Assembly: GCA_023091665.1 (NCBI GenBank)
Contig: JALJCQ010000004.1
Span: 806,001-870,000 of the forward strand
Direction: 5' to 3'
DNA from: Pythium myriotylum
Taxonomy: Eukaryota; Oomycota; Peronosporomycetes; Pythiales; Pythiaceae
Length of the DNA stretch: 64,000 bases
Each line of letters begins with the position of its first letter. Position 1 is the stretch's first letter. The position numbers and the translations under genes were made by a program. Of this stretch, positions 1-64,000 are shown piece by piece. The notes below the pieces were generated by a model. It was not told where the DNA came from. It was given only the letters and a program-made list of their open reading frames with translations, and searched no databases.

Positions 1-2
1 TC

Positions 3-2123
3 GTGCGTCGGTGGCTCTGGACGCAGTTCCCACTGATCGCCATCGCGTTCGAGAGCCGCTTCCTGCGCAGCCTGCTCGCCGGCAAGTCTTCGTCGACCGC
101 GTCGCTGGATCCGCACGGGAAGGAGGACGACGCGAGCAGCAGTGGCCACGCGGACAAGGACAGCGGCAGCAGCTCGTCAGCAGCCCAAGCGCCAGGCAGT
201 GGCTCGGCCTCCAAGACCGCCAAGCCCGTGGTGCTGCCCAAGAGCTTCGGCGGCCACAAGTCCCATCCGAGCCCACTGCACCCGGCCCGACGCAAGCCGT
301 CGCTGCTCTTCAAGAACTCGAGCGACTCGCTCGCGTCGTCGACGGACGATGGCGCCTTCGAGTTCCTGTCGGCGGAGAACACGGAGCTCACGGTCGGCTC
401 GGTCTCCAAGTACGAGAGCCAGGTCATGGAGCTGCGCGCGCGGCACGACAAGCTCCGGTTCGCGGCCAAGGAGAAGCAGAGCGCGCTGAGGACGCTCGAG
501 TTGCGGCTGCTGGACGCGCGCGCGCAGGCCCGCGCGAACGGGCAGAGCGCGAGCCAAGTGGACGAGCTGCTCGAGCACATCCGCGTGATCGGCGAGGAGA
601 CGACGCTCGGGCGGCAGCGCGGCGACTACTACAAGGCGATCCTGCGCCACTGCGAGATCCACCCGGCGCGCGACCCGAACGCGATCGAAGTGACCGAGAC
701 GGCCGTGAACCGCATGCGGCAGGACATCGTCGAGCTGCAGCAGAAGACGCAGGTGGCGTCGTACGAGGCGCGGCTCGCGAGCGTCGAGAGCCGCAAGCTC
801 CAGCAAGTCATCCAGGACAAGAGCCAGATCCACAACGCGGCGCTCGAGAGACTGCGGTGGCGCTTCGAGCTGCTCCAGCGCATGATGGTCCAGCAGCGGA
901 GAGCCACGGCCGGCGCGCGCGCCGACGGGCTGCTCGCGAGCGACTCGCCGCACGAGCAGTCGGACGAAGAGGCCGAAGACGCCACGGGCGACGGCGAGGA
1001 CAACAACGGCGAGTCGCGGCGGCAGCGCAAGCCGTCGACGGTCGTGGACGAGCGCGTGGCGCAGTTCAACCGCGCCAAGGACAAGCTGCTCCACAAGAAA
1101 GAGACGACGCTCGAGCGGCTGCGCAAGGTCGAGTCGCTCAAGGTCTATCTCGGCGGCCCGTACAAGGACGACGGCGTGCTCGGCGCGCTCCGCCAGGTGG
1201 GCATCAACAAGCCCGAGGAGGCGCATCTCTACTGGCAGGACCAGCAGCTGCACGCGGCGCAGCTCGAGGCCGAAGAGCGGAGTCTGGAGCAGCGCGTCGG
1301 CGACTTCCGCGACAAGCTCGCGACGCTCCAGTCGCAGCTGCTCAACCTCAAGCTCGGCGGAGGCGCCACTGCGGAGCCGGCGAACGCCGAGTGCTCTCCG
1401 GCAGCGGCGGCGGCAGCGGCGGGAGTGCCATCGTCCGCCGGCGGCGCGCCGTCGATGGGCGACGCGCCCTCGCTTGCCGTCGCGGCGTCGACCCACAACC
1501 TCAAGCTGCTCGAGCAGCGCGTGGGCGACGCGCTGGCTGTCGCGCAGCAGAAGAAGGAGCGCGCCGCGAGAGCCAAGGCGCTGGCCGAGCGGCTCCACCT
1601 CGGCCTCCACCACGTGGCGCAGATCCTCGGCGTGCAGACGACGCAGCAGATGGAGTCGATCGAGCTCGCGGACGCCGTGGAGCAGGTCGTGCGGCTCTAC
1701 TTGGGCGACGAAGGCCATCTCCAGTCGGCCTCGTCGTCCAATCTGCGGCGCAAGAACAGCGCGCGCGCCATGGGCATGGCCTCGCAGAGCGGACTCCACG
1801 CCATCGCGCCGCCGGACACGCGCTCGCCCGACGAGAAGCGGCGCTTCAACGTCCGCGTCTCCAGGTCGCCGCAGCGGCAGATGAACCCGTACGTGGACGA
1901 CGCCGTCGGCAGCAAGGACGCCGACGACGAGGACGACAACGACTGCGACGAGGAGGAGGACGACGACGACGACGGCAACCAGCAAGCCGACACGGTCACG
2001 CGACGTGCCGACATCAAGACCCGCTCGCGACTGGAGGTCGATCGCAGGCTGCGCGCACAGTCTCGCAGCGGCTCGACGGAGAAGAAGAAGAAGAAGAGAG
2101 CTGAGGCCAAGAGAGACAAGTAA
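3..2123 (+). CDS. Large coiled-coil protein, 5' partial
   Basis: The frame is open from the first bases of the window to a TAA at 2121-2123, about 706 codons. No ATG lies at the left edge, so the true start is probably outside the window. The protein is low-complexity at the start (Ser/Ala/Gly-rich, residues about 25-90). It then has long charged heptad-like stretches (about 135-300 and 340-460) and a further helical block around 500-570. It ends in an acidic run of Asp/Glu near 640 and a Lys-rich tail. GC content and codon use match the neighbouring host genes. I recognise no enzymatic motif. It could be a cytoskeletal or flagellar scaffold, but that is only a guess from the coiled coils. 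Confidence 0.7.
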   Translation: MRRWLWTQFPLIAIAFESRFLRSLLAGKSSSTASLDPHGKEDDASSSGHADKDSGSSSSAAQAPGSGSASKTAKPVVLPKSFGGHKSHPSPLHPARRKPSLLFKNSSDSLASSTDDGAFEFLSAENTELTVGSVSKYESQVMELRARHDKLRFAAKEKQSALRTLELRLLDARAQARANGQSASQVDELLEHIRVIGEETTLGRQRGDYYKAILRHCEIHPARDPNAIEVTETAVNRMRQDIVELQQKTQVASYEARLASVESRKLQQVIQDKSQIHNAALERLRWRFELLQRMMVQQRRATAGARADGLLASDSPHEQSDEEAEDATGDGEDNNGESRRQRKPSTVVDERVAQFNRAKDKLLHKKETTLERLRKVESLKVYLGGPYKDDGVLGALRQVGINKPEEAHLYWQDQQLHAAQLEAEERSLEQRVGDFRDKLATLQSQLLNLKLGGGATAEPANAECSPAAAAAAAGVPSSAGGAPSMGDAPSLAVAASTHNLKLLEQRVGDALAVAQQKKERAARAKALAERLHLGLHHVAQILGVQTTQQMESIELADAVEQVVRLYLGDEGHLQSASSSNLRRKNSARAMGMASQSGLHAIAPPDTRSPDEKRRFNVRVSRSPQRQMNPYVDDAVGSKDADDEDDNDCDEEEDDDDDGNQQADTVTRRADIKTRSRLEVDRRLRAQSRSGSTEKKKKKRAEAKRDK

Positions 2124-2258
2124 GTAGAGAGAGGCTAGAGCGATCGCGAGGTTCGGCGGCGAATACGTGGGATTGGGGAGGTTCCTGCACGACTCGCATG
2201 CCTCGTTTCGTGTGCTTTGTGTGTTCTTAGTAGTCGTCGTCGTCTGGCCGATCCGTTT

Positions 2259-2926
2259 TTATTCCTCGTCCTCGTCGTCGTCGTCAAACTCATGCACATA
2301 CTCATACGTCTCCACGGGGGGCGCCTCCGGCACCGCGACGACGAGGCCGTCGAGGTCCTTGGTGAGGATGATCTCGGTGCCGAGACGCGAGCTGCAACGC
2401 CACAAGCCACGCGAGTCAGTCTCTGGCCCAATATCAATTCCGCAGCATACGCACTTGGCCGAGCGGTCCGACTCGGGCACGTATTTGAGGATGTGGAGCT
2501 CCTGGTCGTTGGGCGCCGGGAGCTTGGCGATCCACTCGTTCGAGATGATGACGTGCGACTGCGGCGACACGGTGCCCTCGCCGAAGAGGCTCTCGGTGTA
2601 GTAGTCGCTGCGCACGGCGCTGTGGACGCCGCCGCCGCCGTTCGAGTCGTCCTTGACGAGCGCGACGTGGTTCATCTCGCACGCCTGGCGCAGCGTCTGG
2701 CCCACGCGGCCCTGCACGAAGTGGCGGTTGCCCTCGAAGTCGACGAGCACGACGTTGACGCTGCGGGCCACAATGTCAGTCAGTCAGTCAGTCTCGCCGC
2801 GAGCGCGCGCACGCACATCTTCTCCGAGACGCTCGGCCCCGCGTCGGCGAAGCCGCCGATGAAGCGGCGCGGCGTCTCGCGCGCCAGCACGCGCGTCAGG
2901 CCGCTCGCGCGCAGTCTCGCCAGCAT
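2259..2926 (-). CDS. Ferredoxin-fold mitochondrial protein, complex I C1-FDX-like
   Basis: The model has two exons, 2817-2926 and 2260-2760 plus stop at 2259, joined across a 56-nt GT-AG intron (2761-2816), giving 203 residues. Exon 1 (MLARLRASGLTRVLARETPR) is basic and amphipathic like a mitochondrial presequence. The body follows the adrenodoxin-type [2Fe-2S] ferredoxin pattern: VNVVLVDFEGN, then HVIISNEWIAKLPAPN, then SSRLGTEIILTKDLDG and VVAVPEA. The loop that normally carries the CxxxxCxxC ligands reads SPQSH, and the last ligand (RLGC) is RLGT, so a normal cluster cannot be bound. Two CxxC-like cysteines sit elsewhere (SAKCVCCG). Loss of ligands with a retained fold is known for C1-FDX, the bridge subunit of complex I in plants and several protists; this assignment is inference. 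The alternative is another degenerate ferredoxin. Confidence 0.62.
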
Positions 2927-3138
2927 GGTCGTGGAGCTGCTCCCGGTGGTGTCGCTCGAGATGGGGGCCCAAAACGCCTTTGAGCCACACACGGCAGCGA
3001 CCGGTTCGATACCGGTAGAGGACACGCATACTGGTTTTGTACCTTGCAAATACCATACATATATAAGAGATAAAAGGTTATTCGGGCCAACATCTTTTGA
3101 GCGAACAGCTACACGGCTTCCCGACCGCGTGCGACGCG
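2927..3138. promoter_or_regulatory. Bidirectional promoter region, 212 bp
   Basis: This is the gap between the start of the C1-FDX-like gene (minus) and the start of the DEK_C/TFIIS-N gene (plus). A TATA-like stretch (catacatatataagaga, 3055-3070) lies about 70 bp upstream of the plus-strand ATG. It also contains a short inverted motif, ACCGGT-TCGAT-ACCGGT, near 2999-3015. Confidence 0.4.
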
Positions 3139-5074
3139 ATGGCGGCCATGTACACCAAGATGACGGCGTCGGGCTCGTCGCTGATCGTGGCGCCGCGCAC
3201 GATCAGCAAGGAGCTCGAGGCCAAGATCTCGACGGCCATCGCGGGCGTGGTCGCCAAGCACGACCTGAGCAAGCTCACGACCAAGATGGTGCGCCAGTAC
3301 GTGGAGAAGGAGGTCCACGTGAGCCTCACCAACCACAAAGAGGTGCTCAAGCGCCTCATGCAGCAAGAGTTCCGCCGGATCAAAGCGGAAAAGGTGCGTC
3401 GTCTCGTCTGCGGGGTGAAGTCGTTTGCTCACGCGCAACACCACTCGGTCAGGCCGCCAAGAGACCCGTGCCCCAGCCGTGGAAGATCAAAGCTCGCCGC
3501 CAGAGCATGCTCAAGGGAATCAACTTTGTGTACGCGCTGCTTCGCGACCAGAAACCCCCGTCACTCGATCTCGCGCTCCACGCCATGCAAATGCTGTTCG
3601 ATATCAACGCCATTGAAGGGCCCGAGTTGGCCCAGGTCACCAGTACTTACATGCGCCTATTGGTCTCGGGTTGGCTCCAGCAGAGACCCACTACGTGGCA
3701 AGAAGGCAGCGTCCCAACGTCCGAGCAAGTGCGTAGCCACTGGGGAGAGAGTTTTTGTTATAGGGATCGAGTGGCTTACGATGCTCCATTCAACGTAGGC
3801 GCTCCAAGGCCTCGCAGAAATCTACATCGTCGAACGCATCGGCGCCGTCCATCCTCGTCGCGCTGAGATCCACGAATTCCTAGATCGCTCACCGGCGGTG
3901 TATACTGTAACCGACTTTTTAGGCTGGAACCCGCAAAACTCCCCGCCAGTCGCGACCGCTTCGTCGTCCACGTTCCGTCAGATGACGGAAGCCCTCCTCA
4001 AGTGCTGGTACGCGCACTCACTCCAAGTGTCTCTTGGGTGCTCTCTGGTCCAGGTTAGTGACGGACTCGAACAATTCTTTTCTCTTCTCTTGGCTGACGA
4101 GAGACTGTGCGCAGGTCTTGCAACACCTACCCAAGTTTTACCCTTACAAGAGCCCAACTGAACTTTCGCCCGCCGACTATCGGGACCAAATGCGGATGGT
4201 GACGACAATCGTGCTAGTTCTCACCAACTTTGGTAAATTGCGGTGCGAACCTGATCTGCTTCCGCACGAGTACTTTGTGCTGCGTCAGCACCTCGTCCAC
4301 CAAATTGTTCGTCAGGATATGGCAGCCATCAGTGAAATGCTGCGGGTGAGGGTTTCTTGTATCCATACCATCTTTATGCTCCTCTGATTAGTTTGCTGCG
4401 TATTCTAGGCTCTTCGATGCTTCGATGGTTCGGACAACTTGATGTCAGTTCGACGAGCAATGGCGATCATCATGCTGTCGCAGCAGCCAGACGGATCATG
4501 GAAGCCTCTGACCAACGGCGAGTCGGTGGATAACGACTCCCCGGACCATGTGTATCACACCACCATGAGCGCCGTTAGTGCGCTCGTAGAAGGCCGTTCA
4601 TTTGGATTTGCACCATCCATTCCGAGTGCCTGCACTCTCTTGGAGCTCAACCTCAATGCAGACCTACCTGCTGTTGTCCTGGAAGACGAGAAGCTAAAAA
4701 AGGCTGCGGCTCTCTCTGCCTCCACCACCGAGAACAGCCCAGCATCTCCTGGCAGTGACTCGACGAAGCCAGCGAGTGCTCCAAGCCCTCCCCGTCCAAA
4801 GATTACGCGTGCCGAATCTGTGGAGGAGTCCTTGGAGGACCAGGTGCGGTTCCACCAGGGCCTGCTGGAAAAGGCAGGAGACAATGTCAAGAACGTCTCG
4901 GCCGCTCTCGCCCAGCAAGTGCTCGCGACGCTCTCGGGCATGAAACTGAACGTGGACATCCTCAAGAACACTGGCATCGGCCGCACGATCAACAAACTAC
5001 GCAAGCACAGCGACGAGGACGTCGCCAAGAAGGCGACGCAGCTCGTCGCCAAGTGGAAGAAGGATCTGTTATGA
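3139..5074 (+). CDS. DEK_C plus TFIIS N-terminal (LW) domain nuclear protein
   Basis: Five exons keep frame: 3139-3393, 3453-3728, 3799-4053, 4115-4345 and 4409-5074, for 560 residues. The N-terminus (about 15-85, including KLTTKMVRQYVEKEVHVSL) looks like a DEK C-terminal winged-helix domain, a DNA-binding module. The middle (90-400) is all-helical and unrecognised. Residues about 445-520 are Ser/Pro-rich. The end (about 505-560) matches the TFIIS N-terminal helical bundle: TGIGRTINKLRKHS, then ATQLVAKWKKDLL. Such domains bind elongation-complex partners, so a role in transcription elongation or chromatin is inferred. The ATG at 3139 is preferred because the upstream in-frame start is a TTG. 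It is divergent from the C1-FDX-like gene. Confidence 0.72.
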
Positions 5075-5166
5075 GGAATTAAAAACGCGTTAAGAACATG
5101 TTTTGAACCCATCGAATTCGAAGGGGTTGATTCAGTGACTGGCCTTGGGTCTGGTCAGAAGCTCCC

Positions 5167-6305
5167 ATGGACGGCGAGAGGTTCGCGCGAGGCTATGGCG
5201 TCGACGACGTGGCCGCCTACGTGGCCGCGTTCCGCCGCGACGGCTACGTCGTGATCGAGGACGTGCTCTCGCGCGACGAGTGCGCGGCGTCGGTCGACGA
5301 GGTCTGGGCGTACCTCGAGAAAGACGGCCTCGTGCGGCGCGGAGACGAGACCTCGTGGGGCAACGAGAACTGGCCCAGCGAGGTCTGCCGCAACGGCGGC
5401 TTCATGGGCCGCTTCCCGTTCTGGAAGCGCATGAAGAAGCTGGACGCGACGTGGGTCAACCGCCAGCCGCAGGCCTGGCGCAACCGCGAAAACGTCAAAG
5501 TGTACGAGGCGTTCGCCAACGTCATGGGCTCGCCACGTCTCTGGGTCAGCATCGACCGCTACGGCGTCATGCGCCCTGCGAGACTGCGCCATCAGCAAGA
5601 GGTAGTGCAGGAGAACGCGGACGCGCTCCGCGAGGAATGGCAGACCAAGAAAGAGTGGCTCCATTGGGATCTCAGTCCATTCCACCTGGGAACATCTGCC
5701 GCGGGCTACGCTCCGGCCAAACTTCCCGAAGATCAAGTCAAGACCTACGGATCTCTACGCGTCCAGGGATTGATCGCTCTCGTGGATTGTCCGGTGGAAA
5801 ATGGAGGCTTCCATTGCGTTCCAGGATTCACAGACGAGCGCTTCTTCAATTGGGCGGATAACAATCGCGACTCGTACGGTGCCCTGCCCGAAATCGCCAC
5901 TCGCAACTTCATCGAGGTACCAGACGACGACCCGATCCGCAAAGAGATCAAGAAGATCCCGTTGAAGGCAGGTTCGCTGCTAATCTGGAATAGCCAGCTC
6001 CCTCATGGGTAAGTTGATGGTGGTGACTGGACTTGACCGCAAGCTTTTAGACTGACGCGATTTTCACCAGCAACTTTCCCAACACCGGATTCGACTTTCG
6101 CATGGTTCAGTATCTGAAAATGATCTCTGTCGATGACCCGCGCGAGTTTTTGCCCGCGATGCAGCTCGGTCGATTTGAGACGGCCGAGTGGTTTCCACCG
6201 GGGTACACCCCCTCCCTCCTTGGAGAGCGGCTTTTCGGCTTGAGAAATTGGCCAACGCAAGATGAACTCGAGGCGGAAGAGGCTCAGAAGATCGCAGCAG
6301 AATAA
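5167..6305 (+). CDS. Phytanoyl-CoA dioxygenase-family (PhyH) protein
   Basis: Two exons, 5167-6008 and 6071-6305, are separated by a 62-nt intron (GTAAGT...CACCAG), giving 358 residues. The double-stranded beta-helix pattern of Fe(II)/2-oxoglutarate dioxygenases is visible: an early GYVVIEDVLS (residues 26-35), the metal HxD in WLHWDLSPFHLG (about 163), and the distal His in QLPHGN at the exon junction (about 279-282), followed by FRMVQYL, which supplies the basic residue expected for 2-oxoglutarate. The sequence CPVENGGFHCVPGF is the usual PhyH core. The substrate cannot be predicted. It lies 92 bp downstream of the TFIIS-N gene on the same strand. Confidence 0.8.
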
Positions 6306-6359
6306 ACCGGGCGATCCGACAAGTAGACAATGCACGTATGATATTACCAAACTGCCGCA

Positions 6360-8795
6360 CTACCACGGACTGATAGATGCGAGGACCTCTCTCAATGCGT
6401 CCCACGTGCCGCCACCCTGCTGTGTAGCATTATGTGATGCACCGTGCCCGTTATTGAACGATCCGTATGCTGCGTCATCATCCTCGGAGAGCAGCCCTTC
6501 TTCGAGATCCAAGGAGCTGCCAAACGATACTTGCGATTCGCTGCCTGATGACAGCATGCCGACGCTCTCGGATCTATTCGAGCGTGTCTCACGTTTCCTT
6601 CGTGCTCTGAGACCATCATTTGCAGCGCGGAAACCGCGTTCACGTGGACGGTTTGCAACGAAATATACAGACAGAAAGACGCAACCCAGCGCGACCCCGA
6701 AAGCGACAACGAGCTCGACACACATGATCACTGTCAACATCCGGTGATCCACAGGGAGGGGGTCAGGAGTCGGCGGTGACGTTATCGCTGGCAACAGAAT
6801 GTTAAGCAGCAGTCCTGCACTGAGAGAGGATCCTGCGTATCCATCTTCGAAAGTCCCGATTTTCTGACCAGACACAGACTTGAATGCAAGGGCGATGGTG
6901 CGATTCGCACCTATGTTGCTTTGACAAACCAGATCTCTCGTCTTGTTGCGGATATACATCCCAAGACCATTGAAACCGTTCTGCCGCGGTATCACACCAA
7001 CGTTCTGAGCAACCAACACTATGTCCGGGGAACGAGGAGAAACGTACCATCGAAAATCCTCGTTGGAGAAAGTAGTTGTAGTGAAGCATCGTGACCTGAT
7101 CATCTTCTGCAATGGAGCCGCATGGGAAGAAACCAGTTGGGTACTTGGCGCAGAAAAACTGGAATGTGTCGCTCGAGGGTAAGAAATGCGAGAGGATACC
7201 CATCATTTGAGGCTCGTGAAGCTTGACTCCAAAGGAGGGGATTACTCCACGCAACGAAGGTATTCTATTCTCTTCGTTGGTGTCATCGTTAAAGATCTAG
7301 TACAGCAAGATGTTAGGAGGTCGCCTTTTACTCCCCAAAGCTCGTTTCAGATGCCACCAAACCTGAGCTGACGCGTTCCACATTTGACCTCGAGTGGTTT
7401 CATTGCCAGTAATTGAATCTCGAAGTGAGCCCGCCAGCTTCGTGGCAGCATCAAGTTCGTGTAGCAGCTCTGCGGGTTCGAACTGAAACTTGGAGCACGC
7501 TGAAGACCGATCAACTAGAACTCGAGTGATGTCAACGAATGCGACGGTTGATCGAAGAGCTAATGTGTTGAACTCAAGATCAAAGACGTTCAATCTGCAA
7601 GGCTGCACATCCTCCTCGTCATTTCCGCTTTCAAAGGTGCTACCGCTGAAGCATGACGCCAAGTACATCATTGGCTCGTAGAAGTCTTGAATAGCATCCG
7701 CCGTTGGCCCTTCAAGAACCGCTCCCTGTGAGAATCGCAGCTTGCTGAGCTGAGGAATTTCTGTGACAATCTTCGTATAGTCTGTTCGGTTCTTCACTTT
7801 GCTGAGTTGATTCTTCCAATGACTCGAAAAGGGAGAAAATGTCTCCCACGGATGCTAAATTATTGTCATTGGTTGACGTTGTGTGAGAACCTCGAGTCGT
7901 GCTACGACTCCGCGCACAGACTAACCACCAACCTGAGCCGCAAGAAGCCCCGATTCTCCAGGTTTTTGTCGCGTATCGAAGATATGATGGTGCAGCTTTC
8001 GCAGCGTAGGGTAAATGCCGCACAAAAACTCGACTGCTTTCGTCGTGTGTGCCACGATGCCCATGGTTGACTCGTATGGAGACAAGCGGTACATCTGGAG
8101 AGCCACATCCGCAGCTATCGGGGGTGCCATCAACGACGACGTTGGCTCTCGCGTTCCTCTACTCTCAGCCTCACGGCTCCCCTCTGTGCTGCCATTCGAT
8201 ACTGTGCTGTCAGTGATGGTGTCGTTTGGATTGAGCCAGAATGCTGGACCAGGGTAGAACGTCTTGTCGGTCTCAAACCACCGAATCGAGGGATCCACCG
8301 ATGGCCCGTACACAATCAGCGGGAGGCTGCCGTCGTGGCGCTGGTACGACAGTATTCGCCTGTGGCATCGCGATCCATACAGTTAACAATGGGTATATCT
8401 CTTGGGGGTTTATCTCCATCGCGACGCACCGAAACTGCTTCGCCGCTCGGTCGAAGTCCACGTGGGCGATGGCCTGCGCCGCCAGCAACGCATCTGCCGT
8501 CTTCTACGAGCACGAGACCCGTCTCTACTCAGCCACCACGAGGAGCGACCATGTCGCCAGCGACGCGTACCAAGTGCTGGAACCCGACGAGCGCCGGGCT
8601 CCCGGGGGCGACGGCGCCGAGCTCGACGTCGAAGTTGTTGCTCAGGACGGCGTGCGCGTGAGCCACGAGCGCGTCCTCGTCGCAGAGAGGGGGCAGTACC
8701 GTCTCGGACACGCGAGAGAGCTGCGCGGCCATCGCGTCCATCGGCGCGACCCAGACGCTCATGGGCGAGATCTCCTGTTGAAGTCGACGGATCTC
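6360..8795 (-). CDS. Single-pass membrane protein, unknown function, N-terminus unresolved
   Basis: Six consecutive exons keep frame: 8571-8795 (5' end uncertain), 8381-8503, 7933-8340, 7363-7854, 7096-7296 and 6360-7058. Together they encode about 715 residues. The likely extracellular or lumenal part contains Asn-x-Ser/Thr sites, paired cysteines and a helical start (LKEIRRLQQEISPMSV). One strong membrane segment (VIMCVELVVAFGVALGCVFL) lies near the C-terminus. It is followed by a basic then acidic/Ser-rich cytoplasmic tail with possible dileucine/acidic signals (EEGLLSEDDD). I do not recognise the family. Exon 1 starts after an AG at 8796, with a stop codon a few codons upstream, so the true first exon is missing from the model or lost. 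The 3' end is convergent with the PhyH gene, 54 bp apart. Confidence 0.6.
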
Positions 8796-9703
8796 CTTCA
8801 GTTGGGGGGACAGTCAGGGGGTAACCGGTTACACTTGACCTTCTCAAGGGTAACCTGCACTTCAACTTGACATGCTGTCATGCCATCCTTCCAGAGCTCA
8901 TTGATCCGCCGTACGCTGATAGAGCCCTGTGCGTTGATGGACAAAACGCTTGTTGGCTCTGATGGAACGAGAAGTCGCGTCGCCTACTTCAGATGTGACG
9001 CAGTTGACTCCGACGTGCATCGCCACCGACAGGCATCGGCTGTCTACGCGTTGTGGGCGCTACTTGATAGCCCTCGCGACGGTGCACTTTCGGCGAAACG
9101 CATCAGGATATGAAGCCGCTTTCTCGCGTTCGACTTGATTGCACTCGACGAAGCGCAGGCTCAGAGCGCTTTCACCCTTTCAAAGGTGAAAGCGCTCTGA
9201 GCCTGCGCTTCGTCGAGTACCCCCACCTCTGTCGTGACGTTTGCTCAGGTGCCTGGTGTTTATCATGTGTGGGCCCGAGAAAAGCATCAGCTTACAGCTT
9301 GCTGCTCGCCTCATTCATCTTCCCAGAGGTGCTGCTTCAGTGCTGTCAGGCCCATACAACATGCTCCTATCTAGGCGACGAGCCAGACCGGTCAGTCCTG
9401 CCGAGCATCTCAGCGACTTGGTCGACAACAATCATCCCCAGCTCATACAGTGGGTCTTCGGCGCCGGCATTTTACGATTGGGCCCTCTCATTGCGAAACC
9501 GAAGCATGGTATTACCCTGCCTGCTTAGGAGGATACAGTGATATTAAGCATCGCGGGTCGGCGCACGAAAGGGTGCGGCTTCAAGCTGTGACCATCATGG
9601 AGAGCAACGGATCCCTGACTCCTGTGCGTGAGCGACCTGCTCATGGCGGCTTGAAAGCCAATGTGACTGTGTTGCGTTTTAGGTAAAATGGAATTTCCAC
9701 TCA
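8796..9703. other. Gene-poor spacer with hairpin and possible helicase relic
   Basis: I see no intact gene here. A 34-bp perfect inverted repeat sits at 9143-9218 (listed separately). On the minus strand around 9390-9500, a short open stretch reading YELGMIVVDQVAEMLG resembles the Walker B neighbourhood of HELQ/POLQ-type helicases (VVDELHML). It has stops on both sides and Glu replaced by Gln, so at best it is a decayed fragment. The 5' end of the membrane-protein gene may also lie in this stretch. Confidence 0.35.
9143..9218. repeat. Perfect 34-bp inverted repeat (hairpin)
   Basis: Arms 9143-9176 and 9185-9218 are exact reverse complements over 34 bp, with an 8-nt centre (9177-9184). The outermost bases are ACTCGACG/CGTCGAGT. 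No target duplication or transposon gene is visible next to it. Confidence 0.9.
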
Positions 9704-12700
9704 ATGGTTGTGGTCAGCGGAAGGTCTGCGATCGAGACAACCAGTCGGGCAGACCTCCTCGCGGCCATCGCCGCCGACGCCCAGTTGACGAAACCATCGC
9801 ACCAGGGCCACTGCTTTCGTATCGTCACGCGACAGGAAGTCGAAGACGCGGTTCGGGCGATCTACATTGACGCTGTGAGGGCAAAGCGCGAGGCCACAAA
9901 TGTGTCGGGAGAAACAGGGGTGTTGACGCCCCCACATGCGGATGAAGAGATCGACGTGAGTGATGTGGCTCTAACTCCACAGAGCATGGCGCTCGGTTTC
10001 CAGCGACTTGTCATGTTCGACCGACAAATGTGCCTCGCAACATGCGCAGACTCTAGGGAGGATTTGCCTCCACATTTAGGATCAACTTCGTCCCTCCCAG
10101 TACGGGTGTTCCTAATGGTTGACTATCCTGCTACCACCGTTGAAGTTCATGCATTGTTGCTCACAGGGGAGCTTGATCAGATGAAATCGCATCCAACGTC
10201 ATCGGAGATTCCCCTACTGCCTTTGCTTGACGGAGCTCTTCTCTTGGTGGACCCGATGCGTGAATTACGTGAGCGCCGGAAAAGCTTATCACAGACAGAC
10301 GAGAGGCGGAAGAGCCTGGCGAAACGAGTCTCCACCGAAGGAACAGAGAGTTTATTGGCTGACAAACCACTTCCAACGGCTGTGAGCTCGGTCTTTCAGA
10401 CGGCGAATCCATTTGTGAAGGAATTGTTCGAGATGGCGAGTGTCGGAGGACTTGAGTGGAGCGACTTGATGTTCGTGGATGTGCCATGTTGCAAGACGAT
10501 GGACGAGGTCAAAGCGCCCCATGAACTGTTGCAGGATCTCCATGTCTCTGTGGGTCCTCTTGTCGACAAGAAGATGCTTTTTAAGAAATGGGTGTCCTCA
10601 GTCGAGACGATCAATATTCCGGTCATGGACGCCAATGGAGAGGAAACAATCGAAATGTCTCGCCTCTGCGATGCGATAGTGGACTCAGTATTCCAACCAA
10701 GCGTTGGAGTTGCTGTGTTGGTGTGGGCAATGAGAGAAGCAGTGGCGAGATACCACTGTGATCCGTCAGATACCATCGCAGAAGACAACAACAAATCTGT
10801 TCCTGAGGTATTCATCGACTATGGAGATGAGGCTTCACTGAGGCTTGCAATCAGCTACGATCTCTTCGTTAAACAACACACCGATTCGTGTAATCCGTGC
10901 TCCGTTGGTGGAAAGCGAATCGACACCATAGAGAAGGCGCTGTGGGGTGCAAGTGATCTTCCTGGGGTCAGCAACTCTGGACGAAAGTCGATGCCAATTC
11001 AACCACGACTCTCAGCATCAGAGAGAAGTGTTCAGGACACAGAATTCGCTGCATTTGCCACGATACCTGTAACACGCATGCATCTAACACGTCAGCTGCT
11101 GCGTTTCGAGGAATTACTGGGTCTGCAGTGGAAAGGAAAGCTAAGTGTCCGAGAAATGGTGGAGCCGCTCAATCACGACGTGCTACCTCAGCGGTTGGCA
11201 TCATTATTGCGCGATAATCCAACCGTCGTTAAAGACTACGACGAGGCCACTGACTCATTACTAGTTGCCGTGATATCGGCCACTGCACCTGGGAGATTTC
11301 GAACAACAGCATGGAGCGCGCGAGAGCACGTGCGCCATCGGCCAGCTCTCAAGGATTGGAATCAGGAGGCGCTACCGACGGACGAGTACCTTACTCCACG
11401 TACAGCACTTTCAGCAACAGCTTGTGTACCGCTATCGGCAGGAGAACTCGGAGCTGTCGCCGAGAAGTGTTCTATCGCCTTTCCTGCTGATCAGAGCATC
11501 ATTCGAGTGTGTCAGACACCTCACGCACCAGCGTGGCTCAGCGTCGCGCTTGACAGGTAGTTTGCGTTTCGCCAGTATTTCCTCATGATTGCTGAATGTG
11601 CGGCTGTACACAGCGACAGATTTGGTCTCCGTCCTAGGTCAGGCGAAAATCACAATGAGGAAGACCCCAAGCAATTTGCAATGCAATTTTTTGCCAATCT
11701 CGACGATGGATCGCAGTTGCTAATCCGGGAAGGGCGCCGTCGACCGAAGAAGCCCGATGGATATTGCTCAATTAATCTGACCCTGACTTCAGTAGATGGT
11801 GTCATCACTACGACTTGCTCTGACGGAACCATTATCCAACGCAGAGCTCTATCGGAAAGATCTACGGACAGATTTGTAACCGAGGTCCACAGAATCATAT
11901 GTGGCAAAGGTGTCGTCGTCCGCGTATTCTCGGACGCATCACGTGAAATCCTCCTTCCGAACGGTGACTTGGTCGCCCGCCGCTGTGGAGAAATGTCCGA
12001 GGATTCGACAACAAGTGCGGACCGCGAACTCGTCGTTGATCCAGAGACTAATGCCCTTGTGGAGAGGCGATTAGCTACTGGCGTTGTTGTCGTCACTCAT
12101 ACGGACGGGTCGCGAGCAACCTACCACACTGATGGCACGGTGATGTATGCAACTCCAACTCGCTCGCACGTGCTCATCACAAAGTTCGGTTTTCCCGACG
12201 TCTGCATCGACGTCGATGTAAACCTTACGGCTCAGCGCCATTCAAACGGAGAGCGAGTGGCCGTAACAAAGGGGGGTTTGCGCACGCGAAGCGTTGTGAG
12301 CTTTGCAGATGGATCGGAGATTCGTGTGCAGTACAACACGAAGGTCGTCGCTGAAGTGAACGGGCGGATCATGTTCGAGAAACCTGACGGGGCGAAAGTA
12401 GTAGCAAAAGACAGCGGTCGAGTTGAGTTTATTCCCCATCGATCATCCAAGATACTCACGCCCCAATCTGAGAGTGTGGACGACGCCGATCGAGATGAAC
12501 TGAGCCACAGTAATGTTTACTATTTCAACTGCCGAGACGGAAGCCTCAGCTTCGTTGACCACGAACAGAATCATTTTCGTGCTGATGTTGGTGACGGCCT
12601 TGGCCTTGCATCACTAAACGTAGATTTGGCTGGGGTGCTTAGCGAAATTGACGCTGACAAGTATGAAGTTACTCCTATACCAGCACGAGCCGTAATCAAT

Positions 12701-13962
12701 GATCCCATTGAGCCGTTCTTACTGGTGCTTCGGGGGGATGGGACAGGTGAAGAGGTCCTCCGAGAACGCGACGCACGCGAGTTCTTGACGGATGCGTCAG
12801 CTCGCGAAGTCCGAAGAGAGAAGCCTTCATCCTTCTCCGAGCTTTCCTCCTCCAAATCCCTAAGTGAGTCGCCTCCATGGTCAATCGACCGCGTGTTTGT
12901 GAGAGAACTACGCCCAAGTACGGATAACTTCGCCAACTATCAACATGTGTGGTTCAAACATGAGAAAGTGTCAGCATGTTTTGATCGATTGAAGGTTCCC
13001 GTGGCCACAGCTTTCTGTCTTCTAAATGAATCGTGCCTTCCGCGATTGTCTACCCCAGAACCCCAATTCACAGTCGTAAGACGACTTCGTCAATTAAGGC
13101 CGATGTCTGGTGATGATGTAAGCGACATGTTGAGGACACTTCAGCAGTGGCATGAATGGCAAGCCTTGCGTGAAACGAAAAAGGATCGTTTCAAAGTAGT
13201 TGATCCTCGGAATGCGGATGCGGTGGCACAGGAAGTGGCTATCCAGCGCAAAATAGTGGCTGCGATCAAAGCAACGCGAGCTCGCAAGAAAGCCGAACGC
13301 CAGAAGCAACGCGAGCAGCAGCGCAAGTATCGCGTCGATAACAAAGATAATGGTGCTTATATGGAAACGGTTCAGGAGGGACATGAGCCACAAGATGGTG
13401 GTCCAGGGGAAGAAGATGACGATGATTTCGATCATTTTCTCTCGGAGGAGTCCGGCGAGAACAGCAACAGCGATGTCGACGTCGACGTCGACGATCTTGA
13501 TGAGCTCATGTGGACAGCTTTTACTCAGGCAGATTCAACTGGTGGTGGCCGCTTGACTCTTCTTCAAGGTGCGAGCCTGTCACTCAAGCTATTTTTTTGT
13601 CCACTGATGCTGAGGTGCTTCACGCAGCCCGCCATGCTCTTGTCCAGGTGCTCGGCGTGGGCGTGGCATCTGCAGAGCTCGTGTCCCAACTAAAGCAGCT
13701 CGGTCAGCCGGAGCCGTTCTCGGTGGGTGGGTTTGTGTCAGTTGCGTAGCTCTCCGAGCTCACTGAGGTCCTGAACGCGCAGCTCTCGTTCGACACCTTC
13801 ACTGACGTCGTCCACGCCTTTCGAGACGCCGGAAGCAACCAGGCCGACGCCACCGCACCTTCCGCGTCCTCGCGCGTCGGTGCAGCTGGCTCAGCCGCCG
13901 AGGCCGCGCGGTCATTCTCGTTGGCGCGAGTGAACCCATCGCGCGAGTCAGACGTCGCGTGA
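9704..13962 (+). CDS. SPAG17: SPAG17/PF6-like flagellar central apparatus protein
   Basis: Exon 1 is 9704-11556; a 57-nt intron (11557-11613) leads to exon 2 from 11614. The C-terminal part has many short beta-rich DG motifs (SDGTIIQRR, THTDGSRATYHTDGTV, SFADGSEIRVQ, FEKPDGAKVVAK), as in the C-terminal half of SPAG17/PF6, a C1 central-pair projection protein of motile flagella. Downstream there is a basic helical run (about 13,260-13,330), an acidic Asp-rich stretch and a final helical domain. Reading into the last part needs a splice near 13,542-13,588 and a second small GT-AG gap at 13,723-13,749 that removes a TAG. The ATG at 9704 follows an in-frame TAG. At about 1,380 residues it is shorter than animal SPAG17 (about 2,200), so N-terminal exons may be missing. 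The family call is from remembered pattern, not a search. Confidence 0.68.
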
Positions 13963-14090
13963 ACCTACTGAGGTAGGGTAGTAGGTAGTGTTTAAAACCG
14001 CTGTATTGAACCGGTGGCGTGCCCGCCAAAGGACATGCTTGCAAACGTCACATCCCAACCACCCGCCGCCCCCGCCCCTCCGCCGCCACG

Positions 14091-15091
14091 ATGACCGGAC
14101 CGCCGTCCCCGAAGCGCCAGCGCACGGGCGAGAAGGATGAGGCCGCCGCGCCGGCCATCGACGCCGAGAAGCTCCAGAAGGTGCTCGAGAGCATCGCCAG
14201 CGTGGACGAGGACATCGAGAAGGAGAACGAGAAGATGGCGCGCGAGATCCTCAAGATCGAGAGCAAGTTCAACGCCACCAAGCGCCCGTTCCTCGAGAAG
14301 CGCGGCGAGCTCTTGCGCGACATCCCGGGCTTCTGGAAGCAAGCGGTACGTTTTGGGGATGAGACGTCTCGGCGTGGGAGGACTCGCTTGCCCACGCGCG
14401 TTTGCTTGCTCATGCTGTAGCTCCTCAGCCACCCTTTCATCAACGAGTCGTTCGGTGAGGGCGAAGACAAGGTGCTCGACGCTCTTGAGAACCTGGATGT
14501 CAAGTTCATCGACGACGCTGGTGGCTTCAAGATCGAGTTGGTGCGTGCGCGTCGATCCAACTGCTTGGTCATCCCAGGGAAAACTGACTGTTCCAACGTG
14601 ATTGGTCTGTAGACGTTCGGCGAGAACCCGTACTTCGACAAGGGCACCTTGTGGAAGCAGATCACGTACAAGGAAGACGGCGAAGAAGGCGAGTTCGAGG
14701 TCAAGACGAGCGGCGTCAAGTGGAAGACCACCGCTGAGGCCAACGAAGTCAAGGACAACAGCACGTTCATTGAGGTACATGAAGCAGCGGCTGGTCCATT
14801 CCTTTTCGATGGTTCTCGCGGCTGACGAACGATTTGTAGTGGTTTGTGTCCACGGAAGGTGACCAGGACATTGCCGAACAAATCAAGGACGATCTGTGGA
14901 AGACTCCAGTGGCGTTCTACTTGCAGGACGTAAGTGAAACCACCATCTACGCGACAGATCGCTGTTGTTGCATTTGTCGCTAACACTGCGATGGGCCTTC
15001 CTGCTAGGACTCTGACGGAGAAGAGGAGGGTGAGGAAGATGGCGAGGGCGAGGGCGAGGACGAGGACGATAGCGCTGAGGATGAGGAATAA
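14091..15091 (+). CDS. SET: SET/TAF-I type NAP1-family histone chaperone
   Basis: Five exons, 14091-14345, 14421-14540, 14613-14774, 14840-14929 and 15008-15091, encode 236 residues, and all junctions are phase 0. The N-terminus carries a short nuclear-localisation-like PKRQRT, followed by the long dimerisation helix (residues about 25-70, ending KRPFLEKRGELLRDIPGFW). Then comes the NAP earmuff fold (HPFINESF, NPYFDKGTLWKQITY). The tail is a run of Glu/Asp/Gly, as expected for SET. The family binds histones H3-H4 and acts in chromatin assembly and remodelling. It lies 129 bp downstream of the SPAG17 end. Confidence 0.9.
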
Positions 15092-15210
15092 TGAATGCGA
15101 CGACACGAGGCCCACCGATACATATCTGTTCTTCTTCGCTGTCTTTCCCCCGGAGACTTCGGAAGCACGATTGAACAATGCACGCAGTTTTGATTTGTGT
15201 TGACTTCTCT

Positions 15211-15538
15211 CTAGTCGTTCTTCTTCGCATCGAGCTGGGACTTCTTGATGTACTTGACACTCGGCAGCCACTTGATCGGATGGCGGTTGTAGAATGGCCA
15301 GTTAGGCAGCACGACCTGTGTGTCCGCGCGACTCGGCATCAGTTGGGAGCACTAGCGACAAAGCTGAAGGGGGGGAGGACGTTACCAGTGCGGCGAGTGC
15401 CGTGGCGGCGGCCCAGGCGTAGAGCGGGTAGGTGAAGTCCTGCTGGAGGTACCCGTAGATCCACGCGGGCGAGCAGACGACGACGAAGCAGACCGCCATG
15501 AGGCGCTCGGCCAGCGCTTGGCCCTTGTAGTCGACCAT
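15211..15538 (-). CDS. SPCS1: Signal peptidase complex subunit 1 (12-kDa)
   Basis: Two exons, 15386-15538 and 15211-15315, encode 85 residues. The start MVDYKGQALAERL matches the conserved MDYxGQxLAE opening of SPC12/SPCS1. Two hydrophobic segments follow (about 13-31 and 36-51). The C-terminal cytosolic motif LPNWPFYNRHPIKWLP is the family signature. SPCS1 is a non-catalytic ER membrane subunit that helps signal peptidase select substrates. The length is typical. It is divergent from the 146-residue unknown protein across 113 bp and convergent with SET. Confidence 0.93.
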
Positions 15539-15651
15539 GATGATTCCGAGACTCGAGGAGCCACGTAGGCAAGTGCTCCCTCCGTAAAAGCATATGCTAT
15601 TACGAAGGTGCTGCGGATCGCAACCCCCAGGAATCATTCTGTGCGTCGACG
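15539..15651. promoter_or_regulatory. Divergent promoter between SPCS1 and an unknown gene
   Basis: 113 bp separate the two start codons, so both promoters must lie here or overlap the genes. No clear TATA box is seen. Confidence 0.35.
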
Positions 15652-16092
15652 ATGAGCGTCCACGGCAAGCCCACCGAGGGCATGGAGTGCCTGGCGTCCA
15701 TGGACGACATCACGGAGGAAGAAGGCAACTACTGCGAGTACCAGACTGCGCCCAGCGGCGCGTGGCACCCGGCGCTCTTCGCCGCCGACGTCGTGGAGCA
15801 ACTGCTGGAGACGCAGTTCCACACGTTCATGAAGAAAGTGCAGGAGGCCGATTGCAAGGCCGAGCTGCGCCGTCTCGTCGCCAAAGGGCCGCCCGTGTGG
15901 CTCGAGGACAAACACGCGCTGCCCATCCCCGAGGGCGACACGCATATCTGCCAGGTCTGGTTCGCCAAGAACAACCAAGAGCGCAGCGCCAAGCTGGACG
16001 GCGCGATCGAAGGCGACGCGCGGGACAAGCTCTGGGAAGAGCTCAAGCAGTTGCTCGAGGCGATGGAGGAGGACAAGGAGGAGGTTCGGTGA
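15652..16092 (+). CDS. Small acidic protein, unknown family (146 aa)
   Basis: This is a single-exon ORF from ATG 15652 to TGA. It has no signal peptide or membrane segment. The first 30 residues are acidic. A central helical part (VVEQLLETQFHTFMKKVQEA) is followed by PPVWLEDKHALPIPEGDTHI, and a Glu-rich helix ends the protein. Codon use is like the neighbours and the gene is tightly packed between SPCS1 and SNRNP25, which supports it being real. I do not recognise the family. Confidence 0.7.
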   Translation: MSVHGKPTEGMECLASMDDITEEEGNYCEYQTAPSGAWHPALFAADVVEQLLETQFHTFMKKVQEADCKAELRRLVAKGPPVWLEDKHALPIPEGDTHICQVWFAKNNQERSAKLDGAIEGDARDKLWEELKQLLEAMEEDKEEVR

Positions 16093-16130
16093 GTTGGGAT
16101 GTGGAGACGCCATAGAACAGAACGAGGCGG

Positions 16131-16828
16131 TCATTTTTTCCTTGAACGAGTGGACTCGCGGCTCCGCGCTTGCGTCTTGGCTCGCTCGCGCGTATTCCGC
16201 TGGCGGAAATACAACGTGCTCCTACCGGCGATTCCGTAGCTCTGCAGGTCTCTTCGTCCATCGTCAAGACTGGTCCCGTTAGCAACGAGCTCCCACCGTC
16301 TCCAATGTTTCTTCCTTATCGTACAGACATCACGGCCAGTGCGTCAGTCTTGTCGCTCTATAGACTATGTGGTCTCAACTGCAACACAGCCAAAGAACCT
16401 AGCGCTGTGAACTGAGACTACTCACCATGAAATCACTGGAACTGTCCTCCGTTCCTTCTTCAGCCTTTCCTCTATCACGTGCTCGATCGAACGCTTTAGC
16501 TGTGCCACGGTCCAAACCGGCACCACATCAATAGCTGCCAGACACCCATGCACGCGCAGTAGTCAGCGAGGCGCAGATAGGCTAAGCGGCGGAGGATCGG
16601 GTGGACACTCACCGACAGAGGATCCGTCCTGTAGTTGCAGCTCCACCGTCGCGACCTCGCGCGGCTGCTCCTTCGCAATCAGAAGCTGCAGTTTATGAGG
16701 TTCTGTGGTGGCGGAAACGTCCTGCAGCGACGGATCTGCGTGCACGCCTCGCACCGTCACCATCGCATGCGGTCGGCGAGCGACAAGGCGCGCGTACCAT
16801 CGAGCAGCTCGCGCAAGAGCTCATCCAT
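16131..16828 (-). CDS. SNRNP25: U11/U12 snRNP 25-kDa protein (minor spliceosome)
   Basis: Four exons, 16798-16828, 16613-16735, 16426-16534 and 16131-16314, encode 148 residues. The pattern follows SNRNP25: a short start (MDELLRELLDDPSLQDV), then a ubiquitin-like domain with VELQLQDGSSV, WTVAQLKRSIEHV, VISWKKHWRRWEL, GTSLDDGRRDLQSYGI and a basic tail. In other eukaryotes this protein binds the U11 snRNP and helps recognise U12-type 5' splice sites. None of the introns modelled in this window has a U12-type donor (RTATCCTT). The first exon is only 31 nt. It is divergent from ACTR10, with 74 bp between start codons, and convergent with the unknown 146-residue gene, 38 bp apart. Confidence 0.85.
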
Positions 16829-16902
16829 TCGATCCAGCGTGGTGGAAAATTGATATCAACTTGAAGAGTTCGTTGGGTCGGCCAATTAGACCGCAAGAAG
16901 CC
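16829..16902. promoter_or_regulatory. 74-bp bidirectional promoter (SNRNP25 / ACTR10)
   Basis: The start codons of SNRNP25 (minus, 16828) and ACTR10 (plus, 16903) are only 74 bp apart. The gap holds no recognisable TATA box and must carry both 5' UTRs and core promoters. Confidence 0.5.
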
Positions 16903-18391
16903 ATGAGCTCGTTCGCGGACAAGCACACGATCGTGCTCGACGTCGGCTCTCGCTACGTCAAGTGCGGCGTCTCGGAGGAGCGGGCTCCTCGCTGTGTGGT
17001 GCGCTGGGAGGTGCGCGCAAAGCGTCTCGCTGGTCGCAACGCCTGGCTTCGTCTGAGTCTGCCGCTAGGTTCATGAGCTGCTCAAGGCGCGAGCGGATCT
17101 GTCCGCGTTGCGCGCATATCTTGCCGAACAGCTCCACACGATCTGCTTCAAGTACGTACCTCTGTGCACTCCTCCAATTGGCGACGCTCCCCCCGCCTCG
17201 GCTCTAACGACTCGTAGTTTGATGCATGTAAACCCCCGCCATCGACGCTTTCTCGTCTGTGAGGATGTCATCGGTCCTCGCAGCCTCCGAGAGGCTCTGG
17301 TTGACGTGCTGTTTGTGGACCTGAAGGTAATGTTTTTGGTGGCTAAGATATGCTCTCATTTACTGAAATCTTTGCTGCAAGGCTGTGTCGGTGACGCTTG
17401 TGCCGTCGGCGCTCTCCGCGGTTTATGCTACAAGCCACCACACGGCGCTCGTTGTAGATTGCGGGTTTTACGAAACAAAGGTGCTCCCTGTTTACAAAGG
17501 CATTCCTCTACTTCATTGTTTCGCGAGTGAGTGATGCGGGAAACATACTAACTCCTCAAACACTTCTGACGGACGTAATCACCACAGGCGTTCAGGTCGG
17601 CTCTGCATCATGCTGTGATCAGATCCTGGAGCTCATCGGCAAAAGCGACAGTCCTCATTCCTTGGTCGGTGGCGATTACGCCGAGGAAGTCTTGGAGCGT
17701 GCCTGCTTCGTGCAGCCGTTGCAGGTTGGTGGATGTCGTGGAATGCAATTGCTGCGAATCCCTTACCAATTTCACGTGTACTTTTTAGAACCGCATCATG
17801 GATGTCGCGGATGCCAACCTTCATTTACAAGCACGACAGCCTGTTCAGGTTCGTAGACTTTCCTACGCCCCCACGATTGCTGATCGATTCTTACGTTTCG
17901 CAACTCGTAGATTCCAGCTTCCGTCAGAGGCGGTGCATGCGAGCATTTGTTCGCTGAGTCTGACGAAGTCGGTGCTTCAATCGTATCCTGCATAACAGAC
18001 TTGCTGGCAAGACTCCCTCTGGATGTTCGGGCAGCTATGATGGAGAACGTGCTGGTTAGTGGTGGAACCTCCATGGTACCAGGTACGAATCACGCAGGTT
18101 CATGTACATCCGAAGCTTCATAATAATCGTGTCCCATTGTAACGTCAAGGTTTCTGCAAGCGATTAGAAGAAGAATTGGTGGCTCATTTTTCGGCAGCTA
18201 AACAGCGACTCAGCGAGCGTGTCACTATCCTCCGACCGCTGTTTCCACGCAACGTACTAGCTTGGGTTGGTGCATCGATATTCGCTGCAATTGATTCGTC
18301 TAAGGACTCCATGATATCGGCAACTGAATATGCCTCCTCAGGAAGTCGCTGTCTGCCAGACTGGACATCAATTGCCGAGACAGAGATATGA
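16903..18391 (+). CDS. ACTR10: Actin-related protein 10 (Arp11), dynactin pointed-end subunit
   Basis: Eight exons (16903-17010, 17069-17151, 17218-17326, 17382-17526, 17588-17724, 17789-17848, 17911-18082, 18150-18391) encode 351 residues. The actin fold phosphate-loop region reads IVLDVGSRYVKCGVS. ARP11-like signatures follow: VNPRHRRFLVCEDV, ALVVDCGFYETKVLP, VYKGIPLLHCF, EEVLERACFV, VLVSGGTSMVPGF and LAWVGASIFAAI near the C-terminus. In animals and fungi, Arp11/ACTR10 caps the pointed end of the dynactin filament, which links cargo to dynein. The length is slightly below the human protein (about 417 aa). It is convergent with the duplicated-domain gene, 90 bp away. Confidence 0.87.
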
Positions 18392-18481
18392 ATTGTGCCA
18401 TCAGTCTATTCAAGAGGTTATCTCGAAGAAACCTAACATGCGGGAATAAAAGTGACGGGCTTAAAACCTCGTCGATTATGA

Positions 18482-20348
18482 TCACTTGGACGAACGGAGA
18501 CCAAGTGGTCTCCCAGTGTCGTCCCACGGTGCTTTGATCCCAATATCAGGCATCTTCTTCAGAGTCATCGCCGCGCTCGTCTTGAGGGGAGCAATGTGAT
18601 GAGGATGGGAAGTCTTGCGCTCCAATGTCTTGGCCACTGCCTTCGCACCGCTTTCGTCCTCAGTATCAACGGACACCCCACTTTTTGCATCTTCTTCACG
18701 ACGGCTTTCGCTTTCTTTGTAATCGTTCGGCTTTTGAGGCTTTGGAGGCGCTCTCTTGCGTGCAGGCAGAGCCATAACAGGTTCCTCTTCGTTTTCATCC
18801 TCACCTCCATCTTCTGGAAGCTCAGTCACGACCTTCCACAGGGAAATTCGCCTTAGTTCAGGGCAGCCCGTCACTCCTTTCCGATAGGTTTTTATTTGTA
18901 GGCCTTCTTTTTGAAACGAGACGTCTGGAAAGCTGGTATCAAGTAGAGGTTGCTCGTCTTCCCCCCCTTCCACGTACACATAGAATGTGAAATCATAGTA
19001 GATCATAACCAGCACCACTCCATTGAGGTAGATTTTGCTAGCGAGTGCCTCCACTTCCTACACGCACAAATGAGTCAGTTTGTCTCTTTGCCAGATGGGT
19101 CACGACTTTGTTTACCTGCAGCGCCTCGCACTTCTCCATGCCAACCTCAAAGAAGCACTCGACACTGTCGTTCTCCAGCCACTCGCTGATGCGTGCACCT
19201 TTTTCGTCGGGGAGCGACTTGACGAACTGTTCAGCGCGCGAAAGCTCTTCTTGGATGGCTGGAATGGCTAGTGCAAGGTGCTCCATTGCTGGTGTGAATA
19301 AAGACGTCGCCGGCATCTTGGTAACTTCACACATGAAGGTGAGAGCACTTTGCTGGCGACGGAGCATTGGAATGATGATGGGAATATCAGCAAGCTCGAG
19401 TTTGGGTCCTAAGTCGACGTGACCGTTGTAGCACCAGTTGCCAAAACGGAAGAGTACCTCGCGAAGGCTTGCTGTACTCTTAAGATTATCTCCGTCCCCG
19501 CTACGCGGCGCTGTACGACGAATGAGAAATGTTTGGTTGTAACCCGATCCGCTAACATCCTTGCACTGGACTTTGACGGGCTTTGGTGGGCTCTGGTGTT
19601 TTCCCTGCTTAACTGCCTGCCATAATGTCAACTTCTTCATGTTCGTGCAATCATCATCACGGTATGTCTGCAGGTGCACGCCTTGAAGGTGTGCGGTCAG
19701 ATCAGGAAAGCGGACATCGAGTAGTGGCTGCTCCCCGTCCCCATCTTGGAGGACGACATAAAAACTGCGTCGATAATATATCACCAGTAGCACAAGTCCA
19801 CGCACAAACGTTTTGCTGGCGACAATGTCAATATCATCGAAGCATTCGTATCCACCACTAACGAGCTCAAAAAAGTTCTTTGTGTCAGAATCCTCGTCAA
19901 CCCAAGAAAACTCGCTTGCTGCGCGGACAATCTTTCTCTCAATCCTAGAACTCGCTAACTCGGAACCAATAAAGTCGAAGACGTCGTACAAAGTCTCCAA
20001 AGGTACGGAGTAGGGAGAAGAGGAAGGCATTGCTTTCCATTCGCAAAGGTACTGGAGGGAGCCTTGCTGTTTCTGCAAGGCCGGAATCACGGAGGGGAGA
20101 TCACTCAGCTCAAGATCAGCGCTTCCTAAATCAACCTTACCACCGTAACACCAATTACCGCATCGAAAGAGCACGTCGTGAATGGAGGTCTTGCTGTTTC
20201 GGACAATGTAAGTCTGATTGTAGCCGTGACGAAGCGCAACGACGTTTGAGTTTGGAGCACCAGCTTCATCCACGCCACAATCATCCGTATCCACGCCTCC
20301 CTTCCACCCGTTTTCGTCATCGCGGTCGTGTGAGCGTTTAGATTCCAT
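18482..20348 (-). CDS. Protein with a duplicated unknown domain (602 aa)
   Basis: Two exons, 19116-20348 and 18482-19057, encode 602 residues. The protein consists of two copies of a domain of about 190 residues. Copy 1 has GYNQTYIVRNS, DVLFRCGNWCYGGKVDLG, a Tyr-rich VRGLVLLVIYYRRSFYV and GEQPLLDVRFPD. Copy 2 has GYNQTFLIRR, EVLFRFGNWCYNGHVDLG, NGVVLVMIYYDFTFYV and DEQPLLDTSFPD. The single intron lies inside copy 2. The C-terminus is charged and Lys/Pro-rich, suggesting a disordered nuclear or cytosolic tail. There is no signal peptide. I do not recognise the domain. Tandem duplication is clear from the sequence alone. Confidence 0.8.
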
Positions 20349-20661
20349 TACCCGTGAACGCTAGACCAACTTGGTGAAGTTTCGATCGGACTAGAATCGC
20401 AAGCTCTGAGATAGCGAAGCGCGAGTTCGTCCTGTGAATCGGCGACAGGTGCACACGATCGCCGCGCCTGGAGAGCCACGACTCCCCAAACGTCACCCCA
20501 ACGAAACCGACGAGTATCTGACATCTCGAGATGAACCCGATGGAAGTTTCCGTTGGGATTGAATGCGAATTTATTAGGAAGGATAACAACTTTGCACATG
20601 ACTACTGCTAGTGTATGGAGGCAATTTCAAACTGGCATCAGTCCTATTCCCCGGTGGTCGA
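20349..20661. other. Intergenic spacer, 313 bp
   Basis: This lies between the start of the duplicated-domain gene and the stop of EndoU, both on the minus strand. It should contain the EndoU 3' UTR and the downstream gene's promoter. I see no other feature. Confidence 0.5.
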
Positions 20662-22204
20662 TCACCACTTGTGTGGCTTCCCCCACGCACCCTCGGCAGG
20701 TGCTGGGTTGGGTGTCGGGGCTGGGGCTGGGGCTTCTCCTGGTCGAGGCCAGTTCTGCGCATCCACGGGGGGGGGAGGGGCTTGGCGGTGCACGTGAGCA
20801 TGAGGATTTCCATAGTGCGAAGGAGGAGGCTGGTGTTGGCCATTGACGTTGTGACGGTTCGTTTGCTGGCGAATCATGCGGCCGCGTGCATGCGCTTGGA
20901 TTTTCACTGCAGCCTGCTCCTCCGTCAAGGGTACCGTGTCAGGGAAGGCACTTCCGATCTTCACGTTGTTTCCACGTCCGAATGGGTAGCACTTGATATT
21001 GCACCGGTACGGGCCAAGCTGGACGATATTATCCTCCTTGCCATTGAGGAAACACATCGTATACAGAGCAATTTCAAACTCGGGGCTTACACCAATGAGA
21101 CTAATACAATTGTCAGACCGTGGCTGAGTTTCTAGGTTCAAAGATGAGACTCGTACCTTGTCGACACGGGTTTAATTTCTTTCTCCCACATGAACTGGAT
21201 GCTGACAAGCTGCTCATGGTTGTGTGGCTTCGTGATCGGCCCGCCACGCTAGAGCACACAAGGCTACGTTAAGTCCAACGCACACGTCGAGTTTGAACTG
21301 CTTCTTACTTGTTTCGGTTTGATGTAACCGAGATAGTTCAAACGGCCCTCCCGCTCTTCGTTGTAGATTTGGATCCAGTTGTGGCATCCGCAAATTTTGC
21401 CCTAACGCAGAGGCGGAGTCAGAAGCTCGTTTGGTCAACACTCCCCACAACAAGTAGCTTACATCCTTTTCTTCGCCGAGAAAGACATGTTCAAAGCCCG
21501 AGGAGTCATTGTGGGTCTGACGGCGATACAAGCCAAACCTGAGGAAGTGGGCAGTGAACGTCAGGCATGCATGCAAGTCAAGCAGACATCAACCTTACCA
21601 AATCTCGTCCAACTTCCTCTTGAACGCCGAGATGTCACCCACGAACTTCTTGTTCTTGACGAGCCAGCTAGACGCGGAAGTTAGTATCAGTGTAGTGGGG
21701 GTAGAACGAGTCGTAGCCGTACTTGTAGGCATAGCGCACTGGAGCGGTGTCGAGAATTGCATTGAGGAAGGCATTGTTCTCACCCAGCTCCTCCGCCGTC
21801 ACCGTCTCTTTGATTCCAACCTGATGGGCATTCGCGCCGTGTCAACGTGTCGTAATCTCAATCGAGCCTTATGCGTGCAGGTCACTCACCCCTCGTTCAT
21901 AATTGTCGAGGAGTACGAAGAAGAGGCGGAACGTGGGGCGCTCGAAGACGCACGGATCCACATACTTGAAGAGCGGGTCGCTCGCCACATCTCCGTGTTG
22001 CCACATCGATTTTCCGTGCTGTAGATCGAGTTCATAGTGCACTCCGGGCTCCAGACGGTTCTTGTCGAGTTGCCAGAGACGGTTGCAGGCGGCTGAGAGG
22101 TTGCCGAGCTCGGACGCTGTTGAGAAGACGTCGCATCTTAGCGTTTGGGTGACGGACGCGGTCTCTGAGTGCGCCTGCCTACCTGTGGGCATCGCGTTCG
22201 CCAT
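20662..22204 (-). CDS. EndoU-family (XendoU-like) endoribonuclease with IQ motif
   Basis: Eight exons fit: 22183-22204 (22 nt), 21890-22116, 21723-21820, 21599-21667, 21463-21538, 21309-21401, 21157-21248 and 20662-21100, for 371 residues. The EndoU fold is clear: NRLWQLDKNRL, DPLFKYVDP, FERPTFRLFFVLLDNYERG, VTAEELGENNAFLNAIL, then the first catalytic His in SGFEHVFLGE, the second in CGCHNWIQIYNEE, and a lysine-bearing LGYIKPKQ. The core ends with SLIGVSPEFEIALYTMCF. After the core (from about residue 285) there is an IQ-type calmodulin-binding motif (AAVKIQAHARGRMIRQQ) and a Pro/His-rich tail, which are unusual for EndoU. No signal peptide is seen, so it is probably intracellular. EndoU enzymes cleave RNA at uridines using Mn2+ or Ca2+. 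Confidence 0.88.
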
Positions 22205-23023
22205 GGCTGCTCGCTCGGGGGCTTCGCTCTGCGCAGCAGGATCGCGAGTGAGGACATCGCGCTCGACGGAGACCACGACACGATCTTTTCACTGGCTCGT
22301 TTGAACGAGGCGGGCGAATAAATCAGGTTGGCGACGCATTTCAGCCAATGGCAGCATGCTGCGAGGCCGGCTCCAAGGCATCTCCCTTGGGCAGCCAGCT
22401 CCATGGTTGTCTCAGCATGTGAACTCTATCAATCGCAACTGCAACCTCGTCCACGCCGAGCCCACTCGCGGCGGCTCGCTCGAGATTTGGCGTCGTGTGG
22501 AGCCCCGCGCGTGGCTGTCCCGTGGCTCTCGGCCTCGTCTCTTTCACTCGCTCATTCTCTCTCGTTCTCTCTCTCTCTCTCCGTCGCTGCCGTCGAGCGT
22601 CTTGGGCCGCAGTCGCGAGCCACCGCGTCGGCCGCGTGCGCCGGGCGAAAGTCAGCCATCTCTCGCTTGATCTCCTGACTCGCGACGGCAACTTGCTGAC
22701 GCAAGCGCCACTTGCACTTTGATTTGGCAACTTGACCCTGCAGGAGTGTCAGATCAGGGTGTCGGATATTCTTGTGGACGAGCGAAACGACGTCCATTAC
22801 AATCCTCTAATATGTTTTACCGATCTATAATTCATAGATTGATTTATGCTACGTGTAGGTCTAGTATCGTATTTGGCTCGTTACCTCTAGAAAGCCATCC
22901 TCTCAAGCCCGGCCGTTTCAAGCCACTGCTGAATGGCCAATTCGGGATCGCTTGCATGCCGTCCAGCAAGAAGCCGCGCGCGATCAGTCATTCGCCCATT
23001 GTCTTCTGCGCGCCCGAGCCTTG
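22205..23023. other. Divergent intergenic region, 819 bp
   Basis: This separates EndoU (minus) from NAGS (plus). It contains a CT-rich stretch (about 22,545-22,597) and an AT-rich patch (about 22,798-22,870). No convincing gene is seen; the open frames here are overlapping shadows. Confidence 0.5.
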
Positions 23024-24768
23024 ATGTGGAGGAAGCATGCGCTGCAGCAGCTGCGTCGCGCGTCTCGCTCGGCGGCAGGCGGCCTCGCAGCAGCACCGAT
23101 AGCATCGGCTCCGCGCCGCCTTCCCACGCTCCCTACTCGCGCGTTTTCGTCGGTCCCATCGGCGACGCCCACGGCTGCGCCACAGAGCGACCGTGAGTTC
23201 CACAGCAGCGGCGCCGCCGCCGCGCGCTCGGTCTCACCCGACGCAGACGCGCACGAGTCCTCGTCGTTCGCCGACTTCCTGCCGGTGGTGCCGCCGGAAT
23301 GTCTCAAGATCAAGACCCCGAGCGAGGCGCTGCGCGACGCCAAGCCCGGCCCAAACTCCTTCACCGAGATGTTCCGCATGATGTCGCCCTACATCAACTT
23401 CCATCGCGGCTCCACGATGGTGATCCACATCCCCGGACAGCTCGTAGAGTCCGCCGTGTTCAGCGCCGTCATGCAGGACATCGCCCTGCTCAACACATTC
23501 GGCATCAAGCTCGTTCTCGTCGCGGGATCGCGTCCGCAGCTAAATGCTCAGCTAGAACTGCGCAAGCTACCCCAGCGTTTTGATTCCGGGATGCGAATTA
23601 CAAGCCACGAGGACCTCCGCTGCGCAATGGACGCCGCAGGTTCTGTGAGGTTCCAAATCGAGAGTTACTTGGGCCGTGGTATCGCCAACACTCCTGGTCG
23701 AGCAAGTGCGATCAACGTGGCTTCGGGAAACTTCATCACCGCACAGCCAGTCGGAGTTCGCGGTGGCGTCGACTTCAAACATACAGGTGAAATGCGCCGC
23801 CTCAACACATCTAAGGTGCGAGATGCCCTCGACAACGGCGATATCGTGCTAATCACGAACATCGCCTACAGCCCAAGTGGCGAGGTTTTCAACTGCATGT
23901 CCGAGCAAGTCGCGAGCAAGTGCGCAATCCAATTGGGAAGCGATAAACTGATCTTTTTGCACGAAGGCGAAGAAATGATAGACTCGCGTACAAACCAGAC
24001 GGTCCAGGCGCTCGTTATCCAGCAAGCACAGCAGTATGTCGAGCTTGCCAGAACCGACCCAGATGTGTCGGAGGACTTTCTCCTGTACTTGAAGCAGTCG
24101 ATCAACGCATGCATCAACGGTGTGACGCGTTCTCATCTTGTCAGTCGACACGTCGATGGCGGTTTGCTCCAGGAGTTGTTCACTCGTGATGGCGAAGGTC
24201 TCATGATCTCGAAGCATATGTATGAAGGCGTGCGCATGGCCAAACCAAGTGACATCGTGAGCATTATGCGCCTCATTCAGCCGCTTCTCGATGAGGACAT
24301 TCTGGTGTCGCGCAATCAGGAACAAATTGAGTCGAACGTTCACACATTCTCAGTTGTTGAGCGTGACGGTGCTATCATTGCGTGCGCGGCATTGCAGCCC
24401 TATGAGAACAACTTCGCCGAGATCGCTTGCGTTGCTGTTGATCCAGCCTACCGCAGTTCCGGAAAGGTTGGTACACAATACGTTGCTCACACATACACCA
24501 AAATCTGACAGTTTCTTCGCCTCAGGGTAATGCATTGATCGGGTTCCTCCTTCGCAAAGCTCGCTCAATGGGCGTGAACAAAGCTTTTGTCATGACAACG
24601 CGAACTTCTCATTGGTTCATGGAACGAGGCTTTGTTGAAGCGTCAGTAGACGATCTCCCGAAGTCGAAGCGTATTAAGATCGACCTCAAACGCCAATCCA
24701 AGGTATACATCATGGATATCAGTTGCAAACGTGCTCTTGATGAGCAAGAATTACTCTTGATGCAATAA
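23024..24768 (+). CDS. N-acetylglutamate synthase, mitochondrial (ArgA type)
   Basis: Two exons, 23024-24466 and 24526-24768, encode 561 residues. The first 50-60 residues are rich in Arg, Ala and Ser, like a mitochondrial presequence. An amino-acid-kinase fold follows (about 125-400): HRGSTMVIHIPGQLVES, KLVLVAGSRPQLNAQL, GDIVLITNIAYSPSGEVFNC. Then comes a C-terminal GNAT acetyltransferase (about 420-561): MAKPSDIVSIMRLIQPL, AEIACVAVDPAYRSSGKG, LIGFLLRKARSMGVNKAFV, SHWFMERGFVEA. This is the bifunctional-looking ArgA layout that makes N-acetylglutamate from acetyl-CoA and glutamate, the first step of arginine synthesis. The ATG at 23024 is chosen over an upstream TTG. It is convergent with the mastigoneme-like gene, 71 bp away. 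Confidence 0.9.
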
Positions 24769-24839
24769 GAGGAGTTCACCGCATTCGCTTTCTCCATCAC
24801 TGGAACAGTAAGTGATTTTTTTAATTTTTCGAATATAAA

Positions 24840-27596
24840 TCATGTTGACATCGAATCGGCTATCTGACATGCAAAACCACTGTATCCTGCAAAACATTGG
24901 CAGATACCTCGACGGTAATTGCAAATACCCCGATTGGAGCATTCAACATGACAAATATTCCCTGGATTTCCGATAAGAAAACCGCCGGGTGCAGGGACAC
25001 CACTGCAATCTGTCTCGTCCGCAACTGTGTCGGGATCGTTACCAGTGGGGCAATGACCTAATATCCGAAGCGTTAGAGCCAATATGTGGTCGAACTACAC
25101 CTGCTACTTACGAAGTGAACAATCTCCACCGAAGTACTCGGTCACTTGAATCTCCCCGCTCTCTGTCCCTACAGCCCATCCTGAATCGCACGCGCAACCG
25201 AGAATCCGATTTTCGTCCCAGGTATCCTGTAATTCACATGGTATGAGCGTATAGAATGACAAATTGAGTCGGTCAATCATGTGACAACCGTGGATCCGGA
25301 GTACGTGGTCGGGGTTGATATCGGAAGGGCGGTCTTCATCGTTGCCAACTCTCGCATTGTTACGCACTTCCCACGATTCCGACAATTATTAGGACAAGTG
25401 ACTGGAAGCAGTGATACCACAGTTATTGCATATATTGTGACAAGCTTGGGAGCCGCACGTACGCCGTTGGCATGCACTTCCAGCGAAACCATCGACGCAA
25501 ATACACTTGCCAGTGCTGCGATCGCATACTCCCATTCCAGAGCACTCTTCCATGACATCGTGGCTCGTTGTCGAATCAGTTGGGAGGTTGTTCCATGACT
25601 TTCCTGATGGACATGTTCCTGACGTTCCAATACCCAATCGTGAGACACAAGACATGGTTAAAAACTACACGAGTAGTTGCATACGAAGGGAGCAATCGGG
25701 GGATCGGTATGGTGAGTTATCTGTGGCGGCTCCCCACCCAGGATCGCAGATGCATGTGCTGGAGAATAGCGTACAGGTTCCGTGGCCATTGCAGCTGTTC
25801 AAATATAGGCACCCCTCACCATTGATCTTGTTATGCTCCTCGATAATGTATCCAGCTGCATCTCTCGTCCGCAAAATGTACATTCCAGTTGCCGAAGATT
25901 GAGGAGTAGTAATCGCACTGAATGTTGCGGTCAACTGACCAGTGGGTGGTATGCTTGATCCTGCAACCGTCAACGAGATCTGAAGTCCAGAGACGACAAC
26001 AGCAACGCTCGAAGTGGGGATGTTGACTTGTCCACTAACTGCGACAGCCCCAAGTTGGTAACCCGTAGGAAAAACTACCTCAATTTTACCTCCAAGAGGG
26101 ATGGTGGCTTGCGTAGTGAAGTTCACAACAGCAGAAGTTAGAATTGATGGCACTTTGAGCAACGGTCGCACTCGTGCATATAACATTGGCTTCTTCACAA
26201 TTGGTGTTCCTGGCACAGTTGTCGACTGCTCGTACACTTGACCTATACTATCTGTGGTAACGATGGCATAGTTCTCCCAGGTAACTAGGCAGTACTCGTA
26301 GATGTATTCACCGCAAGACGAGCCCGGATTTACGACACTCGCGATAGAGAACCCTCGGTTCTGGCCAACTGGAACAGTCCCTGTGCCCAAAGTCACTTGT
26401 ATCGTCGTCGCTCCCACCATAGCGAGGGATGTACCAGTGGATGGCATATTGCTGACCCCACCTAGAGTTGCCCCCGAAATATCGAACCTTGCTGGGAAGG
26501 TGACGCTGATTCTCGCACCAGTAACAAGGAAAGCTGCGTTTGGGAATCGCACAGAAAATGTCGTGGGCATTCCGGCGAAGTATGTGAGAGGAGTCACCGT
26601 GGCAGTTGAAGATAATGCGGTGCTCTGAATAGCAGCAATGGCCCCGCCATTTGCATATTGTGCGGTCAATCCTGTCACCTCCTGAAGTATTCCACCATAT
26701 GAATGTCGTGTGCGGACGGCGAAAGTGCCGAGCGTTTGTGCCGCTGGGTTGTAAATACCGTCAAAAGTCAGTGACACCGCCGTCAATGCATTCACGCCGC
26801 TGCCGGTGACGCCCAACTGCAAGTAAGGGATGGAATTGACGAGTATGCTACATGAAGGATCCAAACCAATGCGGTTTGTGACGGTCGCGCCAGAAATAAT
26901 GAACGTGCTGCCCGGAAGAGAAGGAAACTGCAATTCGATCTGACTTCCGACGCGCAGATTAACGCTTGTCTGGAACGATATGGTAATTTGGACTTGCGAA
27001 CCGGCGTTCGGCGTGGAGAGCACGAGACTTGAGCTGGTGAATGTTGTCTTGGAAATATTAGATCCGGCAATATTGGTAGTCGATTCGATAGTCCCACCTG
27101 TCGAGTCAGCCGTACGAATGCCATAGTTCGAAGTGAGGCCGTTTCCTGCGATATCAGACCATCACTCGAGTCGATGTTAAGCTTATAGTGCCGACTTTTC
27201 TTCCATACCTGGATTCGAGACACCGCTGATTGTGAACGAGACGGCTGTTCCAGCAGCGACGGCCGTTCCTGTGACGGTGACGACCACAGTGTACAGGTTC
27301 GATCCCACCACTAGTGAGCTGGTTGGGTCGATACCCACGGGGTTGGTAAGTCCTGCAACGGTCCCATCGATGAAAAATGTTGGAGGGAACACGATCGTGA
27401 TGCTACCACCAATCGGTACTCCGAGTCCGGTAGTAAACGCGACGGCTGCGGTTCCGGTCGCCCCGGCATCCAACGACGCAGGCGCCACTGACGCGCCAGA
27501 GATTGCTCCACTAACAGGCTCCCATCGCGCGCTAACGAGAGCGATCGCAGCCAGGGCCATCGCCGTCATGCTCTGACGTAGCCATCTAGACGGCAT
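24840..27596 (-). CDS. Secreted EGF-repeat protein, mastigoneme-like
   Basis: Six exons (27209-27596, 25685-27145, 25463-25618, 25289-25401, 25112-25226, 24840-25057) keep frame for 816 residues. A signal peptide is visible (MTAMALAAIALVSARW). Several repeats of about 110-130 residues, rich in Thr/Ser/Val/Gly, follow; each has a hydrophobic VxFPxxF or QFPSLPG core (about 35-600). The C-terminal 210 residues are Cys-rich, with EGF-like modules: CNGHGTCTLFSSTCICDPGW, CSGMGVCDRSTGKCICVDGF, CPNNCRNRGKCVTMRELATM, DTWDENRILGCACDSGW and CSNRGICNYRRGICQCFAGY. The CSLR-[TH]CPxG and WDENxIxGCxCDS motifs are typical of stramenopile EGF proteins related to flagellar hair (mastigoneme) proteins. That role is inferred; it could be another wall or adhesion protein. 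Confidence 0.75.
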
Positions 27597-27693
27597 GTTT
27601 CCGCAACGATCTGACCTTTCAACAAGGTCCATATCCAAACATTTCCACCAATGGAATGCATTGAAAGGCTCACTCCCAGCAGATCTCAACACG
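27597..27693. promoter_or_regulatory. 97-bp bidirectional promoter region
   Basis: This is the gap between the start codons of the mastigoneme-like gene (minus) and TMEM234 (plus). No clear core motif is seen. Confidence 0.35.
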
Positions 27694-28364
27694 ATGTCGG
27701 GAGAACGAGGAGCGCTTGCGACGTTGCTCTCGTTCCTCGTTGTCGGCGCGCTGTGGGGGTGCACGAACCCGTTCATTAAGAGAGGTTAGCGTCGCGCCTC
27801 GCCTTGGGCCTCGTCATTAATTCACAAATGCAACGAGAGCAGGCTCCGCGGGCTCGCTCGTCTACCGCCGACGCGACAACTCGCTCGGCCAGTTTGTAGC
27901 TCAAGCTGTCAGCATAGTCAAGAACTGGCAAGTGGGTTTGAACGAGTCGTGATACTATCCGTCATTGCATCATCATGCTAATTCGGTCGGGGTCTCATGC
28001 CAGTTCGTCCTCCCGTTCGCACTCAACCAGAGTGGCTCTGTCGTTTACGTCTACTTGCTTGGCTCGTCGGGTGAGTACTTTTGTTGTGAAGCTAGACCCA
28101 CGCCGGGCTTATTGCCGTTTAATCTAGAGATCTCCCACGCCGTTCCGATCTGCAACTCGCTCACGTTCGTCTTCACTGCACTGACGAGTCGTCTTCTGGG
28201 TGAGAAGCCACGACGTCCGTTATGTATGTGTGTGGCAACGCATCCTTACTGCGTTTCTCATTAACTCCGTCCTGCGTTCTGTATGTACAGCAACATACTT
28301 GGGAATGGTTGTTATTCTTCTTGGGGTCGCAGTATGTTTTGACAGCAAGAGAATTAGTCCGTGA
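27694..28364 (+). CDS. TMEM234: TMEM234-like small membrane transporter-fold protein
   Basis: Five exons, 27694-27784, 27843-27931, 28004-28070, 28128-28223 and 28291-28364, encode 138 residues. Four hydrophobic segments are visible: LSFLVVGALWGCTNPFIKRG (first helix with the EamA-type WGxxxP motif), FVLPFALNQSGSVVYVYLLG, SHAVPICNSLTFVFTALTSR followed by LLGE, and YLGMVVILLGVAVCF. Motifs and size match TMEM234, a half-size drug/metabolite-transporter-superfamily protein of unknown substrate. Its stop is 25 bp from the convergent zinc-finger gene, so the 3' UTRs must overlap. Confidence 0.87.
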
Positions 28365-28389
28365 AGTGCCTTCAGAATGGCCCAGGCTG

Positions 28390-30604
28390 CTACAAGTATC
28401 CAGCCGAACCAATCCCTTCCCAAGCCATCGTGGTGACTTCGTCCCCGATATCAGCGTCGATTGTGTTATAGTGATTGATCCCGGGGTTAAATTGAGGAGC
28501 GCTCGATCGACGTCCATTGCCTGTACGACGGGTTTGGCCTTTAGGTGTTTTCTTCTTGGCCTTTCCGGTGACCTGGCCTGTGGATGCCCGTCTTTCAGTT
28601 GTCTCTCTCTTATTGGACTTTTTTGTCGCTTTCCTCTTCCCGTTTGCGAGATTCCCGCTTTGATGGGTTGGTCGGTTGATGTCTGCCATTGATCGCTTAC
28701 GCTTTTGAGACTCGCGTCGGCGTTTTTGAAGTCTATCCGCGTACGACTTTGAGCGACTGGAAAACATATAATATAAGCTCATGGTCAATATCAATTCTAA
28801 CATACAGCAGCTCGGCCCTATCACCAGTACTCACCTCGAATCTGCAAACATTCCGCGGTAGTCAATCTGGCAACCATAGTCTGAGTTGATTTCTTCGACT
28901 GGTAGGAAGTACTTGAAATCTTTAAGCTCTGTGTGTTTGCTTTGCGCACGTAACTGAATGCCAGCAGGAAGCTATTGTGGCAAGTGCTATATCAGCCAAA
29001 TCGAGTGATACGAGTGTGAAATCCCACTATAACGCACCTCTCCATCAGAGATGTCTTCGACACAATCGAAGTCCAGTGACGTCGACCCGGTCTTTAGCAT
29101 TGCTCGCGGTGGGGTAGACAGAAAAGATGACCCCTGGTTCTCAATTGCCTCCTCGTGTGCGTCTTCAAAATCACTACACCCAGGCGTAATCCCACTGTCA
29201 GCGACTCGCTAGTCTTCCTGTGAGCTATTATGACGCACTCATCAACGTTTCCGTACGAATCGTACTCGGTAAATCCCGACTCATCAAGACAATTCCTCCG
29301 TGTGCTGGTCGAGCCGTCGGAAGCAAAATCCCCAATTGCTCTCTTTTGTCGCTTCGCGGCTATTTCTTTGACTACTTTCACTGACCACGTCAATCATTAT
29401 GTAAGAATCGTCAAAGGAGAACGAACCTACCAAGTGGCGATTCGCAAACTTCGCAGTTGTGCAACGACTCGTCATTGTCGCTAGTGCAAACAGAACACCG
29501 GATAGTTCGTCGTTTGACTGCACAGACCGAGCATTGGTTCAAGTGGTCAGAGTTGATACTGGTGCACAGTGAGCACACAAACGTCGATCTTGTGTGTAGT
29601 TGCTGGTTCGTACTTTCAACTGAAGATATTACACTGCGGTCAATGAGCGTCGTGTTCGACTGAGATGCGCTTACAATCTTGGAACTTCTGTTAGCGACTC
29701 CTCGGTCGTCGACAGAGCGAGTGTTGCCACCAGGGTTTCTCGCCGTGTCGCAAAGGTCGCAGCGATCAAGATTGTGGGGATTGATGTTGGTGCAGACACT
29801 GCATTCCCAATCATGACGACCTTCTGGGCCGAGATCATGTTTTCTCGTGTCGGTATTCGGTTTCGACTCATGCTTAAGCCGTTTCAGTCTCTTCGCCTTT
29901 CGTTTAACAGCATCGTCTTCATCGCTGTTTGAGTCGAGATCGAGGCCCGCTCTCGCGAGCGGGTCGCCGTTCCGGTCAGACAGAGTAGTTCCCGTCAGAT
30001 CAATTGGTTCGACATGGGAATGAAAAATCGATGGGTCTCGGGCATCTCTTTCATCTCGAGCGCATCTCGCCATTGTGTCGATTGCGGCTCCACCTCCAAA
30101 TGCCAATAGATCAAATATTGGAGCTTCGTGTAGGTCCTCAGGGTTTGCTTCTTCGACAAAACGATTGGGCATCACTCCATCTTGTTGTCTTAGAGACTCT
30201 GTTCCGGTGACAATGACAGAGTTTTCGCGAAGGGGAGTGGGCGAGGCAGGAGGGTGGAAGGGCAACGTAGGAGGCGAGAATGGACCCTTCGAATGCGTGC
30301 TACTCGGGGTTCCCGCCCTCTCTCGACCCACTGGCTGTATTGGAGACTGAAGTCGTTGTGGTGTTGATGGGCAGTTCTCTGCTCGCGGCTCGGTCGAAGG
30401 TCGCTCGTGCTCACACGCACCACATCGCAACTCGCGCCAGTCGTTCACCAGAGTGCACAAGCCGCACGTCCACTCCGTCGGCTGGTTCATTGTGTCCTCT
30501 GACCGCTCATTGTTGCACGCTGCGCATCGCCGGTCTCGCCACGAGTTCAGCAGCGTGCACACGGCGCAGCTCCACTCCTCTCGCCGCCCTCGCGCCATTC
30601 TCAT
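28390..30604 (-). CDS. Protein with five RanBP2-type zinc fingers
   Basis: Exons 29431-30604, 29257-29380, 29038-29194, 28835-28971 and 28390-28756 encode about 652 residues. Five C-x2-C...C-x2-C fingers of RanBP2 type are seen: WSCAVCTLLNSWRDRRCAAC, WTCGLCTLVNDWRELRCGAC, WECSVCTNINPHNLDRCDLC, FVCSLCTSINSDHLNQCSVC, and a divergent IRCSVCTSDNDESLHNCEVC. Such fingers bind RNA (GGU) or ubiquitin. A Lys/Arg stretch (AVKRKAKRLKRLKHE) and a basic C-terminus (QKRRRESQKRKRS) suggest nuclear location. The exon 2-3 junction is my weakest splice. Function is unknown; RNA processing is plausible. Confidence 0.72.
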
Positions 30605-31447
30605 TTCTCATTTCGCGCCAAGAGTGGTGACCATCACTCGTTTCGACCTCACCTAATACAATAGGTTGAGAATGGGCTCAAATCGAAATCGTGATTGAAA
30701 CTGCTTATGATTGGCTAAAAGAAACGGATCTGATTTTGACTGTGAATTCACAGTCAAACATGAAGTGCTGGACGGCCCGTCAAGGTTGATTTTTTTTTTT
30801 GTCGGAGAAGATGTTGCACTTCCAGCGCTGGAAGAGCGCCATTTTCTCCGCCCACTCAAGACGGGCAACCATGGCCATCATTCTTTTCATATACATTTTT
30901 CAATATATTTGTGTCCGATTCACTCGTCGCGGAAGTCCGCTCGATTATTTGTATGGGAAGGTGCGGCTCCATCGCTCAGATCGAGAAGACCACCATTAGA
31001 AAGCCTAGAATTGAAAGACTAGCATGTCTAAACAGCGTCCTGAACGGCTCAGTGGTTCAAAAGTTACAACAAAAACCAGGTGTCCGAAAATACTTGTCGC
31101 GGAGTGTAGTGGTGACCGCCAACTGACGACCATGCACAGCGTAGACCTTGTCAATAGCAACGTCACGTGTGCAACCTGCCCGAACGTGAGCTTCTACCAC
31201 GTCCCAGAAAGCTTTCCTTCTCAAAAACGCAGCTTTGTTCGTGTCGCGCTCTACTCCTCTGAAATCCTTTGCTGGCTGCTGCCCTCCAAAACCAAACTCG
31301 AACTCAAACCGCAGACCAAAGAGATCTTTGGGTAGTTTTAAGAGTTTCGGCTTCGGTGAACTTGCATTCCGTGGGTTTGATTACTCTCAGTATTATTTCT
31401 GTCGCTTTCGGCTGTTTATGCTCCTCGTGCCGTGGCAGAGTATGCAG
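30605..31447. other. Spacer at the border of the host block
   Basis: 843 bp without a recognisable gene. It is less GC-rich than the genes to the left. The sequence from here to the right is dominated by transposon material. Confidence 0.4.
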
Positions 31448-31566
31448 TGTTGAAGATGATGCCCCTCGAACCCAGCGTCATCATTCCAGTTGAAGCTCGG
31501 CTGTTGAAGCTCGGCTGTAGAAGATTCTCCTGCAGAAGATTCTCCGTGGAGATTCTCCGTCTGGTA
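31448..31566 (+). mobile_element. Copia LTR fragment (opposite orientation)
   Basis: It starts TGTTGAAGATGATG and follows the LTR of the Copia element at 32,900-33,242 (as read on the minus strand) for about 120 bp, including the GAAGATTCTCC repeats. It then diverges after GTCTGG. No matching far end or target duplication is found, so it is a partial or divergent LTR. Confidence 0.7.
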
Positions 31567-31770
31567 TCTGCGTTTCAAACAAAATTTCTATCCAAGTTTC
31601 AAACAATCGTGCGACACAAATCGTCCGCCAATCTTGCACCCTTGATAGGAGGTAACAAATATCAAATAGCACAAGTTTTATGACCGAGGCATGTTTCACT
31701 CGGCAACGAAAGTAACGTCGGTGATGGCGTCTTCCTGACGCCACCGAGCGACAACCAACCACCGACAGAA

Positions 31771-32732
31771 TTGGTAACGCGCACCACACGATTTCACGCA
31801 TCGTCGTCCGGGGGAATGACGCCAAGATCACGCCAAGCAGCAATCATGTGCTTGGGAGCTCAAGCAGAGGGTTCGCCGAGTAGTGCTGGGAGAGTTACGT
31901 CTTGGAGTGGCCGTCGAGGACCACGATCACACTCGGCCCCGTATTCACCGCAGCGAGCTGCCGCATCTCCAGGAGCATCAAACGCTCTATGTACACGGCG
32001 CCAGCGAGTTCTCCCTATGCTTTCGCCTTCGCCGCCACCATCGAGAGCCCGAGAACCACCCGTTGATGCCACCCGACCGGCGCAATCCGTTGATTGGTCT
32101 CCTACACTGGCAGCATCTGTATCTGGGATGCAATATCGGCTACGTTTTCAGGTACTGGTGAAGAAGACTGTCAACGAGCGCGATTCGAGTGGCGATCTCT
32201 TTGAAGAGAAAACGGTGTACGGCTCCAGCTTCCCGAGCATCGTGCAGCAAATCTGGAATGACTACCATGGCTATATCTTCGGTATCGCTTCAAAAACCCA
32301 AAGAGCGGACACGGAAGACACCCGCATTTGGCGACTGGCCACAGGTTATGGTATTTAAGTCCAAAAGCTACCATATCCCACGTTCACGCCAAGAGTTCAG
32401 CTGGAACGTGTGGCTAATTCGCCAGGACGTTGAGTCAGTCTCGCTCATCATTTACAAGTATGACCTTATGATCACGACCCATCCTCGTTGCAAGGAATTT
32501 GAGAACAAGTGTCTTCCTCCAAATCCAACCGACCGCGCTGGCGCGACTGCAGAGGTTGCAATTGCAGACGTCATTTTTCAGCTACGCAAGCGCTGGGAGG
32601 GTACGATGCAAGCATCGCCAGTTGCGTGGCGATTATGGGCGTCCGACATTACGGGTTCAAACGACAATTCGCGATGGGAAGTTTTAGTCAATGAGCCTCC
32701 TCCTCAGCACCTTGCAGGATTCTTTAGCGCAA
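31771..32732 (+). pseudogene. Unknown ORF interrupted by Copia insertion
   Basis: Two open frames, joined by a frame change near 32,350, read as one protein-like sequence. It includes RFQVLVKKTVNERDSSGDLF, YGSSFPSIVQQIWNDYHGY, EFSWNVWLIRQDVESVSLII, RCKEFENKCLPPNPTDRAG and WEVLVNEPPPQHLAGFFSAT. It then runs straight into Copia sequence. The family is not recognised; it may be a host gene or part of an older transposon. Sequence right of the Copia insertion (37,545-37,700, plus strand) contains YCERCKIKIYL, which could be its other half. Confidence 0.4.
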
Positions 32733-32885
32733 CACACTCTCGCGTTCTTCAACGAAACGAGCACCATCTGCATCTTGAACTTCCATGTGTGGAAGTTGGT
32801 TCCGTCGAACTTGTTGATGCGGGCTGGGGTGGTCGAATCTATGCCGAAGGCTGGGCGAAGTCGGTGGAGGCAGAGTCGGCTGGGC
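32733..32885 (-). pseudogene. Copia gag 5' fragment downstream of the LTR
   Basis: On the minus strand this repeats the gag start: STTPARINKFDGTNFHTW, then KFKMQMVL. The same region at 37,430-37,540 has an A-run and a missing base. This copy keeps the frame there but breaks after KFKMQMVL, where 8 bases are inserted, and ends abruptly. Confidence 0.75.
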
Positions 32886-32887
32886 TT

Positions 32888-32899
32888 GGGCTCATAACC
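32888..32899 (-). other. Primer-binding site matching initiator-tRNA anticodon loop
   Basis: Directly abutting the LTR, the minus strand reads GGTTATGAGCCC. This is the complement of GGGCTCATAACC, the anticodon stem-loop (CAU) region expected in an initiator Met tRNA. It suggests half-tRNA priming as known for Drosophila copia. Confidence 0.65.
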
Positions 32900-33242
32900 T
32901 GTTGGAAGGTCGCTTGGTTGGTGGGATGCAAAATGCAAAGTGAATTGATCGGGACTTAGTTCGCTGCTGCTACCTCTAAGCCCTCTGTGTGCGTCCTACG
33001 CTGCCGTAATCATATGCATGTACTACCTATCGTAAACATATGCAAACATAGACTGACTTCGTGGATACTTCAACGAAGTCGATGGGTGGCACTGGGTTCA
33101 AACCAGAACCAGACGGAGAATCTTCCACATGTCGAATCTTCCACGGAGAATCTTCTGCAGGAGAATCTTCCATAGCCGAGCTTCAACTGCCGAGCTTCAA
33201 CTGGAATGACGACGCTGGGTTCGAGGCGCATCATCTTCAACA
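32900..33242 (-). repeat. Copia LTR, 343 bp
   Basis: The ends are TGTTGAAG...TTCCAACA when read on the minus strand, a near-perfect short terminal inverted repeat. It is flanked by the PBS on one side and a poly-G tract on the other. It is the same LTR as 62,353-62,725, but with one fewer 30-bp internal repeat. Confidence 0.85.
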
Positions 33243-33244
33243 CT

Positions 33245-33271
33245 CCCCCCCCCCCCCCCCCCCCCCCCCCC
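33245..33271. repeat. Expanded polypurine tract, 27 C (plus strand)
   Basis: An uninterrupted run of 27 C on the plus strand replaces the five-C tract (CTCCCCCTCGACTCG) seen at the same place in the sister copy at 62,726. On the element's sense strand it is the polypurine tract that primes plus-strand synthesis. Confidence 0.9.
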
Positions 33272-33275
33272 GACT

Positions 33276-36200
33276 CGACTGCGTCTTGAACACCAAGCTT
33301 GGTGCGGAGCACGTCGAACTGGACCGCGGGGATCGGCTTGGTCATGATGTCGGCAAGCATGTCTTGGGTCGGGCAATACTGGAGAGACACTTGACCGTCC
33401 TCGACCTTCTCACGAACGAAGTGGTAGCGAATGTCGATGTGCTTGGTGCGCTTGTGGAACTCGGGGTTCTTGGCCAACGCGATCGCACCTTGGTTGTCTT
33501 CGTACACCGTGAGCGCTTGGTCGCTTGCAACTTCGCCGAGTTCGCACAGGAACGCCTTGAGCCACACGGCTTCTTGGATCGCTTCCGATAGAGCCATGTA
33601 CTCTGCTTCGGTCGAGGAGAGGGCGACAGTTCGCTGCTTCTTGCTGCGCCAGCTGATGCATCCACCGTTGAGCATGAACACGTAGCCGCTGGTGCTTCGA
33701 CGTGACTCGATGTCGCCAGCCCAGTCGGCGTCCGGAAGACTGGTCGGAGTAGCCGACCAGTCTTCCGTCGTTCGATGCCGAGAACTGCAGGCCGTACTTC
33801 TGAGTCGCTTGCAGATACCGGAGCACACGCTTGAGAGCTTGCTAGTGTGTTGGACACGGGTCCGCGGCGAACTGGCTGAGTGTGCCGACTGCCGCTGCGA
33901 GGTCTGGTCGAGTGCCGACCATGAGGTACATCAGTGCGCCGACTGCACTTCGGTACGGCACGTTCGTCATGGTGTCTTCGTGCTTGCAACCACCTTCACA
34001 CATGGCTTTGGTCAGCTTGAGTCCGGGGTCTTGAGGGGTCCTCACTGGTTTGCAGTCTTGCATGCCGAACTTGGTCAGGATCGACTGCAGGAACTTGGTC
34101 TGCCGCATGGTCACGTCGCCAGACTTGGGGTCTTGATCAACTTCCATGCCGAGGCAGTACTTGAGTTCGCCGAGGTCGGACATCTCGAAGCGTTCGCTGA
34201 GTGCACGCTTGGCCGCCGTCAGCAACTCGAGGCTGTTGCAGGCGAGGATGAGGTCGTCGACGTAGATCACGACGAAGATCATCGCTGAGCCGCTCCGCTT
34301 GACGTACACGCAGTGGTCCATCTCGCACTTGGTGAAGCCGACCTTGCGCATGAAGGCGTCGATGGTCTGGTTCCACATGCGTGACGACTGCTTGAGACCG
34401 TAGAGCGAGCGCTTGAGCTTGCACACGTAGTCCGGGTGGCGCTGGTCGACGAAGCCTTCGGGCTGCTTCATGTAGATTTCTTCGTCGAGGTTGCCGTTCA
34501 GGAACGCCGTCTTGACATCCATCTGATGGATCATGAGCTTGTGTCGAGCGGCGATGCTGAGGATGGTGCGGATCGACGTGAACTTGGCGACGGGTGCGAA
34601 TGTCTCTTCGAAGTCGATGCCGTACTTCTGCAGGAACCCCTTGGCAACGAGTCGAGCCTTGTACCGCTCGACGAGTCCTTCGGCGGTTTCCTTGACCTTG
34701 AACACCCACTTGCTGGTGATGGCCTTGCGTCCGGCTGGCAAAGGGACTAGGTCCCATGTCTCGTTCTTCTTGAGCGACTCGAGCTCGGAGTCGCAGGCTT
34801 CCTTCCAGTTGCTGGCGTCGTCGGATTCCATCGCCGACTTGAACGATGTCGGCAACTCTCCCCCTGAATTCACGACGAGAGCAAACGCTTCGAGATCGTA
34901 ATCTTGGTCTTCTCCCCCTTGTTCTTGCACGTCTTCGCCTTCTTCGTCTTCATCTTCTACGCCTTCCTCTTCGATCGACGTGAGCAGTGCAGACAGATCT
35001 CCGAGTGATGTCGTTGGACCTTGCGTGGGTGGTGGGGTCGCACCACTTGTGCGACCAACCCGTCCGTAGCGCTTCTCAACTGGCGGTTCAGCCAGGTTCT
35101 CGAGCGAGTGCGTGCGAGAGTGGCGCTTGAACCCTGGTGCGTAGTCGACATTCGGCTGCTGGGCCGATGCTGGTGCTGCTGGACGCTGCGACCGCTGGCC
35201 CTGTTGCCACTCCGGTCGCTCGTAGCTGCGCTGACTTGGTGCTGGTGAGGCTGGCTGCTCACCCATGTCTTCATCATCTTGATCTTCATCATCGCGGAAC
35301 TCGACGGACTTGCTCCAGGGTTCTTCGCGCTTGCCATCGTCGAACGTGTCTTCCATGAACTGCGCGTCTCGACTGATGACGATCCGACCGGTTGCGATTT
35401 CTTCGAACCGATACGCCTTCTCGTGGTCCGAGTAGCCGAGGAACCGACACAAGATGGCTCGGGCGTCGAACTTCGACCGCTTCTCCTTGGGCACGTGGAC
35501 GTACGCATGGCAGCCGAACACCTTGAAGTTGGCGAGCAAGGGCTTCTTCCCGTACCATTCTTCGTACGGCGACTTGTACAAGTCTTGAGCGCGGGTCGGA
35601 AGTCGGTTGCGAACTTCGACTGCAGTCATGACGGCTTCGCCCCAGTACTCGTCGGACAAGTTGGCATGGTGGAGCTTGCAACGACCACACTCACCGATGG
35701 TTCGGTTCATGCGCTCCGCCACACCGTTCAACTGAGGCGTGTATGGCGGCGTGACGTCGTGCTCGATGCCACGCTTGCGGCAGAACTTGGCAAGTTTGAC
35801 CGACTGGTACTCGCCGCCGCCGTCGGTTCGAAGCACCTTGACTCGACGACCGGTTTGGTTCTCGGCCCAGTTGACGAACTCGACGAACTTGTCGTAGACT
35901 TCGTCCTTGGACCGCATCAGGTACAGCTTGCACAGTCGAGACTTGTCGTCGGTGAAGGTGGCAAAGTACTTCATGCCGCCGAAAGTCGGAGTCTTCATGG
36001 GGCCGGCCACATCGCTGTACACGACGTCAAGCAGATTCGCAGACCGCTTGGTCGTGCCCGACTGGAACTTGACGCGAGTCAGCTTGCCGAGTGCACAGCC
36101 TTCACAGACCTCCCATTCCTGCACAGACCCGATATCGAGTCCGTCGGCGAGGTCCTTCTTGACGATGGCTTCGAGTCCGCTGAAGCCGATGTGACCGAGT

Positions 36201-37450
36201 CGGAGGTGCCACAGGTTCGACTTGGACATGGCGCGACCTCGTCTTGCACTGGCGGCGTGGGCTGCTTCAATCGACACTGGAGACATGTTGAGCTTGAACA
36301 GACCCTTGCCGATACGAGTGCCGATGGTCCTCTTGGCGCCCTTGAGAACGACGAAGCAACCGTCCTTGTCGAACGTCACGGGAGCAACGTCCTCCGTGAA
36401 TCTTCCGACCGAGAACAGGTTGCGGCTGAGCTTGGGGATATGCCACACGTTGGTGAGCAAACCCTTCTTGACACCGCTTGGAGTCTTCATCGACATGAGA
36501 ATGTCTCCCACGCCGACCGCTTGGACTGTGCCATCGTCGGCCAGATGCACGTCGACTGGGTCGATCTTCCTGTAGTTCATCATGAACTGCTTGGTTCGCG
36601 ACATGTGCTGAGTCGCACCCGAGTCGACCAACCACGCCGTGGATTGACTCGACTTGCCTTGGGTCTTCCCGACCGAGAACAGATACTCGCCGGGGTCTTC
36701 ATCTCGCGCAAGGTTGGCTCGCTGGAACCGTTGCCGAGGGTTGCTGTTTCCGTTGCCGTTGCCGCCGGAGTTGCCGTTGCCGTTGCCGTTGCCGTTGTCC
36801 TTGACACGCGAGTGGCACTCCGCGGCCCAATGACCGATCTTGCCGCAGTAGTTGCACGTGCCAGTCTTCTTGACTGCACGGCCCTTGGGCTTCGCGTCAC
36901 TTGTCATGAACGCTTGGCCAAGCGTGGCTCCGTCGCCACCTTGCTCCTTGCGCTTCATGTCTTCATGGAGCAGCCGAGACGTCACGAGTTCCCACGTGAG
37001 CGCGTCGACACGCGACTCCAACGCCGTGATGAGGAACTGGTACGACTCGCTGAGACTGCCGAGAAGCGTGATCACCAAGTCGTCTTCGCTGACCGGAGCG
37101 CCGACTGCGTCGAGTTGCTCCGCCAGGGTCTTGAGCTTGTTGATGTGCGTGAGCACATCGTCACCTTCTTCCATCATGGTCGTGAAGAAACGACGACGAA
37201 GAAAGAGCTTGTTGGCAAGGCTCTTCTTCTCGAAGTGTTCTTCCAGTCTTGACCATGCATCTTGCGCACCACTCGCCGACCGGACCAGCGGGAGCTGCGA
37301 GTCTTCCATCGCGAGACAGATCATCGCGAGCGCCTTGCGAGACTTCTTCTTGAAGAGGGCTCGATCTTCAACATGCTCGAGTTTGACCTCTCCACAGACA
37401 ACTTCCCAGACGTCGCGTTCTTCGAGCACCATCTGCATCTTGAACTCCAT
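33276..37450 (-). pseudogene. Copia Gag-Pol polyprotein, broken in RNase H
   Basis: The long frame 33,842-37,450 encodes 1,202 residues: gag, a zinc knuckle ([15 protein letters not shown], about 200), aspartic protease ([12 protein letters not shown]), GAG-pre-integrase ([10 protein letters not shown]), integrase with [16 protein letters not shown] and TDGGGEY, and Copia RT with KWVFKVKE and YVDDLILA. It then stops at a TAG where the sister copy has TGG (CPTHWQAL). The RNase H region continues in 33,276-33,841 but is frame-shifted by a 13-bp insertion at 33,733-33,745. At the N-terminus the natural ATG (MDST) is out of frame because of an A-run and a lost base near 37,445-37,480. The element is therefore non-functional. 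Confidence 0.88.
33733..33767. repeat. 13-bp inverted duplication inside Copia RNase H
   Basis: CGGAAGACTGGTC (33,733-33,745) is the exact reverse complement of GACCAGTCTTCCG (33,755-33,767), with a 9-bp spacer. The sister copy near 63,195 lacks the first arm. Confidence 0.92.
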
Positions 37451-37544
37451 GTGTGGAAGTTGGTTCCGCCGAACTTGTTTTTTTTATGCGGGCTGGGGTG
37501 GTCGAGTCCATGGCGAAGGCTGGGGAGGCGAAGTCGGTGGAGCC

Positions 37545-37905
37545 TTTCTGACAAAGAACTTCATTACGAACACACTGAGTTTGCCTATTGTGAGCGCTGC
37601 AAGATCAAGATCTACCTCACAAAAGATAACCACGACGTTGGTCATCACACCCTACGGCCATCTGGACGTGCTGTTCAACCATATTGATGAACAAGAGGAC
37701 GAAGAGAATCGTATCCTTGTTTGTAGTCGCATTGTGGTAAAGCGGCCGAGTTTTTTAGGGCACTAGACCGAGGTGGTAGGCAGAAACGCCGAGTAGTACC
37801 GTAGGAGCAGGGTTGGCAACGCATACATCGATACTCATTATTACAGGTTTTACGTCCGTCTCGCTAATGATGGTCAATTGGGCCTGTCAACGTTAAGACC
37901 CTTAA
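37545..37905. other. Flanking sequence between Copia and piggyBac elements
   Basis: Possible right part of the interrupted ORF: a plus-strand frame with KELHYEHTEFAYCERCKIK and NHDVGHH, which could form a small Cys/His cluster. It ends at about 37,687. The rest is AT-richer and has no gene. Confidence 0.35.
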
Positions 37906-37917
37906 CCCTTTCGTGGT
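37906..37917 (+). repeat. piggyBac left terminal inverted repeat
   Basis: CCCTTTCGTGGT directly after a TTAA. It is the exact reverse complement of the sequence at 47,111-47,122. Confidence 0.88.
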
Positions 37918-37973
37918 TGGAATTTCTGCAACAGGAATAGTATCAGTATAATGAAGTCAAGTATATTCTCTCC

Positions 37974-37998
37974 AGAAGGGAACAAATTGTTCCCTTCT
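37974..37998. repeat. Left subterminal palindrome
   Basis: A perfect 12-1-12 palindrome with arms starting AGAAGGG. An imperfect second copy lies at 38,080-38,104. The same palindrome is at 47,023-47,047 near the other end. Confidence 0.9.
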
Positions 37999-38568
37999 TG
38001 GTTTGTTGAACTTGCGGAGATATCTGATCTCACCAAAGGGAGAGAGCCGAAACTGACGGTTTCAAATCTCGCCCGCGCCAGAAGGGAACAATTTGTACCC
38101 TTCTGTATCAGTTCTTCTATTGGGCGAAAACAGAAACTTCACCAGGGAAATTGATCATTGGTCATAACACAGATACATTTCCGGCGCCTCTCGAAGTATT
38201 CAAGTAAAGTTTATGAAAGCAACGGTTTGTTTCGGGAACGATGCCATTTTCTTGAAGTGCTGCGGGTGAGCATCCCAAAGAGTCCCACACTTCTGTGGGC
38301 CGCTTCCTCGAGCGCTCAGCAAGTTTTGAGCCATTATCTAATGAAGTGATGAGAAGATATTGGCTCATAATTTGAGCTGGTGATGACGTTCCCAGATGAA
38401 GATGGCAAGTGCGTCCAGTAGCGCATCCGTACACGGCACGCCGACGTCGTAACGCAATGCAAGCGTGTCAATGTTTGGTGATCTGTTCGGTGCCGACGCA
38501 CTGGTGCGTTCGAGATCGATCAAACCATGACGGAAGTCTCGGCAAACCAATGTGCGCGGCATAATACA

Positions 38569-39741
38569 TTATACATGTGATGCTTGCGCACGAAACGCGT
38601 CCTTATAGTGTTGAGTTCTCTTGTACATGTACAGCGTAGATGTCGAGTTCGTGTACGTCACCTGGACCTTGATTGCTCCTGCGATCTCCCACATAGCGCA
38701 GAACACATCTGAACAGTGCTGACGATGACGAGGACACATCTTGGCCCCGAGAATGAGAAGCCTGAGTGCTGTGAGCTCGCAACAGACACGACGTAACGCA
38801 AGGTTGGAGCTCGCATCGAAGACATTATTGTGCGAGAAGATCACGGTGCTACGATGTACGATCCGAAGATCTAGCGTTCGGATGTCTCCCACGATAACTT
38901 GGACGTTCTGTAAAGCTTCAAACTCTGCTTTCGCTTCTTGTATGCGCGCTTTGCCTGCCTCTGCAACAGCAGCTTGCATTTCCACACCAATGGCTCGTCG
39001 TACACCAGCTTCTAAAGCCACCTGGGCGATCACATTGCCCACACCACTGCCAATGTCGAGAAAAACATCGTCGCTCGTCAACTCACAGGCACGAACGAGC
39101 TCACTTACATCTGTCACCGAGAGCTCTCCCACGTTTGTTGCCATCCGGCCAGCCTTCTGACGAACTACGCCGGCAGGAGTCGTCGCAAAGAGGCGTGTTG
39201 ATAATGCTTGTGCGCTCTCTGAAGTAGACGAACGACGACTTGAGCCGAGACAACTTACGTTTGCAAAACATGGCTCGGATGTGAGCGCCAAAATCGCAAG
39301 GTTGCTGCCGGTGGCCCGCACACAAATGTGTTCGATCGCGCTGGGGCTGGAACTGGTTTTCGATTGTGGCGATTGTTTGCTCTCTTGGTCCTGGATATCA
39401 CTCTTCTGCGCGCTGACGTGTGGATCGCTGGCGATCAAGCCGCTAATTTGACGTGCTCCACCGCTACTAACCAAGCGATGGTTTGAGAATGGAGGGCGAT
39501 TGCTTTTGTTCTTGCTCTTCATTGCACTTGGCTTCATAAAGAAGTGCTTGGGAAACGCACTGAGATGCTTCCCATGTGTAGTTCTGAGAGTCTTCATTCG
39601 TGCTCGGAGCTGCTCGTTCGTCTTCTTAGAGTACGCTATCGCGCCGGCGAGGGTAACCCACGAGACAGCCCCTCCTCTATCCTCGATGGCTTTTACACGC
39701 TGGACCAAATCTCGGTCTTCACGGTCAGAGAAGTCCGACAT
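38569..39741 (-). CDS. DOT1-like SAM-dependent methyltransferase (transposon cargo)
   Basis: An intronless ORF of 390 residues from ATG 39741 (an upstream TTG is ignored). The N-terminus is helical (SWVTLAGAIAYSKKTNEQLR). A Ser/Lys-rich linker follows to about 150. The catalytic part (about 215-350) shows DVFLDIGSGVGNVIAQVALE (SAM motif I), RRAIGVEMQAAV (acidic end of strand 2), and FSHNNVFDASSNLALRRV, which resembles the DOT1 VNNFAF motif that lines the active site. DOT1 enzymes methylate histone H3 Lys79 without a SET domain. The target here is unknown. It is the leftmost cargo gene in the piggyBac element. The frame is intact. Confidence 0.78.
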   Translation of the reverse strand: MSDFSDREDRDLVQRVKAIEDRGGAVSWVTLAGAIAYSKKTNEQLRARMKTLRTTHGKHLSAFPKHFFMKPSAMKSKNKSNRPPFSNHRLVSSGGARQISGLIASDPHVSAQKSDIQDQESKQSPQSKTSSSPSAIEHICVRATGSNLAILALTSEPCFANVSCLGSSRRSSTSESAQALSTRLFATTPAGVVRQKAGRMATNVGELSVTDVSELVRACELTSDDVFLDIGSGVGNVIAQVALEAGVRRAIGVEMQAAVAEAGKARIQEAKAEFEALQNVQVIVGDIRTLDLRIVHRSTVIFSHNNVFDASSNLALRRVCCELTALRLLILGAKMCPRHRQHCSDVFCAMWEIAGAIKVQVTYTNSTSTLYMYKRTQHYKDAFRAQASHV

Positions 39742-40149
39742 CGTACCAAGACTGCATGCCACGGGGTCAACCTTCAGAGCAGTCGTCAAAGCAAATGCAA
39801 GGTAGAAGAGGACACACCGTCATTGGTCCAAAACCCCTATCATAGATCTTGAAAAATGTATGCACTAAACAAAATCATTAATTATAGCCAATCAAGATAT
39901 TGAAGCACTTGGGCAAACCGGGCAAATGTCTTTGATTCACTATGTGTTGGGTCCAAGATGGGTTGGCGCTTGGAACGCCCTGGATTTACACCAACTGGAT
40001 TGGACAAAATGGCTGAGTGACTTGGCTCTCATCTCATCTCGTATTGTACTCCGAAATTGTATGCCAGCTCGCCGTTGGATCAACGGCTGCATCGGAATCG
40101 GATTCGGCATTCAAGAGGTCAGCACCAGTCTCCAAGTTGTTCTTCCGGA

Positions 40150-40770
40150 ATGAACGAGCCGCCAGCCATGCGCCAGATCGCCCACGATGAGTGCGTGGAA
40201 ATGATCGATTACTACTGAGGGCTGAGGGAGACCTACGCGGTCCACTTCAGCTACGTGATCATCATGCGCGGGATGCCAGGCTGCGGTAAGTCGATCTTCG
40301 CTGACTGCGTCCGTCTGTACGCGAGAGCGAGGGGTCTGGGCGTGGTCATTTGTCGAGCTGATGACTTCTTCGAGACCGACGACGGATATCGCTGGTATCG
40401 AGAAGGCATTAGTCAAGCGCATGCTGAGTGCTTCCAGAAGTTTGCGAGTGCGCTTCGCCGTCACGTCGATGTGATCATCATCGACAACACCAATATTCGT
40501 GTGCCAGAGTTTGATCGCTACGTGAGCGCTGCTGAAGCCGCGAACCACATCTACGACATCGTGAATTTCAGGTGCAGTGATTTGAACGAAGCGATGTGGA
40601 TAAGCGAGAGAGGCGAGCACAGCGTTCCACCAGAAGTGATCGCACACCGATTTAACGATTTCCAGCAAGCCAATCTCCACCCTGGTCTCGCCTTCGGGCA
40701 TAAGCGTGAAGGGGTTATGCGGCTCAACAGCACCTGGGTCGAGCCGGTCGACTTTGGCTTCCGTGGATGA
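40150..40770 (+). CDS. P-loop polynucleotide-kinase-like ATPase (cargo)
   Basis: The Walker A MRGMPGCGKSIFADCVRLYA is followed by RADDFFETDDGYRW, VDVIIIDNTNIRVPEFDRYV and VPPEVIAHRFNDFQQ. This is the AAA_33/N4BP2-type kinase fold, in which TNT/DNTN and the downstream Arg lid are typical. A frame open from ATG 40150 (MNEPPAMRQIAHDECVEMID) runs into a TGA at 40216-40218 and continues in frame. Either translation starts at ATG 40264 (168 residues) or the N-terminus carries a nonsense codon. The only plus-strand gene in the piggyBac element. Function could be RNA/DNA 5'-end phosphorylation, by inference from the family. Confidence 0.68.
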
Positions 40771-40943
40771 ACTTGATGGGCGAGTGAGCGAGACCAAGTG
40801 AAACACAGCAAGAGGAAAGCTTAAGTTTGGAATATCACGCCACCCTTTTGTTTGCTACAATGCCACTGCTGCGCACTCGCAATCTTTCGTTGCTAATAAT
40901 CCATTCAATTCCCTGAACGCAAACAGCGATCATGCACGTACAC

Positions 40944-41666
40944 CTACTTCTTGATTCGATAGCCGCGGCTGTACGTGGTGTAGAGCTCTCCATGCTTGGG
41001 GACTCGCTTGATGATCTGGATATAGATGTGCTTACCAAGTTTGGTGATAGCACAGTTCTTCCTTGGGTATCCCCGTGCTCGCTCTTAACGATTCACGAAG
41101 CTTCCCAGGCCCAGGCCCCTCACTGGTTTTCTTATGCACATCAAATACTTGATCTTGCCGCGACTTTGCAGTTTGATCGCATATGTAGGGTCGGATGGAT
41201 CTTCATCAACGACGTACCCGGAACAACGAGTCACAATGTCGCCTGGCTCCAAATCCTCCTCCGCAAATACTCCGATTCCTGCATCAGCGACCAGCGACCG
41301 ACCATAAAAGACGATCGGATTTTCGGCACCGTCCACGCCCCGTGTATCCGCATCACGCGCTGTAAACAGTGGTCGAGACTCAACTACAACCGTCCTGGTG
41401 CTTGATCGCGTTCGCTCGGTTTCGCTGGTGCCGTCTGCAGAAGCACTCGGGGACTTGGCTTGCTTCCTCTCTCGATGTTCTCGCTCATATCTTCGCTGTC
41501 GAGCTCGCCGCTCGTCCCCTGTGAGTTCTTTCTTCACGGTCACGCGCTGAGAATGAGTCCTCATCGCATGCTTCCGAACCGTTTGTAAGTTCGGCGATGT
41601 GAACTCGCACACCGGGCAGTGAAAGTGTCCTGCCTTGTCTCGCTCGACGATGAGCTTCGATGCCAT
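40944..41666 (-). pseudogene. C2H2 zinc finger plus SET-domain protein (cargo, nonsense codon)
   Basis: From ATG 41666, the N-terminus has a C2H2 finger (HCPVCEFTSPNLQTVRKHAM, then RTH), a basic stretch, and a SET-like domain: AGIGVFAEEDLEPGDIVTRC, SGYVVDEDP, IRKPVRGLGLGSFVNR. A TAA at 41,085-41,087 interrupts the frame. It then continues with RGYPRKNCAITKLG and ELYTTYSRGYRI to a TAG at 40,944. The second half supplies the NC and terminal Tyr/Gly elements expected after the SET insert. Without the TAA the protein would be 240 residues. SET domains methylate lysines, often on histones. It is probably inactive in this copy. Confidence 0.7.
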
Positions 41667-41880
41667 CTTGATGCCGTCCTGCAGTTGTCACTTGGCCATG
41701 CAAGGTAAAGGAGTACATCGATTTAATTGGCCGAAAAGATCTCTCTATGCCCAGTTTTGGTCAATGAGCAGCGCGATATATGCTATCGTATTCGTCAATA
41801 CTCAAATCATGTATAACAGGAGCATGACTTCGTCAACTAATGCATTACGTCCCGATTCCATGTCACCATATCTACTGAAA

Positions 41881-43502
41881 TTAAGCTACCATTTGCAAAG
41901 CGGGCGTTCTACTTCGATTGAGTATGAAAATAGTCATGCGCAAGGCGAGCATTTTACATGTATTGAGTACACAGAGAGTGAACAAACGAACGCTACGTGG
42001 AATATCAGCACATGAACTTGTCGAACAGAACAAATTGCGCCGTTCTCGCCATCTCGTCATGTCGTTCACGAACTTCTCCGAGTCACAAAGATACCCGGCG
42101 ATTTCAATGTGTTGCTGGACGGTGAAACTCGCATTCACATCGCGATTTACCACAGAGGAGACCTTTCGCATCAGCGCGACCAGTTTCTCATCAACAATGG
42201 TAAATGCATCTCGCAGCGCAGCAACATATTTACAATCGCGCAGCTCAGCGTCAATGTCTGCAAGTTTGGCACGTAGATTTTGCATTGCTTCGGCGCCTTG
42301 TATCTTTGCCCGTTCTAGAGCCGCTTGATGTCGCCTTTCTTGCTCCTCCAACTGGGTGGCAAGCGTCCTCTCGAACTGCGCTCTCATCATCTCGGCTTGC
42401 GCCTGCTTCTCGGACGCCACTACTGTAGCCAGGTTCGCATTTTGCTTCTTCATGAGGCTGCTCTTGTGATTCACCTTCTCATGGAGCTGTTGATTCGCGT
42501 GGCGAAGTGACTCCTGTGCCTTCACCATCTCATCGAAGTTTTGCCGAAGTCCCATGCACTCTTGGAGGCGTGCATCTAGCATCTGTGTAGTCTCCAGAAG
42601 CTTGTCCTCCAGAGCACTCTTCGCTCGCAAAGCGCCATCCAGCTGCTGCTCCAGAACACGATGTTGTTGAATCTGCTCCTCTAACGTGGTCTTGAGCTGG
42701 GTTGTCTGCAGCACTGACGAGTTGTGCTCTTCGTTTGCTCGCCGAAGTTGATCCAGCTCCATTTTTTGCGTCTGTACCACGACCGTCTCCTTCTGTAACT
42801 GGGTCTTCAATTGGCTTATGTTCTCATCCATTTCGCTCGAAGAGCGCGCAAAAGCTTGCATCTCGACCTTCAGCTTGGCGTTCTCGACCATCAGCTTAGC
42901 GTTCTCGACCATCAGCTTAGCGTTCTCGACCTTCAGCTGGGCGTTCTCGACATTCAGCTTGGCGTTCTCGTCCAGGAGCTTCGCGTTGTCGGCACTAACG
43001 GCGCTCATGCTGCGCTCTGTGCTTTCCGATTCGTCTTCGAGCAGTGAGATTTCATCGACGGCTTTTGCGAGTTCTACATCCATCCTTGACTTTTCAGGTA
43101 TTGGAGCAGACTGTGGTTGATTTACCCTCGGATCCACAAGTTCAGTCGAGGTCATATTTGCGACTGGAGCGGTTTGGTCAGTTAATGAGCTGTCGATGAT
43201 GCTTGGTGGTGAGGACTGTGCGACGCCGAGAAGAAGCGAGGCGGCGAGGTCAGTGTCGGCCTGCTGCACAAAACCTTGGACTGCAGCTCTCTTCGACATC
43301 TTCGCTTCGTGGGCTCGTCGAGCTGATCGAAGCCGCTTCTTCATCCGTTCAACCATGGAGTTAAGCGCGGTCTTTGTGATGCCCGGAACCTGCGTCAACA
43401 GCTCCTTTTGGTTCACATTATGTCCTTTTGCCAGAGCTTCCGCAACAGCTTTCATAACCAGATCATGCGTGAGATTATGCGCCGCATAACGCGGGGGCTT
43501 CA

Positions 43503-43503
<1 letters not shown>
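41881..43503 (-). CDS. Coiled-coil protein with N-terminal helical DNA-binding-like region (cargo)
   Basis: ATG 43503, 540 residues. The first 70 residues (HDLVMKAVAEALAKGHNVNQ ... TKTALNSMVERMKKRLRSAR) look like a small helix-turn-helix followed by a basic region. A Ser/Pro linker follows. From about 170 to 430 there is a long coiled coil with exact 7-residue repeats of the type ENAKLxV (about 195-235). The leucine and asparagine spacing is that of a leucine zipper. The start codon sits next to an (TC)40 repeat. Function unknown; a dimeric DNA-binding or tethering role is a guess. Confidence 0.65.

Positions 43504-43508
<5 letters not shown>

Positions 43509-43588
<80 letters not shown>
43509..43588. 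repeat. (TC)40 microsatellite
   Basis: 80 bp of uninterrupted TC dinucleotides just upstream of the ATG at 43503 (minus strand). Confidence 0.97.
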
Positions 43589-43591
<3 letters not shown>

Positions 43592-43950
43592 CAATAAAAT
43601 CAAGTATCATGAGAGATCATTTGATCCAATGATAACACTTACATCGTGTATCAACCAATGGAGTGAGTGTACCGAATTGTCTTGCCACACTTTTGACAAC
43701 ACAAGCGGGCATTCATGTAGTGTTCAGTATGCTTAGAATTCCATAGATGATACCCTGTCATCTTCCAGGTCAAAGCTCTCAAACGACAACGATCTAACCG
43801 TACTGGTAGGTGGATCTGGCGATGCTGCCGTGAACTGCACAATAGCCCTTGCCACCGCGTTCTTCTTGTCGATGTAGAACTGGTTGGACTTGTTGATGTT
43901 TCCTCGAGAAGAAAAGAGCCCTGCTGGCGTGTAACTTGGTGATACTTCTG

Positions 43951-46759
43951 TCAGCAGGTGAGGTCGTTAGCGACGCACCCACACAGTCCGTTTGCAGGGA
44001 ACACCTTCTTGCACAAACACACACTGTGTTGGCTGCAGAAGTCAGTCTGTTGCGTGGGCGATCGTCCTTCGAACCGGCTCACGACGCAGACACGTTTCTT
44101 GCGAGCCTTGCCAAAGATCTGGTGTGATGCGATTGCAACACATGTTGAGAATGTCCTTGGCGATCCCATCGAAGGACTTGACCTTCCGCGTACATTTGTT
44201 GGTGTCGGAGGATTAAGCCGCTCTGAAGTTGCCCCGCCAACATCGTCGTAGAGCATGAACTCGCTGCCTGGAGCGTGCTGCCAGTCACCGCTGATGAGAT
44301 CCTTGATGAGACTGACCAAGAATACCCGGTGCGCGTCCCGTTGGGAGTTGCGTTGCACGAGTTGTCTTGTCAGGAATGCATTCACACGTGCGATGTCGAT
44401 CAACGCAAGCGCCAATTTCTTGAACCACTTCTTGTAGGAATGGCCGTCTGCAAGAGAAAATCGAGCACGGAGTTGGTCATGTCTGTCGACGCCTTGCATG
44501 TACTTATTGTACTTCTTGGTGGCTTTTGGTGCGGGGGATGTTTGCTTCACGGCCTTGACCATTCGTTGGACCGTCGTCATCTCAGATAAGTCAGCGTTTG
44601 ACACGATTGTGACGATGTTGCCGTCACACCACGAAGCGGCAACCATTTGATGCTCTACGGAGACACCCTGGAGGCTTGTTCCACGGAGCACTTCGCTGCC
44701 CTCTGGAGTCGCACTGTTTTGAGATGATCCTTCTGCAGCTTCGGTCAAGGCAGCATTAGCAGCACTCGAGGTTGACGAACCTCGAGCCTCGGTGACGGCG
44801 ACCGATTTTTTGTTGGGATCGGCGAGGATCACGTGACGCGGGAAATGCTTGCTGGTCCTTCGCACTGTGCCTCAACCGTACAATCCCTTCACTCGCAACG
44901 CATCGAGGAGCTGAACGGACGTGTAGTAGTTGTCGCAGTTGATGATACGCTTCGTGTAGTAGAACGGAAGAACGACTTCGAGCACTTTCGCCGACTCCTG
45001 GAAATCGTCAGCAAACCGGCGAGCGTTGCTTTCGCTCGTGATGCCGTCAAGTATGTGCTCCATCTCAGAAGCACAGTGCAGTCGAAAGTTCAGCGCAATC
45101 CACGACGTTGAGCAACAGGCCATGTAGAACCGAAAGTGGTACTTGCCACCAGGCTTTGTCGGGTTGAACATGATCAGGTCTCGTCCGAACTTGGATCGAC
45201 ACGCAACGCTGGCTTCATCGACAGCGATATTTTGTCCGACGTGCACGTACTTGGTTCCATTCAGCTTGAGCAGGTTCAGTAGCGGGCGAATTCGTACAGC
45301 AGCGTCAGCCTTCAGCTCGTCTCGAGTGAGCGAGACGGGATTACGAAAACAGAACGCCTTCCGCAGCTTCTTGAATCTGTTGAATCGCATATCCTTGTCG
45401 AGACTGGAGTTACCCGTCTGGAAGATACTGCTCTCAGGCTGCTCTCCCCAGTAGTTCGCCATCTCGCCTTTTTTTACCAACCCCATGTAAAAGAGAATAC
45501 CGAGGAAGCGCATGAGCTCAGACAATGAGAACCCGGGGATGTTGAGCTCGTGCGCATGATCATTCGTCTCGCCCAGCACTTGCTTCCAATAGTACATTGG
45601 AATGTACGCAAAGAAGCTCGAGCAGGCAGAGTGCTCGAAGAGGTGCCGATAATCTGGCTTCAAGTACGTTTTGGTCGATCTATCGGGATGTTCGTAGCGA
45701 TCACTTGGCGCTTCCATTGACACCTCGGGTAGGAAACGCATGCTCTTAATCCTCTCAACCTCCTTGACACTGACAGGCAAGTCGCTCCGGGGCTCAAAGA
45801 TGGAAGCTTCCTGTAAGGCGGTGAGATCGACATCCTCGTTGATCGCTACCGATGGATCGGGCCGGCACAGTTGCATCCATTTCGGGTTGCCTCCGTTCTT
45901 CTGTAGCTCCTCGACTTCGTAGACACTGCAACTCGTGGTATTGGGAGCTTGACTGGATTGAAGCTCACTGGGAGATTGCTGGTCGGCGGTGTTGGACGAG
46001 CAGGGGGCGTTGGATGAGTCAGAGGTGTTGCCTTGGGAGTACGTGGCTGGCGTTGCGCGCGTGGTTTTGTTGGTGGTTCGGGCTCGTAGTCCGACTCGTC
46101 GGGCGAGGTTGGTGGCTCAAAGTCGATGTACCCCTCATCGCGTGGTGTTGGTGACTCATCGTCCGAGTCGCCGCGCGGTTCTGTTGTCTCTGCTTGAGTC
46201 ACAGCTGCCGGGCGCTTGCGAGAAGATCGCGATGGTGGAGGCGCCGGTAGTGTCGGGGGCTGTTGTGTCGGAGCCGTCGGCGGCAGCTGCGTCGAGGCAA
46301 TCTCTACAGCAGGGAAACGGTCAACATGAATCGATAAACTCGTGTTCTCACCCCGTATGTCCCACCTCCATCACTCAAAAGCCCTTGGCGTGCTGATTGG
46401 ATTGGTGTATCATCGAACAAGGCTTGTGAGGCTTGCGAGGCTTGCTCCCCAACAGATCGAGATGCGTCAGCGGCTCTGCTCGCGATACTCGGATTCTTCG
46501 AACGACGCGGCTTCTTTGGTGGTGGGTCTGTGACTGCGTGCGCTGCCTCGTACGCCATCAAAGCTGGGCAGTGCAGGTTAGATGCAGGTTCTCACGTCGG
46601 CTTCAGCCAGCCCTTCCACTTGACTCTGTATTGCAGTTCGCCAGACGTTGTTATCTTCTTGGCAAGAATAGCTTCTACCTCATACTCTTCGTCATCTGCC
46701 TCACTTTCTTCATGCTTGGTCCCCTCCACGTTTGTCCGCCGCTTCCGTCGTTTCCCCAT
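43951..46759 (-). pseudogene. Chromodomain-piggyBac transposase gene with internal stop
   Basis: On the minus strand, ATG 46759 begins a basic/acidic stretch and a chromodomain (YEVEAILAKK, then LQYRVKWKGW). A Pro/Ser/Glu linker in several pieces follows (46,561-45,870), where a likely intron and a frame change occur. The piggyBac DDE part (45,876-43,951) has the DDD residues in place: IAVDEASVACRSKFG, IINCDNYYTSVQ and MQGVDRHDQLRARFS. A Cys/His-rich end (CSQHSVCLCKKVF ... CGCVANDLTC) matches the family's C-terminal cross-brace finger. A TGA at 44,872-44,874 sits where piggyBac proteins usually have Cys in a YxCGTVR motif. Reading continues in frame after it. Chromodomains bind methylated histone tails, as in chromoviral integrases, so targeted insertion is plausible. 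Confidence 0.82.
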
Positions 46760-47022
46760 GCTTCGCGCGGCGAGGCGTACGGTCCTGAGCTCGTGCACGC
46801 TGTTTTGCGTTCTTCCCTCAATTATGCGCGCGCCATTTCGAACGGAAGCTTCGAACGTGAAACCCTCTCAGAGTCGCTGAAATATCGGATAGCTTCCGAC
46901 GAAGATTCCATGCTTCAAGAAATAAACGTGCGAAGATACTACTCTTATCTGCCCATCATTGATAGCTTCTGAAGAAACGGGTCCAGAACAAAAGTGGACT
47001 ACGAAAAGAGTGGGCGCGCCCC

Positions 47023-47047
47023 AGAAGGGAACAAATTGTTCCCTTCT
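47023..47047. repeat. Right subterminal palindrome
   Basis: The same 25-bp perfect palindrome as at 37,974-37,998. A half-copy (AGAAGGGC) lies at 47,086. Confidence 0.9.
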
Positions 47048-47110
47048 GGGGCACTTAGAGACACCCACTTTTTAAAAAACACCCCAGAAGGGCAAAAAAG
47101 TGTACCATTT

Positions 47111-47122
47111 ACCACGAAAGGG
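47111..47122 (-). repeat. piggyBac right terminal inverted repeat
   Basis: ACCACGAAAGGG followed by TTAA (47,123-47,126). It is the exact inverse of the left end. Confidence 0.88.
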
Positions 47123-47557
47123 TTAACTCGCACATACATCAACTAACGTCAACGTTACAGTTTCAGTAACTAACTACAATAACTACACAACGACAATGAG
47201 ATATTTCGTCAAGATCAGTCGCAATCTTTCCCGCCTGTCTGATGTTCAATTCCAAACATCCACAATTGGAGCCTACAATTTGCAGGTCTTCGCACTACAT
47301 CATCTCCACATGCAATCAAGCGGTCTAAGTGTCCCGCAGAGCGACGAATTCGCCCCGCGTATCTGCCGCGCACGCCAGGGGATAGTCGGTCACTGTGGCG
47401 AATCGAGTGGTCAACTCTACTTGATTTCCCGGGTTCTTAGAGTTCGCGAAGATAACTTCCAACGCACGTCGATCTCCAAGCAAGGACGCGAAAGTCGACA
47501 TGACATCTCGCGTCGCTTCCTGGGAGCACCCCCGCATTCCACAAATCGCCCTCAAGA

Positions 47558-47758
47558 CTGTTGAGAGGCCGTCAGTTTCGGGAGTGGCCATGTGCGACTC
47601 GTGCCTGAAACGGCCGAGCGCACGCCAGGTGGCCACTCCTCCACATCCTCCGGCAACCTGTGGCTGGGAGCCACCCTGTAGGATTCGGATCTGGCTCATT
47701 TTTAATTTTACCAATAGTAGGTTTCCTATATTACCTCCAAATAGTGCCACCTGTAACA
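47558..47758 (-). mobile_element. LTR plus leader fragment of the second Copia-like lineage
   Basis: 201 bp nearly identical to 61,974-62,175. Both include the putative 82-bp LTR (47,677-47,758; TGTTACAG...CCTACA on the minus strand) and the leader after it. The sequence beyond (47,325-47,557, minus) stays open and may be gag, but I do not recognise it. The flanks differ between the two copies. Confidence 0.7.
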
Positions 47759-48399
47759 CTCCCACGAAAAGTAGCCAGATCACTGAACTCAAAGCTGAAA
47801 TGTCTGATTTCTGTTCAGACTTTCACCTTTATTCACATATTCTGATCTGCCGGGCCTTTCCATAGACGAAATATCTGGCGTCCTTTCAGAAGAAAACCGA
47901 CATTTCACGATTCCTTCTAGATTTGGTTCTAACCTTTCGAACTTTTGTTCTAGATTTCTGGGAAACTTTCAGGAAATTAGAAAGATCCGATGGCGTATCC
48001 TGATTTTTTTTTCCTGATTTCAATCAGTAAATTTCATTTTTTCGAAAGATTCTGTGACCTTTCAGGATTTTTGACGATTCCAAGTGAAATATAGAAAAAC
48101 TCACTCCTTTCTTGATCGGGCCTCTGTCCCAATCTCTCATTCTCCAACTTGCCTACTCCGCCGACTTCGGCGAAAACTTTGGGGGTCGTCCCAAGCGCCG
48201 ACACATTCCTCTGGCACAACCGCGGGGCGCATGATCCCAAGATGGGCTTCGGCCCTAGGTGGCGTAGTGGGTTTAGTCCCTCCCCCGCGGAGCGCCCAAC
48301 TGAGTGACACTGTGTCGGATTGACCATCGGATTATTCCATGGTGGGGCACCTAACCTATAAGTCATCCCGGACTACGCTTGTTGGAGAATCACTTAACT
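47759..48399. other. AT-rich spacer without recognisable gene
   Basis: About 640 bp, partly AT-rich with poly-T runs (48,000-48,060). No coding signal is trusted. Confidence 0.4.
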
Positions 48400-49218
48400 C
48401 ATTATTATTGTTGGGTGTTCCCCTGGACAACCAGTCGAGCCTTGAAACGCTCAACTGCCCCATCTGCCTTATACTTTACATCGAACACCCAGTGACATCC
48501 AAGCGCTCTTCTACCCGGGGGTAGGGTGACCAGTTCCCATGTCTGATTTGCTCTGAGTGCCTGATACTCTTCAGATACAGCTGCCTCCCACTGCTTGGCA
48601 TGTGTGCCTGACAGAGCCTCTTTTACGGACCTAGGGATTGGGATACTGGCCTATTGGTCATCACGCTGTTTACGAACCGGATAAACCTCTGATCCTGAGG
48701 GTTCGGTTTCCTAATCCGCTGGGAACGTGGTCGTAGCCGGGGTATCCACCCACCGACTCATCTCCCACTGCCCCCGCAGAGTCATCCTCTCCCACATTCT
48801 GAGCACTTTCAGCGTCTCCCACATTTTGAGAACTTTCTGTGTCTCCCACTTCTTCGTTTGACTCTTCACCCGTCCTATGCCTCTTTTGGGTAGGGACATA
48901 TGTCTCCTCCTCTGAGAGCTGTCTTTTGTAACTATCCAGACATGAGATCTCCTCGATTTCCTCAATACTTAGAGCAGGAGAATCTGATGGAAAAGACTTT
49001 CCTATGAGCTTGTCTGTGTCAGGTTGTCCAAATTTGACATCTCTAGCAACCAGAATCTTCTTATTCTTGACATCATATAACCTGTGGTATAGCGCCCCGT
49101 TTCCGTGGACATGAGTTTCTGCGAGCACTACACCGATCACTGCGAATAGTCTCACCTCAACTAAAAGCCGTGTATCGTACTTAGGCGAATGCACCACAAT
49201 TGCTCCCACCCCGACCAA
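48400..49218 (-). pseudogene. Copia pol fragment (end of integrase to start of RT)
   Basis: On the minus strand, YHRLYDVKNKKILVARDVKF is the conserved block after Copia integrase. An acidic linker with repeated QNVGD/E units follows. After a frame change (below 48,670) come the RT-start block [20 protein letters not shown] and [20 protein letters not shown]. It ends near 48,400 with several stops. No LTR is attached. It belongs to a different Copia lineage from the 33-37 kb element. Confidence 0.75.
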
Positions 49219-49295
49219 AGAGTGTGTGGACCTGGTTCACATTTAGTCGGTGCTTTTCACACACCAATAGGTCAGTGCAATCAAGAGGAACAATC

Positions 49296-49348
49296 TGGTG
49301 CAGTGGTTTGGATCTCCTCGCCCATGACGCTACCCCGGGTCCGATTCC
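49296..49348 (+). other. tRNA-like A and B boxes (SINE-like head)
   Basis: TGGTGCAGTGG (49,296-49,306) fits the RNA polymerase III A box and GGTCCGATTCC (49,338-49,348) fits the B box with one change, 42 nt apart. No full tRNA cloverleaf was found, so a tRNA-derived SINE relic is the likely reading. Confidence 0.45.
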
Positions 49349-49592
49349 CGCCTCGGCGACTGTTTCCAGTCCCCTGTAGGATAGGGTAGGTAGGGTAGAG
49401 TAGTTTAGGAAAAGATGGGACTGGCCTCAGCCGTCCAGGTCTGCAACTTTGTCGACCTGAAGAGTGAATGTAGCACATTCATTCCATAACTTTTATCTGA
49501 GTAACTTTGAGAAAATCGACACAGAAGTCACTGATTTAACCACGACTTGTCGAATCAGTATATTATGCCAACTTTGTACCCGATATACTGAA

Positions 49593-51350
49593 TTAAAACA
49601 TTTCCTCGCTCCCGTTGAACTCGCTGGGATACTTCTTGATAATCTCCTGCAAATGCGCATGGAGCTGCTTCACCTCCCACTTACCGTTCAGCCCGTTGTT
49701 GAGGCCACAGAGAATCATGGCCTTCCGCGCGAACGTGATGCCATCAGCATCACGCTGCTTGTTTACCTCTTCCACGTAGTCGGCCGCGAGCTGTAGAAAG
49801 AAGGACTTGCCGGGGTTGTGGAGTTTCCCCGACCAGTTGCCTTGCTTGTCTGGGGCATTGCTGAAGGCCGCGGCCTTGATGAGACGGAGCTTCTCCTTCT
49901 CCCACTTGTAGCGCCACACCTCCTTGATCTTCTGGATGACGAATGAGTCGGCCGGTTGGCAAAGGTGAGTTGCGTTAGCCGGCAAGAAGTGCAGAGCCAT
50001 GTTCAGGTCGGCAGGGCCGTCGTGTGAGCCGGCTTTATGGCCACCAGCGTTGTCAACAAAGACGTGCTTCTCCTTCTCGCTCGATGGGTTGCACAGAGGA
50101 TTCTTGACCCATTCGGAGAAGATGCGCTGGTCCATCCATCCCTTCTTGCCCGACCGATACGTGGCGCCCGGAATGTCGTCTGGCAGGCCACGGATCGGGT
50201 AGTTCCCCTTGTCGTTCTTGAAGACGACCATGACTGGCTCGATGCGCCCGTGGATGCCCCTACTGAGCTTGATGAACAACGTCATCCCCTCGCCGCCAGA
50301 GACGACGTCTTGGTACGAAATGTTCTCTTGTCCTCGGAAGCCGAGCGTGACGCCGTCGTCCATGTAGATGACGGAGTGCGTCTCGTCCATGTTGAACGTC
50401 GTGTCGTCCTTCAAATCGCCCGCATCAAACGCTCTCTTCATGGCTCCCAGGTGGGTAGAGACGGTACGCTCGATGCTGACGAGTTTCTCGGGGCTGTACA
50501 TAAGCTTGCTGGAACGCCGGCGTACCATGATGTCGAACCGCTCACATAACGTCTGGATCCAGCGGCAGGTGATTCGATCGGCCAGCAGGACGCCGCTCTC
50601 GTCGCGAGAAGACGCTGTGTACTGGCCGGTCGATTCACTCAAGAGGTCCTTGGTGACCTCCACCATCAGGCGTTGAGAGAGCTTCACGCCGAGGTTCTGG
50701 AGTCGGGCGAATTTTGAGTGCAGCTCGTCGTGCAGCCAGACGACCCACGCAGCGCGCTTCGGCCCTCGCCCTGGCACAGCCTTGATGTCCATCCGCTTGG
50801 TAATCCCCGGCTGTCGATGCACGACGGACATCATTTCCCCCGAGAGAATCGTGTTGCGCTTCGCCCACCAGGCGCCCGCCTTGGAGAGGTTGGTGTTGGG
50901 GTTTGAGATCCTGAACACGGAAGGAAACTGTCGCACGGCGGCCGACTTGAAACGCTTCATGCCGCTAGTCTCAGCCGCCTCCATCCAGCGAACAACCTTC
51001 ACACGAGCGGCAAGCGTTGACACCACTTGCGCCCGGCGGTCGCTAGCGCGTGTCTTCTTTGCCACCGCTTGCGTCATCTGGGTATTGAAGGCAGCGAGGA
51101 GATGGGAGGAAGACTGCAGCGACGGGACGCAACCGATGCAGCGCACACTGCCACCAAAGCCCTCGTCGATGGGAATGCCGCAGATCACGTGGTTGCGGCG
51201 CCCACACATGTCGCAGTAGTGCGACACTGACGCAGCATCATCGCCGCAGCCCGCGCAGGCTGGCGGGTGAGGGGTAGAGTAGGCAGACATCGGGTGTTGG
51301 GAGGCTGGCGCTGGGCTTGAAGCTGGGAGGGTGTTCTTGCGAATGAGCAA
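49593..51350 (-). CDS. DDE_1 superfamily (pogo/Tigger-like) transposase
   Basis: An uninterrupted 585-codon frame. Near the N-terminus (residues about 30-80) is a Cys/His-rich zinc-binding stretch (CAGCGDDAASVSHYCDMCG, then a further CxxC). A helical region with HTH character follows. The DDE_1 catalytic core has FNMDETHSVIYMDDG (first Asp), HVFVDNAGGHK (second Asp) and LPANATHLCQPADSFVIQK (third acidic position, the usual QPLD-like block). The ORF is intact, so the transposase could still be made. The start may be the internal ATG at about residue 21 (MSAYSTPHPP). Confidence 0.85.
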   Translation of the reverse strand: MLIRKNTLPASSPAPASQHPMSAYSTPHPPACAGCGDDAASVSHYCDMCGRRNHVICGIPIDEGFGGSVRCIGCVPSLQSSSHLLAAFNTQMTQAVAKKTRASDRRAQVVSTLAARVKVVRWMEAAETSGMKRFKSAAVRQFPSVFRISNPNTNLSKAGAWWAKRNTILSGEMMSVVHRQPGITKRMDIKAVPGRGPKRAAWVVWLHDELHSKFARLQNLGVKLSQRLMVEVTKDLLSESTGQYTASSRDESGVLLADRITCRWIQTLCERFDIMVRRRSSKLMYSPEKLVSIERTVSTHLGAMKRAFDAGDLKDDTTFNMDETHSVIYMDDGVTLGFRGQENISYQDVVSGGEGMTLFIKLSRGIHGRIEPVMVVFKNDKGNYPIRGLPDDIPGATYRSGKKGWMDQRIFSEWVKNPLCNPSSEKEKHVFVDNAGGHKAGSHDGPADLNMALHFLPANATHLCQPADSFVIQKIKEVWRYKWEKEKLRLIKAAAFSNAPDKQGNWSGKLHNPGKSFFLQLAADYVEEVNKQRDADGITFARKAMILCGLNNGLNGKWEVKQLHAHLQEIIKKYPSEFNGSEEMF

Positions 51351-51480
51351 GAGCGCGAAGAACGTGGGACACGCTTTTTGGGCGGGAACCTCAATTCCGT
51401 ACAGTGGCTTTCATTTAAGTACGATTTTTGCACACCATTTAGTCAGGGTTGCTTTTGCCGGGGTCCAGACACACACCGAA

Positions 51481-51531
51481 TAGTCGGTGTGGCACTAAAT
51501 ACCGTGTGAGACTAATTATTTGCACCGACTA
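51481..51531. repeat. 51-bp mini inverted-repeat unit
   Basis: It begins TAGTCGGTG and ends CACCGACTA, and lies at the right end of the pogo-like element. It looks like a nested minimal copy of the element's ends. Confidence 0.55.
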
Positions 51532-51553
51532 TTCGCAGTGATCGGTGTTGGTG

Positions 51554-51558
51554 ACCAG
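51554..51558. repeat. Gypsy target-site duplication (left)
   Basis: ACCAG directly before the left LTR. It is repeated at 58,721-58,725 directly after the right LTR. Confidence 0.9.
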
Positions 51559-51861
51559 TGTAACGGTCCACGACCGTTCACAGCACCTGCGCTTGAGGAA
51601 GCGTGAGCAGCCGCTCCGAGTCGACCCCTGTCGACGAGCGCCAAAGACTTGGCAAAAGGCGAACTGATTGTATTCAGATTATTCCCCTGGGGAATAATCC
51701 CCCCTATACCTGATACCCCAGGTATCTAATACCCAGGGATATCCCCTACTGAATCTAATAAAAGAGAGTCACTACTTAGGGTAACTTTTCCCCTAAGTGG
51801 ACCACACACGTTATGTACCTACACAACCTAACCTACTTGTGTAACCTTGTACCCCGTTACA
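51559..51861 (-). repeat. Gypsy 3' LTR
   Basis: 303 bp, TG...CA. It is rich in short palindromes, including ATTATTCCCC-T-GGGGAATAAT and ACTTAGGG...CCCTAAGT. Confidence 0.93.
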
Positions 51862-52817
51862 CCACCCCCCACCCAAAATGAGGAACACCCTTGTCCCTAA
51901 TTTAGGAACAGCCGTGTCCTAGAAAAGGAACACGAGCCTATTCCAGTACGGAATTTCCGAGGACCCACACGGAAATGGGTACAGACTCATGGCGACCATG
52001 AGCGCGAAGTCGCGTGTCGATTTTTCGACAACGACTGATCGAGAGCCGCAGCGGCTTGGCGCTACACCTCGCTGCGTCATGAGACGCATGCAGACGTGCG
52101 CGCGGTCGCCAGCGACCACTGGATCATGACGATCCCCCAAAACTGGGCCATTTTGCCGTCTGACGGCGGCAAGCCAAAATGGCATGGTCAGACGACCATT
52201 GCGAGGCGAGCAGAGCTCGCGGCAAGCCCAAACTTGGCACACACACTCAGTGCGATGGGTTCTTGCCTTGTGCAAGCGTACAGATCTGTACGCTGCGAAC
52301 TCGCAAACTTCGTCTCTTGACGGTGCCCAGAACTAGGTCCAGTCTAATACTGGAGACTGTGGTCGGTGGGTACCCACCGCGAGTACTACCAAGTACTCGA
52401 GAGGCTGGCTAGCCTCATCCAGTGACTCAACTGAGTGCGTGGAGTGCGGGGATACCCGTGGCAGTCGAACAACGACGTTGCCGGACAACTTCGTGTTGTC
52501 GGCCACACGCTCGGGCGTGATGGCTACACCGCAGAGAACTGCTCGGTGTAGCAACACCAAACTGAGCCAGCCACTCTGGCTTGGTGCGAGCGTTGTCCAA
52601 CGCAACCGATGAGGTCGGTGGACGTTGTCGAAGCTTCGACTGCGCCGAACGCGGCGTTCTCGCCATCTTCATGGCCTTCTGCTTCGGTCTTGTACCCATG
52701 TCTACAATAGACAGGGACAGTCGACTTGACTGAGACGGACCTTCCGTGTGCTCCACTGAGCGTCTTCCTTGAGGAACTTGAGACACTTCTCATCTTGATG
52801 GAGGTGGTCGGTCCCAC
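51862..52817 (-). other. Gypsy 3' untranslated region with polypurine tract
   Basis: 956 bp between the end of pol and the 3' LTR with no reliable ORF. The polypurine tract GGGTGGGGGGTGG (minus strand, 51,862-51,874) abuts the LTR. Confidence 0.7.
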
Positions 52818-55800
52818 CTACTGGAACCATCCAGGATGATCATGTTCGCATGCGCGAACAAGATCAGAGCAATCTTGCATGAGAACACTCTCATCGACCC
52901 AGGAGCTCTGGTTGCTTGGATATCCAAGCCACTTGACCAAGAGCTGGCGGACGCCATTGTGCACACGCACACCGTCGAGAGACTCGACGTGATAATGGCG
53001 TTCGCCATTCCTGTCGATCACAGGCAAAGGAGCGCGCACCGATCGCAGCGCTTTCCTTCTGGTCTTGACACCAGTGTCGGGGATCCGACGTGCTCCTTCG
53101 GGTTCGGCAAACGTAACCCGACGTCGTATTGACGACGCTGCGGTCGCATTTGACGACCATGTCGAACTTCGACGGGCTTGAGCAAGCCGTGCCGAGCGTC
53201 TTGGCGCTTCGCTGTGTGGGTGAACCACGCCACTTGCAGAACCCTGCACTGCGACAGAGTCGCTGGAGGAATCATCCGTGACTGGCACGTTCTCGTGCGC
53301 GACTGTCGGTGGTTGCATATCGGCGGCAACTCCGCTTGGAATTGTTTCCGACGACTCTTCGTCCGATTCATCTCCATCAGGGCGGAGATACGGCTTGAGC
53401 AAGCCGACGTAGAACGTCGGGTGCGTCTGCAACCATGTTGGCAGATCGACCCTGTAGGAGTTTCCACTCCGCTTCAACACCTTGAACGGGCCGATATATC
53501 TCGGCAGCAGCTTCGAGCTGCCCAAGCTGGACACAGCATTCTGAGACAGGTTCTTCGTGCTGACAAGCACATAGTCGCCTGGCTTGAACACATGCGTGTT
53601 CTTCCGACCGTGCTTGTCGGCTTGTTCCTTCTGAACATCTTGGGCAGCTGCCATCGCGTCACGCACGCGGGTGATGACATTCACACGTGTCGACAAGAAC
53701 TCGTCGATCTTGCGGCGCTCCGCCGACTTGGAAACACCTTCCAACTGGGAGGCAAGTAATTGCCGAGCCCCTCCCCCACCAGACTGGGAACTGCCCATGA
53801 GGCAGAGCGGCAACGCTGGGTGCCTCAAACCGTTCACGAAGAACGGCGACAGACCTGTCGATGAATGAACAGAGTTGTTCATGGCGAACTCGACCATGAC
53901 GAGAGTGTCGCTCCACGATGTGGGATTATCCCCACAGTACGAACGGAGGATATCCTCCACGACCCGGTTGGCCCGCTTGGTCTGGCCATCGGTCTCCGGA
54001 TGATCCGTCGTCGACAAGTCGAGCCTGGTGCCCAGGATCTGGAAGAGACCTTCCCAGAAATCACCAGTGAACCTGGGATCCCGATCCGATACGATTGAGT
54101 CGGGGAGACCGTGTAGTCGAAACACGGTATCGACGAAAAGTCGAGCACAGTCAAGACCTGTGCACGTATCCGAAACCGGAGCAAGATGCACCATCTTGGA
54201 CAAACGGTCAACAAAGACCAGCACACCATTGTGCCCAGCGGACGTCTTTGGCATTCCAAAGAAGAAGTCCATGCTCACTGAGCGCCAGCAGTCGCTGGGG
54301 ACAGGCAAGCTCTGAAGCGGAGCCTGAGAGTGTGCACTTGGCTTCACTCGTTGACAGACGTCACACGTGCGGACATACCGCGACACCCACTTGTACATCT
54401 TGGGCCACCAAAATCTTGGGCTGAGAAGCGCGTACGTCTTCTCACGGCCAAGATGGCCAGCACCAGGTGCGTCGTGAGCACCATACGCGATCACGTATCG
54501 CAGATCTTCGTCTGATGGGACGACTATGCGAGCTTCTTCGCTGTCCGAGACCTGATACTTCAGGAGATCGTCTTCGAACGTGTACCGATGGAGTCGGGCT
54601 CGAACACGAGGGGAGATAGACTTCTCCGAGTCTGACGACTTGAGAGCACGAATGATCTCCGCACACTGTGCATCGCCTTCGTAGGCGTCACGAATCAAGT
54701 CGTAGACATCAGAAGCAACTGATGTGAGATGGTTCATCTCGTATTCGGGACGCCGAGAGAGTGCGTCCGCCAGCACGTTGAGCCGACCCGGCTTGTACTC
54801 AACAGTAAAGTTGTATTCTGAAAAGAATGACAACCAGCGAGCCATTCGCGGCGACAAGTGCGGAGACTGTGTCGCTGTGCGTAGAGACGCATGGTCTGTG
54901 TAGACCACGAACGGCAACGCGCCGAGAAGGTGAACGCGGAACTTCACCAAGGCGTACTTCATCGCCAACAATTCCTTGTCGTGAACTGGATAGTTCTTCT
55001 CGGCCGCTTGGAGCTGGCGAGACTGATACGAGATGACTCTCTCGTGACCATCTTGGTCCTTCTGCAAAAGTGCACAGCCGATCGCATAGTCGGAGGCGTC
55101 ACAGACGACGCTGTACGGGACGGAGTCGTCCGGCAACGCCAGGATCGGCGCTTGGAGAAGACTCTCCTTGATCTTCAGGAAGGCAGCTTCCGTGTCGTGA
55201 GACCACGACCACTCAACGTCGTTCTTGAGCAGCTGAGTCAGCGGCCGAGCCATTTCGGCGTAGTTCTTCGTGAACCTGTGCAAGTAGTTGGCGAGACCCA
55301 ACCACTTGCGTAGGTCCTCCACGGACCGTGGCGATGGCCACTCGGCAATTGCCTTCACCTTCTCGGGATCCGCCCGAACACCGTCGACTCCGACGAAACA
55401 CCCAAGCACTGGGATCTCTTCGGCTCCGAAGATGCACTTATCCAAGTTGGCATAAAGCTTATGCTCCTCGAGGCATTCGAGCACTTGGCGGAGGTGATCC
55501 TCATGGAGCGCATCCAGATCACGACCGGGCTCCGGCTTCGTGTGGACGTAGATGTCGTCGAAGTACGTCTGTGCGAACGCTCGCAGGGGACGGAACAGAT
55601 GGGTCACCAAGCGATTGAACGTCGCTGGGGCGTTCGACAGCCCCTGTGGCATCACTAGCCACTCCCAGAGCATACCGCTCGGCGTACTGACGGCTGTCTT
55701 GGGGATATCCCCACGCTCCATGAGCACTTGGTAATAACCGTCGACCAAGTCGAGAGAACTGAACTTCTTTGCGCCGGACATCCGGTGGATGATCACATCC

Positions 55801-57389
55801 TTCCGAGGGGTCGGAGTGGACGCAGGAATCGTCTGCGCGTTCAACTTGTTGTACGCGTGGACAATCCTCCACTTGCCATTTGGCTTGCGCACACAGAACG
55901 TTGGTGCGCTGTGCGGCGAGACGCTCTCGCGCACCAGGCCAGCCTTGGCTTTCTTAGCAAAGAATTCATCAATGAAGTCCGATTGTTCGGCCGGCAGAGC
56001 CCACTGGCGAACGGTCGCATAGCTCGAGCCAGGCTTGAGCTTGATCTCGTGGCGAACGCCACGATCAGGGGGAAGCCCCGCCGGCGGGTTCTTGCTGAGG
56101 CAAGTCTCCGCAAACCGCTTGACCAGCGGATAGAACCGATACTTCGGATTCTTGAGGATGGCCGAACCACGGCGAGCGTCAAACTTCTGACGAAACTCAA
56201 CGAGAACATCCTCGTCAATCACCGTCGAGGTGTTGAGTTGAGCGAGATCTCACTCAGATCGGAGGATCACAACCTCAGCGATCTCACCAGCTTTGAGCTC
56301 GCGGACGAAATCGTCCATAGGGAGTTCCTCCAAGCTAGTCAGCTCAGAGAACTCTGGCAACGATGCCATATCGACCGTGGACGGATCGATCGACGATCCC
56401 GTCATCACATCAATGATGTACACGTCATGCGACGCGTCCGAGAGCGGGAGTGGCTCAGGCATGGGCTCGGTCATATCCGACGACACTGAAAGCGGCTCGA
56501 CCGCACGCGGACACGCGACAAGGGGACACATCCCCGAAGCATCTTCCATGCTGGTACTCGGAGGGGGCGGAGACAACTCGACACCCTCTTCAACGCCGTA
56601 CTCCACGGCAGCCGGCACGACCGTCTCCGGAACACCCGAGGTGTCCATGGCGCTCACTACGCCAATGAAGTAGGCACTTCCATCATCCTTGATGGGGCTC
56701 ATCAGCCGGCGGACGAAGGAAGGTTCATGACGCTCCTGAGCTCCGTTCCTGCCGGGAGACGTGCTCCCAATCGACTTGGTCCTCCAGTCGATCCACGGTT
56801 CGTGGCGCTCGAGCCACGGCATTCCGAGGATGAGGTCAAACCTCTCATCCATGTCGAGCACTGTAAAGCGCTCGACTGAGTCGAAATCGACAAACGCAAT
56901 GCGTAGATCAACCTCGATCTTCTTCGTCCCTGCGACGATGCCCGTCGCAAGACGCACCGAGACTCTTCCGAGATCTCGCTCACAAGCTTGAGCAAGTAGA
57001 GAAGCATTCTCAGCAATACTTTGCTTGCGACCGTAGTTGCGCGTCGCACCAAAGTCGATTAAGACTCTGAAGGGACGTGCAAATCCCTTCACTTGAGCAG
57101 TGACGACGATGAGCTCGCCACTGATGCGCAGCTCATCAACTGCTGAGAAGAGATCTTCTCCCGGGGGCACCCCGCCTTGCGATACTGCCGAACTCGGCGT
57201 CGCGGGGCGAGGAGTAATCGCCCCAGTAGACTGCCCCGCGTCTACTGGGAACTGTCGTTTCCCTGCGACGTGGAAGCAGATCCACTTCGGTTTCCCGAGC
57301 GCCGCGGCCGACCACGGCGGGCACGACCACCGCCCCTCTTGCGCGGACAATTCCGCTGGAAGTGACCGAACTTCCCACAAGTAGAACAC
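52818..57389 (-). pseudogene. Gypsy Pol: protease-RT-RNase H-integrase-chromodomain, one in-frame TGA
   Basis: The protease part (57,389-56,250) has VLIDFGATRNY, where Gypsy proteases usually have D-S-G-[AT]. After ILRSE a TGA (56,250-56,252) interrupts, and the same frame goes on for 1,134+ codons. RT includes SSLDLVDGYYQVLM and QTYFDDIYVHT (YFDD catalytic box). RNase H starts near VVCDASDYAIG. Integrase has a zinc domain (GAGHLGREKTYALL ... CDVCQRVKP) and SMDFFFGMPKTSAG, then DRDPRFTGDFWE. The C-terminus is a chromodomain (YHVESLDGVRV ... LLVKWLGYPSNQSSWV). Gag overlaps the start in another frame (57,242-57,389), so pol expression would need a frameshift. Confidence 0.88.
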
Positions 57390-58378
57390 TTGATGTGAAG
57401 AGCCTTCACGTCGATCGCACGCAAGTCGACCGTGCTGAGATCGACTCCACTGAGGTCGATGACGCTCAGGTCCATCGGTTCGACGACTTGTGGTGGAACC
57501 GGCGTGACCGGAGGCGGCGCTGCCGGACTCGCGGATAAACCGCGCGAGAGACGCTGAACGTAGTCCTCTCGCAGCGCGGCGACGAACGCGTCTTCTAGGA
57601 GCATGGGCTCCTCGCGGAAAACCGCAGCCTTCTCAGGACCGGGATCCATCCCTTCCATGAACGTCGTCAGCATGACGTCTTCTGCGAGCGCATTCGCAGC
57701 CATGTTGGCACGGAGTTGACGTAACTCCTGCACATACGTGTGCAGCTCGCGGCCACCTTGCCGACAAGCGAGGAACGCAGCTCGCTGACGATGCGCCACA
57801 TTTGGCGGTTGAAACATCGACTTCATCGCCTTGGCAAGCGTTGCCCAGTCGGAAAAACATCCGGGATGCGACGTCTCGCACGTGAGGGCCCAGATCTTCG
57901 CCCGGCCCGTCATGTTCGAGATCGCAAAGGCGATCTTCTGCCGTTCATCACGGATGCAGCCGGCTGCTGTGGCGAGCTCGATCTCGCGTTGCCAGAAGGC
58001 AAGATTGTCGCTTTCTTCACCCGAATACGGGGACACCGTAACCTTCACGGCCTTCGGACGTTCCGGAGGTGCCGGCGACGGCACATACGTAACCGTCGGC
58101 GGCACCTGAGCTGGCTGAGTAGCCTGAGTCGCAGATATGCGGGACGTCACGACGTCGAGAAGATACTTCTCGAGAGCTGTCTCGTAGTCGTGAAAACGCG
58201 CAACATGGGCGAGGACTTCGCCAGAGCCGCGTCGGAGCAGCTCGATGACACTTGCACGGCCATTGATGGCCTCCATCTTCTGGAGATAGCCCCACTGGGT
58301 CTCATCCAGGTACGGATGGTCTTGACGCGACAGCGTCGGATGGCTTGACGCCATCACGAAGTCGGAAGCTTCGGACAT
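57242..58378 (-). CDS. Gypsy Gag
   Basis: ATG 58378, 378 residues. It has a helical capsid-like region (about 125-260, VSPYSGEESDNLAFWQREIE ... LACRQGGRELHTYVQEL) and one zinc knuckle CSTCGKFGHFQRNC (about 336-350), followed by an Arg/Gly-rich tail. It ends 148 bp inside the overlapping protease frame. The frame is intact. Confidence 0.88.
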   Translation of the reverse strand: MSEASDFVMASSHPTLSRQDHPYLDETQWGYLQKMEAINGRASVIELLRRGSGEVLAHVARFHDYETALEKYLLDVVTSRISATQATQPAQVPPTVTYVPSPAPPERPKAVKVTVSPYSGEESDNLAFWQREIELATAAGCIRDERQKIAFAISNMTGRAKIWALTCETSHPGCFSDWATLAKAMKSMFQPPNVAHRQRAAFLACRQGGRELHTYVQELRQLRANMAANALAEDVMLTTFMEGMDPGPEKAAVFREEPMLLEDAFVAALREDYVQRLSRGLSASPAAPPPVTPVPPQVVEPMDLSVIDLSGVDLSTVDLRAIDVKALHIKCSTCGKFGHFQRNCPRKRGGGRARRGRPRRSGNRSGSASTSQGNDSSQ

Positions 58379-58402
58379 AACGATGTCGGCGTCGGATTGA
58401 CG

Positions 58403-58416
58403 ACAAGTGCTACCAA
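58403..58416 (-). other. Gypsy primer-binding site
   Basis: Next to the 5' LTR, the minus strand reads TTGGTAGCACTTGTC. The TGG start fits pairing with the CCA 3' end of a host tRNA. I cannot name the tRNA. Confidence 0.5.
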
Positions 58417-58417
58417 G

Positions 58418-58720
58418 TGTAACGGTCCACGACCGTTCACAGCACCTGCGCTTGAGGAAGCGTGAGCAGCCGCTCCGAGTCGACCCCTGTCGACGAGCGC
58501 CAAAGACTTGGCAAAAGGCGAACTGATTGTATTCAGATTATTCCCCTGGGGAATAATCCCCCCTATACCTGATATCCCTGGTATCTAATACCCAGGGATA
58601 TCCCCTACTGAATCTAATAAAAGAGAGTCACTACTTAGGGTAACTTTTCCCCTAAGTGGACCACACACGTTATGTACCTACACAACCTAACCTACTTGTG
58701 TAACCTTGTACCCCGTTACA
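58418..58720 (-). repeat. Gypsy 5' LTR
   Basis: 303 bp, the same as the other LTR except GATATCCCTGGTATC in place of GATACCCCAGGTATC. Confidence 0.93.
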
Positions 58721-58725
58721 ACCAG
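58721..58725. repeat. Gypsy target-site duplication (right)
   Basis: ACCAG directly after the right LTR, matching 51,554-51,558. Confidence 0.9.
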
Positions 58726-59095
58726 TCAGGTGAAGGTGTGCACGATCAGTCTGGCGTACCCCTAGTACCCAATTCAAGACGAAGTGAACAGTCTGGCGTC
58801 CAAGTCAAGATTCCGTATTCCAGATTCGGCGGTACAAGTTATCGTATTTCTCTTATTCAGAAACCTCGTATAATACAGTAGGAGTAGGTAGGAATGGGTG
58901 CTTGCCACCCAATAACCCACGGAAGGGGGGCGATTCTCCGCCGCTAATTCCGTGGGAGTCAGTCCAGAATTTTTCCTCCTGATTCTTACCTCAACAGTAG
59001 CCCCGTCAGTATCTCGAGGAAGTCACCAAGTGTTTCGAAGTGATCAGTCTGGTCGATCGACCGCCTATTTTGGGTACTGTCGCGATCCGAAGTGA
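58726..59095. other. Noncoding remnant between Gypsy and Copia-like elements
   Basis: 370 bp with several copies of a short word (GATCAGYCTGG) and a hairpin-like GGGTGCTTGCCACCC near 58,900. No gene is seen. It may be the eroded 3' end of the Copia-like element to its right. Confidence 0.35.
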
Positions 59096-61444
59096 TCAGC
59101 CTGGCCGAGGGCCGGGTGGTTTTGCCTGCGCTTCCTGCCAAGTTCCCCGTAGGAGTTCTCCAAGAGCTCCATCGTCTCCAAGCCGTTCTTTCTCGCTGCC
59201 TCTAGACTTGTGAGGGTCTAGTTGTAGTGTCGTGTCAGAGTTCCGGGTTTCCGCTTCAAAGAAGTTGTGATATCCGGGTCTGAAGCGAGTGTTCGAAGCA
59301 CGCAAGATCCAACCCTTTCCTGAGAATATTGTTGCCGTTGGTAACTCAAGAGCGAGCCTACGTACGCCAGGTGCCCGTTTTAGATTCTGCCACACGAAAA
59401 ACCTATATTCTTTCTGATCATCTGAGAGACCCAATAGCCTACATTCTAGACCGCGATTTCCCAGTTTTGGATCTGATCTTTTAGATTTTGGGATATGTGC
59501 GTAGCATATTATCCCCCATGGTTGCAGCATACTACCATCTGGTTTCATCTGATACAGTGCCTTAAATGGGCTCTTATTACCCAGACGGGCGGTAGTTAGC
59601 CGGTTTTCAACCGCTACAGCATAAAGAAGTGCCTCAGGCCACCACCTTGCTCTCATCTGAGCACCAAGTAATTCACTCCTAACCTCTCTGAAGAGGGTTT
59701 GATGTGCACGTTCTGCGCTCCCATTCTCTTCAGGTGACTCAACATTTGACCTTTGAAAGAGCATTCCCCTCTCTTTACAGATAGTTTCCAGAACTCCATT
59801 GACAAATTCTGAACCTCCATCAGTCCTGATTCTCCGAACTTTGTATGGGAACTGGGCTTCCAGTTGCACCAATAAGTCCCGGATCCTATCTCTGACTTCT
59901 GTCATGCTTTTCAGCACAAAGTACCATTTGAAGCTGGTTGTATCGTCAACCACACCTAGTGCATACCGGTATCCTGATGAGAGATACAGGCCTTGTACCC
60001 TGATCTTTCCGGTTGTATCCATGTGTAAAGTGTGAAGTGGCTCCGTTGGTCGACTTCCGGTCATGCCCTTACATGACATGCGCCTGGAGTTCGCCAGCTC
60101 ACATGTTCGACAGAACAGACGAATGTCCTTTAACTCTTGATAAGGGAGTTGCGGGAGATTTTCCATTGTCTGGCCACATAGTAATTGTAGTAGCCGCTCT
60201 TTTCCGGCATGGCTTAGTCTCAGATGCCATTCCTTGAGGAGGCGTATCTTATCCTGCCTTGTCACATGTGTCCTCAGGTCAGACCTTACCACCTGAATCT
60301 TCAGATTCTGGCACAACCCTTCAGACGGTAGGTAATAAACTTGTCCTATGGCCACTGCAGTGAGCAGTAACTCATTTGTTCGCTTCAGAAAGAAGAGGAA
60401 TTCACCACAACTTGACTGAAGAAACCGAAAGCCATGCATAGCTAGATGGTAGGCACTAATGAGATTATTCCCACACTGTGGGTCATAATAGACATCAGAC
60501 AAGTGCATGTAATGGAAATTTCCTTTTGTATTGTAGACACACAACCTAGCTACCCCTTTCACCCCGCTAATTGATGTCCCTCCATTACCGTAGACAAATG
60601 TCTCTGTCTCTGCTCTCTCTAGTTCCGCGAACCAGCTCCTGTCACCAGTTATGGCTCGACCTGCTCCTGTATCCACAATCCATAGTGACCGTGTCAGTTT
60701 CAACGTCCTCAGCTTAGTCAAGTACGTAGCGTATCTTCTTCTTACCGTCATCTCGACGTCGTCGACGTTTCCTCCCACAGTTTCATGCTGGACTGAGCCA
60801 ACGTAGTAACTGATCTCCGAGTTGACAGGTGGGCCTCCATCCTCAAACAGGATCCCGTCACATGCCGGAGAGGTCACCTGTGACGTGGCTGACTCTTGAC
60901 TTGTACCCATCGGAACCGGTACGGAAGCTTCCGGAACCGTTCCATTGGCCCCTTGTGCGTTGGCCACCGACGCCGCCAACCCGGCAAACTTGTTATTTAC
61001 CACGTTCAGGTCTGTCGGCCTTTTCTTCTTCATCTTGGCCTTGTATTCGCCCGGTTCCGTATTCTTGTTGGTACGGAAGAGCCCGTTGGCCCGATCTGCC
61101 GCACGATCCGGACAGTCCTTCTTCATGTGTCCCTTCAGGAAGCAATAGGAACATCCTCCGTCCACATCAGTGGCAGGAGCCTTACGTTTCTTCTGCACCT
61201 GCGGTTTCATCATGTTGACTGGGACGGTGCGCCGACGAGCATCAATGTCTTGTCGAGACATATCACCGAAAAGCGCGACTAGAGCAGCTCCAACCGTTTC
61301 AATGTTGTAGCTGTCCGCTTTCGGCTTAATCGAGCTTGCCCACACCTCTGTAGGTAGCTGATTCAGGACCTCAGTACACAGAAGAATCTCACTGAACATT
61401 TCACCATTCAACTGAACTGTATCTATTTTTTCGATTAGCCTCAT
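59096..61444 (-). CDS. Copia-like Gag/PR/integrase ORF lacking RT
   Basis: 782 codons. They encode the end of gag with a zinc knuckle (CSYCFLKGHMKKDCP, about 98), protease (SLWIVDTGAGRAITG, about 257), GAG-pre-integrase (LLKEWHLRLSHAGKERLLQ), and integrase with LHTLHMDTTGKIRV, GVVDDTTSFKWYF, IRTDGGSEFVNG and ESPEENGSAERAHQTLF. The block LECRLLGLSDDQKEYRFFVW marks the end of integrase. The ORF then ends 110 residues later with no reverse transcriptase. Either the element is 3'-truncated or it depends on another copy. The frame is intact otherwise. Confidence 0.82.
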   Translation of the reverse strand: MRLIEKIDTVQLNGEMFSEILLCTEVLNQLPTEVWASSIKPKADSYNIETVGAALVALFGDMSRQDIDARRRTVPVNMMKPQVQKKRKAPATDVDGGCSYCFLKGHMKKDCPDRAADRANGLFRTNKNTEPGEYKAKMKKKRPTDLNVVNNKFAGLAASVANAQGANGTVPEASVPVPMGTSQESATSQVTSPACDGILFEDGGPPVNSEISYYVGSVQHETVGGNVDDVEMTVRRRYATYLTKLRTLKLTRSLWIVDTGAGRAITGDRSWFAELERAETETFVYGNGGTSISGVKGVARLCVYNTKGNFHYMHLSDVYYDPQCGNNLISAYHLAMHGFRFLQSSCGEFLFFLKRTNELLLTAVAIGQVYYLPSEGLCQNLKIQVVRSDLRTHVTRQDKIRLLKEWHLRLSHAGKERLLQLLCGQTMENLPQLPYQELKDIRLFCRTCELANSRRMSCKGMTGSRPTEPLHTLHMDTTGKIRVQGLYLSSGYRYALGVVDDTTSFKWYFVLKSMTEVRDRIRDLLVQLEAQFPYKVRRIRTDGGSEFVNGVLETICKERGMLFQRSNVESPEENGSAERAHQTLFREVRSELLGAQMRARWWPEALLYAVAVENRLTTARLGNKSPFKALYQMKPDGSMLQPWGIICYAHIPKSKRSDPKLGNRGLECRLLGLSDDQKEYRFFVWQNLKRAPGVRRLALELPTATIFSGKGWILRASNTRFRPGYHNFFEAETRNSDTTLQLDPHKSRGSEKERLGDDGALGELLRGTWQEAQAKPPGPRPG

Positions 61445-61932
61445 TTCTAATCGTCTTTAGCTGCGAGAACAGTGCCCGAATGTTCTTCCAGTGAGACGTC
61501 AGCGCCTTTTGTCACTGCTGGACTAGCGCAATCATGGTGCTGGCGTCAATGTCCCCATACGCCCGCTCCACCATGCGCCAGACCTCCGACGGCTCCATCT
61601 GCGAGACCGTCTTCGGTAGCGTGGAGAGAAACTGGTTTGGGAGCGGCTGGTTGAACAAGTTCTGGAGACCAGAAAATGCCCTCCTGTAGTTCGCCCTTTC
61701 CCATCGCGCCACTTCAGTGTCCTCAACACCGTCCACCGCCTCTGGTGGACGTGTCGGGGTGGACTCAAAGAAGTCCCTTCGCCTCTGACTTGCCCTTCTC
61801 AAGCTGGCTCCTCTGGTACTCCTCGTCACGCATGCGGACATGCGTGAGGAGCTGGTCCTTCCACACGGCGTAATCGCTGCGGTTACCTGAGAACCGCTCG
61901 AGCTTGGTGTCGGACGAGGCGGAGAAGGCCAT
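61445..61932 (-). pseudogene. Copia-like gag N-terminus with frame breaks
   Basis: From ATG 61932: KLERFSGNRSDYAVWKDQLL then LTHVRMRDEEYQRSQLEKGK in one frame. After a shift comes YRRAFSGLQNLFNQPLPNQF, then SEVWRMVERAYGDIDASTM in another frame. A TGA (61,512-61,514) interrupts before QKALTSHWKNIRALFSQLK. A last shift near 61,444 leads into the long ORF. These are three disruptions within 500 bp. Confidence 0.72.
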
Positions 61933-62093
61933 CGTCGTCGGTTACTTGTGGACGGTCGGGTCGAGTACTTGAACTGTTGAGAGGCCGTCAGTTTCGGAAG
62001 TGGCCATGTGCGACTCGTGCCTGAAACGGCCGAGCGCACGCCAGGTGGCCACTCCTCCACATCATCCGGCAAACCTGTGGCTGGGAGCCACCC

Positions 62094-62175
62094 TGTAGGA
62101 TTCGGATCTGGCTCATTTTTAATTTTACCAATAGTAGGTTTCCTATATTACCTCCAAATAGTGCCACCTGTAACA
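62094..62175 (-). repeat. Putative 82-bp LTR of the Copia-like element
   Basis: TGTTACAG...CCTACA on the minus strand, followed after three bases by TGGCTCCCAGCC, a possible primer-binding site. Its exact length is repeated at 47,677-47,758. No 3' partner is seen in this window, so the boundaries are tentative. Confidence 0.5.
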
Positions 62176-62352
62176 AGACCACAAAAGCAACAACTCACAT
62201 CCTCCCCATCACACTCAGCAAACGTTGTCATGGCATCGGAACGAGTATGAGGTATCAGTTCCGTCACTAGACAGAGCTATCGTTGATCGTATTCTGGGTC
62301 TCGCTGTAGAACCATATTGATGTAGTGATTGCGGAGCCGCCACTACCGGAAG

Positions 62353-62725
62353 TGTTGAAAGGTCGCTTGGTTGGTAGGATGCAAAATGCAAAGTGAATTG
62401 ATCGGGACTTAGTTCGCTACTGCTACCTCTAAGCCGTCTGTGTGTGTCCTACGCTACCATAATCAAATGTATGTCCTACCTATCGTTAACATATGCAAAC
62501 ATAAACTGACTTCGTGGATACTTCGACGAAGTCGATGGGTGGCACTGGATTCAAACCAGAACCAGACGGAGAATCTTCCACATGTCGAATCTTCCATGGA
62601 GAATCTTCCACATGTCGAATCTTCCACGGAGAATCTTCTGCAGGAGAATCTTCTACAGCCGAGCTTCAACTGCCGAGCTTCAACTGGAATGATGACGCTG
62701 GGTTCGAGGCGCATCATCTTCAACA
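62353..62725 (-). repeat. Copia 3' LTR, 373 bp
   Basis: TGTTGAAG...TTCAACA with 7-bp inverted ends. It is 30 bp longer than the LTR at 32,900-33,242 because a 30-bp GAATCTTCCACATGTC-containing unit is present twice. Confidence 0.9.
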
Positions 62726-64000
62726 CTCCCCCTCGACTCGACTGCGTCTTGAACACCAAGCTTGGTGCGGAGCACGTCGAACTGGACAGTGGGGATCGGC
62801 TTGGTCATGATGTCGGCAAGCATGTCTTGGGTCGGGCAATACTGGAGACACACTTGACCGTCCTCGACCTTCTCACGAACGAAGTGGTAGCGAATGTCGA
62901 TGTGCTTGGTGCGCTTGTGGAACTCGGGGTTCTTGGCCAACGCGATCGCACCTTGGTTGTCTTCGTACACCGTGAGCGCTTGGTCACTTGCAACTTCGCC
63001 GAGTTCGCACAGGAACGCCTTAAGCCACACGGCTTCTTGGATCGCTTCCGATAGAGCCATGTACTCTGCTTCGGTCGAGGAGAGGGCGACAGTTCGCTGC
63101 TTCTTGCTGCGCCAGCTGATGCATCCACCGTTGAGCATGAACACGTAGCCGCTGGTGCTTCGACGTGACTCGATGTCGCCAGCCCAGTCGGCGTCGGAGT
63201 AGCCGACCAGTCTTCCGTCGTGCGATGCCGAGAACTGCAGGCCGTACGTCGGAGTCGCTTGCAGATACCGGAGCACACGCTTGAGAGCTTGCCAATGTGT
63301 TGGACACGGGTCCGCGGCGAACTGGCTGAGTGTGCCGACTGCCGCTGCGAGGTCTGGTCGAGTGCCGACCATGAGGTACATCAGTGCGCCGACTGCACTT
63401 CGGTACGGCACGTTCGTCATGGTGTCTTCGTGCTTGCAACCACCTTCACACATGGCTTTGGTCAGCTTGAGTCCGGGGTCTTGAGGGGTCCTCACTGGTT
63501 TGCAGTCTTGCATGCCGAACTTGGTCAGGATCGACTGCAGGAACTTGGTCTGCCGCATGGTCACGTCGCCAGACTTGGGGTCTTGATCAACTTCCATGCC
63601 GAGGCAGTACTTGAGTTCGCCGAGGTCGGACATCTCGAAGCGTTCGCTGAGTGCACGCTTGGCCGCCGTCAGCAACTCGAGGCTGTTGCAGGCGAGGATG
63701 AGGTCGTCGACGTAGATCACGACGAAGATCATCGCTGAGCCGCTCCGCTTGACGTACACGCAGTGGTCCATCTCGCACTTGGTGAAGCCGACCTTGCGCA
63801 TGAAGGCGTCGATGGTCTGGTTCCACATGCGGGGCGACTGCTTGAGACCGTAGAGCGAGCGCTTGAGCTTGCACACGTAGTCGGGGTGGTGCTGGTCGAC
63901 GAAGCCTTCGGGCTGCTTCATGTAGATTTCTTCGTCGAGGTTGCCGTTCAGGAACGCCGTCTTGACATCCATCTGATGGATCATGAGCTTGTGTCGAGCG
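62680..64000 (-). CDS. Copia Pol C-terminus: RT and RNase H (partial)
   Basis: Open from the window edge to a stop at 62,680, inside the 3' LTR. RT has [20 protein letters not shown] and [15 protein letters not shown]. RNase H has [40 protein letters not shown] and [19 protein letters not shown]. It shows what the intact version of the 33-kb copy looks like. The last 15 residues are encoded by the LTR itself. Confidence 0.9.

What the first reader, a model, noticed from the sequence alone, without database searches (positions are those of the whole stretch)
37906..47122. piggyBac-type transposon carrying chromatin and nucleic-acid enzymes
Matching 12-bp ends, flanking TTAA and paired subterminal palindromes enclose a piggyBac transposase plus DOT1-like, SET, P-loop kinase and coiled-coil genes. 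Known piggyBac elements are usually small with one gene. An element with two different classes of methyltransferase and a chromodomain transposase suggests it reads and writes chromatin at its own insertion site. An alternative is a chance accumulation of nested genes between the two ends.
Basis: partly seen in the sequence, partly recalled or inferred. Interest (0 to 1): 0.9.

Follow-up and report, generated by a model that had tools for sequence, protein, structure and literature searches.

The report
piggyBac transposons carrying a histone methyltransferase
This is a real 9.2-kb jumping gene in an oomycete genome that carries, besides its own moving enzyme, a histone-methyltransferase-type enzyme and a small kinase; a second, younger family in the same genome carries the same genes, so the cargo looks like part of the element, although what it does is not yet tested.

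Summary
Window 37906-47122 is flanked by TTAA, has exact 12-bp inverted ends and paired subterminal palindromes, and encloses a broken chromodomain piggyBac transposase, a DOT1-family methyltransferase, an AAA_33 kinase, a coiled-coil protein and a weakly SET-like zinc-finger protein. Five paralogous empty sites with one TTAA show that the 9,217 bp inserted as a unit. Two more large copies carry all cargo genes, in part. The strongest new evidence is a second family (F2, mostly 9.6 kb, transposase 57% identical, ends sharing only 8 bp): 9 copies with both ends, all in TTAA, all with transposase, DOT1 and kinase sequence; one at least has all three frames open. Gene order differs between families while the set stays. 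DOT1 identity is firm (Pfam, PDB profile hits, fold); its N-terminus looks Myb/SANT-like. SET stays unproven. Best mechanism, inferred: the element marks its own chromatin with H3K79-type methylation and so alters host silencing. 'Reads and writes chromatin' is untested. Of 58 piggyBac loci in this genome 42 show no such cargo within 12 kb (at least 3 of them truncated F2). New variant of a known kind.

The parts
37906..47122 (.). whole element, F1 copy A, 9,217 bp
37902..37905 (.). target-site TTAA, left
   Evidence: sequence; empty sites hold a single TTAA
37906..37917 (+). 12-bp terminal inverted repeat, left
37974..37998 (.). subterminal palindrome 1
   Evidence: kept in the one MITE scanned and visible in others
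38080..38104 (.). subterminal palindrome 2
38569..39741 (-). DOT1-family methyltransferase with Myb/SANT-like N-terminal region, open frame 390 aa
   Evidence: Pfam DOT1 E 3.4e-18; relatives and F2 fold
40219..40770 (+). AAA_33 P-loop kinase; a stop stands just upstream in this copy, the frame is open for 249 aa in copy C
40944..41666 (-). C2H2-like zinc finger plus SET-like region; in-frame stop in this copy
   Evidence: weak
41881..43503 (-). coiled-coil protein (by eye), 540 aa open frame; copies B and C hold 120-122 bp more here
43951..46759 (-). chromodomain piggyBac transposase, broken (in-frame stops, internal deletion, segments in two frames)
47023..47047 (.). subterminal palindrome 3
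47111..47122 (-). 12-bp terminal inverted repeat, right
47123..47126 (.). target-site TTAA, right

Best explanation
Shown: this is a dead copy of a multi-gene piggyBac-superfamily transposon (F1) that moved as one 9.2-kb unit into a TTAA. F1 and a younger relative (F2) carry the same accessory genes: a DOT1-family methyltransferase with a Myb/SANT-like N-terminus, an AAA_33 kinase and a coiled-coil protein, next to a transposase with an HP1-type chromodomain. Inferred: the accessory proteins serve the element, not the host. The most likely scheme is that an element protein (transposase, the SANT-like region of the DOT1 protein, or the coiled-coil protein) binds the family-specific subterminal repeats; the chromodomain tethers the complex to methylated-H3 chromatin; and the DOT1 enzyme methylates nucleosomes (H3K79 by homology) on the element, changing how strongly the host silences it. 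My estimates: unit of transposition with stable cargo 0.97; active nucleosome methyltransferase 0.7; acts on the element's own chromatin 0.4. The kinase's role is unassigned; phosphorylation of nucleic-acid ends is the leading guess.
Confidence: 0.5

Rival explanations
1. The element-encoded DOT1 puts a repressive mark on the element (self-limitation or stealth). In the brown alga Ectocarpus, also a stramenopile, H3K79me2 marks silenced transposons, so the enzyme may dampen rather than protect expression.
For: Passages of PMC11541908 and PMC12477816: H3K79me2 on intact TEs and on a silent viral insert.
Against: No H3K79 map for this organism; F2 copies are young and numerous (the nine two-ended ones are 97-100% identical to the C27:42789 copy in matched pieces), which fits an element that was not strongly shut down.
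Confidence: 0.2
2. Repair aid: H3K79 methylation and a polynucleotide-kinase-like enzyme favour rejoining of DNA ends after excision or insertion, so the cargo raises transposition success rather than altering silencing.
For: Kinase fold matches include mammalian PNKP and C. thermocellum PNK, and sequence relatives include N4BP2-like proteins; a link of H3K79 methylation to break repair is recalled, not looked up.
Against: piggyBac leaves TTAA overhangs that need no DNA synthesis for repair (PMC7341134 section 28); the kinase substrate is unknown: PFKFB structures rank higher and PSTK is the only sequence hit in the PDB.
Confidence: 0.15
3. Passenger genes: host DOT1 and kinase genes were captured once and are carried without serving the element.
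For: A host-like DOT1 gene at C25 shares a C-x-RHR motif but shows no SANT-like part; dN/dS near 1 in several comparisons of recent copies.
Against: Same gene set in two families with 57%-identical transposases and different order; open frames in F2; 88% and 86% identity of F2 DOT1 to two metagenome proteins.
Confidence: 0.2
4. Chance nesting of unrelated genes between two unrelated ends.
For: Other repeats are inserted in several copies.
Against: Empty sites; three large F1 and nine two-ended F2 cargo copies.
Confidence: 0.01

Closest known systems
piggyBac superfamily DNA transposons of oomycetes (Phytophthora)
   Same: DDE_Tnp_1_7 transposase, TTAA target, short inverted ends; relatives named from many Phytophthora species
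   Different: about 9 kb, several genes, with DOT1 methyltransferase and kinase; 42 of 58 piggyBac loci in this genome show neither within 12 kb
P. megakarya piggyBac-associated inverted gene blocks (PMC7341134, section 28 read)
   Same: several hypothetical-protein families associated with PiggyBac-like TEs and inverted repeats
   Different: the main text has 0 hits for methyltransferase and DOT1; may be related elements, supplements not seen
Teratorn, piggyBac fused to a herpesvirus (PMC6431247 passages)
   Same: large piggyBac with extra genes
   Different: 41-182 kb with herpesvirus genes; none seen here
VANDAL/VANC anti-silencing system of Arabidopsis (PMC10398659 abstract)
   Same: TE protein acts on family-specific, fast-diverging noncoding repeats of its own family (works-like, hypothetical here)
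   Different: Arabidopsis TEs, loss of silent marks, no histone methyltransferase named in the abstract
Sola1-1_Ec32 ParB plus DNA-methyltransferase accessory protein (PMC12477816 passage)
   Same: TE-encoded enzyme proposed to modify its own TE epigenetically
   Different: DNA methyltransferase, not a histone enzyme; other superfamily
DOT1/KMT4 H3K79 methyltransferases
   Same: catalytic fold and motifs
   Different: transposon-borne, Myb/SANT-like N-terminus, CPRH motif

Membership tests
piggyBac superfamily | TTAA target-site duplication | tested here: met
   5 of 5 fetched empty sites with one TTAA; 9 of 9 two-ended F2 copies in TTAA
piggyBac superfamily | DDE_Tnp_1_7 transposase | tested here: met
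   Pfam above cut-off in window and F2; piggyBat and piggyBac structures hit by F2
piggyBac superfamily | short terminal inverted repeats | tested here: met
   12 bp exact in F1; F2 CCCTTTCGCGAACG, with one mismatch at one left end
piggyBac superfamily | seamless cut-and-paste excision | not testable with these tools
   needs an excision assay
DOT1/KMT4 | DOT1 domain above curated cut-off | tested here: met
   66.4 bits against 23; F2 54.8 bits
DOT1/KMT4 | DOT1 fold | tested here: met
   F2 protein: (mean pLDDT 76; linker 70-139 disordered)
DOT1/KMT4 | H3K79 methylation of nucleosomes | not testable with these tools
   needs an enzyme assay
SET-domain methyltransferase | SET domain above cut-off | tested here: inconclusive
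   16.8 bits against 22.4 in a piece of copy B only; no PDB SET hit for copy C
HP1-type chromodomain | Chromo domain above cut-off | tested here: met
   30.4 bits against 25.1 in window (half domain before the stop); 57.5 in F2
AAA_33 / polynucleotide-kinase-like | AAA_33 above cut-off | tested here: met
   50.3 (window) and 65.7 (F2) bits against 27
AAA_33 / polynucleotide-kinase-like | polynucleotide 5' kinase activity | not testable with these tools
   fold matches also include PFKFB and PSTK
Teratorn | herpesvirus gene complement | tested here: not met
   Pfam scan of 9 element ORFs shows no herpesvirus family; size 9.2 kb
VANC | VANC homologue | not tested
   analogy only

The most novel reading that the evidence does not exclude
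A transposon lineage that carries its own chromatin read-and-write system: a chromodomain transposase that reads H3 methylation and a SANT-DOT1 enzyme, addressed by family-specific subterminal repeats, that writes H3K79 methylation on the element, co-evolving with those repeats as families diverge.
Probability: 0.3. Interest if true: 0.92.

Novelty: new variant of a known kind. Interest (0 to 1): 0.74.

Why it matters
Transposons are usually seen as passive targets of histone-based silencing. A transposon family with a conserved histone-methyltransferase-type gene would let one test directly whether mobile elements write their own chromatin state. Relatives of the transposase come from oomycetes, which are stramenopiles, and another stramenopile marks silent TEs with H3K79me2, so enzyme class and mark may coincide. 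The young F2 copies make the question testable.

Tried and rejected
Chance nesting: rejected (empty sites and repeated gene set). SET as a second firm methyltransferase: not upheld. dN/dS among copies as proof of selection: weak. Homology of the F1 and F2 coiled-coil proteins: not proven; one search finds the F1 protein in F1 copies and otherwise only weak hits on C9. F2 palindromes tested singly: not significant at one end. Viral contigs: 69 pattern matches, none a DOT1 relative. A capsid-like look of the ORF beside the C27 F2 copy came from recall; Pfam, PHROGs and PDB sequence searches gave nothing, so I drop it. Other oomycete genomes were not searched (no relatives held; genome contigs is prokaryotic and was not scanned). 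Metagenome contigs were not fetched (cap stated as 0; not tried), so DOT1-kinase linkage there rests on equal contig lengths. Protein searches scored only the 7992-7994 candidates sharing most words, and the genome searches scored 40 of 49, 40 of 161 and 40 of 57 candidates, so counts are lower bounds. Absence from print: searches listed no paper that I recognised as describing a piggyBac with DOT1; Repbase and most subscription papers were not searched. VIA-align rows cover residues 139-353 only, so the Myb/SANT call rests on three predicted helices and sub-threshold Pfam hits in 4 of 14 members.

Full report
What is there. The window lies at G000:C4:806001-870000 of a 58.7-Mb genome in 55 contigs. 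The stretch 37906-47122 begins and ends with the same 12 bp in inverted orientation, each outside edge being TTAA. A palindrome stands at 69 and 175 bp from the left end and 76 bp from the right end; one loose internal match lies at element position 4117. Pfam recognises a DDE_Tnp_1_7 transposase, half a chromodomain, DOT1 and AAA_33. A 540-aa frame in the middle looks coiled-coil by eye. The SET-like gene shows a C2H2-like zinc finger and only a sub-threshold SET match, in a piece of copy B.

State of the window copy. It is dead as a transposon: the transposase has in-frame stops, its segments lie in two frames, and it misses about 235 bp that copies B and C keep as coding sequence. The SET-like frame holds a stop, and so does the kinase frame just upstream of the domain; copy C's kinase frame is open for 249 aa. 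DOT1 is open for 390 aa.

It moved as a unit. The joined flanks were sought in the same genome (40 matches, 40 of 57 candidates scored). Five of these cross the junction. I fetched all five and all five carry one TTAA where the window has the element. Only about 20-30 bp of the left flank are shared, because the repeat that received the element begins there; the right side is shared over 50 to 190 bp.

Other F1 copies. One search lists 73 matches (40 of 49 candidates scored, a lower bound). Copy B on C12 (778479-790828) has both ends and both TTAAs and parts of all cargo genes, but is split and partly inverted around an insertion that looks Copia-like by eye. Copy C on C15 (2776191-2786305) has the left end and all cargo genes in part; its right end is cut by other sequence. 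Fragments lie on C24, C30, C33, C23 and C15. End-only derivatives of about 332 bp (MITEs; 10 near-complete) and two longer ones of 827 and 1327 bp carry neither transposase nor cargo matched by F1; the one MITE scanned keeps both palindromes.

A second family, F2. Its transposase is 57% identical over 340 aa. Its ends read TTAA-CCCTTTCGCGAACG, sharing 8 bp with F1. Two genome searches show 16 loci (40 of 161 candidates scored, 27 of 27): 9 with both ends (C4:2463052, C7:495229, C13:3065849, C27:107126, C27:42789, C30:446395, C30:2287744, C12:430200, C9:1529148) and 7 partial. Six of the nine are 9,622-9,638 bp with both TTAAs; the others are 8,813, 8,990 and 11,409 bp, the last because of two repeat insertions. 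All 9 are flanked by TTAA. All 9 hold transposase, DOT1 and kinase sequence, some with deletions. The C13 copy has open frames of 1104 aa (transposase), 355 aa (DOT1) and 427 aa (a doubled kinase). F2 also has a 394-aa frame that looks coiled-coil.

Same set, different order. With the DOT1 side first, F1 reads DOT1(-), kinase(+), SET-like(-), coiled-coil(-), transposase(-); F2, turned round, reads kinase(+), DOT1(-), coiled-coil(+), transposase(+). F2 has a repeated 25-bp quasi-palindrome of another sequence at 13 and 74 bp from one end and 64 and 190 bp from the other, and nowhere else in the copy scanned (mean 0.02 matches in 50 shuffles; the motif was taken from F2's own right end). Singly, these are not clearly palindromic. 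So the arrangement is similar and the sequence has changed.

How specific is the cargo? One search gives 99 piggyBac-domain matches. Merged, they make 58 loci: 14 have both a DOT1-like and a kinase match within 12 kb, 1 DOT1 only, 1 kinase only, 42 neither. One of the 14 (C7:427847) is a different transposase near a partial F2 piece, and at least three of the 42 (C14:1436 kb, C12:2633 kb, C3:1843 kb) are truncated F2 loci. Of 21 DOT1-like loci 16 have the kinase within 4 kb. A DOT1 gene at C25 looks like a host gene: strong Pfam match, related C-x-RHR motif, no SANT-like part or transposon ends seen in the 4 kb fetched. At C23 an unlike chromodomain transposase (34-39% to F2) adjoins F2-like kinase and right-end DNA (92-95% identical), which suggests exchange of modules.

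Elsewhere. The DOT1 profile found 12 proteins at E up to 1e-3; the three with organism names are Phytophthora. Four of the 12 have longest contigs of the same length as four kinase hits (3573, 3151, 3113, 2615). I infer, but did not see, that the two genes share those contigs. The transposase search found 82 proteins; those with organism names are Phytophthora, with one Aphanomyces.

What the kinase is. AAA_33 above cut-off in both families; sequence relatives include N4BP2-like proteins; the only PDB sequence hits are PSTK; fold matches include PFKFB (top), PNKP, bacterial PNK and PSTK. Substrate unknown.

How it may work. Inferred steps: (i) an element protein binds the subterminal repeats; (ii) the chromodomain holds the complex at methylated-H3 chromatin; (iii) DOT1 methylates nucleosomes on the element; (iv) host silencing changes. 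None of the four was tested. Direction is open: in Ectocarpus H3K79me2 is tied to silenced TEs (passages of PMC11541908 and PMC12477816), while in other groups it accompanies active chromatin (recalled). The closest published ideas seen are a TE-encoded DNA methyltransferase that may modify its own TE (PMC12477816, passage) and the VANC anti-silencing proteins (PMC10398659, abstract). Among piggyBac elements, Teratorn (PMC6431247, passages) and a DEDDh-nuclease accessory (PMC3627910, passage) are known. P. megakarya has piggyBac-associated gene blocks of hypothetical proteins (PMC7341134, section 28 read), which may include such elements.

Against this reading. Copies within the genome show weak constraint: dN/dS 0.38-1.15 for F1 cargo, 0.53-2.06 for the F1 transposase, and 0.42-1.99 for F2 cargo. 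Cargo is absent near most piggyBac loci. The SET-like gene was found only in F1 copies. No expression data were available.

Verdict. It is a new variant of a known kind.

Noticed in passing
window 33842-37483 (-): Long frame just left of the element that looks like a Copia-type retrotransposon by eye; Copia-like sequence also seems to interrupt copy B.
   Followed up: no
L020:3-1289 (C27:41502-42788): 429-aa open frame of unknown family directly beside an F2 insertion; no Pfam, PHROGs or PDB sequence match.
   Followed up: partly
L060 and L047 (C23:65000-74200): Chromodomain transposase of another lineage joined to F2-like kinase and right end: possible module swap between piggyBac families.
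   Followed up: partly
L023:4878-6335 (C17:3088877-3090334): A third transposase lineage with three chromodomain-like repeats (by eye) and broken frames; a decayed DOT1-like piece lies about 10 kb away.
   Followed up: partly
L059:1716-2438 (C25:696715-697437): Host-like DOT1 gene with a C-x-RHR motif similar to the transposon enzymes; possible relative of the donor.
   Followed up: partly
L025:5955 (C9:1537954): An F2 copy and an F1-type MITE lie end to end and share one TTAA.
   Followed up: no
window 43503-43588: (TC)43 simple repeat beside the start of the coiled-coil gene.
   Followed up: no
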